NCBI RefSeq assembly: GCF_015277855.1
Contig: NZ_CP063812.1
Coordinates: 868,001 to 932,000, forward strand
Origin: Microbacterium cremeum
GTDB lineage: Bacteria > Actinomycetota > Actinomycetes > Actinomycetales > Microbacteriaceae
Reading direction: 5' to 3'
DNA length: 64,000 nt
In this document: piece by piece, positions 1 through 64,000 of the stretch
Layout of the letters: each line of letters begins with the position of its first letter
Position numbering within the stretch: position 1 is the stretch's first letter
Program-made: the position numbers and the translations under genes
Notes under the pieces: generated by a model
What the model was told of the DNA's origin: nothing
Databases searched by the model: none
What the model saw: only the letters and a program-made list of their open reading frames with translations

Positions 1-1
1 C

Positions 2-706
2 GCGGGCGTCGGCGAGGGCGAGCTCGGCCTCGGAAACCCCGACATCCAGGGCAACGTGTTCTTCTACCTGTCGGATCCGATCCTCGGGCCCCTCGCGTTC
101 CTCGTCTCGCTCGCGGTGCTCACGAGTTCGGCGGCATCGCTGCAGTCGACGGCGGTCGGCCCGGCGCGGACCCTGCTCGCGATGGGGCACTACCGCGCGC
201 TGCCCGAGCAGTTCGCGCGTGTGAGCCCCCGCTTCTTCACGCCCGGCTTCGCCACCATCGTGTCGGCCGTCGTCGCGAGCGTCTTCTACGCTGTGATGCG
301 GTTCGTCAGCGAGAACGTGCTGTGGGACACCATCACCGCTCTCGGCATGATGATCTGCTTCTACTACGGACTCACTGCGTTCGCGTGCGTGTGGTACTTC
401 CGCAAGCAGTGGTTCGACTCGGCGCGTTCGTTCTTCTTCGCCTTCCTGTTCCCGCTCGTGGGCGGCAGCATCCTCGCGGTGCTGTTCGTCATCACGCTCG
501 TCGACAGCATGGATCCGGACTACGGCAGCGGGTCGAACATCGCCGGCGTCGGCCTCGTGTTCATCCTGGGCGTCACCGTCATCCTGACGGGCGTCGCCAT
601 CATGATCTGGCAGGCGATCAAGCGTCCGGCCTTCTTCCGCGGCGAGACACTCGGTCTCGAAGCTCCCGAAAGCCTTCGACGCGAACGCCGCGTCGCGGCA
701 GACTGA
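2..706 (+). CDS. APC-family amino acid permease, C-terminal part
   Basis: The gene enters from the left edge and only its last 234 residues are visible. They contain four or five strongly hydrophobic segments, a cytoplasmic SLQSTAVGPARTLLAMGHYRALP loop region (split here: SLQSTAVGPARTLL, then AMGHYRALP) that is typical of the APC superfamily between TM8 and TM9, and a basic hydrophilic tail. The protein would be a secondary transporter for an amino acid or amine. It lies 29 bases upstream of a succinate-semialdehyde-type dehydrogenase in the same orientation, so a GABA or related amine substrate is a reasonable inference. The substrate cannot be proved from this fragment. Confidence 0.85.
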   Translation, partial: AGVGEGELGLGNPDIQGNVFFYLSDPILGPLAFLVSLAVLTSSAASLQSTAVGPARTLLAMGHYRALPEQFARVSPRFFTPGFATIVSAVVASVFYAVMRFVSENVLWDTITALGMMICFYYGLTAFACVWYFRKQWFDSARSFFFAFLFPLVGGSILAVLFVITLVDSMDPDYGSGSNIAGVGLVFILGVTVILTGVAIMIWQAIKRPAFFRGETLGLEAPESLRRERRVAAD

Positions 707-735
707 AACCACCCATCCGATCGGAGACAACTGAT

Positions 736-2100
<1,365 letters not shown>

Positions 2101-2120
2101 GGTCTCTCGTCGGCTCGGCG

Positions 2121-2199
2121 CGTTTCGTCTCGCTCGCTGGCGCTCGCTCGCTCAACGACCGAGTTCCGGTCGTTGAGCGAGCGAAGCGAGACGAAACGC
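2121..2199. repeat. Long palindromic repeat between convergent genes
   Basis: The outer arms CGTTTCGTCTCGCT and AGCGAGACGAAACG and the inner arms GCTCAACGACC and GGTCGTTGAGC are complementary. The left arm carries about nine extra bases of CGCT-rich sequence. The centre is GAGTTCC. The hairpin occupies the whole gap between the dehydrogenase stop (2100) and the stop of the TPR gene (2200), so it can end transcription from both sides. I recall similar GGTCGTTGAGCGAGC-type palindromes as dispersed repeats in Microbacteriaceae. Confidence 0.8.
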
Positions 2200-2814
2200 T
2201 CAGAGGTGCGCGCTCACCTCGGCGAGGGCCTCGTCGGCCCACTGCACCTGCTGCGGTGTGCCCCAGCGGGTCGCGGCATCCCGTGCGGCTTCGAACGACG
2301 CCACCGCCTCGTCGACGCGACCCTCGTCGAACAGACGCCACCCGGCGTTGTTGTGCAGCGATACGCGCCAGCGCAGCGTCCGCGGGTCGTCGACGCCCTC
2401 CAGCGCCGCCAGCCCTGCGTCGGTCCATTCCTCGCCCTGCTCCGGCTCGGCGATCGCGAGCATGTGGAGCGCGTCGACCTGCAGGAACACGTGTCCGGCT
2501 CGGGATGCCGCATCCACCGCCGCGAGGAAGTACGCCACGGCCCGTTCGTGGTCGCCGGCGGAGTTGTGCAGCCGCCCTCGCTCGAGGGCTGCGCGCGCGG
2601 CGAGGGCGTCGTGGGAGACGTCGACGCGGTCGAGGATCGCGTGCGCCTCGGCGAACCGCTCCTGAAGGCCGAGGGCCCGTGCGACCTGGGTGTCGAGCTC
2701 GGCGCGGTCCTCGGCATCCGTCTGTTCTTCGCGCGCCTCGCGCAGCCGCGCCTCGGAGCCGGCGGCGTCCGAGAAGTCCCAGAGTTCGTCGAGGAGAGAC
2801 TGCGTGATGGGCAT
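2200..2814 (-). CDS. Tetratricopeptide-repeat protein
   Basis: A 204-residue, entirely soluble, alanine-, glutamate- and leucine-rich helical protein. It contains at least three TPR-like helix pairs, for example ALERGRLHNSAGDHERAVAY and LHNNAGWRLFDEGRVDEAV. TPR proteins are usually interaction scaffolds, and no catalytic motif is visible. The start is ATG 2814, which has a TAGCAT hexamer exactly six bases upstream and no ribosome-binding site, so a leaderless mRNA is likely. The stop codon abuts the palindromic repeat. The gene is divergent from tRNA-Trp. Its partner and role are unknown. Confidence 0.75.
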   Translation of the reverse strand: MPITQSLLDELWDFSDAAGSEARLREAREEQTDAEDRAELDTQVARALGLQERFAEAHAILDRVDVSHDALAARAALERGRLHNSAGDHERAVAYFLAAVDAASRAGHVFLQVDALHMLAIAEPEQGEEWTDAGLAALEGVDDPRTLRWRVSLHNNAGWRLFDEGRVDEAVASFEAARDAATRWGTPQQVQWADEALAEVSAHL

Positions 2815-2820
2815 GGCGGC

Positions 2821-2826
2821 ATGCTA
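2821..2826 (-). promoter_or_regulatory. -10 element of a leaderless promoter (TPR gene)
   Basis: On the minus strand TAGCAT is followed by six bases and the ATG at 2814. This is the recurrent TANNNT-N6-start arrangement seen throughout the window. Confidence 0.55.
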
Positions 2827-2856
2827 GGCGGGTTCGCGGCCCCAGCGGGCATGCCG

Positions 2857-2862
2857 TACACT
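2857..2862 (+). promoter_or_regulatory. Probable -10 element for the tRNA-Trp transcript
   Basis: TACACT lies about 120 bases before tRNA-Trp, in an otherwise empty gap. No convincing -35 is seen at 17 bases, so this is a weak call. Confidence 0.35.
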
Positions 2863-2984
2863 GGATGGTGCAGTTGAAGTCTGCATTCTTTCGCCGTGCC
2901 CGCCGGTTCAAGGCCGGGAGGCAGGGCCCCTCTCGCTCAGGTGTCAGGGGAAGAGTGCGGGTTTCACGAGACCCCTGGGTCTCT

Positions 2985-3057
<73 letters not shown>

Positions 3058-3141
3058 CGCGTCAGCGCAACACCGGCGCAACGTCTCCGGTGGTTGACAA
3101 CAAAGTGTGTCGACTCCCGTCGGCCCACGGAAGGTAATCAG

Positions 3142-3423
3142 GTGGCATCGATGGTTCAGGACGAGCCGAAGGGCGAGGTCGTCCCCGCAGGGGGAGCGAG
3201 CGCACCCCGCGAGAAGAAGCCGAACGTTTTCGCGCGCATCGCCCTGTTCATCCGTCAGGTCTTCGCCGAGCTTCGCAAGGTCGTCACCCCGACGCGCCAG
3301 GAGCTGCTGAAGTACACGGGCGTCGTGCTCGGCTTCGTCGTCGTCATGATGGCGATCGTCTACGGCTTGGACGTGCTGTTCGTGTGGATCGCTGCGTACG
3401 TCTTCGGAGTGCCGGGCGCCTGA
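3142..3423 (+). CDS. secE: Preprotein translocase subunit SecE
   Basis: A 93-residue single-span SecE. It has a hydrophilic N-terminus, the conserved amphipathic stretch VFAELRKVVTPTRQELLKYT, and one C-terminal transmembrane helix (VVLGFVVVMMAIVYGLDVLFVW). SecE clamps SecY in the SecYEG protein-export channel. I chose GTG 3142 because GGAAGG at 3129-3134 lies seven bases upstream. The alternative ATG 3151 would sit too far from that site. The gene lies between tRNA-Trp and nusG, as in most bacteria. Confidence 0.95.
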   Translation: MASMVQDEPKGEVVPAGGASAPREKKPNVFARIALFIRQVFAELRKVVTPTRQELLKYTGVVLGFVVVMMAIVYGLDVLFVWIAAYVFGVPGA

Positions 3424-3509
3424 ACGCCGACCCCTCCCGTGTGACACGAGGAGCGTGACCCGGGTGGACCTCAGGTCGCCGCGGACGGAACGGAAGAGAA
3501 GAACTCAAC

Positions 3510-4538
3510 GTGACTGAAAGATATGTCGACGACGCCGACTGGGCGACGGCAGCCGAGCAGTCCTCGGAGGACGACGAGGCGCAGGAAGGCAACGTCCTCG
3601 CGGAGGAGGAGCGGTCGGTCGAGGCCGCCGAGCACGTCGCGATCCACATCGTCGACGACAGCGACGAGGACGACGCAGGCCTGGACGACATCGATATCGA
3701 CGACCCGGAGGCGGATGCGATCGTGAACGACGCGCTGAATCTCGACGAGACGGCCGAGACCGAGGCTGCGGCCGAGGTCATCAACGACTCCATCGCGGAG
3801 GAGGTGGCCGAGCGTGAGGCCGAGGCCGCCGACGAGGTGACGCCTTACGACGGCCCTGACGTGAACGGCGACGAGGACGAGGCGTCGGACGCCGACGACG
3901 AGACCGACGAGGAAGAGGACCCGTACGAGGCCTTCCGCGCCGAGCTCCGCTCGCTCCCGGGCAAGTGGTACGTGATCCACTCCTACGCCGGCTTCGAGCG
4001 CAAGGTGAAGGCGAACATCGAGCAGCGCAAGTCGACGCTCGAGGTCGAGGAGGAGATCTACCAGATCGAGGTCCCGATGGAGGACGTCGTCGAGATCAAG
4101 AACGGGCAGCGCAAGATGGTCACGCGCGTCCGGATCCCCGGCTACGTGCTCGTGCGCATGGAGCTCAACGAAGACACCTGGTCGGTCGTGCGTCACACCC
4201 CGGGAGTCACCGGCTTCGTGGGCAACGCGCACAACCCGACGCCGCTGCGCTTCGAGGAGGCCTTCAACATGCTGAAGAGCCTCGTCGAGGTCAAGGAGGT
4301 CGCGACCGCGAAGGGTGGGACCGCCAAGAAGGGCGCCGCCGCCGCGACGCGCGTCCTCCCCGCCGAGGTCGACTTCGAGGTCGGCGAGACGATCACGATC
4401 AAGGAGGGCTCGTTCGCGGGCCTGCCCGGCACGATCAGCGAGATCAAGCCCGAGAGCGGCAAGCTCACGGTCCTCGTGTCGCTCTTCGAGCGCGAGACCC
4501 CGGTCGAGCTCTCGTTCGACCAGGTCACGAAGTTGTAG
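3510..4538 (+). CDS. nusG: Transcription termination/antitermination protein NusG
   Basis: A 342-residue NusG. The first 145 or so residues are an acidic, disordered-looking extension rich in Glu and Asp (for example [20 protein letters not shown]). The NGN domain follows, from about residue 150 ([21 protein letters not shown]). The C-terminal KOW domain is near [19 protein letters not shown]. NusG binds RNA polymerase and links it to Rho and the ribosome. The protein is almost twice as long as E. coli NusG because of the acidic tail, a feature common in actinobacteria. secE lies upstream and rplK downstream. Confidence 0.96.
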
Positions 4539-4566
4539 CGAGTCGAAACCCCAGCGCTGTCGCTGG

Positions 4567-4572
4567 TAGACT
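4567..4572 (+). promoter_or_regulatory. Probable -10 element for rplK-rplA
   Basis: TAGACT preceded by TGG forms an extended -10, 112 bases before rplK and just after nusG. No clear -35 is visible. The transcript would start with a leader carrying a GCGCGC/GCGCGC hairpin. Confidence 0.45.
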
Positions 4573-4683
4573 TTTGAGGTTTGCCGCGCGCTCTGAGCGC
4601 GCGCGATCGACACCGCGTTCCGGAACGGCCGGATTCGCGGGAGAACAGGGTGCCCCGGCATCCGTTCGTTGAAAGGAAAGAGA

Positions 4684-5115
4684 ATGGCACCGAAGAAGAA
4701 GGTGACCGGCCTGATCAAGCTTCAGATCAACGCCGGTGCTGCCAACCCGGCGCCGCCGATCGGCCCCGCGCTCGGTCAGCATGGCGTCAACATCATGGAG
4801 TTCTGCAAGGCGTACAACGCCGCGACCGAGTCGCAGCGCGGCAACGTCATCCCCGTGGAGATCACCGTCTACGAGGACCGCAGCTTCACGTTCATCCTGA
4901 AGACCCCGCCGGCCGCTGAGCTCATCAAGAAGGCCGCCGGCGTCCAGAAGGGCTCGTCGACCCCGCACACGACCAAGGTGGCCAAGCTCACCAAGGAGCA
5001 GGTGCGCCAGATCGCAGAGACGAAGATGCCCGACCTGAACGCGAACGACATCGAGGCCGCCTCGCTGATCATCGCCGGCACCGCCCGTTCCATGGGCATC
5101 ACGGTCGAGGACTGA
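4684..5115 (+). CDS. rplK: 50S ribosomal protein L11
   Basis: A 143-residue L11 with the N-terminal signature [27 protein letters not shown] (first part [16 protein letters not shown]) and the C-terminal rRNA-binding domain ending in [19 protein letters not shown]11 binds the GTPase-associated centre of 23S rRNA. ATG 4684 follows a GAAAGGAAAG ribosome-binding region. It forms an operon with rplA, 14 bases downstream. Confidence 0.98.
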
Positions 5116-5129
5116 GGGGGATAAGACAC

Positions 5130-5822
5130 ATGGCAACCAAGTCCAAGGCCTTCCAGGCCGCTGCCGCCAAGATCGAGGCGGACAAGTTCTACACGCCCAC
5201 CGAGGCCGTCGCCCTCGCGAAGCAGACCGGCTCGGCGAAGTTCGACTCGACCGTCGAGGTCGCGCTCAAGCTCGCGGTCGACCCCCGCAAGGCCGACCAG
5301 ATGGTGCGCGGCACCGTCATCCTCCCGCACGGCACGGGCAAGACCGCCCGCGTCATCGTCTTCGCGACGGGCCCGGCCGCTGAGGCCGCCATCGCCGCGG
5401 GTGCGGACGAGGTCGGCGGCGCCGAGCTCATCGAGAAGGTCGCCGGCGGCTGGACCGCGTTCGACGCGGCCGTCTCGACGCCCGAGCTCATGGGCCAGGT
5501 CGGTCGCCTGGGTAAGGTGCTGGGCCCCCGCGGCCTCATGCCCAACCCCAAGACCGGCACCGTGACCCCCAACCCGGCCAAGGCCGTGGAAGAGATCAAG
5601 GGCGGAAAGATCGAGTTCCGCGTCGACAAGCACGCCAACGTGCACTTCGTCGTCGGCAAGGCCTCGTTCTCGCAGGAGCAGCTCGACGAGAACCTCAAGG
5701 TCGCGCTCGAAGAGATCGTGCGCCTCAAGCCGTCCAGCTCGAAGGGCCGCTACATCCAGAAGGGCGCCGTGTCGACCACGTTCGGTCCCGGCATCCCGCT
5801 GGACGTCAACGCGATCGCCTGA
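5130..5822 (+). CDS. rplA: 50S ribosomal protein L1
   Basis: A 230-residue L1 of normal length, with the conserved [20 protein letters not shown] region and the [18 protein letters not shown] strand. L1 forms the ribosomal stalk near the E site and often represses its own operon by binding mRNA. It follows rplK by 14 bases with a GAGGGGGAT-like ribosome-binding region. A strong hairpin terminator lies directly after it. rplJ and rplL, which usually follow, are 22 kb away here. Confidence 0.98.
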
Positions 5823-5840
5823 CGCCCGCGAGTACTTCGC

Positions 5841-5875
5841 ACGAAGGCCTCACCCGCTCCGGGTGGGGCCTTCGT
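5841..5875 (+). terminator. Rho-independent-like hairpin after rplA
   Basis: ACGAAGGCC-TCACCC and GGGTGG-GGCCTTCGT form a stem around a short CGCTCC loop, with one G-T pair. No long T tract follows, as is usual in high-GC actinobacteria. Confidence 0.8.
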
Positions 5876-6025
5876 CGTCTCCCCGGGCCGAGCGGGCGCC
5901 CAGGGGTCCACGGGCAGCAACGGAACGTCACACGACGAAGCCCGCCGGCGTGGTCCGTGTTGTACTGGAATGTCCACCGCGGTTCACCCACCGCACCCCG
6001 CATCACCGCATCACAGGAAACATCT

Positions 6026-6829
6026 ATGTCGCGCCGCCTCACCGCCCTTGTCTTCACCGCCGCCGCCGCTCTCGCCCTCACCGCCTGCAGCAGCGGATCG
6101 ACCGCCGGCTCCGCCCCGACACCCGGTGGCGACGACTACGGCCTGGTCACCGCGGGAACTCTGACGGTCGCCACCGAAGGCACCTACCGCCCCTTCACGT
6201 TCCACGACGCGTCCGGCGACCTCGTCGGCTTCGACGTCGAGATCGCCGAGGCGGTCGCCGACAAGCTCGGGCTCGAGGTCGTGTTCGAGGAGACCCAGTG
6301 GGACGCGATCTTCACGGGCCTCGACGCCGGGCGCTTCGACGTCATCGCGAACCAGGTGTCGATCAACCCCGATCGTGAAGAGAAGTACCTCTTCAGCGAG
6401 CCGTACACCGTCTCGCCCGGCGTCATCGTCGTGCCCGAGGACGACGAGACGATCACCAGCTTCGCCGACCTCGAGGGCAAGACCACGGCGCAGTCGCTGA
6501 CCAGCAACTGGTACGAGCTCGCGCAGGAGAGCGGCGCGCAGGTGGAAGCCGTCGAGGGCTGGGCCCAGGCCGTGGCGCTGCTGCAGCAGGGCCGCGTCGA
6601 CGCGACGATCAACGACAACCTCACCTTCCTCGACTACGAGAAGAGCGAGGGTCCGACCGGCCTGAAGATCGCCGCCGAGACCGATGACCCGGCGTACAAC
6701 GCCTTCGCGTTCACGAAGGACAAGGCCGCGCTGGTGAAGGCGGTCGACGAGGCGCTGGCCGAGCTGCGTGAAGAGGGCGTGCTCGCCGAGATCAGCGAGA
6801 AGTACTTCGGGGCCGACGTCACCCAGTAG
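6026..6829 (+). CDS. Amino-acid ABC transporter substrate-binding lipoprotein (cystine/polar type)
   Basis: A 267-residue family 3 solute-binding protein. It has an N-terminal lipoprotein signal with lipobox LTAC near residue 20. The SBP_bac_3 fold begins at LTVATEGTYRPFTFHD and includes LVGFDVEIAEAVADKLG and ANQVSINPDREEKYLFSEPY. It captures an amino acid outside the membrane and passes it to the permease encoded next. The start is ATG 6026 after a CAGGAAA ribosome-binding site. The closest style is that of TcyA/YxeM-type cystine binders, but the ligand cannot be fixed from sequence alone. Confidence 0.9.
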   Translation: MSRRLTALVFTAAAALALTACSSGSTAGSAPTPGGDDYGLVTAGTLTVATEGTYRPFTFHDASGDLVGFDVEIAEAVADKLGLEVVFEETQWDAIFTGLDAGRFDVIANQVSINPDREEKYLFSEPYTVSPGVIVVPEDDETITSFADLEGKTTAQSLTSNWYELAQESGAQVEAVEGWAQAVALLQQGRVDATINDNLTFLDYEKSEGPTGLKIAAETDDPAYNAFAFTKDKAALVKAVDEALAELREEGVLAEISEKYFGADVTQ

Positions 6830-6897
6830 TCCGTTCGGCGCGGCCGCCGGCTTCCGGGCCGGCGGCCGGACGCCGCCGTCCACGGGAAGGAGCGCCG

Positions 6898-7569
6898 ATG
6901 GATCAATCGGAGACCTGGACGCTCGTCGCCGACTCTTTCTGGCCGCTGCTGGCGGCCGGACTGACCGCGACCATCCCGCTCGCGCTCGTGTCGTTCGCGA
7001 TCGGCCTCGTCCTGGCCCTCGTGGTCGCACTCATGCGGCTGTCGTCGAACCCGGTCGTCTCGAACGTCGCGCGGTTCTACATCTCGGTGATCCGGGGTAC
7101 GCCGCTGCTCGTGCAGCTGTTCGTGATCTTCTACGGGATGGGCTCGATCGGACTCGTGATCGACCCGTGGCCCGCCGCGATCATCGCGTTCTCGCTGAAC
7201 GTCGGCGGGTACGCCGCCGAGGTGATCCGCGCCGCGATCCTGTCGGTGCCGAAGGGCCAGTGGGAGGCCGCCCACACGGTCGGCTTCTCGCACACGCACA
7301 CGCTCGCGCGCATCGTGCTGCCGCAGGCGGCGCGCGTCTCGGTGCCGCCGCTGTCGAACACGTTCATCTCGCTCGTGAAGGACACGTCGCTTGCGTCGCT
7401 GATCCTCGTGACGGAACTGTTCCGCAAGGCGCAGGAGATCGCCGCCTTCACATTCGAGTTCATGGTCATCTACCTGGAGGCGGCGCTGATCTACTGGGTG
7501 TTCTGCCTGATCCTCTCGACCGGGCAGAGCGCCGTGGAGAGGAGGCTCGACCGCTATGTCGCCCACTGA
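6898..7569 (+). CDS. Amino-acid ABC transporter permease
   Basis: A 223-residue HisMQ-type permease with about five transmembrane helices and the EAA-type coupling loop EAAHTVGFSHTHTLARIVLP. The N-terminal conserved stretch FYISVIRGTPLLVQLFVIFY is diagnostic of amino-acid importers. It would form a homodimeric membrane channel. A GGAAGGAG ribosome-binding site lies just before ATG 6898. The 3' end overlaps the ATPase gene by 14 bases, which suggests coupled translation. Confidence 0.93.
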   Translation: MDQSETWTLVADSFWPLLAAGLTATIPLALVSFAIGLVLALVVALMRLSSNPVVSNVARFYISVIRGTPLLVQLFVIFYGMGSIGLVIDPWPAAIIAFSLNVGGYAAEVIRAAILSVPKGQWEAAHTVGFSHTHTLARIVLPQAARVSVPPLSNTFISLVKDTSLASLILVTELFRKAQEIAAFTFEFMVIYLEAALIYWVFCLILSTGQSAVERRLDRYVAH

Positions 7570-8371
7570 CCTTCCCGGCGACCCGCTCGCGCCGCCCGCG
7601 CCCGCCGACGATCGGCCGCTCCTGCGGGTTAGCGGGCTCACCAAGAGCTTCGGCACCAACCGCGTGCTCGACGGGGTCGAGTTCTCGGTGCGTCGCGGCG
7701 AGGTCGTCGTGCTGATCGGCCCGAGCGGATCGGGCAAGACCACCGTGCTGCGCTCGCTCAACGGTCTCGAGACGCCCGACGCCGGCGTCGTGGACGTCGA
7801 CGGCGGCCCGGTGCTGGACTTCTCCGCCCGGATCTCGAAGGCCGATCGCGCCGCGCTGCGCGACCGCTCGGCGATGGTGTTCCAGCATCACAACCTGTTC
7901 CCGCACCGCACCGTGCTCCAGAACGTGATCGAGGGCCCGGTGCACGCGCACCGCGTGCCGAAGGCCGAGGCGATCGCGAACGCCGAGGCGCTCCTGGAGC
8001 GCGTCGGGCTGATCGAGAAGCGCGACGCGTACCCGTTCGAGCTCTCGGGCGGTCAGCAGCAGCGCGTCGGGATCGTCCGCGCCCTGGCGCTGCGGCCGCA
8101 GCTGCTGCTCTTCGACGAGCCGACGAGCGCGCTGGACCCGGAGCTGGTCGGCGAGGTGCTCGTCGTGCTGAAGGAGCTCGCCGACGAAGGCTGGACGATG
8201 GTGATCGTCACGCACGAGCTCGGGTTCGCGCGGCAGGTCGCCGACGAGGTGCTGTTCTTCGACCACGGGGTCATCGTCGAGCGCGGCGCCCCGAAGCAGC
8301 TCTTCACGGCGCCCCGGCAGGAGCGTACGCGCCGGTTCGTCGAGCGCATCCTGCATCCGCTCGAGGACTGA
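7556..8371 (+). CDS. Amino-acid ABC transporter ATP-binding protein
   Basis: A 271-residue ABC ATPase with Walker A GPSGSGKT, Q-loop VFQHHNLFPH, signature LSGGQQQR, Walker B LLLFDEPTSALDPE and an H-switch in VTHELGFARQ. It powers the importer formed with the two upstream genes. The gene overlaps the permease by 14 bases. The polar-amino-acid subfamily (GlnQ/TcyC type) fits best. Confidence 0.95.
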   Translation: MSPTDLPGDPLAPPAPADDRPLLRVSGLTKSFGTNRVLDGVEFSVRRGEVVVLIGPSGSGKTTVLRSLNGLETPDAGVVDVDGGPVLDFSARISKADRAALRDRSAMVFQHHNLFPHRTVLQNVIEGPVHAHRVPKAEAIANAEALLERVGLIEKRDAYPFELSGGQQQRVGIVRALALRPQLLLFDEPTSALDPELVGEVLVVLKELADEGWTMVIVTHELGFARQVADEVLFFDHGVIVERGAPKQLFTAPRQERTRRFVERILHPLED

Positions 8372-8375
8372 TCCG

Positions 8376-8651
8376 TCACGCGGTCGGGTGCACCTCGAAC
8401 CCGCGCTCGCCGGCGGGTGCGGCATCCGTCACCGTCGCGCTCTCGACGCGCGACCCCGGAGGGCCTTCCGCCATCCACGCGAGCACCTCGTCGACCTGGG
8501 CGTCGGTGCCCTCGACCTCTGCCTCGACCGTGCCGTCGCGCCGGTTGCGCACCCATCCGGCGACGCCCGCCTCGCGCGCGACCAGGCGCATCGTGTAGCG
8601 GTACCCGACCCCTTGGACCTCGCCGCGGACGACGACGTGCACACGCCTCAT
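8376..8651 (-). CDS. acyP: Acylphosphatase
   Basis: A 91-residue protein matching the usual acylphosphatase length. It has the active-site VQGVGYR loop, with its phosphate-binding Arg, and the catalytic Asn in GWVRNRRDGTVE. It hydrolyses acyl phosphates such as carbamoyl phosphate or 1,3-bisphosphoglycerate in the cytosol. ATG 8651 was chosen because the family starts at this point (RRVHVVVRGEVQGVGYR). An in-frame extension upstream has no family support. It converges on the ABC ATPase gene, ending five bases after it. Confidence 0.93.
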   Translation of the reverse strand: MRRVHVVVRGEVQGVGYRYTMRLVAREAGVAGWVRNRRDGTVEAEVEGTDAQVDEVLAWMAEGPPGSRVESATVTDAAPAGERGFEVHPTA

Positions 8652-8709
8652 GCCTCCATCGTGCCGTGATCGGGGTGCGGCGGGCGAGGGGCGGTGCGAG
8701 GATGCCTCC

Positions 8710-9063
8710 ATGGGAACCGTCGACGAACTCCTCGCAGGACTCGACCCGGCCGACCGGCCCTCGATCGAGCGGATCTACGCGATCGCGCGCGAAGAGGTGC
8801 CCGAGGCCGAGCAGGGACTCGGGTATGGGATGCCGGCGCTCGTGTACCGGGGCAAGCCGCTCGTGTCGGTGATGCGGGCGAAGAAGCACATCGGCGTCTA
8901 CCCGTTCAGCCCCGACGCCGTCTCGGCGGTCGCCGATGCGCTCGCCGGGCATCCCGGGGTCAGCCTCGACAAGGGCACGATCCGGTTCCAGCCCGAGCAC
9001 CCGCTGCCCGACGACGTCGTGCGGGCACTCGTGAACGCGCGCACACAGCAGATCGACGCGTGA
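8710..9063 (+). CDS. DUF1801-type (YdhG-like) small protein
   Basis: A 117-residue protein with the DUF1801 pattern: YGMPALVYRGKPLVSVMRAKKHIGVYPF (the start is YGMPALVYRGKPLV), then DKGTIRFQPEHPLPDDVVRALV. Family members have been called iron chaperone-like or YdhG proteins, but the biochemical role is poorly defined. ATG 8710 has GAGGAT exactly six bases upstream and may be leaderless. The gene is divergent from acyP, with which it shares a 58-base gap. Confidence 0.8.
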   Translation: MGTVDELLAGLDPADRPSIERIYAIAREEVPEAEQGLGYGMPALVYRGKPLVSVMRAKKHIGVYPFSPDAVSAVADALAGHPGVSLDKGTIRFQPEHPLPDDVVRALVNARTQQIDA

Positions 9064-9076
9064 CCGCCGGCTCGGG

Positions 9077-9757
9077 TCAGCCGCCCGTGGGCAGCACGAG
9101 CGAGACGCCGAGCGCGATCATGACGACCGCGATCACGCCGTCGAGGATCCGCCACGCGCGCGGGGTCGACAGCCACCGCCCGAGCAGGCGTGCGCCGAAG
9201 GCGAGACCGAAGAACCACACGAAGCTCGCCGTCACCGCGCCCGCGGCGAAGAGCCAGCGTGCGTCGCCATGGGTGTTCGCCACCGTGCCGAGCAGGAACA
9301 CCGTGTCGAGGTACACGTGGGGGTTCAGCCACGTCAGAGCGAGACACGTCAGGAGCACGGGCATCAGCCGGGGCCGCGCGACCGTGGCGGTGGTGGTGGG
9401 CACAACCGATGCCGATGCCGACGCCCCTCCCGCGGCGGGCGTGTCGGTCTCGGCGGCACGGAGCACCTCGCCCGACGGCCGCCAGGCCCGGCGTGCGGCG
9501 AGCACGCCATAGATCACCAGGAACAGCGCCCCCGCCCACCGCACGACGTCGACGAGCCACGGAACGGCCTGCAGCACGAGTCCGATGCCCGAGACGCCCA
9601 GCACGATGAGCACCGCATCCGAGACGGCGCAGACCGCCGCGACGGCGAGCACGTGCTCGCGCCGCAGTCCCTGGCGCAGCACGAAGAGGTTCTGCGCGCC
9701 GATCGCGATGATGAGGGAGAAGCCGAGGCCGAGGCCGGCGAGGACGGGGGAGAGCAC
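9077..9757 (-). CDS. lysE: LysE/ArgO-family amino-acid exporter
   Basis: A 226-residue exporter with six predicted helices. It has the family N-terminus SLIIAIGAQNLFVLRQGLRREH and the conserved TWLNPHVYLDT motif in the fourth helix. A hydrophilic Ala/Ser/Thr-rich cytoplasmic loop separates the two halves. It exports basic amino acids such as lysine or arginine and prevents toxic accumulation when peptides are used as nutrients. GTG 9757 has TAGCGT six bases upstream, so the mRNA is probably leaderless. It is divergent from a LysG-type regulator, the classic control pair. Confidence 0.9.
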   Translation of the reverse strand: MLSPVLAGLGLGFSLIIAIGAQNLFVLRQGLRREHVLAVAAVCAVSDAVLIVLGVSGIGLVLQAVPWLVDVVRWAGALFLVIYGVLAARRAWRPSGEVLRAAETDTPAAGGASASASVVPTTTATVARPRLMPVLLTCLALTWLNPHVYLDTVFLLGTVANTHGDARWLFAAGAVTASFVWFFGLAFGARLLGRWLSTPRAWRILDGVIAVVMIALGVSLVLPTGG

Positions 9758-9763
9758 GCTTCG

Positions 9764-9769
9764 ACGCTA
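9764..9769 (-). promoter_or_regulatory. -10 element of a leaderless promoter (lysE)
   Basis: TAGCGT on the minus strand, then six bases, then the GTG start at 9757. Confidence 0.55.
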
Positions 9770-9802
9770 CGAACACCCCGATCCGTAGTCCAGCTCACGC
9801 TT

Positions 9803-9828
9803 CTTCAGTACCATTAGCCAGACTGAAG
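9803..9828. promoter_or_regulatory. Candidate LysG operator
   Basis: CTTCAG and CTGAAG form an inverted repeat with a 14-base spacer in the lysE-lysG gap. It abuts the lysG start codon, where an autoregulatory LysR-type site would be expected. Confidence 0.45.
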
Positions 9829-10722
9829 ATGCGCATTCCGTTCGAACTCGCCGAGACCCTCGCCGCCGCCGTCGACGAGGGCACCCTCGATGCCGCCGCG
9901 CGGCGGCTCCACGTCACGCCTTCGGCCGTGAGCCAGCGCATCAAGGCGCTCGAGGAGCAGCTCGGGCGGCTGGTGCTGGTGCGCTCGAAGCCGGTGCGGG
10001 CGACGGATGCCGGTGCCGCCGTGATCCGCCTCGCCCGGCAGGCCGCGCTGCTCGAGCACGACACGCTCGTCGAGCTCGGCGACGACCCGGCCGAGGGCGC
10101 CCGCATCAGCGTGCCGATCGCGGTCAACGCCGACTCGCTGGCCACGTGGTTCCTCGACCCGCTCGCGCGCCTGTCGCAGCGGCATCCGGTCGTCTTCGAT
10201 CTCCACCGCGACGACCAGGACTTCACCGCGGGGCTGCTCGAGTCGGGCGCCGTGATGGGCGCGGTGACCTCTCGCGGCGCGCCGGTGGCCGGATGCCGCG
10301 TCTCGGTGCTCGGCGCGATGCGCTACCAGGCGGTGGCGACTCCCGGTTATGTCGAGCGCTGGCTGGCGGACGACTCGGCGGCGGCGCTCGCCGAGGCGCC
10401 GCTGGTCGACTTCGACCGGCGCGACGATCTGCAGAACGCGTGGCTGGCCTCGCGCGGCGTCGACCCCGCGCGGCCGCCGCGGCACTACGTGCCCGCCTCG
10501 AACGACTTCGCGACCGCGGTGCGGCTGGGGTTCGGCTGGGCGATGCTGCCGCGCTTCCAGTCGCACGAGGCGATCGCGCGCGGCGAGCTCGTGCTCCTCG
10601 GCGGCGACCCCGTCGACGTCGTGCTGCACTGGCAGCAGTGGAACCTGCGCTCGCCGCTGCTCGACGCGATCGCCGACGAGGTCGTGGCCGAGGGGCGTCG
10701 CGTGCTCGCGCCGGTGGGCTGA
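9829..10722 (+). CDS. lysG: LysR-family regulator, LysG/ArgP type
   Basis: A 297-residue LysR-type regulator. The winged HTH is at residues 1-60 (AARRLHVTPSAVSQRIKALEEQLGR), followed by an effector-binding domain. The divergent lysE gene and the overall length fit LysG/ArgP, which activates the exporter when basic amino acids accumulate. ATG 9829 was chosen because the protein begins right at the HTH helix and the operator-like inverted repeat lies just upstream. Whether lysine, arginine or another ligand is sensed is not visible. Confidence 0.9.
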   Translation: MRIPFELAETLAAAVDEGTLDAAARRLHVTPSAVSQRIKALEEQLGRLVLVRSKPVRATDAGAAVIRLARQAALLEHDTLVELGDDPAEGARISVPIAVNADSLATWFLDPLARLSQRHPVVFDLHRDDQDFTAGLLESGAVMGAVTSRGAPVAGCRVSVLGAMRYQAVATPGYVERWLADDSAAALAEAPLVDFDRRDDLQNAWLASRGVDPARPPRHYVPASNDFATAVRLGFGWAMLPRFQSHEAIARGELVLLGGDPVDVVLHWQQWNLRSPLLDAIADEVVAEGRRVLAPVG

Positions 10723-10729
10723 GCGCGGC

Positions 10730-11761
10730 TCAGTCGTCGCTCACGCGCAGCACGAGCTTGCCGCGCGTGTGCCCCTGTTCGAGCTGCCGGTGCGCGGCGG
10801 CCGCCTCGGTCAGATCGAACACGGTGTCGATGTAGACCTGCACCGCGCCCGAGTCCAGGAGCCGGGCGATCGTGGCGAGGGCGCCGCCGTCGGGGATCAC
10901 CTTGTACGACGTGGCGCGCACGCCGGCGGCGGCGGCGGCCGCCGCATAGCCGGGCCACGCGCCGGTCGGAACGAGGACGTACAGCCCGCCCGGGCGCAGC
11001 ACCTGGAGCGATCGCGTGCCGGTGTCGCCCGTCGTGTTGCCGACGAGGTCGATCACCACGTCGACATCGGCGACGACCTCGTCGAAGCGCGTCGTGGTGT
11101 AGTCGATCACGACCGACGCGCCGAGCTCGCGCAGCCAGGGCGCGTTGCGCGCCGACGAGGTGACGGTCACGTGCGCGCCGAAGTAGGCGGCCAGCTGCAC
11201 CGCGAAATGGCCCACCCCGCCGCTTCCGGCGTGGATCAGCATCCGCTGGCCCTCGTGCGCGTGGGCGGTCTCGACGACGAGGCCCCACGCGGTCAGGGCC
11301 GCCAGCGGCACGCCGGCCGCCTCGACGTGCGACAGCGCGCCCGGCTTGCGCGCGACCGACAGCGAGGGGACGACGGCGAACTCGGCGTACGTCCCGCCGG
11401 AGCGGGGGAACGACGCCATGCCGAACACCGCGGTGCCGGGCGGGAACGGGTGCGACTCGTACGGGCTCTTCACGACGACGCCGCTGAAGTCGTAGCCGAG
11501 CGTCGCGGGGTACGCTCCGATGGCGCCCGAGACGCCCGCGCCCGACCGGGTCTTCGCGTCGATCGGGTTGACTCCTGCCGCGATCACGCGCACGAGCAGT
11601 TCGCTCAGCACGGGGGAGGGGACGGGGACGGATGCCGCGCGCAGCGCGTCGGGGTCCCCCGTGGTGTCGATCACCATCGCCCGCATCGCGGACGGCGGCT
11701 CGAGCACGGTGGCCCCATCGACGGCCGGCGCCGGTGCCGATCGCAACGGTCGGAATCTCAT
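10730..11761 (-). CDS. NADP-dependent quinone oxidoreductase-type (MDR) protein
   Basis: A 343-residue medium-chain dehydrogenase/reductase. It has a GroES-like N-terminal domain (VRVIAAGVNPIDAKTRSG), a Rossmann GSGGVGHFAVQ loop and a quinone-reductase C-terminus. No zinc ligands are seen. It would reduce quinones or enones with NADPH. The start at 11761 is supported by a strong GGAGGG site about eight bases upstream. A second ATG at 11686 (RAMVIDTTGDPD) is where most family members begin, but it has no ribosome-binding site. The gene converges on lysG and ends eight bases after it. Confidence 0.85.
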   Translation of the reverse strand: MRFRPLRSAPAPAVDGATVLEPPSAMRAMVIDTTGDPDALRAASVPVPSPVLSELLVRVIAAGVNPIDAKTRSGAGVSGAIGAYPATLGYDFSGVVVKSPYESHPFPPGTAVFGMASFPRSGGTYAEFAVVPSLSVARKPGALSHVEAAGVPLAALTAWGLVVETAHAHEGQRMLIHAGSGGVGHFAVQLAAYFGAHVTVTSSARNAPWLRELGASVVIDYTTTRFDEVVADVDVVIDLVGNTTGDTGTRSLQVLRPGGLYVLVPTGAWPGYAAAAAAAGVRATSYKVIPDGGALATIARLLDSGAVQVYIDTVFDLTEAAAAHRQLEQGHTRGKLVLRVSDD

Positions 11762-11876
11762 GGCGCGCTCCCTCCGAGTGCTGTCGTCGTCGGCACCACT
11801 CTGCCTCGGTGAGGCCAGTCAACCGCGCGTTTGTCTCGGTCGTGTTACGCGGGTGCTACCGCGTGGCTAAGGGGTG

Positions 11877-11947
11877 CCGTGCACTCGCCGTGCACTCGCC
11901 GTGCGCCGGCCGCCGAGACGATGCAGGGCGGAGCCGGAACGGCTCCG
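11877..11947 (-). terminator. Terminator hairpin of the ROK gene, plus an 11-base tandem repeat
   Basis: CGGAGCCG-GAA-CGGCTCCG (11929-11947) lies just after the ROK gene stop codon and is a compact terminator. The rest of the gap to 11761 holds two tandem copies of CCGTGCACTCG (11877-11898) and a partial third. No gene is seen in it. Confidence 0.6.
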
Positions 11948-11949
11948 GC

Positions 11950-13125
11950 TCAGCGGAACCCGACGGCGAGCGCCTCGGGAGAGAGCGCGTGCTCGACGGC
12001 GAGCATGCTGGCGCCCAGGACGGCGGCGTGCTCGGCGGTCATGGACTGCACGATCGAGAGGTGCTCGGTGGCGAGCGGGGTCGAGCGCGTGTAGACGATC
12101 TCACGGACGCCGGCGATGAGGTGCTCGCCGACGCGCGCCATCGAGCCGCCGATCGCGATGACCGAGGGGTTGACGAGACTCACGCACGTCGTGAGCACCT
12201 CGCCGATGTCGCGGCCGGCCTGGCGCACGGCCTGGATCGCCTCGATGTTCCCGCGCTTGACGAGATCGACGACGTCGGACCCGGTGTGCGCCTCGACGCC
12301 CTGCCCTCGCAGGGTCCGGGCGATCGCCGGGCCCGCCGCGATCGCCTCGAGGCAGCCGCGGTTGCCGCAGCGGCACGGTACGTCCGCGGCGCGCGCGACC
12401 TGCACATGGCCGATGTCGCCGGCGACGCCCTGTGCGCCGCGCTGCAGCGCGCCGCCCGAGATGAGGCCGGCGCCGATGCCCGTGGCGATCTTGACGAACA
12501 TGAGGTGCTCGACGCCCGGCCACGCGACCTGGCGCTCGCCGAGCGCCATGATGTTCACGTCGTTGTCGACGAGCACGGGCACCTCGAGGTGCTGATTGAG
12601 CCACCCGGGGATGTCGAAGCGATCCCATCCCGGCATGATCGGCGGGTTCACGGGCTGCCCCGTCGAGTGCTCCACGGGACCGGGGACGCCGATGCCGATG
12701 GCCGCGACGTGCGAGCGGTCGCGTTCCACGCGATCGAGCAGCGTGCTGGCGCTCTCGACCAGCCAGGTCAGCACCGGCACCGGGCCGAGTGCGATGTCGA
12801 GGGGCTCGGAGTGCTCGGCGAGCACGCTTCCGGTGAGGTCGGTGATGGCGACCGTCGCGTGCGACGCTCCGACATCGGCGGCCACGACGACCTTTGCCGC
12901 CGGGTTGAGGGCGAACTGCGACGGCGGCCGCCCGCCGGTCGACACCGCGTCGGCGACGGGAGTGATCAGGCCCATGCGCATGAGCTCGTCGACGCGGGCG
13001 GCGATGGTCGATCGCGCCAGGCCCGTGGACTTCGCCAGCTCGGCCCGGGTACGCGGAACGCCGTCGCGCAACAGCTGGAACAGCTGGCTCACGCCGGTCA
13101 CGTTCGTCGTCGGTTCGATGCTCAT
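11950..13125 (-). CDS. ROK-family transcriptional repressor
   Basis: A 391-residue XylR/NagC-type ROK protein. The N-terminal winged HTH includes RAELAKSTGLARSTIAARVDE. The sugar-kinase-like domain has an ATP-binding-like GADVGASHATVAITD region (ADVGASHATVAI) and the ROK zinc motif CRCGNRGCLEA. It probably represses the adjacent sugar ABC operon until a sugar or sugar phosphate binds. ATG 13125 was preferred over GTG 13134, because GAGG sits about ten bases before the ATG but only one base before the GTG. It follows the ABC permease gene in the same orientation but is separated from it by a strong terminator. Confidence 0.88.
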   Translation of the reverse strand: MSIEPTTNVTGVSQLFQLLRDGVPRTRAELAKSTGLARSTIAARVDELMRMGLITPVADAVSTGGRPPSQFALNPAAKVVVAADVGASHATVAITDLTGSVLAEHSEPLDIALGPVPVLTWLVESASTLLDRVERDRSHVAAIGIGVPGPVEHSTGQPVNPPIMPGWDRFDIPGWLNQHLEVPVLVDNDVNIMALGERQVAWPGVEHLMFVKIATGIGAGLISGGALQRGAQGVAGDIGHVQVARAADVPCRCGNRGCLEAIAAGPAIARTLRGQGVEAHTGSDVVDLVKRGNIEAIQAVRQAGRDIGEVLTTCVSLVNPSVIAIGGSMARVGEHLIAGVREIVYTRSTPLATEHLSIVQSMTAEHAAVLGASMLAVEHALSPEALAVGFR

Positions 13126-13187
13126 GCTCTTCACACCTCAGAGTATCGGCGGTTCGGCGGGCAGCCGATCGCGCCGGACGCGGACGG

Positions 13188-13248
13188 GGATGCCGCGGCC
13201 CGGCGCCGCAGGCCCGGTGGGGCGCTGCGGGGCCTGGCCGCGGCATCC
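13188..13248 (-). terminator. Terminator of the sugar ABC operon
   Basis: GGATGCCGCGGCC and GGCCGCGGCATCC are 13-base perfect arms around a 35-base GC-rich loop. The hairpin begins one base after the permease stop codon (13250) and separates the ABC genes from the ROK gene. Confidence 0.75.
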
Positions 13249-13249
13249 G

Positions 13250-14308
13250 TCATGTCGCTCGACCGGTCGGCCTGGCGAACCGCTGCTGGAGCAGCACGGC
13301 GACCACGATGATGATGCCCTTCACGACCGCCTGCACGGAGGACAAGAGGTTGTTCTGCACGAAGACGTTCGTCAGCGTCGCGAAGATCAGCACGCCGAAG
13401 ACGGTGCCGGTGATCGTGCCGCGGCCTCCGATCAGCAGCGTGCCACCGACGACGACGGCGGCGATCGCATCGAGCTCGTAGAGCGTCCCGTGGGTCGACG
13501 TGCCCGCCGTGGTGCGTCCGAGCATCATGACCGCGGCGATGCCGGCGCACAGTCCCGCGATCGCGTAGAGCCACATGGTGTGGCGCTTGACGTTGATGCC
13601 CGCGAGCCGCGCGGCCTCGCGGTTGCCGCCGATCGCGACCGTGCGGCGGCCGAACGTGGTGCGGTTGAGCAGAACCCAGCCGAGCACCGCCACGATGGCG
13701 AAGATCCAGATCAGCATGTCGACGCCGATGATGTCGAGGTTCATGAACACGATGAAGTCGCGTTCCCCGACCTGCAGGGTGCGCCGCTCGGCGAGGATCT
13801 CGGCGAGCCCGCGTGCGGCGACGAGCATCGCGAGGGTCGCCATGAACGCGACGACCTTGCCGTACGCGATGACGATGCCGTTGATGAGGCCTGCGGCCAG
13901 GCCCACGGCGAGCGCGATCACGACCATCAGGACCCAGTGGATCTGGTCGGCGAGGTCCTGCACGGCGGCGATCGTGGCGACGACGGACGCGAGTCCCATC
14001 ACCGACCCCACCGACAGATCGATGCCGCCGGAGATGATCACGAGAGTCATGCCGATGCTGATCACGCCGATGATCGAGGCCTGCCGCAGGATCGTCAGGA
14101 GGTTGCTGACGCTCATGAAGGTGTCGGGGGCCGTCACGGCGCCGACGATCACGAGCACGATCAGGGCGAGCACCAGGCCGAGGTTGCGACCGACCGATCC
14201 CGACAGGATGCGCTGGGCTCCGGACTTGCGCGGCGGCTCGGCGCCCGGCGACGCGACCCCGCCGTTCGAGGGGACGGCTTCGGCCCCCGTGGTCTTCTGC
14301 TCGCTCAC
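13250..14308 (-). CDS. Sugar ABC transporter permease, RbsC type
   Basis: A 352-residue BPD_transp_2 permease with a hydrophilic N-terminal 45 residues and about eight to ten helices. It includes the family signature GGIDLSVGSVMGLASVV and the later GRRTVAIGGNREAARLAGI cytoplasmic motif. It forms the membrane channel for a monosaccharide or polyol. It overlaps the ATPase gene by four bases (ATGA), so translation is probably coupled. Confidence 0.93.
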   Translation of the reverse strand: MSEQKTTGAEAVPSNGGVASPGAEPPRKSGAQRILSGSVGRNLGLVLALIVLVIVGAVTAPDTFMSVSNLLTILRQASIIGVISIGMTLVIISGGIDLSVGSVMGLASVVATIAAVQDLADQIHWVLMVVIALAVGLAAGLINGIVIAYGKVVAFMATLAMLVAARGLAEILAERRTLQVGERDFIVFMNLDIIGVDMLIWIFAIVAVLGWVLLNRTTFGRRTVAIGGNREAARLAGINVKRHTMWLYAIAGLCAGIAAVMMLGRTTAGTSTHGTLYELDAIAAVVVGGTLLIGGRGTITGTVFGVLIFATLTNVFVQNNLLSSVQAVVKGIIIVVAVLLQQRFARPTGRAT

Positions 14309-15825
14309 GCGGCGGTTCCTTTCATGACGAGATCGAGCACGCCGTGCTCATCGATCTGGGAGGCGGGAAGGGTTTCGAGCACGCGGCCGTCGACGACCAC
14401 GAGGACGGTGTCGGACAGGCCGAGCACCTCTTCGATCTCGCTCGAGATGACGACGATGGCGTTGCCCGCGGCGGCGAGGCGCCGGATGAGGGCGTAGATC
14501 TCGGCGCGCGCGCCGACGTCCACGCCTCGGGTGGGCTCGTCCAGCAGCAGCACGCGGGTGCCGTGGACCAGCCAACGGGCGAGCAGGATCTTCTGCTGGT
14601 TGCCGCCCGACAGGGTGATCGCTTCGCGATCGGGGTCTGCGGGCCGCAGCTCGAGGGCCTCGATCTGCTCGCGGGTGGCCGTGCGCTCGGCCCGTTCGTC
14701 GAGGAATCCGGCCTTGGCGAAGCGCGAGACCGACGACAGCGTCACGTTGACGTAGATCGGCTCGTCGAGGACGAGGCCCTGACTCTTGCGCTCTTCGGGC
14801 GACAGGCCGATGCCGGCGCGGACGGCGGCCACGACGGAGCCGCGGGGGAGCTTCTTGCCGCCGACCTTCACCGTGCCGGCCGTCGCGCGTCGTGCGCCGT
14901 ACACCGTCTCGAGGATCTCGGACCGCCCCGAGCCGACGAGGCCGGCGAGCCCGACGACCTCTCCCGCGCGCACCGAGAACGACACGTCTTCGAAGACGCC
15001 GGCCGCGGCCAGGCCCTGCACTTCGAGCACGACGGGCGCCTCGTCGGGGAGCGGGACCGCGGGCGGGAAGACGTTCTCGACCGAGCGGCCCGTCATGAGG
15101 CGGATCAGCTCGGGCGTCGGGGTGTCGGCCACGGGGAGGCCGCTGGCCATCGAGCGCCCGTCCTTGAGCACGGTGATGCGATCGCCGATCTGGCGGATCT
15201 CTTCGAGCCGGTGCGTGATGTAGACGACCGCGATCCCCGCCGACGTCAGCTCGCGCACGACGTGGAAGAGGTTCTTGACCTCCTCGCCGTCGAGCACCGC
15301 CGACGGCTCGTCCATGATGATCAGCTTGATGTCGTGCGAGAGGGCGCGCGCCATGCTGACGATCTGCTTGTTGGCGGCGCTCAGCTGGCCGACCTCGGTG
15401 TGCGGCGACAGGCTGCCGTGCCCGAGGCGTCGCAGCAGCTCGCGCGTCTGCCTGGCCGCCTCGGAGCGCTTGGTGAACCCGCCGCGCGACAGCTCGTGCC
15501 CGAGGAAGATGTTCTCGGCGATCGTGAGCCCGTCGACGACGTCGAGCTCCTGGTACATCGTCGCGATGCCGAGCTCGATGGCGGCCTCGGGAGTCGGGAT
15601 CTCGACCGGCTCGCCGAGCCATGAGATGACTCCCTCGTCGGGACGGTGGACGCCTGCCAGTGTCTTGATCAGCGTCGACTTGCCCGCGCCGTTCTGGCCG
15701 AGGATGCAATGCACCTCGCCCGGCAGGATCTCGAGGTCGACGCCTCGCAGCGCCTGAACGCCCGCGAACGCCTTCGTTACGCCTCGGACGTCGAGTAATG
15801 CCGATTGATGGTCAACTTTGATCAC
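14305..15825 (-). CDS. Sugar ABC transporter ATP-binding protein, RbsA/MglA type
   Basis: A 506-residue double ABC ATPase. Domain 1 has Walker A GQNGAGKS, a variant signature LSAANKQ and Walker B IIMDEPSAVLD. Domain 2 has a degenerate Walker A GLVGSGRS and the signature LSGGNQQK, the usual asymmetry of this family. It drives import of a pentose-, hexose- or polyol-type sugar. GTG 15825 is chosen because an extended -10 (TGT-TATGTT) lies exactly six bases upstream and family homology begins here. No ribosome-binding site exists, so a leaderless mRNA is likely. It is divergent from the binding-protein gene. Confidence 0.93.
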   Translation of the reverse strand: MIKVDHQSALLDVRGVTKAFAGVQALRGVDLEILPGEVHCILGQNGAGKSTLIKTLAGVHRPDEGVISWLGEPVEIPTPEAAIELGIATMYQELDVVDGLTIAENIFLGHELSRGGFTKRSEAARQTRELLRRLGHGSLSPHTEVGQLSAANKQIVSMARALSHDIKLIIMDEPSAVLDGEEVKNLFHVVRELTSAGIAVVYITHRLEEIRQIGDRITVLKDGRSMASGLPVADTPTPELIRLMTGRSVENVFPPAVPLPDEAPVVLEVQGLAAAGVFEDVSFSVRAGEVVGLAGLVGSGRSEILETVYGARRATAGTVKVGGKKLPRGSVVAAVRAGIGLSPEERKSQGLVLDEPIYVNVTLSSVSRFAKAGFLDERAERTATREQIEALELRPADPDREAITLSGGNQQKILLARWLVHGTRVLLLDEPTRGVDVGARAEIYALIRRLAAAGNAIVVISSEIEEVLGLSDTVLVVVDGRVLETLPASQIDEHGVLDLVMKGTAA

Positions 15826-15831
15826 GCGACG

Positions 15832-15837
15832 AACATA
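15832..15837 (-). promoter_or_regulatory. Extended -10 of a leaderless promoter (sugar ABC ATPase)
   Basis: TGT followed by TATGTT on the minus strand, then six bases, then the GTG start at 15825. Confidence 0.6.
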
Positions 15838-15977
15838 ACACGCCAACCGTGGGCGTGCCGAGCGTGGATTCGCCGCAAGGCACTCGTGCCTGCGCGAAAT
15901 CACGGAAACCCGCCCCCGGGGCGATCCGGGGTTGCCTCGCATCGGGCCCGCCACTTATGCCGAACAAAAATCAAAAG

Positions 15978-16008
15978 CTGACAAGCTGAGCGACACTTCT
16001 GCTACGGT
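15978..16008 (+). promoter_or_regulatory. Probable promoter of the sugar-binding protein gene
   Basis: CTGACA (15978-15983) and TGC-TACGGT (16003-16008) flank a 19-base spacer containing AAGCTGACAAGCTGAG, a direct repeat that could serve the ROK repressor. The surrounding gap 15826-16101 is AT-richer than the rest of the window and holds no gene. Confidence 0.45.
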
Positions 16009-16101
16009 GGTCCCCGTCAGCGTCGATCCTGGAGTGCGGGCCCGTCATCCCCCTCGAAGGCAGCGCGCTGTCACCGCTGCATCACATTTCAAGGAGGAAA
16101 C

Positions 16102-17148
16102 ATGCGCTCACACCTGAAAGCGCGCACGCGGCTGGTGCTCACGGGCACCGCTGTCATCGCAGCCATCGGACTTCTCGCCGGGTGCACCGGCGGAGGCGCG
16201 GACGAGGGCGACGTCGTCGACCAGGGGACCACGACCGAGGAGAACGCCGAGTCGGGCGAGACCGTCGTCATCGGATTCTCGGGTCCTGCGGCCGACCACG
16301 GCTGGCTCGGTGCCATCAACTCCGGTGCGCAGGCCGCGGCCGACAGCTACGACGATGTCGAGCTGCGCGTCGCGGAGGGCACCAACGACCCGATCGCCCA
16401 GATCGCGGCTGTCGAGACGTTCGTCAACGAGGGCGTCGACGCCATCGTGCTGCTGCCCTCGGACGGGGCCGCGCTGACCGAGGCCGCGATCGCCGCCATG
16501 GAGGCCGGCGTGCCGGTCATCAACGTCGACCGCGAGTTCTCGAGCCCGTTCGCCGCACGCGCGACGATCCTCGGCGACAACTACGGCATGGGCGTGAGCG
16601 CCGGCACCTACATCTGCGAGCAGCTCGGAGGCGACTCCGACGCCGTCGTCGCAGAGATCGCGGGCATCGACTCGCTGCCGCTGACGCAGGACCGCTCGCA
16701 GGGCTTCGCCGACGCCCTCGAGGACTGCGGCCTGGAGGTCTCGGCCCGCGTCGCGGCGGACTTCACGGTCGCCGGCGGTGAGGCGGCGGCATCCCAGCTG
16801 CTCGCAGCCAACCCGCAGATCGACGCGATCTGGAACCACGACGACGACCAGGGCATCGGCGTGCTGGCGGCCATCGAGTCCGCCGGTCGCGACGAGTTCT
16901 TCATGATGGGCGGCGCCGGAAGCCGCAGCGCCATGGAGGCCATCGAGGCCGACGACTCGGTGCTCAAGGCGACGGTCATCTACCCGTCGACGCAGGCCGC
17001 CGACGGCGTCGCGCTCGCGCGCCTCATCGCGCAGGGCAAGACGATGGGCGACCTGATCACCCCCGGCATCCCGAACCGCATCGTCCTCGACGCCCCCGTC
17101 GTGACGAAGGAGAACGTCGAGCAATACATCGGCCTCTCGTTCGAGTAA
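16102..17148 (+). CDS. Sugar ABC transporter substrate-binding lipoprotein, RbsB type
   Basis: A 348-residue periplasmic-binding-type lipoprotein with lipobox LLAGC near residue 30, an acidic linker, and the Peripla_BP_4 fold (GFSGPAADHGWLGAINSGAQ, then NVDREFSSPFAARATILGDN). It delivers a sugar to the divergently encoded RbsA/RbsC-type proteins. ATG 16102 has a textbook AAGGAGG site. A strong hairpin follows the gene, so it is likely expressed more than the downstream catabolic genes. Confidence 0.92.
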   Translation: MRSHLKARTRLVLTGTAVIAAIGLLAGCTGGGADEGDVVDQGTTTEENAESGETVVIGFSGPAADHGWLGAINSGAQAAADSYDDVELRVAEGTNDPIAQIAAVETFVNEGVDAIVLLPSDGAALTEAAIAAMEAGVPVINVDREFSSPFAARATILGDNYGMGVSAGTYICEQLGGDSDAVVAEIAGIDSLPLTQDRSQGFADALEDCGLEVSARVAADFTVAGGEAAASQLLAANPQIDAIWNHDDDQGIGVLAAIESAGRDEFFMMGGAGSRSAMEAIEADDSVLKATVIYPSTQAADGVALARLIAQGKTMGDLITPGIPNRIVLDAPVVTKENVEQYIGLSFE

Positions 17149-17164
17149 GACAGAAGAAGAGCAC

Positions 17165-17193
17165 GGGGCGCCCGTCGAGCCGGCGGGCGCCCC
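17165..17193 (+). terminator. Intra-operon hairpin after the binding-protein gene
   Basis: GGGGCGCCCG and CGGGCGCCCC form a 10-base perfect stem with a nine-base loop, followed by TGCTT. It probably attenuates read-through into the dehydrogenase gene. Confidence 0.7.
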
Positions 17194-17226
17194 TGCTTCA
17201 CCCTTCCGAGAAGTGAGGACAGCGCG

Positions 17227-18396
17227 TTGACCGATACGCTTCGCGTCGCCATGGTCGGCCACGGCTTCATGGGCGCCGCACATTCCCAGGGGTGGCGAGT
17301 CGCCCCGCGATTCTTCGACCTCCCCCGACAGCCCGAGATGACCGTCGTGGTCGGCCGCGATGCCGAGACGACCGCGGCATCCGCCCGCAAATGGGGGTGG
17401 AACGAGAGCGCCACCGACTGGCGCGAGGTGATCGCGCGCGACGACATCGACATCGTCGACATCGTCACCCCGGGCGACACGCACGCCGAGATCGCCATCG
17501 CGGCGCTCGAGGCCGGAAAGCACGTGCTGTGCGAGAAGCCTCTCGCCAACACCGTCGCCGAGGCGGAGGCCATGGACCGCGCGGCGGTCGCCGCGGCCGA
17601 GCGGGGCGTGCGCTCGATGGTGGGCTTCACCTACCGCCGCGTGCCCGCCACGACGTTCGCCCGCGATCTGGTCGCGTCCGGACGGATCGGCGAGATCCGT
17701 CAAGTGCGGGCCGAGTACCTGCAGGACTGGCTGATGGACCCCGAGGCCCCGCTCACGTGGCGCCTCAAGAAGGAGCACGCCGGCTCCGGCGCGCTCGGCG
17801 ACATCGGGGCGCACGCCGTCGATCTCACCGAGTACATCACCGGTCAGAAGGTGACGTCGGTGTCGGGTCTCATCGAGACGCTCGTCGCCGAGCGCCCCCT
17901 GCTGGGCGAAGGCGTCGGTCTCTCCGGCACCGCGTCGGCGGAGCGCGGCGAGGTCACCGTCGACGACGTGGCTCTCTTCACCGGCCGGCTCGAGTCCGGC
18001 GCGCTGGCGTCGTTCGAGGCGACGCGCTTCCGCACCGGACGCAAGAACGCGCTGCGCATCGAGATCTCGGGATCGACCGGCGCGCTCGCCTTCGACCTCG
18101 AGCGCCTCAATGAGCTCGAGTACTACGACGCGACCCAGCCCGAGCTCGAGCAGGGCTTCCGCCGCATCCTCGTCACCGAGCACGACCACCCGTACCTTGC
18201 GCCGTGGTGGCCGACCGGTCATATGCTCGGCTACGAGCACGGCTTCTCGCACCAGGTGCGCGATTTCGTCGCGGCGATCGACGAGGGCTCGCAGCCTCGC
18301 CCGTCCTTCGCCGACGGCCTCCACGTGCAGCGCGTGCTGGACGGCGTGGAGCGCAGCTCGGCGGCGGGAAGCGTCTGGACCCCCATCGCCGGCTGA
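17227..18396 (+). CDS. Gfo/Idh/MocA-family sugar/polyol dehydrogenase
   Basis: A 389-residue NAD(P)-dependent oxidoreductase. The N-terminal Rossmann motif is VAMVGHGFMGAAH, the conserved CEKPLANT segment carries the catalytic-region EKP, and the C-terminal alpha/beta domain includes GALGDIGAHAVDL. The likely reaction is oxidation of a sugar or cyclic polyol at one carbon. Translation begins at a TTG with GAGGA seven bases upstream. It sits in the sugar ABC locus just before a sugar isomerase, so both probably act on the imported sugar. Confidence 0.9.
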   Translation: MTDTLRVAMVGHGFMGAAHSQGWRVAPRFFDLPRQPEMTVVVGRDAETTAASARKWGWNESATDWREVIARDDIDIVDIVTPGDTHAEIAIAALEAGKHVLCEKPLANTVAEAEAMDRAAVAAAERGVRSMVGFTYRRVPATTFARDLVASGRIGEIRQVRAEYLQDWLMDPEAPLTWRLKKEHAGSGALGDIGAHAVDLTEYITGQKVTSVSGLIETLVAERPLLGEGVGLSGTASAERGEVTVDDVALFTGRLESGALASFEATRFRTGRKNALRIEISGSTGALAFDLERLNELEYYDATQPELEQGFRRILVTEHDHPYLAPWWPTGHMLGYEHGFSHQVRDFVAAIDEGSQPRPSFADGLHVQRVLDGVERSSAAGSVWTPIAG

Positions 18397-18429
18397 GCTC
18401 CGGCATCCCAACGACGAAAGGTACTCGCG

Positions 18430-19431
18430 ATGACGCGACCGATCACTCTGTTCACGGGCCAGTGGGCTGACCTGCCGTTCGAGGAGGTGGCACGGCTCGC
18501 GGGCGAATGGGGCTACGACGGGCTCGAGATCGCCTCGTGGGGCGACCACCTCGACGTGTCGAGATGGGACGACGACGCCTACGTGCAGGGGCGGCTCGAC
18601 ATCCTCGAGCGCAACGGCCTGAAGGTCTACACGATCTCGAACCACCTCGCCGGGCAGGCGGTGTGCGACGACCCGATCGACCAGCGCCACCGCGACATCC
18701 TGAACGACCGGGTGTGGGGCGACGGCGATCCCGAGGGCGTGCGTCAGCGCGCCGCCGAAGAGATGAAGCTCACCGCGCGCATGGCCGCCCGGCTCGGCGT
18801 GAAGACGGTGACCGGCTTCACCGGCTCCTCGATCTGGAAGGCCGTGGCCATGTTCCCGCCGGCGTCGGAGGAGTGGGTGGATGCCGGCTACCGCGACTTC
18901 GCGGAGCGCTTCCACCCGATCCTGGACGTGTTCGACGAGGTGGGCGTGCGCTTCGCGCACGAGGTGCACCCGTCCGAGATCGCGTACGACTACTGGAGCA
19001 CCAAGCGCACGCTCGAGGCCATCGGCCACCGCGAGGCGTTCGGCCTGAACTGGGATCCGTCGCACATGGTGTGGCAGGACCTCGACCCGGTGGGCTTCCT
19101 GTGGGACTTCCAGGACCGGATCTACCACGTGCACTGCAAGGACACGAAGAAGCGCCTCAACGGTCGTAACGGCCGGCTGTCGTCGCACCTGGCCTGGGCC
19201 GACCCGCGGCGGGGCTGGGACTTCATCTCGACCGGCCACGGCGACGTGCCGTGGGAGGATGCCTTCCGCATGCTCAACGCGATCGGCTACGACGGTCCGC
19301 TCTCGGTGGAGTGGGAGGATGCCGGCATGGACCGCCTCGTCGGTGCGCCCGAGGCCCTCGAGTTCGTCCGCCGGCTGTCCACGTACCGGCCCTCCGACGC
19401 CGCATTCGACGCCGCGTTCTCGCAGCGCTGA
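18430..19431 (+). CDS. Sugar phosphate isomerase/epimerase-type TIM barrel protein
   Basis: A 333-residue AP_endonuc_2 (xylose isomerase-like) TIM barrel. Metal-binding candidates are visible in order: Glu in [11 protein letters not shown], Asp and His in NWDPSHMVW, His in HVHCKD, and Glu in LSVEWEDAG. It would isomerise, epimerise or dehydrate a sugar in the pathway opened by the neighbouring dehydrogenase. GAAAGG precedes ATG 18430. This pairing with Gfo/Idh/MocA proteins is common in inositol- and rare-sugar loci, but the substrate is not clear. Confidence 0.88.
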
Positions 19432-19448
19432 CGGTCGGGTCGCCGGGC

Positions 19449-19925
19449 TCAGGAGCTCGGCGACTCACCCGCCGTCAGGGCGTGCAGCAGCCGCGTGAGG
19501 TTGTGGATGTCGTCGAGGGACCAGTCCTCGAGCGCGTCGACGAGCGTGCTCTCCTGCGGCGCGCGCGCCGCGGCGAGGCGCTCGAGACCCTCCGGCGTGG
19601 GTGCGAGCAGGCTCGACCGGCCGTCGGTGGGATCGGGGGTGCGCTGCACCAGTCCCAGCTGTTCGAGCTCGCGCACCGTACGGCTGATCTGGCCCTTGTC
19701 GGCCATGAGGGTCTCGGCCAGGGCCGACAGCGTCACCTGTTCGCGGCGCACGATCGTGGTGAACACCTTGTAGGCGCCGGGCAGCATGCCCGGGCTCACC
19801 CGGTTCGCGTTCTCGAGGATGATCCGCCGGAACCGGTTGATCAGCTCGCCGAACTCCGCTTCGAGGGCGCGCACCGCTTCGGTGCGCGCCTCTCGGGTCT
19901 CGTGGGTGGCCATCCTGATCGACAT
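19449..19925 (-). CDS. MarR-family transcriptional regulator
   Basis: A 158-residue MarR protein. It has the winged HTH around LSALAETLMADKGQISRTVRELEQLG and a wing TPDPTDGRSSLLAPT. The ATG at 19925 overlaps the last base of the upstream efflux gene's stop codon (TAATG), so the two are translationally coupled. It most likely represses its own operon by binding the palindromes at 21732-21800 and is released by a drug-like ligand. An alternative start at 19913 is possible. Confidence 0.9.
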   Translation of the reverse strand: MSIRMATHETREARTEAVRALEAEFGELINRFRRIILENANRVSPGMLPGAYKVFTTIVRREQVTLSALAETLMADKGQISRTVRELEQLGLVQRTPDPTDGRSSLLAPTPEGLERLAAARAPQESTLVDALEDWSLDDIHNLTRLLHALTAGESPSS

Positions 19926-21676
19926 TAGCGTCGGGTCCGGGTCGTCGCGGACGCGGCGTCATCGGCGGTCGCGGTGGCCGAGGCATCCGTCGTCGTGTTC
20001 TCGGCGGTCGCGGTCAGAGCGTCCATGCCCTCGGCCGTCGTGACGGTCGCGAGGTCGGCCTCGCTCGCACTGACGCGCTCGCTCGTCGTCATGCGCGTGA
20101 GCGGGACGTTCGGCAGGAACACGATCGCGATGAGGCTCACGACGGCCAGCGGCACGGCGATGAGAAACGAGTGGGCGATCGCCTGGGCGTAGATGTCCTC
20201 GAAGATCACGCGGACTGCTTCGGGCAGCTGTGCGACGTTCGGGATCGCGCCCGACTGCAGCTGCTCGGCCACGGCCACGCCCTCCTCGCCCAGCTTCGCG
20301 ATGGCCGCCCCGATGTCGGCGCGGCGTTCGGCGACGAGGTCGGTCGCCGAGGTGGCGAGAGCGGCACCCATGACCGACACGCCGATCGTGCCGCCGAGGC
20401 TGCGGAAGAACGTCACTCCCGAGCTGGCGACGCCGATCTCGGTGGGCTTGGCGGTGTTCTGCACGATGAGGACGAGGTTCTGCATCGTCATGCCGACGCC
20501 GGCGCCGAGCAGGAACATGTACAGCGAGACGAGCACGAAGTTCGTGTCGTACTCGATCGTCGACAGCAGGAACGAACCCGCGATCAGCAGCACGCCGCCG
20601 ACGACGAGATAGGGCTTCCAGTGCCCGTGCTTGGTGACGAGCCCGCCGATCACGATCGACGCGATGAGCAGGCCGCCGATCATGGGGATGGTCATGAGTC
20701 CCGCCTCGGTCGGCGTGGCGCCGCGTGCCATCTGCATGTACTGGCTGAGGAAGACCGACGTGCCGAACATCGCGATGCCGATCGAGATCGACGCGATCAC
20801 GGCGAGCGTGAAGGTGCGGTTGCGGAACATCGTGAGGGGGACCAGCGGCTCTTTCGAGCGCAGTTCGACGATGATGAACAGGAGCGTCGCCAGCAGTGCG
20901 CCGCCGACCATGAGGATCGTCTCGGCGCTCCACCACCCGTAGTCGTTGCCCGCGTTCGTGATCCAGATGAGCAGCAGCGAGACCGCGGTCGACAGCAGCA
21001 CGATGCCGAGGTAGTCGATGCGCACCTTGGTCTTGGGCCTCGCCGGCAGGTGCAGGGTGCGCTGCATCATGATCAGGGCAGCGACGGCGAAGGGCACGGC
21101 GATGAAGAAGTTCCAGCGCCAGTCGATCGTGTCGGTGATGAAGCCGCCCAGGAGCGGTCCGCCGACCGTGGCGACGGCCATGACGGCGCCGAACAGGCCC
21201 ATGTAGCGACCGCGCTCGCGCGGGCTGATGATGTCGGCCATGATCACCTGGCTGAGCGCCGCGAGTCCACCGGCGCCGATGCCCTGCACCGCGCGGAACG
21301 CGATGAGCGTGCCGGGATCCTGCGAGAATCCGGCCGCGGCGGTCGCCAGCACGAAGATCACGATCGCGATCTGGATGAGCAGCTTGCGGTTGAACAGGTC
21401 GGCGAGCTTGCCCCAGATCGGCGTCGAGATCGCGGTGGTCAGCAGTGTGGCGGTGACGACCCATGTGAACGCGGCCTGGTCGCCGCCGAGATCGTGGACG
21501 ATGACGGGCAGCGAGGTCGACACGACGGTCGACGCGAGCATCGACACGAACATGCCGAGCAGCAGCCCGGTGAGCGCCTGCAGCACGCGGCGGTGCCGGC
21601 GCTTGTCGTCGGCGATGGTGGCGCCGCCGGCGGTGGCAGTGGCGACCGACCCGGTCGCGGGGGTGGACGTGACCAT
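19925..21676 (-). CDS. DHA2-family drug efflux MFS transporter (EmrB/QacA type)
   Basis: A 583-residue, 14-helix major facilitator. It has the motif A equivalent WGKLADLFNRKLL and the motif C-rich helix RAVQGIGAGGLAALSQVIMADI. A long Ala/Thr/Ser-rich tail follows the last helix. It exports toxic compounds using the proton gradient. ATG 21676 follows an AAGGAT site. The gene leads a two-gene operon with a MarR repressor. The promoter overlaps three palindromes that presumably bind that repressor. Confidence 0.93.
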   Translation of the reverse strand: MVTSTPATGSVATATAGGATIADDKRRHRRVLQALTGLLLGMFVSMLASTVVSTSLPVIVHDLGGDQAAFTWVVTATLLTTAISTPIWGKLADLFNRKLLIQIAIVIFVLATAAAGFSQDPGTLIAFRAVQGIGAGGLAALSQVIMADIISPRERGRYMGLFGAVMAVATVGGPLLGGFITDTIDWRWNFFIAVPFAVAALIMMQRTLHLPARPKTKVRIDYLGIVLLSTAVSLLLIWITNAGNDYGWWSAETILMVGGALLATLLFIIVELRSKEPLVPLTMFRNRTFTLAVIASISIGIAMFGTSVFLSQYMQMARGATPTEAGLMTIPMIGGLLIASIVIGGLVTKHGHWKPYLVVGGVLLIAGSFLLSTIEYDTNFVLVSLYMFLLGAGVGMTMQNLVLIVQNTAKPTEIGVASSGVTFFRSLGGTIGVSVMGAALATSATDLVAERRADIGAAIAKLGEEGVAVAEQLQSGAIPNVAQLPEAVRVIFEDIYAQAIAHSFLIAVPLAVVSLIAIVFLPNVPLTRMTTSERVSASEADLATVTTAEGMDALTATAENTTTDASATATADDAASATTRTRR

Positions 21677-21731
21677 GGAGATCCTTCGAGCAGTGTGAGG
21701 TCGAGGCGCCGCGGCAGTGGCGCGCGAGAAA

Positions 21732-21800
21732 GTTGACCGAGGTCAACAGTTGAGATGAGTCAACTATACGACGATGGTTGACACACGTCAACCATCGTCG
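21732..21800. promoter_or_regulatory. Triple-palindrome MarR operator
   Basis: Three inverted repeats share a TTGA/TCAA core. GTTGACC-GA-GGTCAAC is at 21732-21747. AGTTGA-N6-TCAACT is at 21748-21765. CGACGATGGTTGAC-ACAC-GTCAACCATCGTCG, with perfect 14-base arms, is at 21769-21800. They cover the whole promoter of the efflux operon. Confidence 0.75.
21763..21791 (-). promoter_or_regulatory. Promoter of the efflux-marR operon
   Basis: On the minus strand TTGACG (21791-21786) and TATAGT (21768-21763) are separated by exactly 17 bases, the best sigma70-like match in the window. The -35 is inside the 14-base-arm palindrome and the -10 overlaps the middle one. Confidence 0.75.
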
Positions 21801-21870
21801 CCAGGCGCCGCGGCGAGACCGGACGCAGCGAACGAGAGAGCGGTGGCGGGCGGATGTCGTACCCTCCCGC

Positions 21871-21876
21871 TACCGT
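21871..21876 (+). promoter_or_regulatory. -10 element of a leaderless promoter (SRPBCC gene)
   Basis: TACCGT followed by six bases and ATG 21883. Confidence 0.5.
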
Positions 21877-21882
21877 CGGGTG

Positions 21883-22299
21883 ATGATCGGGATCGCCCGC
21901 GCCGAGCGCACGTCCACCGCCCGCGCTGAGGAGTTCTTCGCGCGGTGGTGCGATCTCGGATCGCACCCGGAGTGGGCCCCCAGCATGGAGTACTTCCGCC
22001 CCCAGGACCCGTTCGGGATCGGCGCCCGCGGCGTCTCCCGGCCGCGGGGCGGCGAGGAGGCGTCGTTCGTGGTCACCGCCGTCGGACCCGGGGCGGTCTA
22101 CGCCGACCGCACCGAGCTCGGTGGCGCCGAGCTCACGGTCCACCACGAGGCCACCCCCGTCGACGGCGGGTGCGTCGTCGTCCTCCGTGCCTGGCTCGAG
22201 GGTCCCGAGGCCGACGGCTGGTCGGAGCGCCTGGGCGACACCGTGCAGCGGGCCCTCGAGCGGGACCTCGAGTCGCTCGCGCTGCTGCTGGAGGGGTGA
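21883..22299 (+). CDS. SRPBCC-fold (START/Bet v1-like) small protein
   Basis: A 138-residue protein with the SRPBCC pattern: an N-terminal strand-helix ARAERTSTARAEEFFARWCD, then WAPSMEYFRP, repeated beta strands, and a long C-terminal helix (RLGDTVQRALERDLESLALLL). Such proteins bind hydrophobic ligands, and no catalytic residues can be assigned. ATG 21883 is preferred because TACCGT sits six bases upstream. Longer in-frame starts fall inside the efflux operator. The gene is divergent from the efflux pump but has no obvious functional link to it. Confidence 0.72.
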   Translation: MIGIARAERTSTARAEEFFARWCDLGSHPEWAPSMEYFRPQDPFGIGARGVSRPRGGEEASFVVTAVGPGAVYADRTELGGAELTVHHEATPVDGGCVVVLRAWLEGPEADGWSERLGDTVQRALERDLESLALLLEG

Positions 22300-22311
22300 C
22301 GACCGGCGCGG

Positions 22312-22992
22312 TCAGTCCGCGAGGGCGAGCGCGCGGAACGGCTGGCGCGGCGCGGACGGCGGCTGCGGCATCCGCTCGTCGTTGCGGCCACGGGTCGTGC
22401 GCAGGTAGAGCTCGTCGATGAGAGCGGTCGCGAGGCGCACGAGCTTCGCGATCTCGGCCTCGTCGCGGTCGACCCACGCGCACCGGGGCTCGTCGCCGAC
22501 CGGGACGAAGCCGTCGTGCTGCTCCCACGCCACGAGCGTGCGCTCGGCGCCGAGCACGTGCTGCTGCCACCACACCTGACGGAGGTAGGACCGCGGGATG
22601 CTGCGCCAGGCCTTGTTCGTCGTCTTGATCTCGGCGAGCGTGACCCGCCCGGCGACGTCGACCGCGATGCCGTCGGGGGTGGCGAGGTGACGCTTCTCGA
22701 CGACGGCGTGGAACAGCGCGGACGACGGCTGGATGCCGTGGGTGGCCGCCACCCACGACGCGATCTCGGGTTCGCGTGCGCGACCGTGCGCCGTGTAGGC
22801 GTTGCCCGAGAAACCCGAACCCATGAGCTTGGCGTCGGCTGCGCGCGCGATCGCCCGCTCGGAGGTGAGGGCCGCGACATCCGTCGCCGTGATGCCGCGC
22901 GAGCGGGCTCGCACCCACGCGACCCGATCGCGGGAGTCCGCGACGATGCGGGCCGCGAGCTCAGGGGTGCGTGCGGCGAGCTCAGGGGTCAC
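22312..22992 (-). CDS. YqaJ-type (lambda exonuclease-like) nuclease
   Basis: A 226-residue protein with the PD-(D/E)XK nuclease landmarks of the YqaJ family: Glu in HGRAREPEIASW, Asp in TPDGIAVDVAG, the E-x-K of TLAEIKTTNKAW, and Gln in RQVWWQQHVLGA. Phage relatives are recombination exonucleases, but no annealing protein or other phage gene is nearby. GTG 22992 has TACGCT six bases upstream, so it is probably leaderless. The first residues contain a direct repeat (PELAART, PELAARI) encoded by a duplicated GCGGCGAGCTCAGGGGT sequence. It converges on the SRPBCC gene. Confidence 0.82.
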   Translation of the reverse strand: MTPELAARTPELAARIVADSRDRVAWVRARSRGITATDVAALTSERAIARAADAKLMGSGFSGNAYTAHGRAREPEIASWVAATHGIQPSSALFHAVVEKRHLATPDGIAVDVAGRVTLAEIKTTNKAWRSIPRSYLRQVWWQQHVLGAERTLVAWEQHDGFVPVGDEPRCAWVDRDEAEIAKLVRLATALIDELYLRTTRGRNDERMPQPPSAPRQPFRALALAD

Positions 22993-22998
22993 CGTTCG

Positions 22999-23004
22999 AG
23001 CGTA
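22999..23004 (-). promoter_or_regulatory. -10 element of a leaderless promoter (YqaJ gene)
   Basis: TACGCT on the minus strand, then six bases, then GTG 22992. Confidence 0.5.
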
Positions 23005-23079
23005 ACCCCGGCGCCCGACGCCGGCCGGCCGACATGCCCGCCGATGTGCACCGCCGTGCGCCGGTGCGAGAATCCCTCT

Positions 23080-24693
23080 ATGGTCGCCGTCGAGGACGTC
23101 GGGGCACCGCCGGTCCACCGGCATGAGCTGCTGACAGCGCTGTCGCGCGGGATCGACCTGTGCATGGGGCAGCCCATGGGTCACACTCTCGGGCAGACCT
23201 GCATCGCGCTGCGCCTGGCGGAACGGGCCGGTCTCGACGACGACGCGCGGCGCGAGGTCTTCCACACGTCGATGCTCGCGTGGGCGGGATGCCACGTCGA
23301 CTCGCTCGAGCAGGCGACGTGGTTCGGTGACGATCACCGCGCGAAGGCCGGATTCCGGACGGTGGACTTCGGCGACGAGCACGCCGAGGCCGTCTACCTG
23401 GCACGCCATCTCGGAGCCGGGCAGCCGGCTGCGGTGCGTCGCCGCACGATCGCCGGATTCCGCGTCGACGGTCGGCGCCAGGTCGACGAGATGTTCCCCA
23501 ATCACAGCTTCGCGGCGACCGCGCTCGCCGACGCTCTGGCCGTGCCGTTGCGGGAGCGGATCGGTCTCGGCCACGTCTTCGAACGCTGGGACGGCCAGGG
23601 CGAGCCCGACGGTCTCGGCGGGACCGAGATCGCGTTCTCGGCCCGTGCCTGCGACCTGGGCGACGTCGTGATGGCGATGTGGCGCGCGGGCGGGCAGGAT
23701 GCCGCCGTCGCGGTGGCGCGCGCCCGCAGCGGAACGGAGTTCGACCCCGGCCTGGTGGAGGCGTTCTGCGACGAGGCCGGCGCGCTGTTCGACGAGCTGG
23801 CCGACGCCGGTCCGCTCGCGGCGGTCCAGCGCGTCTGCCCCGCGCTCGACGACGCGATCGACGGCGCGCGGCTCGACGCGGCGCTGGCAGCGATCGCGGA
23901 CTACGTGGACCTCAAGGCTCCGTCTGCGCTCGGGCATCAATCGATGACGGCCGGCCTCGTGGATGCCGCGGCCGCCGAGTGCGGGTTCGCCGCGCGCGAC
24001 CGCGTCCACGTGCGCCGGTCCGCCCTGCTGCACGACATCGGGCGATTGGGAGTGCCCGCGGCCGTCTGGGAGAGCCGGCGCCCGCTCACCCCGGCTGAGG
24101 CTGAGCAGATCCGCCTGCATCCCTACGTCACGGAGTCGATCCTCGAACCGTTCCCGGGCTTGCGTCCGCTGGGCGCCACCGCGGGCCAGCACCATGAACG
24201 CCTGGACGGATCCGGCTATCCGCGAGCGCTCTCGGGCGACGCGATCTCACCGGCCGGCCGGCTGCTGGCAGCCGCTGACGTCTACAGTTCGAAGGCGGAA
24301 CGGCGTCCGCATCGCGCCGCGGTCCCGGCATCCGATCTCCCTGCGGTGCTGCGCGAGGGGGCCCGGGAGGGCCGGCTGGACTCGGCGGCCGTGGAAGCAG
24401 TGCTGGTCGCGGCCGGGCACCGTCGCCGGCGGCGTCGCTCCTGGCCGTGCGGTCTCACAGATCGCGAGGTCGAGGTGCTGCAGCTCGCGGCACGCGGGCG
24501 CTCCACCGCCGAGATGGCCGAGGCGCTGCATGTGTCGCCGAAGACGGTGGCGCATCATCTCGAGCACATCTACGTCAAGACGGGGGCGCGCAACCGGGCG
24601 ATGCTCGCGGTCTTCACCGTGCGGCACGCCCTGTTCTCGGGCGACGCGGCGCCGGTCCGCGAGCGCGCCGAAGATGGGTCGATCGCCCCATGA
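23080..24693 (+). CDS. HD-GYP phosphohydrolase fused to a LuxR-type DNA-binding domain
   Basis: A 537-residue regulator. The N-terminal half is a divergent HD-like domain (GQTCIALRLAERAGL...). The middle carries an HD-GYP domain: RRSALLHDIGRLGVP with the HD pair, then HPYVTESIL, then QHHERLDGSGYP. The C-terminus is a LuxR HTH (LTDREVEVLQLAARGRSTAEMAEALHV; key part LTDREVEVLQLAA). HD-GYP domains hydrolyse cyclic dinucleotides, so ligand turnover or binding may be tied directly to transcription. ATG 23080 has GAGAAT six bases upstream. It precedes an FAD oxidoreductase gene by 79 bases and may regulate it. Confidence 0.85.
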   Translation: MVAVEDVGAPPVHRHELLTALSRGIDLCMGQPMGHTLGQTCIALRLAERAGLDDDARREVFHTSMLAWAGCHVDSLEQATWFGDDHRAKAGFRTVDFGDEHAEAVYLARHLGAGQPAAVRRRTIAGFRVDGRRQVDEMFPNHSFAATALADALAVPLRERIGLGHVFERWDGQGEPDGLGGTEIAFSARACDLGDVVMAMWRAGGQDAAVAVARARSGTEFDPGLVEAFCDEAGALFDELADAGPLAAVQRVCPALDDAIDGARLDAALAAIADYVDLKAPSALGHQSMTAGLVDAAAAECGFAARDRVHVRRSALLHDIGRLGVPAAVWESRRPLTPAEAEQIRLHPYVTESILEPFPGLRPLGATAGQHHERLDGSGYPRALSGDAISPAGRLLAAADVYSSKAERRPHRAAVPASDLPAVLREGAREGRLDSAAVEAVLVAAGHRRRRRRSWPCGLTDREVEVLQLAARGRSTAEMAEALHVSPKTVAHHLEHIYVKTGARNRAMLAVFTVRHALFSGDAAPVRERAEDGSIAP

Positions 24694-24772
24694 AACGGGC
24701 TGCCCGACGCCCTTAGCCTGTGCGCACCGCCGGCGATGCCGTCGGCGACGGCGACGACGAGGAGACGCGGTC

Positions 24773-26155
24773 ATGGTGCTCGAGGCAGTGGGCTCACAGC
24801 TCATCAGGGATCTGAGGCCGGCCGTGCGCGGCGCCGTCATCGGGCGGGACGACGTCGGCTACGACGAGGCCCGGGCGGTCTGGAACGGCCTCGTGGACCG
24901 GCATCCCGAGGTCATCGTGAGGTGCGCGGGGGTCGACGACGTCGTCGCGTGCGTGCAGGCGGCGCGGCGATACCGGCCGCCCGTGTCGGTGCGCGGCGGC
25001 GGGCACCAGGTGGCGGGGAGCGCGGTGTGCGACGACGGGCTCGTGATCGACCTGTCGGCGATGCGCGCCGTGGAAGTGGACCCCGATGCCCGGATCGCCC
25101 GGGTGCAGGGCGGTGCGCGATGGGCGGATGTGGATGCCGCGACCCAGGCGTTCGGGCTGGCGACGCCCGGCGGCGAGGTGTCCGAGACCGGGGTGGCCGG
25201 ACTCACCCTCGGCGGAGGGCTGGGCCTGCAGCAGCGGACCTTCGGTCTCGCCTGCGACAACGTGCGCGCCATGACCGTCGTCACCGCGGACGGCGTCGTG
25301 CGTACGGCAGATGCGCGCGAGAACCCCGATCTGTTCTGGGCGCTGCGCGGCGCCGGCCGCGGGCTCGGAGTCGTGACCGAGTTCGAGTTCGAGCTGCACC
25401 CGCTGGGCCCGGACGTCGCGGCGGCGGCGCTGGTGTACCCGGTCGAGGCCGCTGCGCCGGTCTTCCGTGGGTGGCGCACGCTTGCGGCCGAAGCCCCCGA
25501 GACGGTCGCGCCCCAGTTCGCGCTGTGGGCGCTCCCGCCCTTCCCGGGGATCCCGGACGAGGTCGTGGGGCTGCCCGTCGTCGTGGTCCTCGGCACGTAC
25601 ATCGGCGACCCGGCCGACGCGGGACCCGCGCTCGAGCCGTTCCGTGGACTCGGTGAGCCGCTGCTGGATCTGAGCGGCACGAGCACCTGGATCGAGGCGC
25701 AGAGCGCGTTCGACTTCGCGATCCCGCCGGGCGACCGGTACTTCTGGAAGTCGCACTTCATGGACGAGCTCGACGACGAGGCGATCGACCTCATCGTCGC
25801 ACGGGCCTCCCGCCGGCCGGACCCGCGATCCGCGGTCTTCATCCGCACGCTCGGCGGCGCGATCGATCGCACCGGACCCGACGCGTCGGCCTTCGCCCAC
25901 CGTGGTTCCCGCTTCAACGTGTCGATCGACGCCATCTGGTCCGATCCGGGCCTCGATCACGCGTCGATCGAATGGGCGCGGGGGTTCTGGGACGAGCTCT
26001 CGCCATGGTCGCGCGGCGTCTACCTCAACTTCGCCGGGTTCGACGGCGAGACCGATCGCGGCCTGGTGCTGGGCGCGCACCAGCAACGGGTGGAGCGCAT
26101 CCGGCGCGCGTTCGACCCCGAGGGGATCTTCGCCGAGGCCGCGCTGCGTCCGTGA
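24773..26155 (+). CDS. FAD-linked oxidoreductase, berberine-bridge (BBE) type
   Basis: A 460-residue FAD_binding_4 protein. It has the flavin-binding loop SVRGGGHQVAGSAV, whose His is at the position used for covalent flavin attachment in this family, then GGEVSETGVAGLTLGGGLG. The C-terminal BBE motif is VYLNFAGF...RRAFDPEGIFA. It would oxidise an alcohol, sugar or aromatic substrate with O2. ATG 24773 follows a GAGGAGA site. The upstream HD-GYP/LuxR protein and the downstream pterin dehydratase are in the same direction, but the gaps suggest separate promoters. Confidence 0.9.
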   Translation: MVLEAVGSQLIRDLRPAVRGAVIGRDDVGYDEARAVWNGLVDRHPEVIVRCAGVDDVVACVQAARRYRPPVSVRGGGHQVAGSAVCDDGLVIDLSAMRAVEVDPDARIARVQGGARWADVDAATQAFGLATPGGEVSETGVAGLTLGGGLGLQQRTFGLACDNVRAMTVVTADGVVRTADARENPDLFWALRGAGRGLGVVTEFEFELHPLGPDVAAAALVYPVEAAAPVFRGWRTLAAEAPETVAPQFALWALPPFPGIPDEVVGLPVVVVLGTYIGDPADAGPALEPFRGLGEPLLDLSGTSTWIEAQSAFDFAIPPGDRYFWKSHFMDELDDEAIDLIVARASRRPDPRSAVFIRTLGGAIDRTGPDASAFAHRGSRFNVSIDAIWSDPGLDHASIEWARGFWDELSPWSRGVYLNFAGFDGETDRGLVLGAHQQRVERIRRAFDPEGIFAEAALRP

Positions 26156-26209
26156 GCCCTCGCGCGAAGAGGGGGTTGCATCCGCCCTGCGCAGTGGCAT
26201 CGTCGAATC

Positions 26210-26533
26210 ATGGACACGATCACGAGCGACGAGTTCGGCACGTTCCCGGATGTCGGCGACTGGCGGGCGACCGACGCGGGCGCGTTCGCGCGCTTCCGCA
26301 CCGGGGACTTCGCGACGGGAGCGAAGCTGTTCGCGGCGGTCGCCCGGCTCGCCGACGCGGCGAACCACCATCCCGACGTCGACGTCCGCTATCCGGCGGT
26401 GCGCGTGCGGCTCTACACCCACTCGGCCGATGGCCTGACGGCGAAGGATGCCGAGCTCGCGGCCGAGATCTCGCGCGCAGCCCGTGAGCTCGGCGTCGAC
26501 GCCGATGCGGATCACCCGGAGCGCGAGATCTGA
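26210..26533 (+). CDS. phhB: 4a-hydroxytetrahydrobiopterin dehydratase
   Basis: A 107-residue pterin-4a-carbinolamine dehydratase of normal length. The active-site motif NHHPDVDVRYPAVRVRLYTH has the paired His residues, followed by the ADGLTAKDAELA segment. It dehydrates 4a-hydroxytetrahydropterin, recycling the cofactor of aromatic amino-acid hydroxylases. No hydroxylase is in the window. ATG 26210 has CATCGT six bases upstream and no ribosome-binding site. PCD-like proteins may also act as moonlighting cofactors. Confidence 0.92.
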   Translation: MDTITSDEFGTFPDVGDWRATDAGAFARFRTGDFATGAKLFAAVARLADAANHHPDVDVRYPAVRVRLYTHSADGLTAKDAELAAEISRAARELGVDADADHPEREI

Positions 26534-26595
26534 CCGCGGCCGCATCGTTACGGGATCGACACGGGCACCCGCTGCGCGCCGAGATCGGGCGCCGC

Positions 26596-26601
26596 TAGCG
26601 T
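26596..26601 (+). promoter_or_regulatory. -10 element of a leaderless promoter (DUF4349 gene)
   Basis: TAGCGT, six bases, then ATG 26608. Confidence 0.55.
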
Positions 26602-26607
26602 GTGCGC

Positions 26608-27594
26608 ATGGAGTCGACAGCGGGCGTTCGAGAGGATGTCCCGCCGCGCCGCCGCCGTTCGCACGGGGCGCGCCCGGCGGCGGTCGCGGCGCTCATCGCC
26701 ATCGCGGTCGCGCTCGTCGGATGCTCGGCTGGGGGCGCCGGCTCCGGCGGCAGCGTCGTTCAGCCCGGTGCCGGCGCGGGAGCCGAGGGCGTGGGTGCCG
26801 AGGATGCGGGCGCCGCCGCGGAGGACGACCGTTCCGTGATCATCGAGGGGTCGATGTCGATCGTCGCCGCGGACGTCGACGAGGCCGCCGCCGCAGCGCT
26901 CGACATCGTGCGCGATGCGGGCGGGCGCGTCGACGGCCGGGAGGAATGGAGCGACCAGAGCGACGAGGGCGCGCGGATGACCGCGACGATGGTCCTGCGC
27001 ATCCCGGCGGACTCGCTCGAGACCGCCCTCGATGCGCTGCGGGACCTCGGCACCGTCGAGTCGCTGCGCACGTCGACGGTCGATGTCACCACCGAGGTGC
27101 AGGATGTCGACGCACGGGTCGCCGCGCTGCAGTCGACCATCGCGCGGCTCGAGTCGTTCCAGGAGGGGGTCGCGTCCGTCGACGACCTCCTGTCGATCGA
27201 AGAGGAGATCTCGCAGCGCCAGACCGAACTCGAGACCTACCTCGCCCGGCAGGCCGATCTCGGCGAGCAGGTGGCGTTCTCGACCGTCACGCTCTCGATC
27301 CAGTCGCAGCCGTCCCCGTCGACCGCGCCCGACTCGTTCTGGGGCGGCCTGATCGTGGGATGGACGTCGTTCGTCACCTTCCTGGCCGGATTCGCCATCG
27401 TGCTGGGCGTGCTCCTGCCGTGGCTGCTCGCGCTGGGCCTGCTCGCCGCGGCGATCGTGGCGCTGGTGCGCTGGGTGCGGCGCCGCCGGCCGCCCGAGCC
27501 GCCTGCCGAGCCTCGGTCCGAGCCGCCACTGCCGTGGATTCAGGACGATGAGCGGCGTCCGGTGCGCACGGGCGGCACGCCGCCGACCGCGTGA
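26608..27594 (+). CDS. DUF4349-type membrane lipoprotein
   Basis: A 328-residue predicted lipoprotein. A signal helix ends in lipobox ALVGC near residue 37 and is followed by a Gly/Ala-rich linker. The DUF4349 domain starts at SVIIEGSMSIVAADVDE and contains a coiled coil (VAALQSTIARLESF, then EEEISQRQTELETYLARQ). A long C-terminal transmembrane helix and a basic, proline-rich cytoplasmic tail come last. The function of the family is unknown. The protein would face outwards and be anchored at both ends. ATG 26608 is preferred over GTG 26602 because TAGCGT is exactly six bases before it. Confidence 0.82.
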   Translation: MESTAGVREDVPPRRRRSHGARPAAVAALIAIAVALVGCSAGGAGSGGSVVQPGAGAGAEGVGAEDAGAAAEDDRSVIIEGSMSIVAADVDEAAAAALDIVRDAGGRVDGREEWSDQSDEGARMTATMVLRIPADSLETALDALRDLGTVESLRTSTVDVTTEVQDVDARVAALQSTIARLESFQEGVASVDDLLSIEEEISQRQTELETYLARQADLGEQVAFSTVTLSIQSQPSPSTAPDSFWGGLIVGWTSFVTFLAGFAIVLGVLLPWLLALGLLAAAIVALVRWVRRRRPPEPPAEPRSEPPLPWIQDDERRPVRTGGTPPTA

Positions 27595-27624
27595 TCCGGC
27601 CGGTGCCGGCGGGCGTGCGCCGAT

Positions 27625-27653
27625 TTGGCCGATCCTGCGGCATCACGTACCCT
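27625..27653 (+). promoter_or_regulatory. Promoter of rplJ-rplL
   Basis: TTGGCC (27625-27630) and TACCCT (27648-27653) are separated by 17 bases, giving a leader of about 225 bases before rplJ. Confidence 0.55.
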
Positions 27654-27659
27654 TGACGG

Positions 27660-27885
27660 AGCCGAAGACCGCCGGTCATCGATGTGCGTGAAAGCGTACT
27701 GAGATCGAAGCACTGCAGACGCAGAGGCCCGCGCAGGTGTCACGAACGAATCTCCTGGGTTCAGGAATCCCGCTCCGTGCGCTTGCGCCGGAGCGTTTTT
27801 GTTTGCCTGCGCCGACTCTGATGACCGGCAGCCTGCGGCCGGCGCCCCGCCATCGCGGAGCGTCTCGTACACACAAGGAGTGGCC
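27660..27885 (+). promoter_or_regulatory. rplJ leader with an attenuator hairpin (L10 leader-like)
   Basis: The long untranslated leader contains CGCTCCG (27771-27777) and CGGAGCG (27789-27795), immediately followed by TTTTTGTTTG (27796-27805). This is the only hairpin plus T-tract in the window, and it sits before, not after, a gene. Autogenous control by the L10-L12 complex through such leaders is known in other bacteria, so termination/antitermination control is inferred. Confidence 0.65.
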
Positions 27886-28401
27886 ATGGCGCAGAAGGAA
27901 GCATCGGTCGCCGAGCTCACGAAGCACTTCGAGGACTCGACCGCCGTTCTGCTGACCGAGTACCGCGGTCTGACGGTTGCAGAGCTCAAGGAGCTCCGCA
28001 ACACCATCCGTCAGGACGCGGAATACGCCGTGGTGAAGAACACGCTCACCAAGATCGCCGCGAACAACGCGGGGATCTCGTCGCTGGACGACGACCTCAA
28101 GGGTCCGTCGGCCATCGCGTTCGTGCACGGCGACCCGGTCGCCGTCGCGAAGGGCCTGCGTGCCTTCGCCAAGGCACACCCTCTTCTCGTGATCAAGGGC
28201 GGTTTCTTCGACGGGAACCCCCTGAGCGCTGACGAGGTCAACAAGCTCGCCGACCTCGAGAGCCGTGAAGTCCTGCTGGCGAAGCTCGCCGGTGCGATGA
28301 AGGCCTCGATGACCAAGGCGGCATACGTCTTCAGTGCGCTTCCGTCGAAGGCCGTCCGCACGGTCGACGCGTTGCGCGAGAAGCAGGAGTCCGCGGCCTG
28401 A
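27886..28401 (+). CDS. rplJ: 50S ribosomal protein L10
   Basis: A 171-residue L10. The N-terminal rRNA-binding domain includes [21 protein letters not shown]. The domain [19 protein letters not shown] follows, and a C-terminal helix anchors L7/L12 dimers. AAGGAG lies five bases before ATG 27886. It is co-transcribed with rplL behind an attenuator-like leader. rplKA is 22 kb upstream and rpoBC does not follow. Confidence 0.98.
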
Positions 28402-28445
28402 CATCGGGCCTCGGCGTAGCGAAACCACAATCAAGGAGAAACATC

Positions 28446-28835
28446 ATGGCAAAGCTCAGCACTGAGGAGCTGCTCGACCAGTTCAAGGAGCTCACGCTCA
28501 TCGAGCTCAGCGAGTTCGTCAAGGCGTTCGAGGAGACCTTCGACGTCACCGCTGCCGCCCCCGTGGCCGTGGCCGCTGCCGGCGCTCCCGCCGGTGGTGC
28601 CCCCGCCGAGGAGGCCGAGGAGAAGGACGCGTTCGACGTCATCCTCGAGGCCGCCGGCGACAAGAAGATCCAGGTCATCAAGGTCGTCCGCGAGCTCACC
28701 TCGCTCGGCCTCGGTGAGGCGAAGGCCGTCGTCGACGGTGCTCCCAAGGCCGTCCTCGAGGGCGCCAACAAGGAGACCGCCGACAAGGCGAAGGCCGCTC
28801 TCGAAGAGGCCGGCGCGACGGTTACCCTCAAGTAA
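28446..28835 (+). CDS. rplL: 50S ribosomal protein L7/L12
   Basis: A 129-residue L7/L12. It has the N-terminal dimerisation domain ([21 protein letters not shown]), an Ala/Gly/Pro-rich hinge at about residues 38-58, and the C-terminal domain with [20 protein letters not shown], which binds translation factors. AAGGAG precedes ATG 28446. A strong terminator follows, and its hairpin is shared with the 3' end of the convergent LacI gene. Confidence 0.98.
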
Positions 28836-28847
28836 TCTCGCTCTTCT

Positions 28848-29924
28848 TCACGAAGGCCCCGGATGCTGCGCATCCGGGGCCTTCGTCTTGTTCGCGGTGC
28901 GGACGATCGCCGAGGCGTCGTCATCGACGGCGGCGGTCGAGCTGCGCACCACCAGCGGCGACGACTCGTAGATGCGGTGCGTCGTCGCCTCGGGGTCGCG
29001 CAGCTGCCACATCAGCAGCCGCACGGCCGCGCGTCCCTGCTGGTGCGGCCGCTGCTGCAGCGTGGTCAGCGAGAACATCTCGGCGTACGCGTGATCGTCG
29101 ATGCCGATCACGCTCAGCCGCTCGGGCACCCGGATGCCCAGCCGGCGGGCGGCGATGATCGCTCCGACGGCGACCTCGTCGCACACGCCGACGATGCCGG
29201 TCGGACGCGTGCGCCGGTCGCCCAGCAGCTCGGCCGCCGCGCCGTAGCCGCCCGGCATCGTCACCTCGGACTGCACATGGCGCGCGGATGCATCGAGCCC
29301 GGCATCCCGCATCGCCGCCCGGTATCCCTCGAGGCGTCGCCCGTCTCCGAAGCTCGTGCGGCGGCCGTCGGGGTCGCCGCCGAGGAACACGATGTCGCGG
29401 TGGCCGAGGCCCACCAGATGCTCGGTCGCGATGCGTGCGGCCGCCTCGTCGTCGATCGACACCGCGTCGGTGCCCGCGTCGTACCCGCCCACGCTCACGA
29501 CCGGCTTCCCGAACGCGATGAGGCGCTCGAGTTCTCGGGCGCTGGGCTCGATTCCGACCGCGATGAGGCCGTCGAACCGCTTGCGCGCGAGGAAGTGCTC
29601 GAACATCTCGCGGCGCGCGGCCGATTCCGGGGGCGCACCGTAGAGCACGAGGTCGTAGCGGTGCTCGAGCAGGGCGTCCTGGACTCCTTCGAGCACTTGC
29701 GCGAAGAACCAGCGGTCCAGCGACGGCATCACGACGCCGATCGTCTGGGTGCGGCCGGTCACCAGGCTCACCGCGCTCGTCGTCGGGACGTAGCCGAGGG
29801 CGGCCGCGGCATCCTTCACGCGCGCCCGCGTGGCCTCCGAGACGTATCCCGCGCCGGTCAGCGCCCGCGACGCCGTCGACTTCGAGACGCCTGCCGCGCG
29901 CGCCACGTCGGCGATGCCCGCCAT
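28848..29924 (-). CDS. LacI-family transcriptional regulator
   Basis: A 358-residue LacI repressor. The N-terminal HTH is ADVARAAGVSKSTASRALTGAGYVS with a hinge helix. A periplasmic-binding-like sensor domain follows, ending in GIDDHAYAEMFSLTTLQQRPH. ATG 29924 is chosen because GAGGA precedes it and the HTH begins at once; longer in-frame starts add only unrelated sequence. It is divergent from an alpha-glucoside-type ABC operon and probably controls both through palindromes at 29968 and 30090. Its last dozen residues are encoded by the terminator hairpin of rplL. Confidence 0.92.
   Translation of the reverse strand: MAGIADVARAAGVSKSTASRALTGAGYVSEATRARVKDAAAALGYVPTTSAVSLVTGRTQTIGVVMPSLDRWFFAQVLEGVQDALLEHRYDLVLYGAPPESAARREMFEHFLARKRFDGLIAVGIEPSARELERLIAFGKPVVSVGGYDAGTDAVSIDDEAAARIATEHLVGLGHRDIVFLGGDPDGRRTSFGDGRRLEGYRAAMRDAGLDASARHVQSEVTMPGGYGAAAELLGDRRTRPTGIVGVCDEVAVGAIIAARRLGIRVPERLSVIGIDDHAYAEMFSLTTLQQRPHQQGRAAVRLLMWQLRDPEATTHRIYESSPLVVRSSTAAVDDDASAIVRTANKTKAPDAQHPGPS
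28851..28892 (+). terminator. rplL terminator, embedded in the LacI gene 3' end
   Basis: CGAAGGCCCCGGATGC and GCATCCGGGGCCTTCG form a 16-base perfect stem with a TGC loop, followed by TCTTGTT. The LacI gene reads through it on the other strand, with its stop at 28848. Confidence 0.9.
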
Positions 29925-29940
29925 CGGGTCCTCCTCGTGA

Positions 29941-29979
29941 CCGCGGACGACGCAGTCCGCGGATTCTGGAACCGGTTCC
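29941..29979. promoter_or_regulatory. LacI gene control region: leader palindrome, -10 and operator
   Basis: GGAACCGGTTCC (29968-29979) is a perfect LacI-type palindrome, abutting CAGAAT on the minus strand (29968-29963), a possible -10. Between these and the start codon, CCGCGGAC and GTCCGCGG (29941-29962) form a hairpin in the leader. Confidence 0.65.
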
Positions 29980-30054
29980 GGCCACCATTGTGCCCCGGGG
30001 CTCGGCGGGGCGCCACCCGCAGTCCGCTGTTTATCGAGTTGTGACCCAGAGCGA

Positions 30055-30083
30055 TTGTGCCGCTCCCCGGCATCCCCTAGCGT
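30055..30083 (+). promoter_or_regulatory. Promoter of the alpha-glucoside ABC operon
   Basis: TTGTGC (30055-30060) and TAGCGT (30078-30083) are 17 bases apart. Confidence 0.5.
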
Positions 30084-30088
30084 AATCA

Positions 30089-30102
30089 TGGAATCGGTTC
30101 CC
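30089..30102. promoter_or_regulatory. Second LacI operator
   Basis: TGGAATCGGTTCCC matches the site at 29967 in all but one position of the GGAANCGGTTCC core. It sits at the predicted transcription start of the ABC operon, where bound repressor would block initiation. Confidence 0.65.
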
Positions 30103-30153
30103 TAAACGGGCGGAGACCGATCGCGGGCTCCGCGAACTCGATGAGGAGGACGA

Positions 30154-31509
30154 ATGAGAGTGCACAGACGCGGTCGGCTGATCGCGGCGGCGGCCGGCGT
30201 GGGTGTAGCAGCCCTCGCACTGGCCGGCTGCACCGGAGACATGGAGGAGGGCGGCGAAGACGTCGACTGCTCCGAGTACGAGGAATACGGCACGTTCGAG
30301 GACGCGACCGTCACGATCGGCGGCACCATCCTCGACCTCGAGGCCGACAGACTGGTGGAGTCGTGGAGCGACTTCGCGACCTGCACCGGCATCACCATCG
30401 ACTATCAGGGCTCGAGCGAGTTCGAGGCTCAGATCGCCGTCCTCGCCGAAGGCGGCAACGCGCCCGACATCGGCATCGTGCCGCAGCCCGGCCTGCTGGC
30501 ACGTCTCGCCCAGGGCGGCTGGCTGATCCCGGCGTCGGAGGGCGTCGAGGCCAACGTCGACGAGTTCTGGTCCGAGGACTGGAAGGCTTACGGCACGTAC
30601 GACGGCACGTTCTACGCGGCGCCGCTGATGGCGAGCATCAAGGGCTACATCTGGTACTCGCCGACCGAGTTCGAGGAGAACGGCTGGGAGATCCCCGCGA
30701 CGCTCGACGACCTGACAGCCCTGTCGCAGGACATCGCCGACGCCGGAGACCACAAGCCGTGGTGCGTGGGCCTGGAGTCCGGTGAGGCGACCGGCTGGCC
30801 GGGCACCGACTGGATCGAGGACTACGTCCTGCGCCTTCACGGGCCCGACGTCTACGACCAGTGGGTGACGCACGAGATCCCGTTCAACGACCCGCAGATC
30901 GTCGAGGCCTTCGACGCGGTCGGCGAGTACCTGAAGAACGACGACATGGTCAACGGCGGCATCGGCGACGTCTCGACGCAGATCAGCGAGGCCTTCCAGA
31001 CGGCGGGCCTGCCGATCCTCGACGGCGAGTGCTCGCTGCACCACCAGGCGTCGTTCTACGAGACGTTCTGGAACCCCGAGGGCGGAGACGAGGTGACGGT
31101 GGCGTCGAACGGCGACATCTTCGGCTTCCTGCTTCCTCCTGCTGACGCGGGCGACCCGCTGTCGGTCACCGGCGGTGGCGAGTTTCCGGTCGCGTTCCGC
31201 GATGCCGAAGAGGTCGAGGCGGTGCGTACGTTCCTGTCGAGCGACACGTGGGCGAACAACCGCGTCAGCCTCGGCGGCGTGATCAGCGCCAACACCGGCG
31301 TGGACCCCGAGAACGCTTCGAGTGAGCTGCTCGTGCAGTCCATCGAGATCCTGCAGGATCCCGAGACCACGTTCCGCTTCGACGGGTCGGACCTCATGCC
31401 GGGCGCCGTGGGTGCGGCCTCGTTCTGGACGGGCATCGTCGAGTGGGTGGGCGGTGCGAGCACCCAGTCGGTGGTCGACGAGATCGAGGCGAGCTGGCCC
31501 GCCAGCTGA
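30154..31509 (+). CDS. Alpha-glucoside-type ABC transporter substrate-binding lipoprotein
   Basis: A 451-residue family 1 solute-binding lipoprotein. The lipobox is ALAGC near residue 26. An acidic linker leads to the mature fold (VTIGGTILDLEADRLVESW, then FEAQIAVLAEGGNAPDIGIV). Length and the two matching permeases fit the AglE-type alpha-glucoside binders, though the exact sugar is an inference. GAGGAGGA precedes ATG 30154. A LacI-type operator covers the promoter, and an 18-base-pair hairpin follows the gene. Confidence 0.87.
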   Translation: MRVHRRGRLIAAAAGVGVAALALAGCTGDMEEGGEDVDCSEYEEYGTFEDATVTIGGTILDLEADRLVESWSDFATCTGITIDYQGSSEFEAQIAVLAEGGNAPDIGIVPQPGLLARLAQGGWLIPASEGVEANVDEFWSEDWKAYGTYDGTFYAAPLMASIKGYIWYSPTEFEENGWEIPATLDDLTALSQDIADAGDHKPWCVGLESGEATGWPGTDWIEDYVLRLHGPDVYDQWVTHEIPFNDPQIVEAFDAVGEYLKNDDMVNGGIGDVSTQISEAFQTAGLPILDGECSLHHQASFYETFWNPEGGDEVTVASNGDIFGFLLPPADAGDPLSVTGGGEFPVAFRDAEEVEAVRTFLSSDTWANNRVSLGGVISANTGVDPENASSELLVQSIEILQDPETTFRFDGSDLMPGAVGAASFWTGIVEWVGGASTQSVVDEIEASWPAS

Positions 31510-31518
31510 CTCGCCGGT

Positions 31519-31557
31519 GAGGTGTCCGGGGCGGGGCTTCCCCGCCCCGGACACCTC
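31519..31557 (+). terminator. Perfect 18-bp hairpin between binding protein and permeases
   Basis: GAGGTGTCCGGGGCGGGG and CCCCGCCCCGGACACCTC pair perfectly around a CTT loop. It lies ten bases after the stop codon of the binding-protein gene. It would limit read-through or protect the upstream mRNA, giving excess binding protein. Confidence 0.8.
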
Positions 31558-31624
31558 CCACCCACCGCGCGGCCCCGCGGGCCGTCGCATGCTCCCTTCG
31601 AAGACGAAGCAAGAGAGGCGACCG

Positions 31625-32593
31625 ATGACAACCGGTGATCTGATCGGAAAGATCCTCCAGGTGGTGATAGGCCTGGTGGTCTTCGCGGCGATCGTGGGAC
31701 TGCTGATCTTCTTGATGGGCCGACGCGTCGGCAAGAAGAGGAGCTGGTGGCAGCTGCTGTGGTTCTTGCTGCCGGCGGTGCTCCTACTGGCCGTCGGCCT
31801 GGTGTGGCCGGCTATCCGCACCACGGGCCTGGCCTTCCAGGACAACGCCGGCAACTTCAGCTGGGACAACTTCGTATGGATGTTCACCCAGCCCTCGGCG
31901 ATTCGTACGCTCGTCAACACCGTGGTGTGGGTGCTGCTCGTGCCGACGTTCTCGACGGCGCTGGGCCTGGCGTACGCGGTCTGGATCGACAAGTCCCGAG
32001 GCGAGAAGTACTACAAGGCGCTCGTGTTCATGCCGATGGCCATCTCGTTCGTGGGCGCCGGCATCATCTGGCGCTTCGTCTACGAGTACCGTTCCGCAGG
32101 CCGCGACCAGATCGGCCTCCTCAATGCGTTCGTCGTCGCGTTCGGCGGCGAGCCGGTGCAGTGGATGCAGACCGACCCGATCAACACGGTCCTGCTGATC
32201 GTGGTGATGATCTGGATCCAGACCGGCTTCGCCATGGTGGTGCTGAGCGCCGCGATCAAGGGCATCCCGACCGAGCAGATCGAAGCGGCGATGCTCGACG
32301 GCACCAACCCGTGGCAGCGCTTCTCCAACGTCACCGTCCCGGGGATCCGCGGAGCGCTCGTCGTCGTGCTCACCACGATCTCGATCGCGACCCTGAAGGT
32401 CTTCGACATCGTCCGCACCATGACCGGCGGAAACTTCAACACCTCCGTCGTGGCGAACGAGATGTACGTCCAGGCGTTCCGCGCCAGTGAGGTCGGTCGC
32501 GGATCGGCGCTCGCGGTGATCCTGTTCCTCCTCGTCATCCCGATCGTCATCTACAACGTCAATATCCTCCGCAAGCAGAGGGAGATCCGATGA
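31625..32593 (+). CDS. Sugar ABC transporter permease 1 (AglF/MalF type)
   Basis: A 322-residue permease with seven or eight predicted helices and the EAA loop EQIEAAMLDGTNPWQRFSNVTVPGI. A hydrophobic N-terminal extension (about residues 1-60) precedes the six-helix core, as in alpha-glucoside systems. GAGAGG lies before ATG 31625. The gene overlaps the next by four bases (ATGA). Confidence 0.92.
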   Translation: MTTGDLIGKILQVVIGLVVFAAIVGLLIFLMGRRVGKKRSWWQLLWFLLPAVLLLAVGLVWPAIRTTGLAFQDNAGNFSWDNFVWMFTQPSAIRTLVNTVVWVLLVPTFSTALGLAYAVWIDKSRGEKYYKALVFMPMAISFVGAGIIWRFVYEYRSAGRDQIGLLNAFVVAFGGEPVQWMQTDPINTVLLIVVMIWIQTGFAMVVLSAAIKGIPTEQIEAAMLDGTNPWQRFSNVTVPGIRGALVVVLTTISIATLKVFDIVRTMTGGNFNTSVVANEMYVQAFRASEVGRGSALAVILFLLVIPIVIYNVNILRKQREIR

Positions 32594-33573
32594 GCAGCGT
32601 CGCCCCCGTCGACCTTCCGATCGAAGGCGGTCCGGACGCCTATCGCGAGGCCGCCGAAGACACCAGGCCGGCCGCGCGCGCGAAACGCCGCCTCACTTCC
32701 CCGGTCGCGACGATCGCCGCCCTCGTCATCGCGGTGCTGTGGACGATCCCGACGTTCGGGCTGTTCATCTCGTCGTTCCGTCCAGCCGAGCTGATCCAGA
32801 CGACCGGCTGGTGGACCGTCTTCCAGAACCCCGGGTTCACACTCGACAACTACCGCGACGTCCTGTTCTCGCCGTCGCAGTCGTCGCCGCAGCTCGGGGC
32901 GTACTTCGTCAACTCGCTCGCGATCGCCATCCCGGCGACGATCTTCCCGATCGTCTTCGCGTCGATGGCGGCCTACGCGTTCGCATGGATGAAGTTCCGG
33001 CTCTCGAACTGGCTGTTCATCTTCATCTTCGCGCTGCAGATCGTGCCCATCCAGATGGCGTTGGTCCCGCTGCTGCAGACGTTCGCGATCTGGCTGCGAC
33101 CCGGCCAGGAGTGGCTGCATGATGTGATACCCGTCATCCCGGTGCAGAACTACCTGCCGCTGTGGATCGCGCACACGATCTTCGCGCTGCCGCTGACGAT
33201 CTTCCTGCTGCACAACTTCATCTCGGAGATCCCGGGCGAGGTGATCGAGGCCGCGCGTGTGGACGGCGCCAGCCACAGCCAGATCTTCCTCCGGGTGATC
33301 GTCCCGCTGGCGACGCCGGCGATCGCGTCGGTGGCGATCTTCCAGTTCCTGTGGGTGTGGAACGACCTGCTCGTCGCGCTGATCTTCTCGGGCGGGACGC
33401 AGGATGTCGCACCACTCACGCAGCGCCTCGCCGAGATGGTCGGCTCGAGAGGCCAGGATTGGCAGCGACTGACCGCCGGAGCCTTCGTCTCGCTGGTGGT
33501 GCCGCTGATCGTGTTCTTCGGCCTGCAGCGCTACTTCGTGAGAGGACTGCTCGCCGGCAGCACGAAGGGTTAG
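32590..33573 (+). CDS. Sugar ABC transporter permease 2 (AglG/MalG type)
   Basis: A 327-residue MalG-type permease. It has a 40-residue hydrophilic N-terminus, six helices and the EAA motif EVIEAARVDGASHSQIFLRVIVPLA. It pairs with the upstream permease to form a heterodimeric channel. No ABC ATPase gene is adjacent, so a shared multitasking ATPase of the MsiK/MalK type encoded elsewhere is expected. No glycosidase is present in the window either. Confidence 0.93.
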   Translation: MSSVAPVDLPIEGGPDAYREAAEDTRPAARAKRRLTSPVATIAALVIAVLWTIPTFGLFISSFRPAELIQTTGWWTVFQNPGFTLDNYRDVLFSPSQSSPQLGAYFVNSLAIAIPATIFPIVFASMAAYAFAWMKFRLSNWLFIFIFALQIVPIQMALVPLLQTFAIWLRPGQEWLHDVIPVIPVQNYLPLWIAHTIFALPLTIFLLHNFISEIPGEVIEAARVDGASHSQIFLRVIVPLATPAIASVAIFQFLWVWNDLLVALIFSGGTQDVAPLTQRLAEMVGSRGQDWQRLTAGAFVSLVVPLIVFFGLQRYFVRGLLAGSTKG

Positions 33574-33607
33574 CGCGACAGCGTGGGGCGGCCGGTCTGC
33601 CGAGGGC

Positions 33608-34279
33608 TCAGCCCGTGCAGCCCAGCCGGCTCTGCATCGACCGCATCGCGTCGATCTCGGCCGTCTGCCCCGCCTCGATGCTGCCCGCCACCTGGAGGGC
33701 GCGCGGGTCGGTGCCGAGTTCGAGCAGCGCGTCGGCCATCGGGATCGCGCCCTCGTGGTGGCGGATCATGAGCTCGAGGAAGAGGCAGTCGGCGGCCTGA
33801 CCGGTGGCCTCTTCGAGTGCGGCGAGCTCGGCATCCGTCGCCATGCCCATCGCCTCGCGGGCCTCGTCGTCGGTCATCGGCTCGCCGTCGCCGCCGTGGG
33901 CGTGGCTCTCGCCGGAGGCGTCCATCCACTGCATCATGGGCCCGCCGCTCTGCGACAGCCCCCACTGCACGAGCCAGTCGTACATCTCGCCGCGCTGGCC
34001 GGCCTGACCGGTCGCGATGTCGTAGGCGAGCACGCGCAGCTCGTCGTCGTCGGTCTCGCGGTAGATCTCCATGGCCATCTGGATGGCCTGCGCGTGATGC
34101 ACCTGCATGTCGCGCGCGAACCCCGCCTCGGGGGAGTCGGTGCCGGGCGTGCCGGGCCCTTGCGCGCCGAAGGTCGAGAACCGCCCCACGGCGAAGGCGA
34201 GCGCCGCGATCGCGAGGAGCACGAGGGCGATCGCCCACCAGCGCAGCGGTCGCCGGCCGACGGTCGCGTCGTCGCTCAT
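33608..34279 (-). CDS. DUF305-family membrane-anchored protein
   Basis: A 223-residue protein with one N-terminal transmembrane helix (WWAIALVLLAIAALAFAVG) and an exported DUF305 (ferritin-like four-helix) domain. Both conserved His pairs are present: MQVHHAQAIQMAM and LMIRHHEGAIPMA. Such domains are thought to bind metal at the cell surface, but function is not established. ATG 34279 lies five bases after the stop of a DUF3105 gene, forming a two-gene operon that recurs in actinobacteria. Confidence 0.88.
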   Translation of the reverse strand: MSDDATVGRRPLRWWAIALVLLAIAALAFAVGRFSTFGAQGPGTPGTDSPEAGFARDMQVHHAQAIQMAMEIYRETDDDELRVLAYDIATGQAGQRGEMYDWLVQWGLSQSGGPMMQWMDASGESHAHGGDGEPMTDDEAREAMGMATDAELAALEEATGQAADCLFLELMIRHHEGAIPMADALLELGTDPRALQVAGSIEAGQTAEIDAMRSMQSRLGCTG

Positions 34280-34283
34280 GGGG

Positions 34284-34991
34284 TCACTGCTTGCCGGGCG
34301 CGTCGAGGGCGCCGGTGCAGGCGGCGTTGGGCTCGGGCACGTTCTGGCTGCGCCAGTACTCCTCGAAGAACTCGCCGATCCGCTCGTCATCGGCCGAGTC
34401 GAGCTTCAGCTGGTGGTTCCAGTTCGACAGCACGATCGGCGAATCCAGGCCCTCGTAGGGCGAGAGGATGACGTAGCTGGACGGCAGCTGGCTCTTGAGG
34501 GTGTCGAGCTCCTCGCCGGTCACCTCGTCGGCGTCGTACGTGACCCACACGGCGCCGTGCTCGAGCGAGTGGACGGCGTTCTCGTTCGGGACGGGCTGGT
34601 CGTAGACGCCGCAGTTCAGCCACACCGGGTTGTGCGGACCGCCGGCAGGCGGGTTCTGCTCGTAGTCGACGGTGCCGTCGACGTGCTCGGTGGCGTTCTC
34701 GAACGTCTCGACGCCCTCGATCTCGGCGCCCTCGCTGCCCGGTTCGTACTGCTTCGGGGGAGCCGGCGCGAACACGATCGACGCGACGATGAGGCCCACG
34801 ATCACGACGACCGCCGCCGAGCCGACGATCCACCACACCAGCTTGCTGCGGCGGCGCTTGGCGAGCTGCTTCTGATACTCGGCGAGCTTCGCCTGGCGCT
34901 TCTGCTCGCGCTGCTGCTTGACGGTGAGGTTGATCTCGGCCTGCGTGGCAGGGTTGCCGCTCTTGCGCTGGTCGGCGGGGGTCGGTGTCAC
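34284..34991 (-). CDS. DUF3105-family membrane-anchored protein
   Basis: A 235-residue protein. A basic, Gln-rich cytoplasmic N-terminus (KQQREQKRQAKLAEYQKQLA) is followed by one transmembrane helix (about residues 37-60) and the exported DUF3105 domain, with HVDGTVDYEQNPPAGGPHNP and VHSLEHGAVWVTYD. The family function is unknown; the His residues suggest metal binding. GTG 34991 has TAGGAT exactly six bases upstream and so is probably leaderless. It is translated just before the DUF305 gene. Confidence 0.87.
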   Translation of the reverse strand: MTPTPADQRKSGNPATQAEINLTVKQQREQKRQAKLAEYQKQLAKRRRSKLVWWIVGSAAVVVIVGLIVASIVFAPAPPKQYEPGSEGAEIEGVETFENATEHVDGTVDYEQNPPAGGPHNPVWLNCGVYDQPVPNENAVHSLEHGAVWVTYDADEVTGEELDTLKSQLPSSYVILSPYEGLDSPIVLSNWNHQLKLDSADDERIGEFFEEYWRSQNVPEPNAACTGALDAPGKQ

Positions 34992-34997
34992 CCCCTC

Positions 34998-35003
34998 ATC
35001 CTA
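34998..35003 (-). promoter_or_regulatory. -10 element of a leaderless promoter (DUF3105-DUF305 operon)
   Basis: TAGGAT on the minus strand, six bases, then GTG 34991. Confidence 0.55.
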
Positions 35004-35118
35004 TGCGAGCGCATGCGGGCGTCCGCTGTGAGGCTGCCGACCGGTGCGGTATCATCGGACCTCGAATCGATTCGACCTCGTCGTCGCACTCACCGCATCT
35101 CGCCGAAACCAGGAACTG

Positions 35119-36489
35119 TTGCTCGATACCGCGTCCGTCCCCGTCCAGCGCCCCGAAGACCTCGCCCCCGACGCCGCGAAGCCCGCGCACGAGCCGCCCC
35201 GTCCGACCCCGACCGGCGCGATCCGCACGCTCGGCAGCAACCCCGCCACCGCGCCGATCGTCCTGCACCCCGGCGACTCGATCCCGACGCGCAAGCGGGT
35301 CCTGTACATCATCTTGCTGGGCGCCCTCACGGCCCTCGGCCCCTTCACGATCGACCTCTACCTGCCGGCGTTCCCGGTGCTCGAGGCGGAGTTCGACACC
35401 ACCGCCGCCGCGATCCAGCTCACCCTCACCGGCACGATGGTCGGCTTCGCGCTCGGTCAGCTCGTCGTCGGTCCGCTCAGCGACAAGGTCGGACGCCGCG
35501 TGCCGCTCCTGGCGGTCACGGCGCTGCACGTCGTGGCGAGCACCGCCGCCGCGTTCGCCCCCTCGCTCGAGCTGCTGTCGGTCGCCCGCGTGCTGATGGG
35601 GGCGGGTGCGGCCGCCGGTGGCGTGGTCGCCGCCGCGATCGTGCGCGACCTCTTCGGCGGGCGCCGCCTCGTCGTCATGCTGTCGCGTCTCGCGCTGGTC
35701 TCGGGCGTCGCGCCGGTGCTCGCACCGCTCGTCGGCTCGGCGCTGCTGCTGGTGATGCCCTGGCGCGGCGTGTTCGCCGTGCTGGCGGTCTACGGCGCGG
35801 TGATGCTCATCTCGGCGCTGATCTTCATCCCCGAGACCCTTCCGCCGGCGCGCCGCCACGAGCGGGGCGCGACCACCGTGTGGCAGCGCTACCGCAGCGT
35901 GCTGAGCGACCGCGTGTTCATCGGCGTGCTGATCATCGGCGGCATGACCTTCAGCGGCCTGTTCTCGTACCTGTCGAGCTCGTCGTTCCTGTTCCAGCTC
36001 GACTACGCGCTCAGCCCGCAGGAGTACGGGCTGATGTTCGCGGTGAACTCCCTCGGCGTGGTGCTGGGCGTCCAGGCGGCGTCGCGGCTCGCGGCGCGCT
36101 TCGGCCCGCAGTGGGTGCTGGCGTGGTCGACCGCGGTGCTCGTGCTCGCGGCATCCGCCATCATCGTCACCGACCAGCTGGGTCTCGGGCTGTGGGGCAC
36201 CGTGGCGCCGCTGTTCGTGTTCATGACCGCATGCGGCTTCACGTTCCCGTGCGTGCAGGTGCTCGCGCTCGATCGCCACGGCAAGGCCGCCGGCACGGCG
36301 CAGTCGATCATCGGCGCGTCGAACTTCGGCGTCGCGGGGATCATCTCGCCCCTCGTCGGCTGGATCGCGCGGGATGCCGGGATCACCGCGACGACGATGG
36401 CCTCGGTCATGGTCGGATGCGCGGTGATCGGCGTGCTGTCGCTGTGGCTGATCGTGCGTCCGCGCACCGTGGAGCGGCTGACCCCCTGA
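35119..36489 (+). CDS. Bcr/CflA-type multidrug efflux MFS transporter
   Basis: A 456-residue, 12-helix MFS exporter. The hydrophobic core starts at YIILLGALTALGPFTIDLYL, with the family motif PLSDKVGRRVPLL after helix 2. A Pro/Thr-rich hydrophilic N-terminus precedes it. The start is uncertain. TTG 35119 has AGGA four bases upstream and lies after a likely -10 TATCAT (35050-35055), so earlier in-frame starts are less likely. The last codons and the stop lie in a 45-base tandem duplication. Confidence 0.85.
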   Translation: MLDTASVPVQRPEDLAPDAAKPAHEPPRPTPTGAIRTLGSNPATAPIVLHPGDSIPTRKRVLYIILLGALTALGPFTIDLYLPAFPVLEAEFDTTAAAIQLTLTGTMVGFALGQLVVGPLSDKVGRRVPLLAVTALHVVASTAAAFAPSLELLSVARVLMGAGAAAGGVVAAAIVRDLFGGRRLVVMLSRLALVSGVAPVLAPLVGSALLLVMPWRGVFAVLAVYGAVMLISALIFIPETLPPARRHERGATTVWQRYRSVLSDRVFIGVLIIGGMTFSGLFSYLSSSSFLFQLDYALSPQEYGLMFAVNSLGVVLGVQAASRLAARFGPQWVLAWSTAVLVLAASAIIVTDQLGLGLWGTVAPLFVFMTACGFTFPCVQVLALDRHGKAAGTAQSIIGASNFGVAGIISPLVGWIARDAGITATTMASVMVGCAVIGVLSLWLIVRPRTVERLTP

Positions 36490-36570
36490 TCCGGCGTGCG
36501 GTCAGTCCTGCGGCCGGACCGGCTGCCCCCCTGATCCGGCGTGCGGTCAGTCCCGCGGCCGGACCGGCTG
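36481..36570. repeat. 45-bp tandem duplication spanning two convergent gene ends
   Basis: 36481-36525 and 36526-36570 are identical at 43 of 45 positions (differences at 36481/36526 and 36509/36554). The first copy contains the MFS stop codon (36487-36489). The second contains the nitroreductase stop (36547-36549) and its last eight codons. Each copy also carries a ghost of the other gene's end. Confidence 0.9.
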
Positions 36571-37044
36571 CAGGCGGAACAGGCGCACGGTGCGTCCGGA
36601 CTCCCGCTCGTAGTTGCGGTACCCCGGCCACTGGCGCTCGATCGTCGCCCATGTCGCGTCGCGCTCGGCCTCCGGGATCGGGGTGGCGTGCACCGGCATG
36701 CGCCGGCCGCGCACGGTGATGTCGGCATCCGGATTCGCGAGGAGGTTCGTCGTCCAGGCGGGGTGCTTCTCGCCGGCGAAGTTCGTGCCCGCGACGATCG
36801 CCCGGCCGTGCCCGTCCGGCGTGTACATGAGGGGCACGTCGCGGACGATGCCGGACTTCGCGCCGACCGTGTGCAGGACGAGCGAGGGCACGAGGAGGGC
36901 GCTCAGCTGCACGCGTCCGCTCGTGACCCGTGCGAGGAGCCGCTCGATCGGCGGCAGCAGGGCCGGGCCGATCACGCGACGGAACACCCGCGTGCGGGTG
37001 AGCGGGGCGATCACGGCGCGGACGACGTCGACGACTCGGGTCAC
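36547..37044 (-). CDS. Deazaflavin (F420)-dependent nitroreductase-family protein
   Basis: A 165-residue Ddn-type split-barrel protein with LVLHTVGAKSGIVRDVPLMYTPDG (core TVGAKSGIVRDVPLMY), NFAGEKHPAWTTNLLANPDA and a C-terminal WPGYRNYERESGR. Family members use cofactor F420H2 to reduce nitroimidazoles, quinones or similar acceptors. GTG 37044 has GAAGAT six bases upstream. It converges on the MFS gene through the 45-bp duplication and diverges from a PAP2 gene across a long inverted repeat. Confidence 0.87.
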   Translation of the reverse strand: MTRVVDVVRAVIAPLTRTRVFRRVIGPALLPPIERLLARVTSGRVQLSALLVPSLVLHTVGAKSGIVRDVPLMYTPDGHGRAIVAGTNFAGEKHPAWTTNLLANPDADITVRGRRMPVHATPIPEAERDATWATIERQWPGYRNYERESGRTVRLFRLQPVRPRD

Positions 37045-37113
37045 GGCCCCATCTTCACAGATGGGGCGCGGGCCCGCAGCGCACGCGGGGTGAGCGGGCC
37101 CGCGCGCGAGCCG

Positions 37114-37198
37114 TGCGAAAACACCAGTCGGTGACGACGACACGGCGGTGACGGATGCCGGGACACGGCGTGTCGGGTGACGGACTGGTGTTTTCGCA
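37114..37198. repeat. 85-bp element with 16-bp perfect terminal inverted repeats
   Basis: TGCGAAAACACCAGTC (37114-37129) and GACTGGTGTTTTCGCA (37183-37198) are exact inverted copies, 53 bases apart. The interior holds three GGTGACG copies. It lies between divergent genes, upstream of both promoters. The arms are AT-richer than their surroundings. Confidence 0.85.
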
Positions 37199-37234
37199 TC
37201 TCCGGGCGGGTGCGCGGCCCGGCAGAATGGGGCG

Positions 37235-37906
37235 ATGATCGAGCGGCAGCAGCAGAGGCAGCGGCAGCTGCGGGGAACCGTCATCGCGTTCCTCGTCGCC
37301 GGCGGCGTGCTCGTGGCGCTCGCGTGCCTGCTCGGCTGGTGGCTCTTCGCGCGCCGCGACCAGCCGTTCGCCGTGGACGTGTGGTGGAACGCCCTGGTCA
37401 CGACGTGGTGGAACCCGGTGCTGCTGGGGTTCTCGCGCGTCATGAACTGGGTCGGCGGCGGATGGGTCGGCGTGCTGGCGGTGCCGATCGGCAGCGCCGT
37501 GGGGCTGATCCTGCTGCGGCGGCCGTGGGCGGCGGCGTACTTCCTGGCCGCCGAGGCGGTGTCGGCGGCGGGTGTGCAGGTGCTCAAGCACCTGTTCGGG
37601 CGTGTGCGGCCCGAAGACATCCTGGTCGTGTCGGACTACGGCTCGTACCCGTCGGGCCACGTCGCGAATGCGGCGACGATCGCGGCTGCGGCGGTGGTGG
37701 TCTTCCCGCGCGTGTGGGTGGCCGTCGCGGGAGCTGTGTGGGTGCTGCTGATGGCCTTCAGCCGGACGTATCTGCACGCGCACTGGCTGAGCGACACGCT
37801 CGGCGGCGCGCTGCTCGGCGTCGGTGCGGCGCTGCTGGTCGCCGCCGTTTTCGCCGTGCCGATGGCACGGGAGAGAACGGATGCCGGTCTCGGGGCGCGT
37901 GGCTAG
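37235..37906 (+). CDS. PAP2-family membrane phosphatase
   Basis: A 223-residue integral membrane protein with about six helices and all three phosphatidic-acid-phosphatase motifs in order: KHLFGRVRP, YPSGH and SRTYLHAHWLSD. It would dephosphorylate a lipid phosphate such as undecaprenyl diphosphate or phosphatidate at the outer face of the membrane. ATG 37235 has CAGAAT six bases upstream. Its TAG stop is part of the -10 element of the next gene. Confidence 0.92.
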   Translation: MIERQQQRQRQLRGTVIAFLVAGGVLVALACLLGWWLFARRDQPFAVDVWWNALVTTWWNPVLLGFSRVMNWVGGGWVGVLAVPIGSAVGLILLRRPWAAAYFLAAEAVSAAGVQVLKHLFGRVRPEDILVVSDYGSYPSGHVANAATIAAAAVVVFPRVWVAVAGAVWVLLMAFSRTYLHAHWLSDTLGGALLGVGAALLVAAVFAVPMARERTDAGLGARG

Positions 37907-37909
37907 GCT
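37904..37909 (+). promoter_or_regulatory. -10 element of a leaderless promoter (HerA-like gene)
   Basis: TAGGCT, six bases, then ATG 37916. The first three bases are the stop codon of the PAP2 gene. Confidence 0.55.
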
Positions 37910-37915
37910 GAGCGC

Positions 37916-40075
37916 ATGATCCCCACGCCCCCTCCCGCCGCCGACGGTTCGTCGCCCGGAGCCTCCGGGGGCGCGGGCTCGGCCCCCGCTGCGCCCGATC
38001 CCGACGTCGCGGCTGCCGAGGCCGACCTCGCGCGCCTGCGCGCCGAAGCCGAGGCGGCCGAGGCACAGCTGAAAGCCGCCCAGGCGAAGGCCGCGCTCGC
38101 CGCAGCCGAGGCCGAGGCCGCGAAGGCCCGAGCCGCGGCCGTCCCCGCCGGAGCCGAGGCCGCCGCGGCCGTCCCCGCCGGAGCCGAGGCCGCCCCCGCC
38201 GGAGCCGCCCCGGCCCCTTCACCAGATCAGGAGATCTCGCCGACGCAGGACGATTCCGCCACGAAACCTCCTGCGTCCGCCATATCTCCTGATCTCGCGA
38301 GCACGGCGGCGACGACGGATGCCGAAACCGCCGAGCGCGCGGACGCCGCGGCCGCGCCGGAACCGGAATCCGCCGAAGCGGCCGCCGCTGAACCGGAACC
38401 GGAACCGGAGTCCGCACCCGACGAGCCGGCCGAGACCGGCCCGCTCACCGCGGCGGAGATCCAGAAGATCATCTCGGGGTACGGCTTCGACGGCGACACC
38501 CCCGCCCTCGAGTTGGGCGCCCTCGTCAACGGCGACCCCGTACCGGCGGCGCAGATCCGGATCCCCCTCGGCATGATGAACCGGCACGGACTGGTCGCCG
38601 GGGCCACCGGCACCGGCAAGACCCGCACGCTGCAGGGGCTCGCCGAGCAGCTCGCGGCGAACGGCGTGCCGGTGTTCGCGGCCGACATCAAGGGCGATCT
38701 GTCGGGCGTCGCGACCCCGGGCGAGCCCAGCGAGAAGCTGCTGGCCCGCACGAAGGGCATCGGTCAGGACTGGCGGCCCGAGGCGTCGGTGACCGAGTAC
38801 TTCGCGCTGGGCGGCATCGGCAAGGGCGTGCCGGTGCGGGCGACGGTGTCGGGCTTCGGCCCGCTGCTGCTGAGCAAGGTGCTCGGCTTGAACGACACGC
38901 AGGAGTCGAGCCTCGGGCTGGTGTTCCACTACGCCGACAAGAACGGCCTGGCGCTGGTCGACCTGTCGGATCTGCGGGCCGTGCTCACGTTCCTCACCGG
39001 CGACGAGGGCAAGGCCGAGCTCAAGGAGCTCGGCGGGCTGTCGGCGGCGACGGCAGGGGTCATCCTGCGCGAGCTCATCACGTTCGCCGACCAGGGCGCC
39101 GACGTGTTCTTCGGCGAGCCCGAGTTCGACGTCACCGACTTCCTCCGCACGGCGTCCGACGGTCGCGGCGTCATCAGCCTGCTCGAGGTGCCCGGGGTGA
39201 TCGACAAGCCGGCGCTGTTCTCGACGTTCCTGATGTACCTGCTCGCCGAGCTGTTCGAGATCCTCCCCGAGGTGGGCGACCCCGACAAGCCGAAGCTCGT
39301 GTTCTTCTTCGACGAGGCGCACCTGCTGTTCAAGGACGCCTCGAAGGACTTCCTCGCCGCGATCGTGCAGACGGTGCGGCTCATCCGGTCGAAGGGCGTC
39401 GGTGTCTTCTTCGTGACGCAGACCCCGAAGGACGTGCCGTCCGACGTGCTGGCACAGCTGGGCTCGCGCGTGCAGCATGCGCTGCGCGCGTTCACTCCCG
39501 ACGACGCGAAAGCGCTGCGGGCGACCGTGGGCACGTACCCGACCTCGGGCTACGACCTCGAGCGCGTGCTGCAGGAGCTCGGCACGGGCGAGGCGATCGT
39601 GACCGTGATGAGCGAGAAGGGTGCGCCGACGCCCGTCGCGTGGACGCGGCTGCGCGCACCGCTGGGGCTCATGTCGCCCACGCCGGATCCGGCCATCGAG
39701 GCCGCCGTGAAGGCCTCGCCGCTGCTGGCGAAGTACGGCACGGCCATCGACCGCGAGTCGGCGCGCGAGATCCTGGCGGCGAAGATGAAGGCGGCCGACG
39801 AGGCCGCCGCCGCCGAGGAGGCCGCCCTCGAGAGGGCCCGGATCGACGCGGAGCTGGCCAAGCAGCAGGCCGCGATCGACAAGGCCCAGGCCGCGGCCGA
39901 CAAGAAGGCTCAGCAGGAGTACGAGCGGCTGCTGAAGAAGACCGCGGGCACGACCCGCACGTCGCGCTCCCGGTCGGCGCCGGCGTCGCCGATCGAGCAG
40001 ATTCTGAACTCGAAGTCGACCGAGGCGATACTGGGCGGAGTGATCCGCGGGATCTTCGGCACCGGCAGGCGCTGA
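37916..40075 (+). CDS. HerA-like (DUF853) ATPase
   Basis: A 719-residue cytoplasmic protein. The first 170 or so residues are a low-complexity Ala/Glu/Pro region with a coiled-coil-like start (ADLARLRAEAEAAEAQLKAA). The DUF853 HerA-type ATPase core then has Walker A GATGTGKT near residue 229 and Walker B KLVFFFDEAHLLF near 461. A basic coiled coil (RIDAELAKQQAAIDKAQ) ends the protein. The family is called helicase-like, but its role is undefined. The linker contains a 30-base tandem repeat and a 72-base palindromic element. ATG 37916 is probably leaderless. Confidence 0.88.
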   Translation: MIPTPPPAADGSSPGASGGAGSAPAAPDPDVAAAEADLARLRAEAEAAEAQLKAAQAKAALAAAEAEAAKARAAAVPAGAEAAAAVPAGAEAAPAGAAPAPSPDQEISPTQDDSATKPPASAISPDLASTAATTDAETAERADAAAAPEPESAEAAAAEPEPEPESAPDEPAETGPLTAAEIQKIISGYGFDGDTPALELGALVNGDPVPAAQIRIPLGMMNRHGLVAGATGTGKTRTLQGLAEQLAANGVPVFAADIKGDLSGVATPGEPSEKLLARTKGIGQDWRPEASVTEYFALGGIGKGVPVRATVSGFGPLLLSKVLGLNDTQESSLGLVFHYADKNGLALVDLSDLRAVLTFLTGDEGKAELKELGGLSAATAGVILRELITFADQGADVFFGEPEFDVTDFLRTASDGRGVISLLEVPGVIDKPALFSTFLMYLLAELFEILPEVGDPDKPKLVFFFDEAHLLFKDASKDFLAAIVQTVRLIRSKGVGVFFVTQTPKDVPSDVLAQLGSRVQHALRAFTPDDAKALRATVGTYPTSGYDLERVLQELGTGEAIVTVMSEKGAPTPVAWTRLRAPLGLMSPTPDPAIEAAVKASPLLAKYGTAIDRESAREILAAKMKAADEAAAAEEAALERARIDAELAKQQAAIDKAQAAADKKAQQEYERLLKKTAGTTRTSRSRSAPASPIEQILNSKSTEAILGGVIRGIFGTGRR
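38132..38191 (+). repeat. 30-bp tandem repeat in the HerA-like gene
   Basis: The 29 bases at 38132-38160 recur at 38162-38190, giving two in-frame copies of AAAVPAGAEA in the linker of the protein. Confidence 0.85.
38224..38295. repeat. 72-bp palindromic element inserted in frame in the HerA-like gene
   Basis: AGATCAGGAGAT (38224-38235) and ATCTCCTGATCT (38284-38295) are perfect outer arms. GACGCAGGA and TCCTGCGTC are inner arms, around an 18-base loop. Its length is exactly 24 codons. It encodes part of the Ser/Pro-rich linker and breaks the Ala/Glu/Pro composition on both sides. Confidence 0.8.
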
Positions 40076-40118
40076 ACTCCCGGCCCGAGCGGATCGGTCC
40101 TCTCCGGAAGGTTCCGCC

Positions 40119-40760
40119 GTGCGCAAGCCCGTCGTCGTCGTGGCGCTGACGCTCGCCGTCGCGACGGCGGGCGCGGCGGTCGCGCTCGCGGTGGCCGCCT
40201 CGAGCGGGGGAGTCCCGGATGCCGCGCCCACCGCGCCCGCATCGTCCGTGGTGCCGTCGGCGTCGGCAGCCGTGACGGCCGACGACTACTGCTACGTCGA
40301 GGCGATGATCTACTACCGCGTCGAGGAGTCCGAGCTCGCCCGGACCCTGCTGCGCAAGGAGGGGACCGCGCCGGCCGCCCGCGCGCTGGCGGACGCCGTC
40401 GCCGAGCGTGCCGTCGCCGAGCTCGACGACCTGCGTGAGTGGTACGTGTCGTGGGCCGACGCGCGTCCGGCGACGCCGCCCGCCGACGGCCTGTGCGGCG
40501 GGCACGGCGCCGACCATGCGCAGATGCCGGGCATGCCGTCGTGGAGCCGGCAGCTCGCGCTCGCCGACGCCGCACCGCCCGCCGCCGAGCGCGAGTTCAC
40601 CGGGATCCTGCGGGACCAGACCGCCGGGATGGTCGCGCTCGTCACCCTCGTGCTCGACGGCGCCCCGCACCCGGCGGTGGCGGAATCGGCACGCCGCGTG
40701 CTGGCGCACGCCGAGGCCGATCTGGCCGCGCTCGACGAGCTCGCTGCGTCATCGCCCTGA
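40119..40760 (+). CDS. Secreted DUF305-like protein lacking the metal-site histidines
   Basis: A 213-residue protein with an N-terminal signal/anchor helix (VVVVALTLAVATAGAAVALAVA) and a domain that aligns in layout with DUF305. DDYCYVEAMIYYRVEESELARTLL corresponds to CYIEGMIPHHEQALELSRLVL of the paralogue at 45979, but the His pair is Tyr-Tyr. The second His pair is replaced by QTAGMVALV. It therefore probably lacks the metal site. GTG 40119 follows GGAAGG by seven bases. It converges on the IclR gene. Confidence 0.78.
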   Translation: MRKPVVVVALTLAVATAGAAVALAVAASSGGVPDAAPTAPASSVVPSASAAVTADDYCYVEAMIYYRVEESELARTLLRKEGTAPAARALADAVAERAVAELDDLREWYVSWADARPATPPADGLCGGHGADHAQMPGMPSWSRQLALADAAPPAAEREFTGILRDQTAGMVALVTLVLDGAPHPAVAESARRVLAHAEADLAALDELAASSP

Positions 40761-40772
40761 GCCGGGGGTACG

Positions 40773-41519
40773 TCACCACTGGCTGAGGCTCGCGGCCGGC
40801 GCGAGCGCGCGCGCCGCGTCACGGAGCGCGCCGACGTACCGCGCCGCGAGCGAGAGGCGCGACGTGCTGGTCGCGAGGCAGACGGCCCCGACAGGGCGGG
40901 AGCGCTCGTCGCGGATGGGCACCGCGAGGCAGCCCCGGTCGGGCGCGAGCATCGCCGCCTGCTCCGCATAGCCGCGCACCGAGTACGCCTCCTCGATCGC
41001 CTGCCGCTGGTCGGGCGACGGAGCGACCCGCCAGCGCGGCGCGCGGGGGATGGTGCGCTCGGGATGATCGACGAGCCACAGGTGGCCGGTCGCGGACCGC
41101 GTCGGGTCCGACAGCAGCGACTCGAGATCCGACAGCGGCAGGCCCGGATCCTCGTCGAGCAGCACGAGTCCGTCGCGGTGGAACCCGAACAGGTGCACCG
41201 CCTCGCCCGTCTCGCGTCGGAGCCGGTCGACGACGTCGGCGTGGTCGGGCCGGGTGCGGGCGCCCACGACCGCCGCGAGCTCGAGCACGCGCGTGCCGAG
41301 CATGAAGCCCGAGAAGTCCGCCCGGCGCACGAGGTACTCGTCGCGCACGAGCGAGTTGACGACGCGGTACACCGTGGCCCGGGGCGCACCCACCGCGCGG
41401 GCGATGTCGGCGGCCGTCGCGCCGTGGTGCTCGCGCGCCACCTGCTCGAGGATCTCGAGGGCCAGCCCCAGCCCGCTCTCGGGCAGGCGCGGTTCGCGCG
41501 CGAGGCCGGCGGCGCTCAC
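40773..41519 (-). CDS. IclR-family transcriptional regulator
   Basis: A 248-residue IclR regulator. The HTH is ADIARAVGAPRATVYRVVNSLV near residues 35-58, and a GAF-like effector domain ends around VPIRDERSRPVGAVCLAT. GTG 41519 overlaps the stop of the upstream permease gene by four bases (GTGA). The pair is therefore one operon, and the regulator probably senses the transported amino acid or a catabolite. Confidence 0.87.
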   Translation of the reverse strand: MSAAGLAREPRLPESGLGLALEILEQVAREHHGATAADIARAVGAPRATVYRVVNSLVRDEYLVRRADFSGFMLGTRVLELAAVVGARTRPDHADVVDRLRRETGEAVHLFGFHRDGLVLLDEDPGLPLSDLESLLSDPTRSATGHLWLVDHPERTIPRAPRWRVAPSPDQRQAIEEAYSVRGYAEQAAMLAPDRGCLAVPIRDERSRPVGAVCLATSTSRLSLAARYVGALRDAARALAPAASLSQW

Positions 41520-42955
41520 TGCCGTGTCGCCCCGTCGATGCAGTCGCCGTCGACCGGCCAGTCGTGCACCCCGACCCGATCGCCGACGTGCGGATGCCGC
41601 GCCACCCGCACGGCCCCGGCCATGGCGATCGCGCACAGGCCGGCGAGGGCGCAGAGCAGACCCACGGGGTTGTCACGCATCGTCGCGACGAGATAGAAGC
41701 CCAGCACTCCCACGAGGCCGAGCAAGGGCACGGCGGCCAGCACGACGGCGCGCGCGGTCAGCTCGCCGATGCGGGCGAGGAAGACCGGCGCCGCGGCGCA
41801 CACCAGGGCGTACGCGACGAGGAAGCCGACGATCGAGGCGGGGGAGGTGACGATCCGCAGGTCCTGCCGGCTGCCGCCCAGCGCGAGCACCAGGAGCGGC
41901 ACCGCGGTGACGGCGGCCGCGAGCAGCACGCCGCCCACCGCCGGCACGCCGCGCCGTGACACCCGCCCGAGCGCGGGCGGGAGGAGGCCCTCGCGGCTCA
42001 TGGCGAACGCGAGCCGCGTCGCCGCGTTCGTCATCGCGAGCGCGCACGCGAGGAACGAGATCGCCACGATCCCGTCGATGAGGGGTGCGAGACCGGTGAC
42101 GGCCGCCAGGGACGGCGCCCCGGGCTGCTCGGCGACGATCGACAGCTGCGCGGCGGTGCCGACGAGCAGCACGAGGCTGGTGGCGCCGACGCTCACGAGG
42201 ATCGCCCGCGGCACCGCGGCATAGGGGCGGCGGGTCTCGGGCCCGAGCGCCGTGCCGCTCTCGAACCCGACGAACCCGATGAGGGCGAATGCCACGCCCG
42301 TCACGATCGCGTCGAGCGAGAAGTCGGCCGAGTCCGGCACGAGAAGGCCCAGGTCCCACCTCGTGAGGCTGAGGGCGGCGATCGACAGCCCGATGACCGT
42401 CAGCACCGCGACGGATTCCAGCACGAGCAGGATGCGCGTCGAGATGCGCAGACCCCGCGCCACGAGGGCGGCGATCACGCAGCCGAAGCCGCCGACGAGG
42501 GCGCACACCAGCCAGGGCGGCGGCTCCGGTGAACCGGTGACGAGCTGGGCCACGCGTGACGAGCCCGAAAGGAGCGTGTTCATCGCGACGGCCAGGTATC
42601 CCGCGCCGAGCGCCGTGCCGGCGACGAGGCCGGCGTGCGTGCCGAGACCGCGCGCGACGAATGTGTACAGCGACCCCGTGCTGGCGATCCGCCGCGCGAA
42701 CATCCCGATGACGAGGGCGACGCCGATGACGAGGGCGATCGTGATCGCGATGTCGATGAACCCGAACGACCCGCTGCGGGCGTACGCGGCCGCCGGGTGC
42801 ACCAGCAGGACGCCCGCAGGCGCCGTCGCGGCCACCGACTGCGCGACGACGTCGACGGTGTGCGCGTGCCGGCGCCGCAGGCCCGCGAACGGCGAGCTCG
42901 CGCCGAGATCGACCCGCGGGCGGGCCCGGCTGATCGCGTCCGCGAGTGCGCTCAC
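41516..42955 (-). CDS. APC-family amino acid permease
   Basis: A 479-residue APC permease with 12 predicted helices, an N-terminal basic hydrophilic tail, and a FGFIDIAITIALVIGVALVIG helix early on. The conserved GFVGFESGTALGPETRRPYAAVPRAI loop (core GFVGFESGTALGPE) between TM6 and TM7 is diagnostic. The substrate is unknown. A GGGAGGA site precedes GTG 42955. It is co-translated with an IclR regulator. Confidence 0.9.
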   Translation of the reverse strand: MSALADAISRARPRVDLGASSPFAGLRRRHAHTVDVVAQSVAATAPAGVLLVHPAAAYARSGSFGFIDIAITIALVIGVALVIGMFARRIASTGSLYTFVARGLGTHAGLVAGTALGAGYLAVAMNTLLSGSSRVAQLVTGSPEPPPWLVCALVGGFGCVIAALVARGLRISTRILLVLESVAVLTVIGLSIAALSLTRWDLGLLVPDSADFSLDAIVTGVAFALIGFVGFESGTALGPETRRPYAAVPRAILVSVGATSLVLLVGTAAQLSIVAEQPGAPSLAAVTGLAPLIDGIVAISFLACALAMTNAATRLAFAMSREGLLPPALGRVSRRGVPAVGGVLLAAAVTAVPLLVLALGGSRQDLRIVTSPASIVGFLVAYALVCAAAPVFLARIGELTARAVVLAAVPLLGLVGVLGFYLVATMRDNPVGLLCALAGLCAIAMAGAVRVARHPHVGDRVGVHDWPVDGDCIDGATRQ

Positions 42956-43207
42956 CCGTCCTCCCTCGCCGCACGTGTCTGGGTGGCTGTGACGCTAGCC
43001 GCGCTGCGTTGCACGCAACCGCAGACCGTGTTTCGCGCGCGTGACAGCGCGTGAGACGGGCGAGCCGGATGCCGGCTCCGGTGTCTCATCGGGTTTTCGC
43101 GGGGCGTTCGAGTGAGCACACGGCGAGGAAACGGCGAACGCGAAGAATCGGCGCGACGCGAGTCGTCGGCCGCGTCTTCCGACATCGACGCCATCGAAAG
43201 GAACCCT

Positions 43208-44047
43208 GTGACCCACACACAGCACTCCCCCGGAGAGGATCCGCCGCCCGGCTCGCAGTCGCAGCGATGGGCCCGCCTCCTCACGCCGCGTGCCCTCGGC
43301 ATCGGCTCGGCCGTCGCTGCAGGCGCCGCCGCGGTCGCGCTGGTGTTCGCGACGCAGACCGCCGTCCAGGCCACCTCGTCGCCCGAGACGCCGGCCTCGA
43401 CTCCGATTGCCGCCGACAGCACCGACGAGGACGCACCCGAGAAGGCCGAGCAGATCGCCAAGCCCGCCACGATCGCCGCCGCGTACGACCAGCTCAGCGG
43501 TGCCGAGGTCGAGTACGTCCGCTTCCTCGGCGCGCAGGACCCGGCGTTCTCGACCGGACAGGACGTGTTCGGCCAGCCCGGCATGCAGTTCCTGTCGACC
43601 GACGTCGCCGACCCGCAGGCGTACGGCGACGGCCAGCGCCGGCTGCTGTCGCTCTACTACGACTACGCCACCGAAGAGACGGTCAGCATGATCGTCAACG
43701 TCACCCGCGGCGTCATCGAGGCGGTCGAGCGCGCGTCGGGCACCCAGCCCGCACCGACCGACGCCGAGACCTCGTTCGCGTGGGAGCTGCTGCTGGACTC
43801 CGACGCGGCCCAGCCCGTCGTCGACGAGTTCGCGAGCCTCACCGGCGGCTCGGTCCTCACTCCGGCCTCGGCCGAGGTCGAGCTCACGGCGCATTCCTTC
43901 GTGACGGATGCCGGAGCCTTCGGCGCCGAGGCGTGCGGCGTCGACCGGTGCGTGCAGCTGCTGGCCCAGGTCGACGGCGGCGCGTTCCTCACCACCAGCA
44001 CCTTCGTCGTCAACCTGTCGACCCGAGAAGTCCTGACCATCTCATGA
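43208..44047 (+). CDS. Membrane-anchored copper amine oxidase N2/N3-domain-like protein
   Basis: A 279-residue protein. Its cytoplasmic N-terminus is followed by one transmembrane helix (about residues 33-55) and an exported domain. RRLLSLYYDYATEETVSMIV, then a stretch with QPAPTDAETSFAWELLLDSD, and the closing VVNLSTREVLTIS resemble the N2/N3 domains that precede the catalytic domain of copper amine oxidases. The next gene encodes just such a catalytic domain. GTG 43208 is chosen because AAAGG lies six bases upstream. Its stop overlaps a possible start of the oxidase gene (ATGA). I recognise the domain by pattern only, so an independent role is possible. Confidence 0.65.
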   Translation: MTHTQHSPGEDPPPGSQSQRWARLLTPRALGIGSAVAAGAAAVALVFATQTAVQATSSPETPASTPIAADSTDEDAPEKAEQIAKPATIAAAYDQLSGAEVEYVRFLGAQDPAFSTGQDVFGQPGMQFLSTDVADPQAYGDGQRRLLSLYYDYATEETVSMIVNVTRGVIEAVERASGTQPAPTDAETSFAWELLLDSDAAQPVVDEFASLTGGSVLTPASAEVELTAHSFVTDAGAFGAEACGVDRCVQLLAQVDGGAFLTTSTFVVNLSTREVLTIS

Positions 44048-44064
44048 CCATGGAGAACACCCAC

Positions 44065-45909
44065 ATGAAACGAACCCCCCTTCGGCGGGTCTTCGGCGCC
44101 GGCCTGGCGATGGCCGTCCTCGCCGGCGGACTCGTCCTGTCCGCCCCGGCCGCCGCCTCCGCGCAGACCGTCACCGAGGCCTCCTGCTCCGGCGACTCGC
44201 TCGTCTCGGAGACCCTCGAGTCCGGGTCGAGCTGGCAGATGTGCTGGCGCATCGACTCGTACCGCGGCCTCGTGCTCGACAAGATCGCGTACCAGCCGCG
44301 CGACGACGCCGCGCCGATCCTCGTGCTCGACTCGATCGCCCTCGCGCAGCTGAACGTGCCGTACGACACCGGCGCGACCGAGTACAACGACGTCACCACC
44401 TACCAGGTGGGCGGCCGTCGGCTGCAGGCGATCGAGGCCGTCGACTGCCCGGTCGGCGAGGTGCGCGCGTCGTGGGTCGACGCGACGCGCGGAGTGATCC
44501 CGGCCGTCTGCATCGGCGAGGAGGACTCGGGCCTGGCGTATCGCTCGAACATCGCGCGGGACGCGCTGTATGCCGCCCAGGGCACCGACCTCGTGCTCCA
44601 CTCGGTGTCGCGCATCGGCTGGTACGAGTACCAGACCGAGTACCGGTTCCACGACGACGGCGAGATCTCGGTGCGCCTCGGCGCCACCGGCGACCTGTCG
44701 CCCAACGACTACGTGAACGTCGTCAACCACGGGTGGCCGCTCGCACCGGGCCAGGAGGACTTCGCGGTCAACCACTACCACTCCGCGTTCTGGCGCGTGG
44801 ACTTCGGCCTCGACTCCGGCACCAGCCAGATCGTCGAGAAGTTCGCGACCACGCACACGGGCGAGCACGGCACGACCGGCGACACCGGTCACACCGCCAT
44901 CCTCGACACCCAGATCACGCCGGTCACCACCGAGACCAAGACGATGGGGGCGAACCGCGAGGCCTACCGCGTGGTCAACCCCGAGAGCCTCAACGCGGAC
45001 GGCCACGCCCGTTCGTACGAGATCATCGTGCCGCGCGACCAGGCGTACAACCTCAACCCCGAGACCGACTACGACATCGCGTTCACCAACGCCAAGTCGG
45101 ACGAGCTGCACGCGAGCTACAACCTCATCCCGTCCAAGGCGGGGCAGATGGTGACGGACTACATCGCCGACGCCGAGTCGCTCACCGACCCGGTGGCGTG
45201 GGTGAACGTGGGCTTCCACCACATCAACCGCGATGAGGACCAGAGCCCCATGCCGATCCACTGGCAGGGCTTCACGCTCTACCCGCGGGACTTCGCCGCT
45301 CAGGCGCCGAACATCCCCGAGGGCCGCAAGTGGGTCAACGGCGACATGCGCGGGGTGCCGAACCCCAACATCACGCCCATGCCCACCGCGTCGCCGACGC
45401 CGACTCCGACGACCGAGCCGACGGCGCAGCCGACGACCGAGCCGACCACCGAGCCGACGACCGGGCCGACCGCGGAGCCCACCCCGGACGTCGCCTCGGT
45501 GACGTTCGGCCACGCCGAGGTCGCTCCGGGAGGGACGCAGACGGCGACGGCGGGCGGTTTCGCCCCGGGCGAGACCGTGAGCGCCGTGCTGCACTCCGAC
45601 CCGGTCGACGTCGGGACGTTCCTCGCCGATGACGAGGGAGTGGTGACCGCGCAGTTCATCGTCCCGTCCGACACGTCCCCCGGCGAGCACACGCTGGTGC
45701 TGACCGGGCAGACGTCGTCAGCGGTCGCGCAGGGCACCTTCATGGTGGCAGCCGCTTCGCCGTCCGCGATCCTCGGAGCGCTGGCGACGACGGGCACCGA
45801 CGCGAACCGGTGGCTGCTGTCGGGCCTCGTGCTGCTGGTCGCCGGTGCCGGTCTCGCGGGCACCGCGTGGTACCAGCGGCGTCAGCAGGCAGCCAGGGCG
45901 CACGCCTGA
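44065..45909 (+). CDS. Copper amine oxidase catalytic domain, secreted, with LATTG sorting signal
   Basis: A 614-residue secreted protein. The signal peptide spans residues 1-31. The amine oxidase core includes RGLVLDKIAYQPRDDAAPIL. Copper ligands are HYH in NHYHSAFWRVDFG and His in HHINRDEDQSPMP. The cofactor-precursor Tyr is in IGWYEYQTEYRF and the catalytic-base Asp in EYNDVTTYQ. A Pro/Thr linker and a small beta-rich domain follow, then LATTG, a hydrophobic helix and a basic tail, as in class E sortase substrates. It would oxidise amines to aldehydes on the cell wall. ATG 44065 has GGAG nine bases upstream; ATG 44044, overlapping the previous stop, is the alternative. The Asn normally before the cofactor Tyr is Trp here. 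Confidence 0.82.
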   Translation: MKRTPLRRVFGAGLAMAVLAGGLVLSAPAAASAQTVTEASCSGDSLVSETLESGSSWQMCWRIDSYRGLVLDKIAYQPRDDAAPILVLDSIALAQLNVPYDTGATEYNDVTTYQVGGRRLQAIEAVDCPVGEVRASWVDATRGVIPAVCIGEEDSGLAYRSNIARDALYAAQGTDLVLHSVSRIGWYEYQTEYRFHDDGEISVRLGATGDLSPNDYVNVVNHGWPLAPGQEDFAVNHYHSAFWRVDFGLDSGTSQIVEKFATTHTGEHGTTGDTGHTAILDTQITPVTTETKTMGANREAYRVVNPESLNADGHARSYEIIVPRDQAYNLNPETDYDIAFTNAKSDELHASYNLIPSKAGQMVTDYIADAESLTDPVAWVNVGFHHINRDEDQSPMPIHWQGFTLYPRDFAAQAPNIPEGRKWVNGDMRGVPNPNITPMPTASPTPTPTTEPTAQPTTEPTTEPTTGPTAEPTPDVASVTFGHAEVAPGGTQTATAGGFAPGETVSAVLHSDPVDVGTFLADDEGVVTAQFIVPSDTSPGEHTLVLTGQTSSAVAQGTFMVAAASPSAILGALATTGTDANRWLLSGLVLLVAGAGLAGTAWYQRRQQAARAHA

Positions 45910-45915
45910 ACCCCG

Positions 45916-45951
45916 CCGCGGGGCGGCGCGAACCGACGCGCCGCCCCGCGG
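45916..45951 (+). terminator. Hairpin after the amine oxidase gene
   Basis: CCGCGGGGCGGCGCG and CGCGCCGCCCCGCGG form a 15-base perfect stem with a six-base loop. Confidence 0.75.
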
Positions 45952-45978
45952 CATCCGCTCACCAGAAGGGACTCCCGC

Positions 45979-46656
45979 ATGCGCAACCGGATCGCCGCCC
46001 TCGGCGTCGTGCTCGCCGCGACGACAGGGCTCGCTGCGGCGGCCGTCGTGACGCTCGGTGCGACCACGTCGGTCGCGTCGGCTCCGCAGGCGGCGGCGCA
46101 GCGGGCGACGGATGCCGCGACCGCCGTCTTCCCGACCCTCGAGGACCACTGCTACATCGAGGGCATGATCCCGCATCACGAGCAGGCGCTCGAGCTCAGC
46201 CGGCTCGTGCTCGATGCGGCCGGCGTGCGCGAGCGGACGCGGGCGCTGGCCGAGTTCATCGTCGCCGACCAGACCGCCGAGATCGGGACGATGCGGGCCT
46301 GGCAGGACGCGTGGCGGCGCGCGATGCCGGCCGAGGGGACCGGTGCCGGGCACGCCGGCGGCGCGCACGCCGGCCCGGCGGCAGTCGTGACGGGATGCGG
46401 CGACCACGGGCACGCCGAGATGAAGGGCATGGCCACCCCGGCGCAGCTCGCGGCGCTCGCGGCGGCCGAGGGCGAGGCCGCGGACCGCATGTTCCTCGAG
46501 CTCATGATCGTGCACCACGAGGGCGCGCTCGAGATGGGGGAGCGCGCGGTGCGGTACGGGTCCAACGCCTTCGTGCGCACGTCGGGCAAGCACGTGCTCG
46601 TCGAACAGGAGCGGGAGATCTCCGCGATGACGGCCCTCCTCGCGGAGGCGCCGTGA
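45979..46656 (+). CDS. Secreted DUF305-family protein
   Basis: A 225-residue exported protein with an N-terminal signal helix (IAALGVVLAATTGLAAAAVVTLG) and a full DUF305 domain: GMIPHHEQALELSRLV and LMIVHHEGALEMGERAV, both His pairs intact, with an inserted His/Gly-rich loop (GHAGGAHAG). A surface metal-binding role, perhaps for copper, is inferred; the amine oxidase upstream needs copper. AAGGGA precedes ATG 45979. It overlaps the signal peptidase gene by four bases. Confidence 0.87.
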   Translation: MRNRIAALGVVLAATTGLAAAAVVTLGATTSVASAPQAAAQRATDAATAVFPTLEDHCYIEGMIPHHEQALELSRLVLDAAGVRERTRALAEFIVADQTAEIGTMRAWQDAWRRAMPAEGTGAGHAGGAHAGPAAVVTGCGDHGHAEMKGMATPAQLAALAAAEGEAADRMFLELMIVHHEGALEMGERAVRYGSNAFVRTSGKHVLVEQEREISAMTALLAEAP

Positions 46657-47180
46657 TCGCGGCCCCGCGTCGCCGGGCGCTGCGGTCGGCTGCGGCCGTG
46701 CTCGCGCCCCTGGTCGCGGCGGGTCTGATCCTCGCGGCGTTCGGGGTGGCGACCGTGCGCAACGACTCGATGACCCCGACGCTGCGCAGCGGCGACCTCG
46801 TCGTGTTCGACCGGTGGACGCCTCCGGCACGCGGGGACATCGTGCTGCTGAGCGACCGTCAGGGCTGGTCGGGCGAGGTCGGCGCCCTCCTCGTCAAGCG
46901 CGTCGTCGGCATCGCCGGCGACGTCGTGGTGTGCTGCGAGACCGGGAGCGGCCGCCTCGTCGTCAACGGCGAGGCGGTCGACGAGGAGTATGCCGCAGGC
47001 TCGCGCCCCGGCGGCGACATCCCGTTCCGGGTGACGGTGCCCCGCGGCGCGGTCTGGGTCATGGGCGACAACCGCGCGGCGTCGGCCGACTCCCGCGCGT
47101 CGGTGTCGTCTCCCGATCACGGTGCGGTGACGAGCGAGCAGCTGCGGGGGACCGTGCGTGCGTGGTGGAGCGGGTGGTGA
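46653..47180 (+). CDS. lepB: Type I signal peptidase
   Basis: A 175-residue S26A signal peptidase with one N-terminal transmembrane helix. The catalytic Ser39 is in VRNDSMTPTL and the catalytic Lys82 in LLVKRVVGIAGD. The later box VMGDNRAASADSR is also present. It removes signal peptides from exported proteins. GTG 46653 overlaps the DUF305 stop codon (GTGA), so it is in the surface-protein operon rather than with housekeeping genes. It may be a dedicated processing enzyme. Confidence 0.9.
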   Translation: MIAAPRRRALRSAAAVLAPLVAAGLILAAFGVATVRNDSMTPTLRSGDLVVFDRWTPPARGDIVLLSDRQGWSGEVGALLVKRVVGIAGDVVVCCETGSGRLVVNGEAVDEEYAAGSRPGGDIPFRVTVPRGAVWVMGDNRAASADSRASVSSPDHGAVTSEQLRGTVRAWWSGW

Positions 47181-47271
47181 CCCGGCCTCGGCCGCGGCCC
47201 CCGGCATCCGTCGATCTCTGCTGAACTCCCGTCGAATGGGAACCGCCGGCCCCGGCGAGGCCGGGCGGGAA

Positions 47272-47277
47272 TAGCCT
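47272..47277 (+). promoter_or_regulatory. -10 element of a leaderless promoter (FdhF-type gene)
   Basis: TAGCCT, six bases, then ATG 47284. Confidence 0.55.
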
Positions 47278-47283
47278 GGAAGC

Positions 47284-49668
47284 ATGGCGACGAAGCCCCC
47301 CACTGCCGACATCGACGAGACCCGGGTGCACGTCACGCGACCGAAGAAGGTCGCGGTAGGCGTGCCCGCGGTGCTGCACGCGCTGCAGATCGCGAACGAG
47401 CAGATGGGCGTGGCCCGCTCGGTGCAGACGCTGATGCGGGTCAACCAGAAGGACGGCTTCGACTGCCCCGGCTGCGCGTGGCCCGAAGAGGAGCGCCGCC
47501 ACGTCGCGGAGTTCTGCGAGAACGGCGCGAAGGCTGTCGCCGAGGAGGCGACGCTGCGCCGCGTCGGGCCCGAGTTCTTCGCCGCGCACTCGATCGACGA
47601 CCTCCGCGCGCACGACGACTGGTGGCTGGGCCAGCAGGGGCGGCTGACGCATCCGATGATGCTCGACGAGGGGGCGTCCCACTACCGGCCGATCTCGTGG
47701 GACGACGCGCTGCGCGTGATCGCCGACGAGCTGGGTGCGCTCGACGATCCGGACGAGGCGGTGTTCTACACGTCGGGTCGCACGTCGAACGAGGCGGCGT
47801 TCCTGTATCAGCTGCTCGTGCGCGGGCTCGGCACGAACAACCTGCCCGACTGCTCGAACATGTGCCACGAGTCGTCGGGCTCGGCGCTGAACGAGACCAT
47901 CGGCATCGGCAAGGGCACGGTGTCGATCGACGACATCCACGACGCCGACCTGCTGATCGTGGCCGGTCAGAACCCCGGCACGAACCACCCGCGCATGCTG
48001 TCGGCGCTCGAGAAGGCCAAGCAGCGCGGCGCCACGATCATCGCCGTCAACCCACTGCCCGAGGCCGGGCTGATGCGGTTCGAGAACCCGCAGACGGTGC
48101 GCGGCGTCGCGTTCGGAGGCACCAAGCTCGCCGACGAGTTCGTGCAGATCCGCCTCGGCGGCGATCAGGCCCTGTTCCAGGCGATCGGCAAGCACCTGCT
48201 CGAGGCGGATGCGCTCGCGCTGGGCGAGGGCGCCGGCGCGCCGGAGGGCTCGGGGAGCGGTGCGGCGGTGCTCGACCACGAGTTCATCGCGGCGCACACG
48301 AGCGGCTTCGACGCGTACCGTCGGGCGATGACGGATGCCTCGTGGCGCGAGCTCGTCGCCGCCACCGGGCTTCCCGAGAAGACGCTGCGCCGCGTCGGCG
48401 AGCTGGTGCGGCAGTCGAAGGCGACGATCGTGTGCTGGGCGATGGGGCTCACCCAGCACAAGCACTCGGTGCCGACGCTGCGCGAGATCGTGAACGTGCT
48501 GCTGCTGCAGGGCAACATCGGGCGCCGGGGCGCCGGGGTGTGCCCGGTGCGCGGGCACTCGAACGTGCAGGGCGACCGCACGGTCGGCATCTACGAGAAG
48601 CCGTCGGCCGCGTTCCTCGACGCGCTCGACGCCGAGTTCGCGTTCGCCGCCCCGCGCGAGCACGGGTTCGACACGGTCCAGGCGATCCGGGCGATGCGCG
48701 ACGGCCGCGTGCGGTTCTTCATGGGCATGGGCGGCAACTTCGTGTCGGCGACCCCCGACACGCGCGTGGTCGAGGCGGCGATGGGCCGCGTCGGCCTGAC
48801 GGTGCAGGTGTCGACGAAGCTCAACCGCTCGCACGTGGTGACCGGAAGGCGCGCGATCATCCTGCCGACGCTCGGCCGCACCGACCGCGATAGGCGCGGC
48901 GGCCGCGAGCAGAAGGTCACGGTCGAGGACTCCATGGGCGCCGTGCACGCCTCGCGCGGGCGCCTGGCGCCGCCGTCCGACGACCTGCTGAGCGAGGTGG
49001 CGATCGTCGCACGGCTGTGCGCCCTGCTCTTCGGGGGATCCTCGACGACCGAACCCCGGAATGCCCCCCAGGCGGAGTGGGCGGCGCTCGAGACGGACTA
49101 TGCGCTCATCCGGGCGCATATCGAGCAGGTGGTGCCGGGCTTCGACGACTACGAGGAGCGCATCGACAGGGGTCGCACGCTGCACCTGCCGAACGGGCCT
49201 CGCGACGCGCGGCGGTTCGCGACGCCCGACGGCAGGGCGCGGTTCACCGTGAACCCGCTGGAGTACCCGCGCATCCCGCGCGGTCGGCTGCTGCTGCAGA
49301 CCCTCCGCTCGCACGACCAGTACAACACCACGATCTACGGCAAGGACGATCGCTACCGGGGCATCCACGGCGGGCGGCGCGTCGTGCTGGTCAACCCGAA
49401 GGACATCGTGGCGCTGGGCTTCGCCGAGGACGAGATCGTCGACCTGGTGTCGGAGTGGCGTCGTCCCGACGGCACGCTCGAGGAGCGCCGGGCCGAGGAG
49501 TTCCGCGTCGTCGCCTACCGCACCCCGCGCGGCAACGCCGCGGCGTACTATCCCGAGACGAACGTGCTCGTTCCCCTCGACTCGGTCGCCGACGTCAGCG
49601 GCACGCCGACCTCGAAGTCCGTCATCGTGCGGCTCGAGCGACGGGTGCCGGAGCCCGCGCGCGGGTGA
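47284..49668 (+). CDS. FdhF/YdeP-family molybdopterin oxidoreductase
   Basis: A 794-residue molybdopterin enzyme of the FdhF/YdeP type. The N-terminal DCPGCAWPE motif has Cys61 and Cys64. Molybdopterin domains follow, with SGRTSNEAAFLYQLL, DCSNMCHESSGSALNETIG and VAGQNPGTNHPRMLSA. The C-terminal MGD-binding domain contains RSHDQYNTTIYGKDDRYRG. It is usually annotated as a formate dehydrogenase-like alpha subunit, but the physiological substrate is unknown. ATG 47284 has TAGCCT six bases upstream. Molybdenum cofactor genes follow directly, so cofactor supply and user are clustered. Confidence 0.9.
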   Translation: MATKPPTADIDETRVHVTRPKKVAVGVPAVLHALQIANEQMGVARSVQTLMRVNQKDGFDCPGCAWPEEERRHVAEFCENGAKAVAEEATLRRVGPEFFAAHSIDDLRAHDDWWLGQQGRLTHPMMLDEGASHYRPISWDDALRVIADELGALDDPDEAVFYTSGRTSNEAAFLYQLLVRGLGTNNLPDCSNMCHESSGSALNETIGIGKGTVSIDDIHDADLLIVAGQNPGTNHPRMLSALEKAKQRGATIIAVNPLPEAGLMRFENPQTVRGVAFGGTKLADEFVQIRLGGDQALFQAIGKHLLEADALALGEGAGAPEGSGSGAAVLDHEFIAAHTSGFDAYRRAMTDASWRELVAATGLPEKTLRRVGELVRQSKATIVCWAMGLTQHKHSVPTLREIVNVLLLQGNIGRRGAGVCPVRGHSNVQGDRTVGIYEKPSAAFLDALDAEFAFAAPREHGFDTVQAIRAMRDGRVRFFMGMGGNFVSATPDTRVVEAAMGRVGLTVQVSTKLNRSHVVTGRRAIILPTLGRTDRDRRGGREQKVTVEDSMGAVHASRGRLAPPSDDLLSEVAIVARLCALLFGGSSTTEPRNAPQAEWAALETDYALIRAHIEQVVPGFDDYEERIDRGRTLHLPNGPRDARRFATPDGRARFTVNPLEYPRIPRGRLLLQTLRSHDQYNTTIYGKDDRYRGIHGGRRVVLVNPKDIVALGFAEDEIVDLVSEWRRPDGTLEERRAEEFRVVAYRTPRGNAAAYYPETNVLVPLDSVADVSGTPTSKSVIVRLERRVPEPARG

Positions 49669-49681
49669 GAGTCCGCGTGCA

Positions 49682-49687
49682 TAGGCT
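49682..49687 (+). promoter_or_regulatory. -10 element of a leaderless promoter (mogA)
   Basis: TAGGCT, six bases, then ATG 49694. Confidence 0.55.
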
Positions 49688-49693
49688 GGGGGC

Positions 49694-50173
49694 ATGACCC
49701 GAGCCGCCGTCATCACCGTCTCGGACCGCTCCGCCGCCGGCGAGCGCGAAGATGCGAGCGGACCCCTTGCGGTCGCCGCACTGCGCGAGGCCGGCTTCGA
49801 CTGCGCCGACGCGGTGGTCGTGTCGGACGGCGCCGACAACGTCGAGCGCGCGCTGACGGTCGAGGTGGTCGCGGGCGCCAAGCTCATCATCACGAGCGGC
49901 GGCACCGGCGTCGGTCCGCGCGATCAGACGCCCGAGGGCACCTCGCGCGTCGTCACGCGCGAGGTCCCCGGCATCGCCGAGGACCTGCGCCGCCGGGGCG
50001 CCGCCGAGAAGCCCGCGAGCCTGCTCACGCGGGGGATCGCCGGCGTCGTCGATCCGCACGGCGCGCTCATCGTGAACCTGCCGGGTTCTCCCTCGGGGGT
50101 CGCGTCGGGGATGCCGGTGGTGCTCTCGGTGGCCCGTCACGTGCTCGACCAGCTCGGCGGCGGTGATCACTGA
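49694..50173 (+). CDS. mogA: Molybdopterin adenylyltransferase-type protein MogA/MoaB
   Basis: A 159-residue MogA/MoaB-type protein, with the conserved VSDRSAAGEREDASGP start, LIITSGGTGVGPRDQTPEG, and VNLPGSPSGVASGMPV. It adenylates molybdopterin before metal insertion. The start is leaderless-type. Its TGA overlaps the moaE ATG by one base (TGATG), so the two are co-translated. Confidence 0.92.
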   Translation: MTRAAVITVSDRSAAGEREDASGPLAVAALREAGFDCADAVVVSDGADNVERALTVEVVAGAKLIITSGGTGVGPRDQTPEGTSRVVTREVPGIAEDLRRRGAAEKPASLLTRGIAGVVDPHGALIVNLPGSPSGVASGMPVVLSVARHVLDQLGGGDH

Positions 50174-50613
50174 TGGATGACTCGCGGGGCGACGTGCGCG
50201 TCGCGGCGATCAGTGCCGAGCCGCTCGACCTCGACGCGCACCTGCGCGCGATCGACGACCCCCGCATGGGCGCGGTCACGACGTTCGTGGGGCGCGTTCG
50301 CGATCACGACCCGGATGCCGCGACCGCCGTCGTGGCGCTGGAGTACTCCGCGCACCCCGACGCCGAGGCCGCGCTCGCGCGGCTGGCGGCGGCCGCCGTG
50401 GGATCGACCGGGGCGCTGGTGGCCGTCTCGCACCGGGTGGGCACGCTCGAGGTGGGCGACGCGGCGGTCGTCATCGCGGTCGCGTCCGCGCACCGTGCCG
50501 AGGCGTTCGAGGTGTGCCGCACCCTCATCGAGACGATCAAGACCGATCTCCCGGTGTGGAAGAAGCAGGTCGAGTCCGATGGCACCGCCTCCTGGCTCGG
50601 CCTCGGCGGCTAG
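50173..50613 (+). CDS. moaE: Molybdopterin synthase catalytic subunit MoaE
   Basis: A 146-residue MoaE with GAVTTFVGRVRDHDPD, LEYSAHPDAE, SHRVGTLEVGDAAVVIAV and the catalytic-lysine motif KTDLPVWKKQ. It transfers sulphur from the MoaD thiocarboxylate to precursor Z. It overlaps mogA by one base. Its partner moaD is on the opposite strand just downstream and is frameshifted. Confidence 0.95.
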   Translation: MDDSRGDVRVAAISAEPLDLDAHLRAIDDPRMGAVTTFVGRVRDHDPDAATAVVALEYSAHPDAEAALARLAAAAVGSTGALVAVSHRVGTLEVGDAAVVIAVASAHRAEAFEVCRTLIETIKTDLPVWKKQVESDGTASWLGLGG

Positions 50614-50659
50614 GTCCGCCCGGGCGCCGGGGCATCGATCCGGCGCCGGGCCCCGGGGC

Positions 50660-50907
50660 TCAGCCGCCGGCGAAGGGCGGCAGGACGTCGACGAGGTCGT
50701 CGGACGCCAGCGGGGTGTCGTCGTCGGCGCGGGAGCCGTCGACGAGCACGGCGCAGCGGGGGAGGATGCCGCCGCGAGCCCCGGATAGGCGGCCGTGACG
50801 GCGCGGCGCAGCTCGCCGAGGGTGGCCTCGGCGCGGCGCTCGGTGTCGAGGCCGGTCGCCTCCTGCGCGGCGGCGAAGTAGCGGACGACGGCCACTACGA
50901 ATCCCAC
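50660..50907 (-). pseudogene. moaD: moaD (molybdopterin synthase sulphur carrier) with a frameshift
   Basis: Two frames together make one MoaD. The first starts at GTG 50907 (VVRYFAAAQEATGLDTER, then AAYPGL). The second supplies RCAVLVDGSRADDDTPLAS and the C-terminal VDVLPPFAGG, including the essential terminal Gly-Gly. The switch lies near 50757-50780, at a CCCCC run on the coding strand (GGGGG at 50758-50762). One extra C would restore a single frame of about 82 residues reading ASSPRCAVLVDG, so a one-base loss or a sequencing error is likely. The start overlaps the DUF6457 gene by 13 bases. Confidence 0.82.
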
Positions 50908-51164
50908 CCCTCGGCCAGTTCGGTGACCGCTGCGAGCGCTGCGCGCACCTCTGCCGGGTCGGCACCGGCACGGCCGGCGGCCAGTCCTGCGGCGAACGCG
51001 CCCAGCGGCGCGGCGGGACGGGCGACCCCGTTCGCGACGTCGCGCGCGAGGTCGAGCACCGCGGCGACCGGCACGTCGGCCTCGGCGAGGCCCAGCCTCT
51101 CACGCAGGGCCTCGGCCCACGCGTCGAGTGCCTCGGGCGGAAGGGTGCGGCTCTGCTCGCTCAT
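50895..51164 (-). CDS. DUF6457-type small protein in the molybdenum cofactor operon
   Basis: An 89-residue helical, acidic protein (LPPEALDAWAEALRERLGLA, then AAVLDLARDVANGVARPAAP). It looks like the DUF6457 domain that accompanies mobA in actinobacteria, sometimes fused to it. No catalytic motif is visible. ATG 51164 overlaps the mobA stop by four bases. A role in molybdopterin guanine dinucleotide formation is inferred from position only. Confidence 0.75.
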   Translation of the reverse strand: MSEQSRTLPPEALDAWAEALRERLGLAEADVPVAAVLDLARDVANGVARPAAPLGAFAAGLAAGRAGADPAEVRAALAAVTELAEGWDS

Positions 51165-51865
51165 GATTCCTCCGGTGCGGTGGGGGCGGCGCGCGCTCGT
51201 GTGCGGGCCTCTTCCAGATCCTGCCACGTGTCGACGTCGCGGGTCAGTGCGTCGTCGGCGGTGACGACCGCGACGGCGAGGTCGTCGACGAGCGCGCGCA
51301 CCGATGCGCCGTGCCCGCGACCCGGGAGGGCGGATGCCGCGGCTCGCAGCGCGCGCGTGCGGTACGCGCCGGTCAGCCATTGGGGCCTGCTCGATGCGTC
51401 GCCGAGGCAGATGCCGTCGGTGTCGGTGGGGAGGAGCACGATGTCGGCCAGGAGCCGGCGCACCGCCGCGCCGGCGGAGGGGAGATCGCAGGCCAGCACG
51501 AGCGTCCACTCGGGGTCGGCGTCCTCCGGCCACGACGCGAGGGCGGCGACGATCGCCGCCGCCGGGCCGCCGAACGGCGGGTCCTCCCGCACCCAGGTGA
51601 TCGGCAACGCCGGGTCGAGGATCGGTGCCACGACGGTGAGGGGGCGGGCTCCGGCATCCGTCGCCGCCGTCACGGCGGCCGAGAGGAGCGTGCGGCCGCC
51701 GACCTCGAACAGCGGCTTGGCTGCGCCGTCGACGCGGCTGGCTCGGCCGCCGGCGAGCAGGATCGCGCCGATCCCGCCGGGGACGTCACCACCTCCGGGC
51801 GCGGAGCCACCGTTGCGATCGGAGGCATCGTCTGCCCCCGCTGCAGGCCGGGGTCCGGGCGTCAT
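51161..51865 (-). CDS. mobA: Molybdenum cofactor guanylyltransferase-type NTP transferase
   Basis: A 234-residue MobA-like nucleotidyltransferase with the nucleotide-binding loop LLAGGRASRVDGAAKPLFEV, the DPPFGGPAAAI segment, and a metal-binding ACDLPS motif. It attaches GMP to the molybdenum cofactor. A Gly/Ala-rich N-terminal 30 residues precede the fold. ATG 51865 overlaps the moaC stop (ATGA). Confidence 0.9.
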   Translation of the reverse strand: MTPGPRPAAGADDASDRNGGSAPGGGDVPGGIGAILLAGGRASRVDGAAKPLFEVGGRTLLSAAVTAATDAGARPLTVVAPILDPALPITWVREDPPFGGPAAAIVAALASWPEDADPEWTLVLACDLPSAGAAVRRLLADIVLLPTDTDGICLGDASSRPQWLTGAYRTRALRAAASALPGRGHGASVRALVDDLAVAVVTADDALTRDVDTWQDLEEARTRARAAPTAPEES

Positions 51866-52356
51866 GCCTCGCCCGGGCGAGCCCAGTCGCCGCTCTTGCC
51901 GCCGGTCTTCGCGACGATGCGGACGTCCTCGATCGAGGTGGCCTTGTCGAGGCCCTTCACCATGTCGACGATCGCGAGGGCCGCGACCGAGACGGCGGTG
52001 AGCGCCTCCATCTCGACGCCGGTGCGGTCGGCGGTGCGTACCGTCGCCTCGATGGCGACGCCGGCGTCCTCGACGGCGAGGTCGAGTGCGGCGCCGTGGA
52101 CGCCGATGACGTGCGCGAGCGGGAGCAGTTCGGGCGTGCGCTTGGCGGCCTGGATGCCCGCGACACGGGCGACGGCGAGCACGTCGCCCTTGGGCACGGT
52201 GCCGTCGCGCAGCGCCGCGACGACGTCGGGCGCGCAGCGGACGAATCCGCGTGCGGTCGCCGAGCGCACGGTGGGCTGCTTGAGCGTGACGTCGACCATG
52301 CGCGCGTTGCCCGCCTCGTCGAGGTGGGTGAACGTCTGCGGCTTCTCGGTGGTCAT
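51862..52356 (-). CDS. moaC: Cyclic pyranopterin monophosphate synthase MoaC
   Basis: A 164-residue MoaC with ARMVDVTLKQPTVRSATA, LLPLAHVIGVHGAALD (including the active-site His), and MEALTAVSVAALAIVDMVKG. It converts the MoaA product to cyclic pyranopterin monophosphate. ATG 52356 overlaps the moeA stop by four bases. moaA, which supplies its substrate, is not complete in this window. Confidence 0.96.
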   Translation of the reverse strand: MTTEKPQTFTHLDEAGNARMVDVTLKQPTVRSATARGFVRCAPDVVAALRDGTVPKGDVLAVARVAGIQAAKRTPELLPLAHVIGVHGAALDLAVEDAGVAIEATVRTADRTGVEMEALTAVSVAALAIVDMVKGLDKATSIEDVRIVAKTGGKSGDWARPGEA

Positions 52357-53597
52357 GAGATCAGCATGACATCGACGATGTCGCCCGCCGCGACGGCGTC
52401 GACCTCTGCGGGCACGACCGCGTACGCCTCGGCGCGGCCGAGGCCGCCGGCCAGATGCGACCCGCCGGAAGTCGCGGGCCGCGCGCTCCACCGTCGTGGG
52501 TCGGCGCGGTCGATGGTCACCGGCAGGTACTGACGACGGCCCGGCGGCGTGCGCCACCCGGCGGCTGCGGGCACCGCGATGACGGGGCGCCGAAGGTCGC
52601 CGCGGCCCTGCATGCGCAGCAGCGCCGGGCGCACGAACACCTCGAACGACACCGCCGCGCTCACCGGGTTGCCGGGAAGGCCGAACAGGAGCGTTCCCCC
52701 GGGGAGACGGCCGAAGCCCTGCGGCTTGCCGGGCTGCATCGCGACCTTCGAGAACTCCATGGTGCCGGCGAGGGTCGTCTTGACGACCTCGTAGGCGCCG
52801 GCGCTCACGCCTCCCGAGAAGATCACGACGTCGGCGCGCTCGGGCGAGGCCGCGTCGGTCACCTCTGCGAGGACGCGGTCGAGCTCACCGCCTTCGTCCG
52901 ACACGCTGGTGCGTCGCACGACGACGGCGCCTGCTTCGGTGGCGAGGGCACTGAGGGCGCGGCTGTTCGACTCGGGGATCCGGCCTCGCCGCAGCGGTGC
53001 GCCGGGTTCTGTGAGCTCGCTGCCGGTCGAGATCACGGCCACGCGGGGCCGACGCGACACGACGACCTCCGCGACTCCGGCGGCGGCGACCGCGGCGAGC
53101 TGCAGCGGGCCGAGCGGAGTCCCCGCCGCGAGCACTTCGTCGCCCGTTCCCGCATCCTCGCCGGCGCGGCGGATGTGGGCTCCGACAGCGCGGGGTGCGC
53201 GCTGCACGGCGATGGCGCCCAGCGAGTCCGCGAGGCCGCCGGCGGTGTCTTCGAACGGCACGATGGCGTCGGCGGTGGTCGGCACCGGTGCCCCCGTCAT
53301 GATGCGGGCCGCCTGCCCGGACCCCAGCGCCGGGTCGTCGGCGGTGCCCGCGGGCAGGTCGGCGATCACGTGGAGCGTCACGGGCGCGTCGGGCGAGGCG
53401 GCCGCGACGTCGGCGAAGCGCACGGCGAAGCCGTCCATGGCGGAGTTGTCGAAGCCGGGGAGGTCGACCGCGGCGAGGACCGGCTCGCGCAGCGTGCTGC
53501 CGTGCGCGGCGTCGAGGGCGACGCGCTCGGCCTCGAGCGGAGCGGCGGCGGCGAGGACGTCGTCGAGGTGCCGCTCGACCGTGCGCAGGCCGCTCAC
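52353..53597 (-). CDS. moeA: Molybdopterin molybdenumtransferase MoeA
   Basis: A 414-residue MoeA with FDNSAMDGFAVR, IMTGAPVPTTADAIVPFE, the GTP-like loop VISTGSEL, VIFSGGVSAGAYEVV and FGLPGNPVSAAVSFEVFVRP, followed by domain IV. It inserts molybdate into adenylated molybdopterin. GTG 53597 overlaps the moeB stop by four bases, and the MoeA fold begins within a few residues of this start (GLRTVERHLDDVLAAA). Confidence 0.95.
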   Translation of the reverse strand: MSGLRTVERHLDDVLAAAAPLEAERVALDAAHGSTLREPVLAAVDLPGFDNSAMDGFAVRFADVAAASPDAPVTLHVIADLPAGTADDPALGSGQAARIMTGAPVPTTADAIVPFEDTAGGLADSLGAIAVQRAPRAVGAHIRRAGEDAGTGDEVLAAGTPLGPLQLAAVAAAGVAEVVVSRRPRVAVISTGSELTEPGAPLRRGRIPESNSRALSALATEAGAVVVRRTSVSDEGGELDRVLAEVTDAASPERADVVIFSGGVSAGAYEVVKTTLAGTMEFSKVAMQPGKPQGFGRLPGGTLLFGLPGNPVSAAVSFEVFVRPALLRMQGRGDLRRPVIAVPAAAGWRTPPGRRQYLPVTIDRADPRRWSARPATSGGSHLAGGLGRAEAYAVVPAEVDAVAAGDIVDVMLIS

Positions 53598-54709
53598 GCG
53601 GGCACCGTCACGGGTGCGCCGGCGCGCTGCCATGCCTCGATCCCGCCGGCGAGGACGGATGCCTCGACTCCCGCGGCACGCAGGGCCGCGGCCGCGCGCT
53701 GCGCGCGCATCCCGACCTGGCAGACGACGACCACCGGTCCGCGTCCGGCGCGTCCGGGTTCGGCGAGCACGTCGGCGAGCGGGATCAGCACCGAGTCGGG
53801 GACGACGCCCTGCGCGGTCTCGAACGGCTCGCGGACGTCGAGCACGACGGCGCCCGCGCGCTGCGCGTCGGCGGTCTCCTGGGGGTTCAGCTGACGGATG
53901 CGGGGCACCGCGCCGGCGACCGGGGCGGACGCGCGCCGGGCGGAGGCGGGCCTCAGCGGCACCTCGCTGGTGCGGCCGCGGAGCGCGTCGATCACCACGA
54001 CGCGACCGAGCAGCGGATCGCCGGTGCCCGTGAGGAGCTTGATCGCCTCGGTCGCCAGCAGCGCGCCGACCTGGAGGCACAGGGCACCGAGCACGCCGAC
54101 CTGGGCGCAGGTCGGGACGTCGCGCTCGGCATCCGTCGGGTACAGGTCAGCGAGGCGCACGGGCGTGACACCGGCGGGAGGCGCCGACCAGAACACGGTG
54201 GCCTGCGCGTGGAACTCCTGCACCACGCCCCACACGAGCGGAACGCCGAGCCGCTCGCACTCCGCGGCGACGGCCTCGCGCGTCTCGAACGTGTCGGAGC
54301 CGTCGATGACGACGTGGGCGCCGTCGAGCAGCTCGCGCGCCGATTCGGGCGTGAGCCGCGCGGCGAGCGGGCGCACCACGGTGGTGGGGGAGAGGTCGGC
54401 GGCGACGCGTACGGCCGAGTCGACCTTGCGCGCGCCCACGTCGGTGACGCGGTGCATCACCTGGCGCTGGAGATTGGACGCCTCGACCAGGTCGTCGTCG
54501 ATGACCGTGATGGTGCCGACGCCGGCGGCGGCGAGGGCGAGCACCGCCGGCGAGCCGAGTCCGCCGGCACCGACGACCGCGACGTGAGCGGCGGCCAGTC
54601 GCCGCTGCGCGTCGTCGCCGAATCCCGCCAGCACCCGGTGCCGGGCGGTGCGGGTCTGTTCGGCGTCGCTCAGTCGCGCGACGGGCTCGACGAGTGGAGG
54701 AAACGCCAT
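53594..54709 (-). CDS. moeB: MoeB/ThiF-type adenylyltransferase with C-terminal rhodanese domain
   Basis: A 371-residue E1-like enzyme. The ATP-binding VVGAGGLGSPAVLALAAAG, IDDDLVEASNLQRQ and VIDGSDTFETR motifs form the ThiF domain. The C-terminal rhodanese domain (from about residue 270) has the active Cys in VVVVCQVGMRAQRA. It activates MoaD by adenylation and may supply sulphur. The two zinc CxxC pairs of E. coli MoeB are not seen. ATG 54709 has TAGCCT six bases upstream and starts the moeB-moeA-moaC-mobA-DUF6457-moaD operon. Confidence 0.9.
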   Translation of the reverse strand: MAFPPLVEPVARLSDAEQTRTARHRVLAGFGDDAQRRLAAAHVAVVGAGGLGSPAVLALAAAGVGTITVIDDDLVEASNLQRQVMHRVTDVGARKVDSAVRVAADLSPTTVVRPLAARLTPESARELLDGAHVVIDGSDTFETREAVAAECERLGVPLVWGVVQEFHAQATVFWSAPPAGVTPVRLADLYPTDAERDVPTCAQVGVLGALCLQVGALLATEAIKLLTGTGDPLLGRVVVIDALRGRTSEVPLRPASARRASAPVAGAVPRIRQLNPQETADAQRAGAVVLDVREPFETAQGVVPDSVLIPLADVLAEPGRAGRGPVVVVCQVGMRAQRAAAALRAAGVEASVLAGGIEAWQRAGAPVTVPA

Positions 54710-54715
54710 GTCCTC

Positions 54716-54721
54716 AGGCTA
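54716..54721 (-). promoter_or_regulatory. -10 element of a leaderless promoter (moeB operon)
   Basis: TAGCCT on the minus strand, six bases, then ATG 54709. Confidence 0.55.
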
Positions 54722-54871
54722 CGCCGGGGGGAACCGGGTGCGGGTCTGAGTAGCGACTGAGTAATCGACCGGCGCGATCTGAGCATGCGTCCCCCATCCG
54801 GCGGGCGGTCGCCTCGCGCCACGCTCGTGCACATCAACCCCGTTCGACCGACTCTGTTCGAGAGGAAACCC

Positions 54872-57800
54872 ATGTCTGGCACCATCGGCCGGCGCCGCAG
54901 CGTTGCACGGCTCGCCGTCGGCTTCACCGCGGCGGCGTCGCTCACCGCGACTGCGCTCGTCGCCACGGCGCTTCCTGCCGCCGCCTTCAAGCCGTACACC
55001 CACAACGTCACCGCCGAGAACGCGTACGACGACGTCGTCGCCGACGGCAACGTGACCATCGCAGGCACCGAGTACGCCGTGCGCGCCGACATCGTGACCG
55101 CGCTGCGCAACCAGCCCGCCGCGTACAACGCCGGCGTCATCGGCCCTGACGGATTTCCCGACCTCGCCTATGGGCAGGCCGTGATCCACCCCGAAGAGAC
55201 CGGCGAGTGGCTCGAGCATGTGCTCACCTCCGCGTGGGACGCGCAGGACGACGCGAACCGCTCCGTGGCCGAGAAGGAGCAGATCCTGGCCTTCGCCCAC
55301 GGATTCCTGACCCATGCCGCCGGCGACATGTGGGCCCACACGCTCATCAACCAGGTGGCGCAGGGCGTCTTCCCCGGCGTGGGCGACATCCTCGAGGTCG
55401 GCGACGACCCGACCGCCGCCGAGATCGCGCTGCGGCACGTGATCGCCGAGGGATACGTCGGCGACGCGACCCCCGGCTTCGACGGCAACCCGCTGCGCAG
55501 CCAGGTGCCGGGTGAGACCGACGAGACCGGTCCCGAGTACAGCGACGACGCCACGCCCGCGTTCGCGTACTCGGCACCGACCGGCTGGATCTACGACACT
55601 CTCGTGAACCCCGCGAACCCGCTGCCGGTCGGCACGTGCGGTGACGGCATCGACGACGACGGCGACGGAACGGCCGATGACGGATGCCCCGGCAAGCCGT
55701 ACACGGTCGGCGACGAGCCCGAGCCGAATCGCGGCCCGCTCATCGACTACTTCATCGATCTGAAGGCCGAGCTCGAGATCGAGCGCGCGAAGCTCCAGGC
55801 GGATCTCGCACAGACGGAGTGCCTGTTCGAGACCGAGGACTGCATCGACATCGACCTGCCCGTCCAGGCCAGCACCGTGCGTGGCATCGTGCAGACGTCG
55901 ATCCCCGTGATGCAGTGCATCGACTCGCCGTGCGCATGGGATCCGATCGACGGGGCGGACGACGCGTTCGTCAACCCGCCCGCGATCGCCTATCTGAATG
56001 CGTGGATCGCCGACATCGACCGGGGCCTGCGGCACTGGCCCGAGCTCGGCGAGGCGCTCTCGCGCACGCTGTTCGACGCCGGAACCTACCGCGACGCGCA
56101 GAACTTCTTGTGCGATGGGGATGCCGAGGAGGGCGAGACCGACGAGGTGCTCGACACGGATCGTGCCAAGTGCGAGGACGGCATCGGGATCCTGCAGGTC
56201 GCGGGGTACACGCTGGGTGGGCTGAACGAGACCGACAAGCCCGGCTTCGTGAACGAGTACCTGCTGTCGATGCTGGGTGCGCCCGACTTCGTGGGCGAGG
56301 TCGTCGAGGAGGGCGGCGACGTCTTCCTGTGGCTGCAGGACCTGATGCAGGAGATCATGCCCGACATCGACATCCTCGATCCGCTGCTCGCCGACGCCAA
56401 GCAGCTGCTGCTCGATCTCACCTCCGAGGCCCTCGGCTTCGACGTGGAGCAGCTGGCGAGCTTCCTGAAGCACCCGACGTACTGGATGGAGGTCGGCTCG
56501 GCCGACATCGACGTGCCCTTCTCGGACGCGCCCGTGCACGTCGACCTCTTCGAAGAGGGGGACCGGGAGTACTTGGACGCCGTCATGGGACTCGTCGACC
56601 CGCTCGTGGGCGACCAGATCGAGCTGCCGGACGGCACCGTCGTCGCGTCGTCGCGTCTGAAGGACAGCGCGGAGTGGACGCTGGAGGACTTCGAACCGGC
56701 GTACGACGCCGTGCAGATGTCGAAGCTGCTCCTGCTCGACGCGAACGGGCTCAACCAGGTGATCGCGGACCATCGCAGTGCCGGCCTGCTGCCGCACGTG
56801 TCGACGGCCCTGTACGCCGACTCGGCGGACCGCCCCGCGAACGTCATGATCGATGGTCTCGACGGCAAGCCGTGGCTGCGTTCGATCGACTCCGACCACG
56901 CGTGGCGTGCCGATCGCAAGCCGGTGTTCGAATCGCCCGACCCCGGGCACCACTCGGACGAGGAGCCCCACTACGCCGGCACCGGGCAGATGCCGCTGTG
57001 GGAGTCGTGCGTGGCGCGGTCGGCCTTCCGCGATGTGTTCCGCGACTGGGAGAACGGCGCGTGGTACCGGCCGGGGATGAACTTCCCCGACCACGGCGAC
57101 GCGCCGACGGCGCCCGCCTGGATCGACGGTTCGCTGGGCGCCGCCCTCGAGATCAGCGGCGACGCCGCGGTGGTGGCGGGCGTGCAGTGGGTCGGCGTGG
57201 ATCACACGTTCACGCTCACCGCGGCCGACGAGTCCTTCACGCCCGAGTCGCTGTCGACCAGCTACACCGTGTACCCGCACGGCTCGCAACCGCAGGGCTG
57301 GACGACCGTGGACGGGCCGGTCGCCGAGTTCGCCCTGCCCGCAGACGCCGCCGAGACCATCCCGTGGGTGATCGACTGGCGGGCGTCGAGCGAATGCGAG
57401 ACCGTGAGCGGCACGCAGATCCTGCGGGTCGACCGCACCGCGCCGGTCATCGAGCTCACCGAGCCGGCTGCCACCGGCTACGACAGCGACGACTTCGCGA
57501 GCGTGCAGTACACGATCACGGACTCGCTCAGCGGGGTGGAGACGCAGTCGGTGCAGTTCGACGGCGTCGAGGTGCCCTCGGGTCACGTGCTCGACATGTT
57601 CACGCTCGACACCGGCGCGCACGCCGTCGAGGCGACCGCGACCGACTTCGTCGGCAATACGGCCACGGCCACGCGGGCGTTCACGCTGCTCGCGACGACG
57701 GAGTCGCTCTCGAACAACCTCACCCGGGCGGTCGCGGAGTCGCTCGTGACGGACGTGAAGGTCGAGAAGGGTCTGCGGGACAAGCTCAACGCGGCGCTGA

Positions 57801-57949
57801 AGAGCCACGCGTCGGGCAAGCACCCCACCGAGGTCAACCAGCTCGCGGCGATCGTCGAGCAGTTGGAGGGGCAGCTCGGCAAGGCCGTCGAAGCCGAGTT
57901 CGGAGCCCGGATGATCGGATGGGCGAACGATCTGATCGCCGTCCACTGA
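54872..57949 (+). CDS. Large secreted zinc-dependent phospholipase C-like protein
   Basis: A 1025-residue exported protein. The signal peptide is residues 1-34. The phospholipase C/S1-P1 nuclease-like domain follows directly (FKPYTHNVTAENA, HPEETGEWLEHV, AHGFLTHAAGDMWAHTLIN), with many His and Asp residues placed to bind zinc. A CGDGIDDDGDGTADDGCPG insert near residue 255 resembles a calcium-binding loop. The C-terminal third has an Ig-like domain (APVIELTEPAATGYDSDDFA) and a helical tail. It probably hydrolyses phospholipids or phosphoesters outside the cell. ATG 54872 follows GAGAGGA. Confidence 0.8.
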   Translation: MSGTIGRRRSVARLAVGFTAAASLTATALVATALPAAAFKPYTHNVTAENAYDDVVADGNVTIAGTEYAVRADIVTALRNQPAAYNAGVIGPDGFPDLAYGQAVIHPEETGEWLEHVLTSAWDAQDDANRSVAEKEQILAFAHGFLTHAAGDMWAHTLINQVAQGVFPGVGDILEVGDDPTAAEIALRHVIAEGYVGDATPGFDGNPLRSQVPGETDETGPEYSDDATPAFAYSAPTGWIYDTLVNPANPLPVGTCGDGIDDDGDGTADDGCPGKPYTVGDEPEPNRGPLIDYFIDLKAELEIERAKLQADLAQTECLFETEDCIDIDLPVQASTVRGIVQTSIPVMQCIDSPCAWDPIDGADDAFVNPPAIAYLNAWIADIDRGLRHWPELGEALSRTLFDAGTYRDAQNFLCDGDAEEGETDEVLDTDRAKCEDGIGILQVAGYTLGGLNETDKPGFVNEYLLSMLGAPDFVGEVVEEGGDVFLWLQDLMQEIMPDIDILDPLLADAKQLLLDLTSEALGFDVEQLASFLKHPTYWMEVGSADIDVPFSDAPVHVDLFEEGDREYLDAVMGLVDPLVGDQIELPDGTVVASSRLKDSAEWTLEDFEPAYDAVQMSKLLLLDANGLNQVIADHRSAGLLPHVSTALYADSADRPANVMIDGLDGKPWLRSIDSDHAWRADRKPVFESPDPGHHSDEEPHYAGTGQMPLWESCVARSAFRDVFRDWENGAWYRPGMNFPDHGDAPTAPAWIDGSLGAALEISGDAAVVAGVQWVGVDHTFTLTAADESFTPESLSTSYTVYPHGSQPQGWTTVDGPVAEFALPADAAETIPWVIDWRASSECETVSGTQILRVDRTAPVIELTEPAATGYDSDDFASVQYTITDSLSGVETQSVQFDGVEVPSGHVLDMFTLDTGAHAVEATATDFVGNTATATRAFTLLATTESLSNNLTRAVAESLVTDVKVEKGLRDKLNAALKSHASGKHPTEVNQLAAIVEQLEGQLGKAVEAEFGARMIGWANDLIAVH

Positions 57950-57966
57950 TCGGCTGAGCAACCGGT

Positions 57967-58000
57967 GCGACCGGTCGGGGGAGTGCTCCCGGCCGGTCGC
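57967..58000. terminator. Hairpin between convergent genes
   Basis: GCGACCGG and CCGGTCGC enclose a GGGAG/CTCCC inner stem. It lies after the phospholipase gene. The following 68 bases hold only a duplicated GGTGCGGCTCGTT-like stretch. Confidence 0.65.
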
Positions 58001-58068
58001 CCCGGTCGTGCGGCTCGTTCTCCCCGGTGCGGCTCGTTGCCGTCGGTGTTCGCCGGTTCTGCCCGGTC

Positions 58069-59529
58069 TCAGAACGGGGCAGGATCGCCGGGATCGCGAC
58101 CCGTCGTCGTGAAGGCGGGGACCCGTCTCTCGGGTTGGACGACATAGCTGCGTCCGGTGGGCGAGATCCATCGGATGGCGCCGCCGCTGCCGGGAACCTG
58201 CCTCACGACCCAGTCGGTGTTGTCTTTGACGAGGTGGTGGCCCTTGCAGAACGGGGCCGTGTTCTCGAGGGACGTCTCGCCGCGATCGACCCAGCGGATC
58301 TGGTGGTCGATCTCGCAGCGGGACGCGGGCATGCCGCACCCCGGACCCATGCACCGATCGGCGCGCCATCTCACGAGTCGCCGGAGGGCTGCGGGTGGTT
58401 TGTATCGGTCGCGGCCGACGGACAGGACGATGCCCGACTCGGGATGGGTGAGCACCCGCATCCACCGGGCGTCGCCGCCGCACAGGCGCCGTGCCATCGA
58501 GAGCGGGATCGGGCCGACGCCCTCGACCACCGGCGGGTCGCCGATCGGCGTAGTGGCACCCGCATCGGTCGCAGCCTCCGCACCCATCGTGGTGGTGGCG
58601 CCCGTGTCGGGGACGGCATCCGTCTTCGCTCGGGCATCCGCGTCGGTCGCGGCATCCGCATCCGCGTCGATCGCCGCGGCCGTATCGGCATCGAGTTCGG
58701 CGTCGTCGTCGAGGAGCGCGAGGGCGGGGACCGTGACGACGACCTGTGCCCGGATGCCGGAGGCTGCCGCCGGCACGTGGGAGGTGGTGCCGTCGATGAG
58801 CAGGTCGGCGACGAGGTCGGCACGGATCTGGTCGAGCGTACGCGTCTCACCCTCGGCGGCGGCGATGGCCTTGGCCATCGCGGTGATCCGGGAATGGATG
58901 GCGTGCACCTCGACCGCAGGATGGTGCAGCCCGAGCAGTCCCATCCCGTCGGGCCCCCGATCCACCCATACCCGCCGCTGCGTGACCGCGGCTTCGAATC
59001 GCTGCTCCAGGGTGGCCGCCTCGACCCGGGCGATGAGGTCGCTCAGTGCTCGACGGAACGACCCGACCGGCTCCGCCTCGGCCAACGTCAGACCTGCATC
59101 CACCACCCGGCCGCGCAGCTCCGGGTCGACGGCGTCGACGAGATCGACGTAGATCTCGGCGTGCTTCTCGGTGACCCGCCCGCACGACAGTGCGTCGAGC
59201 ACCCCTGGATACCTGTTCACGAGGGCTTCGGCCTGCGCGATCATCCGGCCCGCGGCGTACTCCGTGATCCGCATCGCCGCGGCCAGCTCCAAGCGGATCG
59301 ACCGCTCCACGACATCCCGCACGCCGGTGCCGCGCCCGGCCGCGTCGGCCAGCATCTCGCGCCGCATCGCATCCACGCGTACCAGCCGCTGCGCCGCGAA
59401 CACCGACATCATCGTCGCCGTCTCGACCACCAGATCCACTGCGTCGGGCACCGGCGGCACGAAATCCTCGAGCCCCTCCCGCGCCGACGCCGGTTCTTCG
59501 GCGCCGGCCGGCTGCGGGGGTTCGCTCAT
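58069..59529 (-). CDS. DUF222 and HNH endonuclease domain protein
   Basis: A 486-residue protein typical of actinobacteria. The helical DUF222 domain occupies about residues 40-260. A hypervariable Ala/Asp/Thr linker follows (about 285-345). The HNH nuclease domain has CMGPGCGMPASRCEIDHQIRW and ENTAPFCKGHHLVKDN, with the HNH residues and zinc cysteines. These genes occur in many copies and their role is unknown. ATG 59529 has TATACT six bases upstream and a TTCCGC -35 at 17 bases, a strong leaderless promoter. Confidence 0.9.
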   Translation of the reverse strand: MSEPPQPAGAEEPASAREGLEDFVPPVPDAVDLVVETATMMSVFAAQRLVRVDAMRREMLADAAGRGTGVRDVVERSIRLELAAAMRITEYAAGRMIAQAEALVNRYPGVLDALSCGRVTEKHAEIYVDLVDAVDPELRGRVVDAGLTLAEAEPVGSFRRALSDLIARVEAATLEQRFEAAVTQRRVWVDRGPDGMGLLGLHHPAVEVHAIHSRITAMAKAIAAAEGETRTLDQIRADLVADLLIDGTTSHVPAAASGIRAQVVVTVPALALLDDDAELDADTAAAIDADADAATDADARAKTDAVPDTGATTTMGAEAATDAGATTPIGDPPVVEGVGPIPLSMARRLCGGDARWMRVLTHPESGIVLSVGRDRYKPPAALRRLVRWRADRCMGPGCGMPASRCEIDHQIRWVDRGETSLENTAPFCKGHHLVKDNTDWVVRQVPGSGGAIRWISPTGRSYVVQPERRVPAFTTTGRDPGDPAPF

Positions 59530-59535
59530 GTCACC

Positions 59536-59564
59536 AGTATAGAACAGATCTGCGAATAGCGGAA
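59536..59564 (-). promoter_or_regulatory. Leaderless promoter of the DUF222/HNH gene
   Basis: On the minus strand TTCCGC, 17 bases, TATACT (59541-59536), six bases, ATG 59529. Confidence 0.65.
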
Positions 59565-59609
59565 GAGGCTGGACATTCGAAATTCGCACACAGAAACGAT
59601 GGTATGGCG

Positions 59610-60515
59610 CTAGGGGCTGTCGAGGAATACGCCCATCCGGTCACCGTCGAGCACGAACTGCAGGGCGCTGCCCGGCGGGAAGCGGTCGCGGAGCTCCTCC
59701 GGCATCCCGCTGTCGATCGGGATCTCGACCGTGGCCGGGAAGTTCCCGACACCGCACCCGGCGTACATGTTGCCGCTGAACGACCACGAGTTCGTATCGG
59801 TGTCCTCTTCGGGCAGCTGTTCCGTCGGAACGGCCGTGAAGCAGTCGCTGCCCGCCCCGAAGTAGCCGTGCGTGGTCTCGAACAGGGTCAAGCCGTAGAA
59901 CTCGAAAGCGCGAGAGCTCGGCCCTGCGCCGAGCCAGCCGACGGGGATCTCGATCAGCGGAGACGGCTTCAGCGTGGCGATCTGCGGCGCGCCGCTCGAC
60001 ACCGAGACGGGCGCCATCGATGTCACCGCGTACGTGATCCCGGACGCCACGGCAGCGGACGCCACGGCCGACAGTCCCCACAGCAAGCGCATCCGTCGGG
60101 AAAGGCGGTGACGGCGGCCGGCCGCGCTGCCGGACGAGGCGGAGTCCGCCGGCGGGGCATCGTCGTGCGTTCCATCGACCGGAGCCCCCTCGCCCTCCGG
60201 CGTCCCTGCGCCGACTGCAATCGTCCCCGCAGCCGGCGCCGCCTCCGTCCCCGTGCCCGGGGCCATCCCCGCCGTAGCTGCATCCACCGCGACGTCCGCC
60301 CGCGCCGCCGACTCGGGCTGCGGCTGCGATCCCGCCGGCAGCGTGCTGGTGACGCCTGTCGCCGCGGCGGCCGAGGAGCGGGTGGTCGATCCGCTGGTCT
60401 GGGCTTCGAGCTCGCGGAGCCGCCGCAGCGCCCGGGGATCCTGATCGATGTCGGCATGCGGGCCGTACGCGCGTGCTCGCAGCGCGCGCAGTTCCTCGAG
60501 GGCTGCGGTGTCCAT
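59610..60515 (-). CDS. Membrane-anchored hypothetical protein
   Basis: About 301 residues. A short charged N-terminus (LEELRALRARAYGPHADID) leads to an Ala/Gly/Thr-rich cytoplasmic linker, a single transmembrane helix (RLLWGLSAVASAAVASGITY), and an exported domain of some 125 residues with two cysteines (GSDCFTAV, YAGCGVG) that could form a disulphide. I do not recognise the family. The start could be ATG 60515 or 60524; neither has a clear ribosome-binding site. It is followed by the DUF222/HNH gene and is divergent from the molybdate regulator. Confidence 0.65.
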   Translation of the reverse strand: MDTAALEELRALRARAYGPHADIDQDPRALRRLRELEAQTSGSTTRSSAAAATGVTSTLPAGSQPQPESAARADVAVDAATAGMAPGTGTEAAPAAGTIAVGAGTPEGEGAPVDGTHDDAPPADSASSGSAAGRRHRLSRRMRLLWGLSAVASAAVASGITYAVTSMAPVSVSSGAPQIATLKPSPLIEIPVGWLGAGPSSRAFEFYGLTLFETTHGYFGAGSDCFTAVPTEQLPEEDTDTNSWSFSGNMYAGCGVGNFPATVEIPIDSGMPEELRDRFPPGSALQFVLDGDRMGVFLDSP

Positions 60516-60637
60516 CCCGGGCATCGTCTCACGGACGCCGAGTCCGCAGGAGCAGTCCACCGGTCTCCCTCGGCTCCGCCCCCGCGCCGGCAGACCCCTC
60601 TTGCCCTGCCGCGGACGATCGACGGCGCACCGTCGAC

Positions 60638-60680
60638 CCCGCATCTGCGCCGAAAATGCGGCTCTCAACCCGCATCTGCG
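60638..60680. promoter_or_regulatory. Two direct repeats before the HTH-Mop regulator, candidate operator
   Basis: CCCGCATCTGCG occurs at 60638-60649 and again at 60669-60680, 31 bases apart, or three helical turns. The second copy ends five bases before the -10 element, a position expected for autoregulation. Confidence 0.5.
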
Positions 60681-60684
60681 GTGA

Positions 60685-60690
60685 TACCGT
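60685..60690 (+). promoter_or_regulatory. -10 element of a leaderless promoter (HTH-Mop gene)
   Basis: TACCGT, six bases, then ATG 60697. Confidence 0.55.
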
Positions 60691-60696
60691 GCTGTC

Positions 60697-61089
60697 ATGC
60701 CCAGCTATCGCATCTCGGAGGCCGCGCGCCTCCTCGGCGTGAGCGACGACACCGTCCGCCGCTGGGTCGACGCCGGTGCGCTTCCCACGACGGACTCGTC
60801 GCCCGCGCGGATCCCCGGTACCGCCCTCGCCGCCCGCGCCGTCGAGCTGGCCTCCGCGCCGGCCGATCCCTCCGACGTGCTCTCGAGCGCCCGCAACCGC
60901 TTCGTCGGGCTGGTCACCCGCATCCAGCGCGACGGGCTCATGGCGCAGATCGACATCCAGTCCGGCCCGCACCGCGTCGTCTCGCTCATGTCGGCCGAAG
61001 CCGCCGACGACCTCGGGCTCGAGGTCGGGTCGCTCGCGTCGGCGGTCGTGAAGGCGACGCACGTCATCGTCGAAGCGCCGAAGGGCTGA
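60697..61089 (+). CDS. HTH-Mop molybdate-responsive regulator
   Basis: A 130-residue protein. A MerR/excisionase-like HTH (YRISEAARLLGVSDDTVRRWVD) forms the N-terminus, and a single Mop/TOBE domain (SARNRFVGLVTRIQRDGLMA, then ASAVVKATHVIVEAP) the C-terminus. The Mop domain binds molybdate or tungstate, so the protein probably controls the modABC genes that begin three bases after it. It is simpler than ModE. The start is leaderless-type, with a likely operator just upstream. Confidence 0.88.
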   Translation: MPSYRISEAARLLGVSDDTVRRWVDAGALPTTDSSPARIPGTALAARAVELASAPADPSDVLSSARNRFVGLVTRIQRDGLMAQIDIQSGPHRVVSLMSAEAADDLGLEVGSLASAVVKATHVIVEAPKG

Positions 61090-61092
61090 CGC

Positions 61093-61965
61093 ATGACCTC
61101 GACACGCCTCCTGCGCCGGCACGCGATCCGGATGCCTCGTCCTCGCCGCACCGCGCCGGTCCTCGCCGTGCTGCTCGCCGCCGCGCTCCTCGTCTCCGCG
61201 TGCGGGGCCGCCGACCGCGCGCCCGGGGCCACGCAACCCGGCACCGCCGGACCCGGCACCGCAGAGCCGGGCACCGGCGCGGCCACCGAGCTCACCGGCG
61301 AACTGAGGATCTTCGCGGCCGCGTCGCTGCGGGCGGCGTTCGACGAGCTGGCGACGCGGTTCGAGCAGAGGCATCCGTCGGTCGACGTGCTGCCGGTCTC
61401 GTACGACGGCTCGGCGACGCTGGCCACGCAGCTCGTCGAGGGCGCACCGGCCGACGTGTTCGCGTCGGCCGACGAGAGCACCATGGAGCGCGTCGTCGAC
61501 GCCGGGCTCGCGACCGAACCGCGCGACTTCGCCGCCAACACGCTCGTGATCGCCGTCCCGCGCGGCAACCCGGGCGGCGTCAAGACGATCGAGGACCTGG
61601 CCGACCCCGCGCTCACCGTCGTCCTCTGCGCTCCCGAGGTGCCGTGCGGTGCGGCATCCGTCGCCCTCCTCGCCGACAACGCGGTCACGGTCGCGCCCGC
61701 GAGCCTCGAGCAGAACGTGACCGCCGTGCTCACCAAGGTCGCCGCGGGCGAGGCCGACGCGGGGCTCGTCTACGCCACGGACGTGCGGGGCGCCGACGCG
61801 GTCGCCGCCGTCGCCGCTGCCGGCTCGGAGCGCGTCGTGAACCGGTACCCCATCGCGGCGCTCGAGGAGGCGTCCAACCCCGACGCGGCCGCGGCGTTCG
61901 TCGCATTCGTGACCTCGCCGGACGCGCGCGCGGTCCTGACGGAGCTGGGGTTCGGGGCGCCATGA
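61093..61965 (+). CDS. modA: Molybdate ABC transporter substrate-binding lipoprotein
   Basis: A 290-residue ModA lipoprotein. The lipobox is LVSAC near residue 36, with a Gly/Thr/Pro-rich linker. The binding fold starts at LRIFAAASLRAAFDELATRF and includes YDGSATLATQLVEGAPADVFASAD and VYATDVRGADAVAAV. It captures molybdate. It begins three bases after the regulator gene and overlaps modB by four bases. Confidence 0.95.
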   Translation: MTSTRLLRRHAIRMPRPRRTAPVLAVLLAAALLVSACGAADRAPGATQPGTAGPGTAEPGTGAATELTGELRIFAAASLRAAFDELATRFEQRHPSVDVLPVSYDGSATLATQLVEGAPADVFASADESTMERVVDAGLATEPRDFAANTLVIAVPRGNPGGVKTIEDLADPALTVVLCAPEVPCGAASVALLADNAVTVAPASLEQNVTAVLTKVAAGEADAGLVYATDVRGADAVAAVAAAGSERVVNRYPIAALEEASNPDAAAAFVAFVTSPDARAVLTELGFGAP

Positions 61966-62804
61966 GCATGCCGTCGGCGGAGCGCGTCGGCGACCGAAGC
62001 GATGCCGGTGCCCGCGAGGGGTTCGTGCCGCGGGTGCTCGCCGTGCCGGCGATCGTCGGGCTGGCGCTCCTGATCCTTCCGCTCGGCGCGCTCGTCGCGC
62101 GCGTGGAATGGGCGACGCTGTGGAGCGACATCACCTCGCCCGAGGCGCTGTCGGCACTCAGTCTCTCACTGGCGACCGGCGCCGTCGCGACGCTCGCGTG
62201 CATCGCGCTGGGAGTTCCGCTGGCGCTCCTGATCGCCCGCAGCCGCGTGCGCACGGCCGCGGTGCTGCGTGCCGCCGTCACCGTTCCGCTGGTGCTGCCG
62301 CCGATGGTCGGGGGCGTGGCGATGCTGTTCCTCTTCGGACGCACGAGCCCGCTCGGCGGCGCGCTCGCCGAATGGGGCATCCGCATCCCCTTCACCACGA
62401 CCGCCGTGGTGCTGGCGCAGACCTTCGTCGCCCTGCCGTTCCTCGTGCTCGCGCTCGAGGGCTCGCTGCGCGCGACCGGCGTGGGCTACGAGCAGGCGGC
62501 CGCGGGCCTCGGCGCCGGTCGCTGGACGATCCTCCTGCGCGTCACGCTGCCGCTCGCGGCGCCCGGGCTGATCGCCGGCATCGTGCTGTGCTTCGCACGC
62601 GCGATCGGCGAGTTCGGGGCGACGGCGCTGTTCGCCGGCAACGCGCCGGGGGTCACGCAGACGATGCCGCTCGCGATCTACACCGCGTTCAACGGCGCCG
62701 GCGTCTCGCAGGGCACGGCCGTCGCACTGTCACTGCTGCTGCTGGTCACCGCGATCGGCGTGCTGCTGCTCGTGCGCGCGTGGCGGGCGGAGGCGCCGCG
62801 GTGA
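61962..62804 (+). CDS. modB: Molybdate ABC transporter permease
   Basis: A 280-residue ModB with six helices. It has the conserved VPLVLPPMVGGVAML and the EAA loop EQAAAGLGAGRWTILLRVTLPLAAPG, then RAIGEFGATALFAGN, the ModB signature. ATG 61962 overlaps modA (ATGA), and its stop overlaps modC (GTGA). Confidence 0.95.
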   Translation: MSMPSAERVGDRSDAGAREGFVPRVLAVPAIVGLALLILPLGALVARVEWATLWSDITSPEALSALSLSLATGAVATLACIALGVPLALLIARSRVRTAAVLRAAVTVPLVLPPMVGGVAMLFLFGRTSPLGGALAEWGIRIPFTTTAVVLAQTFVALPFLVLALEGSLRATGVGYEQAAAGLGAGRWTILLRVTLPLAAPGLIAGIVLCFARAIGEFGATALFAGNAPGVTQTMPLAIYTAFNGAGVSQGTAVALSLLLLVTAIGVLLLVRAWRAEAPR

Positions 62805-63958
62805 GCGCGCGTTCGGCGGCGCGTGCGGCGGTGGCTCGTGAGGGCACCGGGGCAGGGCTCGACGCCCGCGTGGCGGTCGATCGCCCGGGGTTCCGCCTCG
62901 AGGCCTCGCTGCGGGCGGATGCCGGCGACGTCCTGGCCCTGATGGGGCCGAGCGGCGCGGGCAAGTCGACACTGCTGGCGGTGCTCGCGGGACTGCTGCG
63001 CCCGGGCGGCGGGCACGTGCGCTTCGGCGGACGCACGCTCAGCGCTCCGGGCGGGCCGAGCGTCGCGCCGGCGCGGCGCGGCATCGTCCTGCTCGGTCAG
63101 GATCCGCGGCTGTTCCCGCACCTCAGCGCGCTCGCGAACGTCGCATTCGGACTGCGGGCGCACGGGATGACGAAGACGGATGCCGCGTCCGCCGCGGCCG
63201 ACTGGCTGCGCCGCGTCGGACTCGCCGCGTTCGCCGAGCGTCGTCCGGCGCAGCTGTCGGGCGGTCAGCAGCAGCGCGTCGCGCTCGCACGGGCGCTCGC
63301 GACGACGCCCGACGTACTGCTCCTGGACGAACCGCTGACGTCGCTCGACGCCGAGACGGCGGGCGACGTGCGTGCCCTCGTGCACGAACAGCTGTCGGCG
63401 ACGCGCACGACCGCGATCGTCGCGACGCACGATGCCGTCGACGCCGTCGCCCTCGCGAGCGAGCTCGTCGTGCTCGAAGCCGGGCGCGTTACCCAGTCCG
63501 GACCCGTGCGCGACGTGCTCGCCGCACCGGCGACGCGCTTCGCCGCGGCCGTGGCCGGCCTCAACCGCGTTCCGGGCGTGGTGCGCGACGGGCACTGGCG
63601 CAGCGGCGGCCTCATTTTCGCGGTCGATGGCGCGGAAGGCGCAGCAGATCCGGGTGGCGCGGGTGGCGCGGCAGGCACGGCCGGCACGGGAGCCGCAGGC
63701 ACGGCCGGCACGGAGGAGCGCGCGGCCGTGTTCGCGCCGTCTGCCGTGCACCTCGGCCCGGCGGGGGCGGTGTCGGGGGACGGCGCCTGGACCGCCCGCA
63801 TCACGCGGCTCGAGCAGACGCCCGCTGGCGTGCGGGTGCGCACCGCCGATCCCGACGTGGCCGTCGACATCGCGGCCGATCGGGCGGCGGCGCTCGGCCT
63901 CGCCCCCGGAGTCGAGGTGGGCCTGCGGATCTCGCCCGGCGACGTGCGGTTCGCATGA
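62801..63958 (+). CDS. modC: Molybdate ABC transporter ATP-binding protein
   Basis: A 385-residue ABC ATPase with Walker A GPSGAGKS, signature LSGGQQQR and Walker B LLLDEPLTSLD. The C-terminal TOBE-type region binds molybdate (WTARITRLEQTPAGVRVRTA). A Gly/Ala/Thr linker near residues 285-310 contains tandem repeats. It energises ModB. GTG 62801 overlaps the modB stop. Confidence 0.93.
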   Translation: MSARSAARAAVAREGTGAGLDARVAVDRPGFRLEASLRADAGDVLALMGPSGAGKSTLLAVLAGLLRPGGGHVRFGGRTLSAPGGPSVAPARRGIVLLGQDPRLFPHLSALANVAFGLRAHGMTKTDAASAAADWLRRVGLAAFAERRPAQLSGGQQQRVALARALATTPDVLLLDEPLTSLDAETAGDVRALVHEQLSATRTTAIVATHDAVDAVALASELVVLEAGRVTQSGPVRDVLAAPATRFAAAVAGLNRVPGVVRDGHWRSGGLIFAVDGAEGAADPGGAGGAAGTAGTGAAGTAGTEERAAVFAPSAVHLGPAGAVSGDGAWTARITRLEQTPAGVRVRTADPDVAVDIAADRAAALGLAPGVEVGLRISPGDVRFA

Positions 63959-63969
63959 GCATGCCGCAC

Positions 63970-63975
63970 TAGACT
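63970..63975 (+). promoter_or_regulatory. -10 element of a leaderless promoter (gene at window end)
   Basis: TAGACT, six bases, then GTG 63982. Confidence 0.5.
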
Positions 63976-63981
63976 CGCCCG

Positions 63982-64000
63982 GTGTCACGCATCCGAGCCT
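63982..64000 (+). CDS. Start of a further gene, cut by the window end
   Basis: Only six codons are visible (GTG, then codons for SRIRA). The TAGACT-N6-GTG arrangement is the same as for other leaderless genes here, which is the only reason to call it. moaA, otherwise missing from this locus, would be a sensible candidate, but the sequence does not show it. Confidence 0.3.

What the first reader, a model, noticed from the sequence alone, without database searches (positions are those of the whole stretch)
43208..45909. Copper amine oxidase apparently split into a membrane-bound N2/N3 part and a wall-anchored catalytic part
The protein at 43208 ends with a pattern that looks like the end of the N3 domain (VVNLSTREVLTIS). 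The next gene begins, after a signal peptide, with the catalytic domain. In known enzymes these are one chain. Here each part has its own surface targeting: a transmembrane helix for the first, and a signal peptide plus LATTG sorting signal for the second. Assembly would have to take place outside the membrane.
Basis: partly seen in the sequence, partly recalled or inferred. Interest (0 to 1): 0.75.

Follow-up and report, generated by a model that had tools for sequence, protein, structure and literature searches.

The report
Copper amine oxidase in two genes
A probably exported copper enzyme that in known cases is one protein chain is here encoded by two adjacent genes, a small helper-domain protein and a catalytic protein, and related bacteria keep the same pair with an unusual motif around the tyrosine that should become the cofactor.

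Summary
Gene 1 (43208-44047) is a 279-aa protein with one hydrophobic segment. Gene 2 (44044-45909, ATGA overlap) is a Cu_amine_oxid catalytic domain that starts directly after a signal peptide. Gene 1 is the N2/N3 (D2/D3) part: its family profile aligns with the N-terminal 190 residues of one-chain enzymes (E 6.8e-12); all 37 members scanned match NCBIfam 'primary-amine oxidase' at E<=1 (best 7.1e-6); and all 50 Foldseek PDB hits of its AlphaFold2 model at E<=0.001 are copper amine oxidases.

The split is old. Of 83 distinct catalytic genes (Microbacteriaceae, Jiangella, Micromonosporaceae, Streptomyces, Nonomuraea, Solirubrobacter and others), 82 have the partner directly upstream; none of 41 one-chain loci has one.

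New here: copper histidines and cofactor tyrosine are kept, but the TPQ consensus T-x-x-N-Y is changed (Thr lost in 83/83, Asn to Trp in 80/83; one-chain controls keep both in 40/40).

Best reading: a secreted two-subunit copper amine oxidase assembled outside the membrane. Assembly, TPQ formation and activity are inferred. Membrane retention of gene 1 is unproven; wall anchoring is a Microbacteriaceae feature. Eight paper searches listed no description of such an enzyme.

The parts
43208..44047 (+). Gene 1 (UP): N2/N3 (D2/D3) subunit, 279 aa
43295..43351 (+). hydrophobic segment of UP (residues 30-48): signal anchor or signal peptide, undecided
   Evidence: model helix 30-48; 44 of 45 relatives examined have a 19-residue stretch with mean Kyte-Doolittle value of at least 1.6 near the N-terminus, the other is cut by a contig end
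43499..43738 (+). N2-like (D2) domain, residues 98-177: helices then four strands
   Evidence: model; hhalign of the N2 part alone, score 79.7, P 1.5e-12
43760..44038 (+). N3-like (D3) domain, residues 185-277: helices then four strands, with invariant C243 and C248
   Evidence: model; Foldseek alignments of 198-215 columns; cysteines; sequence alone only just above shuffles
44044..45909 (+). Gene 2 (CAT): catalytic (D4) subunit, ATGA overlap with gene 1; alternative start ATG 44065
44065..44154 (+). signal peptide region of CAT
   Evidence: sequence; hydrophobic N-termini in relatives
44167..45336 (+). D4 catalytic domain of CAT (residues 42-431)
   Evidence: AlphaFold2 model; Foldseek AGAO E 1.7e-25
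44389..44391 (+). Asp116, equivalent of the catalytic base
   Evidence: alignment with one-chain enzymes
44620..44625 (+). Trp193-Tyr194: Trp in place of the conserved Asn, then the TPQ precursor Tyr
   Evidence: papers read in passages
44773..44781 (+). His244-x-His246, copper ligands by alignment
45220..45222 (+). His393, third copper ligand by alignment
45490..45747 (+). Ig-like beta domain (residues 483-568)
   Evidence: strands in the model; the name is my reading
45781..45909 (+). LATTG sorting signal with transmembrane helix and basic tail
   Evidence: sequence; helix 586-614; NCBIfam LAXTG_small_WW 1.5e-4, below its cut-off; two sortase loci in the genome
45979..46656 (+). DUF305 protein, CopM-like copper metallochaperone candidate, possible accessory
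   Evidence: Pfam DUF305 1.1e-38; NCBIfam CopM 9.3e-25, 86.4 bits against a cut-off of 90; downstream in 25 of 47 loci

Best explanation
This is a two-subunit, exported copper amine oxidase. UP carries the D2 and D3 domains and CAT carries the D4 catalytic domain. Both are probably translated from one coupled message and exported separately. CAT folds outside the membrane, takes up copper (possibly from the neighbouring DUF305 protein) and processes Tyr194 to topaquinone. UP packs on D4 and forms part of the amine channel, giving an expected UP2-CAT2 assembly that oxidises amines to aldehyde, ammonia and hydrogen peroxide. In Microbacteriaceae the catalytic chain is then linked to the wall by a sortase. 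Shown: homology and predicted fold of both parts, conserved adjacency, conserved copper and base residues, changed TPQ motif. Inferred: export, the complex, its stoichiometry, TPQ formation, activity, copper delivery, wall linkage.
For: UP profile aligns colinearly with N2+N3 of one-chain enzymes (scores 71.1 and 80.8; best of 100 column shuffles 19.6 and 19.2; one-chain catalytic part as control 16.5 and 16.4). 37 of 37 UP members match NCBIfam primary-amine oxidase at E<=1 (best 7.1e-6, window protein 0.12); of the other six families listed none is matched by more than one member. Foldseek: 50 of 50 PDB hits at E<=0.001 are copper amine oxidases. CAT: Cu_amine_oxid, AGAO at E 1.7e-25. UP directly upstream of CAT in 105 of 106 loci, 82 of 83 distinct genes; 0 of 41 one-chain loci show a separate UP. 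Distances in the UP and CAT trees correlate at r 0.933 against a maximum of 0.108 in 1000 permutations. Three genomes with two copies keep type-matched pairs. Cu-ligand histidines and Tyr 83 of 83, base Asp 82 of 83 plus one gap.
Against: One distinct CAT (L114, genome G563) looks like a lipoprotein, has no UP beside it and no UP match better than E 0.13 in its genome, so the catalytic part may manage alone there. No complex was predicted. N3 by sequence alone is near the shuffle maximum (19.7 vs 18.0; 21.1 vs 20.5, the latter over 17 columns only). The Pfam N3 model does not find UP in this genome, and in a Pfam scan of 37 members AGAO-like_N2 is matched by 4, no more than two unrelated families. 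hmmsearch of the UP profiles against PDB sequences found no amine oxidase. UP/CAT co-variation is confounded by species history. The altered TPQ motif leaves it open whether TPQ forms. Foldseek rmsd of 4.5-6.8 A may mean that D2 and D3 are arranged differently in the lone model.
Confidence: 0.8

Rival explanations
1. UP descends from N2/N3 but now acts as a dedicated chaperone, maturation factor or inhibitor of CAT and is not part of the finished enzyme.
For: UP has its own membrane or signal segment, and one CAT lives without it.
Against: In known enzymes D2 and D3 lie on D4, and D3 with D4 borders the active-site cavity (passages of PMC5794975). The pairing is nearly strict (82 of 83).
Confidence: 0.13
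2. Sequencing or annotation artefact: a one-chain gene broken by a frameshift.
For: Adjacent frames and a 4-base overlap.
Against: CAT has its own signal peptide, and the same layout is found in 82 of 83 distinct genes across several orders.
Confidence: 0.01
3. UP is unrelated to amine oxidases and only shares the operon.
For: No ordinary hit for single members in Pfam or PDB sequences, and none for the profile in PDB sequences; the Pfam N3 model misses it.
Against. The UP profile also finds N2 inside one-chain enzymes: 9 of 13 above HMMER's inclusion threshold in a 13-sequence search, best E 1.2e-8, though only 2 of 41 at E<1e-5 in the large ORF set.
Confidence: 0.02

Closest known systems
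Copper amine oxidase, AGAO / NF008559 primary-amine oxidase type
   Same: D2, D3 and D4 all present in the same order; three Cu histidines, base Asp, a Tyr corresponding to AGAO Y284 and two D4 cysteines conserved (that these two cysteines form a disulfide in AGAO is recalled)
   Different: Two chains, both with signal sequences; linker between D3 and D4 largely lost; Thr and Asn of the TPQ consensus replaced; extra conserved cysteines C48 and C67 in CAT and C243 and C248 in UP
E. coli amine oxidase (ECAO), a D1-D4 single chain with solved structures
   Same: Its solved chains match both models; that it is exported is recalled
   Different: One chain with an extra D1 domain (PMC3382800, passage)
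Split-gene transketolase of Carboxydothermus (PMC7661550, start of the abstract seen in the listing)
   Same: An enzyme usually one chain reconstituted from two encoded chains
   Different: Different enzyme family

Membership tests
Copper amine oxidase (CAT) | Cu_amine_oxid catalytic domain above the Pfam cut-off | tested here: met
   134.9 bits against 27
Copper amine oxidase (CAT) | three Cu-ligand histidines | tested here: met
   H244, H246, H393 in 83 of 83
Copper amine oxidase (CAT) | TPQ precursor Tyr and catalytic-base Asp | tested here: met
   Tyr 83 of 83; Asp 82 of 83 plus one gap
[quoted passage not shown]
   Thr 0 of 83, Asn 3 of 83 (Trp 80); both 40 of 40 in one-chain controls. 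Window protein: R-I-G-W-Y-E-Y
Copper amine oxidase (UP) | D2 domain similarity | tested here: met
Copper amine oxidase (UP) | D3 domain similarity | tested here: met
   fold repeat and Foldseek alignments of 198-215 columns; sequence of this half alone inconclusive and Pfam N3 model does not find it
Copper amine oxidase (whole) | D2-D3-D4 in a single chain | tested here: not met
   the N-terminal part is a separate upstream frame in 82 of 83 distinct relatives
Copper amine oxidase (whole) | dimer; amine oxidation with TPQ | not testable with these tools
   needs expression, size analysis and spectroscopy
Sortase substrate (CAT) | LxxTG motif, hydrophobic helix, basic tail at the C-terminus | tested here: met
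   LATTG, helix 586-614, RRQ tail (sequence); NCBIfam sorting models below cut-off

The most novel reading that the evidence does not exclude
The split and the altered motif belong together. This clade builds its cofactor site without the Asn (and Thr) of the one-chain enzymes, and uses a separately exported, exchangeable D2/D3 subunit and perhaps a dedicated copper chaperone to complete maturation outside the cell. The cofactor may be a TPQ that behaves differently, or another Tyr- or Trp/Tyr-derived redox centre.
Probability: 0.2. Interest if true: 0.82.

Novelty: new variant of a known kind. Interest (0 to 1): 0.64.

Why it matters
A 2012 review states that all copper amine oxidases structurally characterised by then are homodimers of 70-80 kDa chains (PMC3382800, passages). 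A natural two-chain version makes the role of D2/D3 directly testable: does D4 alone make its cofactor, and does the outer subunit gate the substrate channel? The clade also lacks the Asn whose change to Ala in AGAO slows TPQ formation 180-fold and turnover 160-fold (PMC9491219, passages). It is therefore a natural experiment on cofactor control, and if active it puts an H2O2- and aldehyde-producing enzyme on the outside of many actinobacteria.

Tried and rejected
Frameshift artefact: rejected. Single-sequence searches of UP against PDB and Pfam gave nothing useful, and the full-length UP profile against PDB sequences gave three weak hits to unrelated proteins. The core profile gave no PDB-sequence hit at E<=10. 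In a Pfam scan of the 37 UP members at E<=10, AGAO-like_N2 was matched by 4 (best 0.026), as were PT-TG and DUF2613. Two of the 26 genomes reported with UP (G218, G172; L026, L027) are taken as false: the printed ORFs do not look like UP and show no UP-profile hit at E 1e-5. Tat export of CAT was considered: the RR of the window protein is not kept in several relatives, so Sec is assumed. An interchain disulfide was considered; the conserved cysteines are even in number in each chain, so none is needed, but no distances were measured. No UP on plasmids at E<=0.01. A Streptomyces CAT matches 89 plasmid records; the 20 listed are at most 26.7% identical and are unannotated, or named hypothetical protein, primary-amine oxidase or tyramine oxidase; not examined further. 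Eight paper searches listed no paper whose title or abstract start describes a two-chain copper amine oxidase. Four of the lists were capped: 20 of 283 (23), 20 of 1,506 (45), 20 of 325 (52), 10 of 68 (73).

Rows dropped: A1 used 37 of 46 available UP sequences (window plus 45) and A2 36 of 46 CAT sequences; near-duplicates, uncertain starts and contig-edge copies were left out. L061 and L074 were left out and of these alignments. The pair tree used 81 of the 82 distinct pairs. The one-chain N-part profile used 39 sequences of the 40 distinct. In one search the DUF305 count was 22 of 47; three more (L050, L056, L061) were added by hand, because the untrimmed profile had placed their start inside an overlap. 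L043 ends at its contig edge; L065 has its DUF305 upstream instead and is not counted.
Full report
WHAT IS THERE. Gene 1 (UP, 43208-44047) encodes 279 aa: a leader of about 29 residues with basic residues, one hydrophobic segment, a proline/acidic linker and a compact C-terminal part of about 190 residues. Gene 2 (CAT) overlaps it by ATGA (start ATG 44044; a second in-frame ATG at 44065 begins the signal peptide proper) and ends at 45909. CAT matches Pfam Cu_amine_oxid at 4.7e-39 over residues 63-423 and nothing N-terminal of it. It then has a PT-rich linker, an Ig-like domain and a LATTG sorting signal. The genome has two sortase-family loci. It also holds a separate, ordinary one-chain amine oxidase at 2.90 Mb with its own N3 domain.

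IS UP REALLY N2/N3? Single-model searches are nearly blind. UP gives no amine-oxidase hit in Pfam at E<=1; the Pfam N3 model, run on the whole genome, finds only the one-chain gene; in a scan of 37 members at E<=10, AGAO-like_N2 is matched by 4 (best E 0.026), as are two unrelated families. Family-level tests are clear. hhalign of the UP core against one-chain enzymes gives probability 96.9, E 1.9e-10, score 71.1, aligned to their positions 3-187, while CAT aligns to positions 235-617 of the same 664-position profile. Controls: best of 100 column shuffles 19.6, reversed 10.0, one-chain catalytic part 16.5. With 81 UP and 39 one-chain sequences the score is 80.8, E 6.8e-12, shuffle maximum 19.2, catalytic-part control 16.4. 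Most of this is the N2 half (61.7 and 79.7). The N3 half alone scores 19.7 against a shuffle maximum of 18.0, and 21.1 (over only 17 columns) against 20.5, so sequence alone does not prove N3. All 37 UP cores match NCBIfam NF008559 primary-amine oxidase at E<=1 (best 7.1e-6; the window protein 0.12, far below the model's whole-protein cut-off); each of the other six families is matched by one member. The AlphaFold2 model of UP is confident over the core (183 residues with pLDDT>=90) and shows, as I read it, two repeats of helices followed by four strands. A 2012 review describes D2 and D3 as related alpha/beta domains of about 100 residues (PMC3382800, passages). Foldseek against the PDB: 50 hits at E<=0.001, all 50 copper amine oxidases, 198-215 aligned columns, TM-score by query length 0.39-0.47, rmsd 4.5-6.8 A. 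hmmsearch against PDB sequences found no amine oxidase.

CAT ALONE IS D4. The model of CAT is ordered from about residue 42, right after the signal peptide. Its best PDB match is AGAO, E 1.7e-25 over 420 columns; the 50 rows listed, of 113 at E<=0.001, are all copper amine oxidases.

HOW WIDESPREAD. The search for related loci returned 47 loci; all 47 have UP directly upstream. They belong to Microbacterium, Agromyces, Compostimonas, Jiangella, Phytohabitans, Plantactinospora, Actinoplanes, Actinomadura, Motilibacter, Streptomyces, Actinacidiphila, Nonomuraea, Solirubrobacter and one unnamed Microbacteriaceae bin. In the window's genus, UP was reported in 26 of 366 genomes; two are taken as false, leaving 24, with 27 copies, each with CAT beside it. 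In 296 genomes drawn from the class, 31 matched a CAT query; 30 were fetched as loci and 29 of these have UP adjacent. The remaining match (G656, E 8e-21) was not fetched. Pooled, 106 split-type CAT loci (83 distinct) include 105 (82 distinct) with UP directly upstream, -27 to 370 nt between the end of the UP match and the CAT core. Of 41 one-chain loci (40 distinct) none shows a separate UP (score above 50) within the stretch fetched; 40 of the 41 have at least 244 residues before the catalytic core in the same frame, and L131 has 41. CAT-profile scores fall in two bands: 85-126 for one-chain loci and above 300 for split ones, 372.6 or more in those printed. In a phylum sample of 396 genomes (37 with a match), Pfam scores are equally bimodal: 33 places at 482.8 bits or more, 6 at 130-146, 4 fragments below 31. 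Distances in the UP and CAT trees correlate at r 0.933 for 81 pairs; the maximum of 1000 permutations is 0.108, though shared species history inflates this. Three genomes (G019, G211, G388) hold two cassettes of different type, each with its matching partner. Split CATs form one clade against the one-chain sequences (support 0.914, unrooted).

THE EXCEPTION. L114 (genome G563) has a CAT with a lipoprotein-like signal and no UP next to it; a search of that genome found none (best E 0.13). So UP can be lost, or is very diverged there.

THE ALTERED COFACTOR MOTIF. In 83 distinct split CATs the Tyr, both HxH histidines and the third histidine are conserved in 83, the base Asp in 82 with one gap. 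Thr of the TPQ consensus is present in 0 of 83 (R, K, Q or A instead). Asn is replaced by Trp in 80 of 83 and kept in 3 (two Solirubrobacter and L025, which matches the contig length of Microbacterium sp. 5K110, L065). The one-chain controls have both in 40 of 40 (first seen in 36 against 12). The review calls this Asn strictly conserved and reports 5-10% TPQ in HPAO N404A. In AGAO N381A, TPQ still forms but 180-fold more slowly, with kcat down 160-fold (PMC9491219, abstract and passages). So loss of Asn need not abolish TPQ, but a whole clade with Trp there is unexpected.

NEIGHBOURS. Downstream lies a DUF305 protein resembling CopM copper metallochaperones, found on the same strand after CAT in 25 of 47 loci (22 by script, 3 by inspection). 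None was found in the flanks held for the Streptomyces, Actinacidiphila, Solirubrobacter and Nonomuraea pairs. An amino-acid permease and an IclR regulator are divergently placed upstream in 20 and 21 of 47. A signal peptidase I follows DUF305 in the window. This suggests, without proving, that the cassette is regulated with amine or amino-acid uptake and has its own copper supply in part of the clade.

MECHANISM. The best reading is an exported heteromeric amine oxidase assembled outside the membrane. Papers on one-chain enzymes describe D2 and D3 as lying on the surface of D4, and a peptide docked in the active-site cavity contacts residues of D3 and D4 (PMC5794975, passages), so UP would complete the channel. 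Membrane retention of UP is undecided: the leader could be a signal anchor or be cleaved at an A-x-A site (my reading of the sequence; no signal-peptide predictor was run). Wall anchoring is seen in the Microbacteriaceae CATs aligned, except L065; Streptomyces CATs end after the catalytic domain.

MEMBERSHIP. Two features of the known family were tested and not met: the single chain and the full TPQ consensus. I therefore file this as a new variant of the copper amine oxidase kind, not as an ordinary member, while holding that it most likely works like one.

LITERATURE. Eight searches of open-licence papers listed none that describes a two-chain copper amine oxidase; four lists were capped and subscription journals are mostly not covered. 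Of the papers cited I read passages only (PMC3382800, PMC5794975, PMC9491219) or the listing (PMC7661550).

Noticed in passing
window 44611-44631: TPQ motif R-I-G-W-Y-E-Y: the Thr of the consensus is replaced in 83 of 83 and the Asn in 80 of 83 distinct split-type genes, with Cu ligands intact.
   Followed up: yes
L114 (genome G563): A split-type catalytic protein with a lipoprotein-like signal and no N2/N3 partner found in its genome.
   Followed up: partly
L061:4770-6256: In Phytohabitans suffuscus the catalytic gene is spread over two reading frames in the public assembly; a real lesion or a sequencing error. Not mended.
   Followed up: no
L052 and L054: Two assemblies of Solirubrobacter CPCC 204708: in L052 the UP frame runs on past the usual end and into the CAT region, in L054 it ends normally, so one assembly probably has an error.
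   Followed up: no
window 45979-46656 and 40119-40760: Two DUF305 genes flank the region; the downstream one is CopM-like and a DUF305 gene follows the pair in 25 of 47 loci.
   Followed up: partly
window 46659-47180: A signal peptidase I gene follows the DUF305 gene, perhaps part of the same operon.
   Followed up: no
L058, L059 and L076 flanks: In L058 and L059 (Actinacidiphila, Streptomyces) a SAV2148-like HEPN protein gene follows the pair, and in L076 (Nonomuraea) a glycogen-branching-enzyme-like gene, a setting unlike that in Microbacteriaceae.
   Followed up: no
UP residues 243-248; CAT residues 48 and 67: Clade-specific cysteines: C-x4-C in the N3-like domain (37 of 37 aligned) and a pair at the start of D4 (C67 82 of 83, C48 78 of 83, the rest gaps), not cysteine in the one-chain enzymes.
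   Followed up: partly
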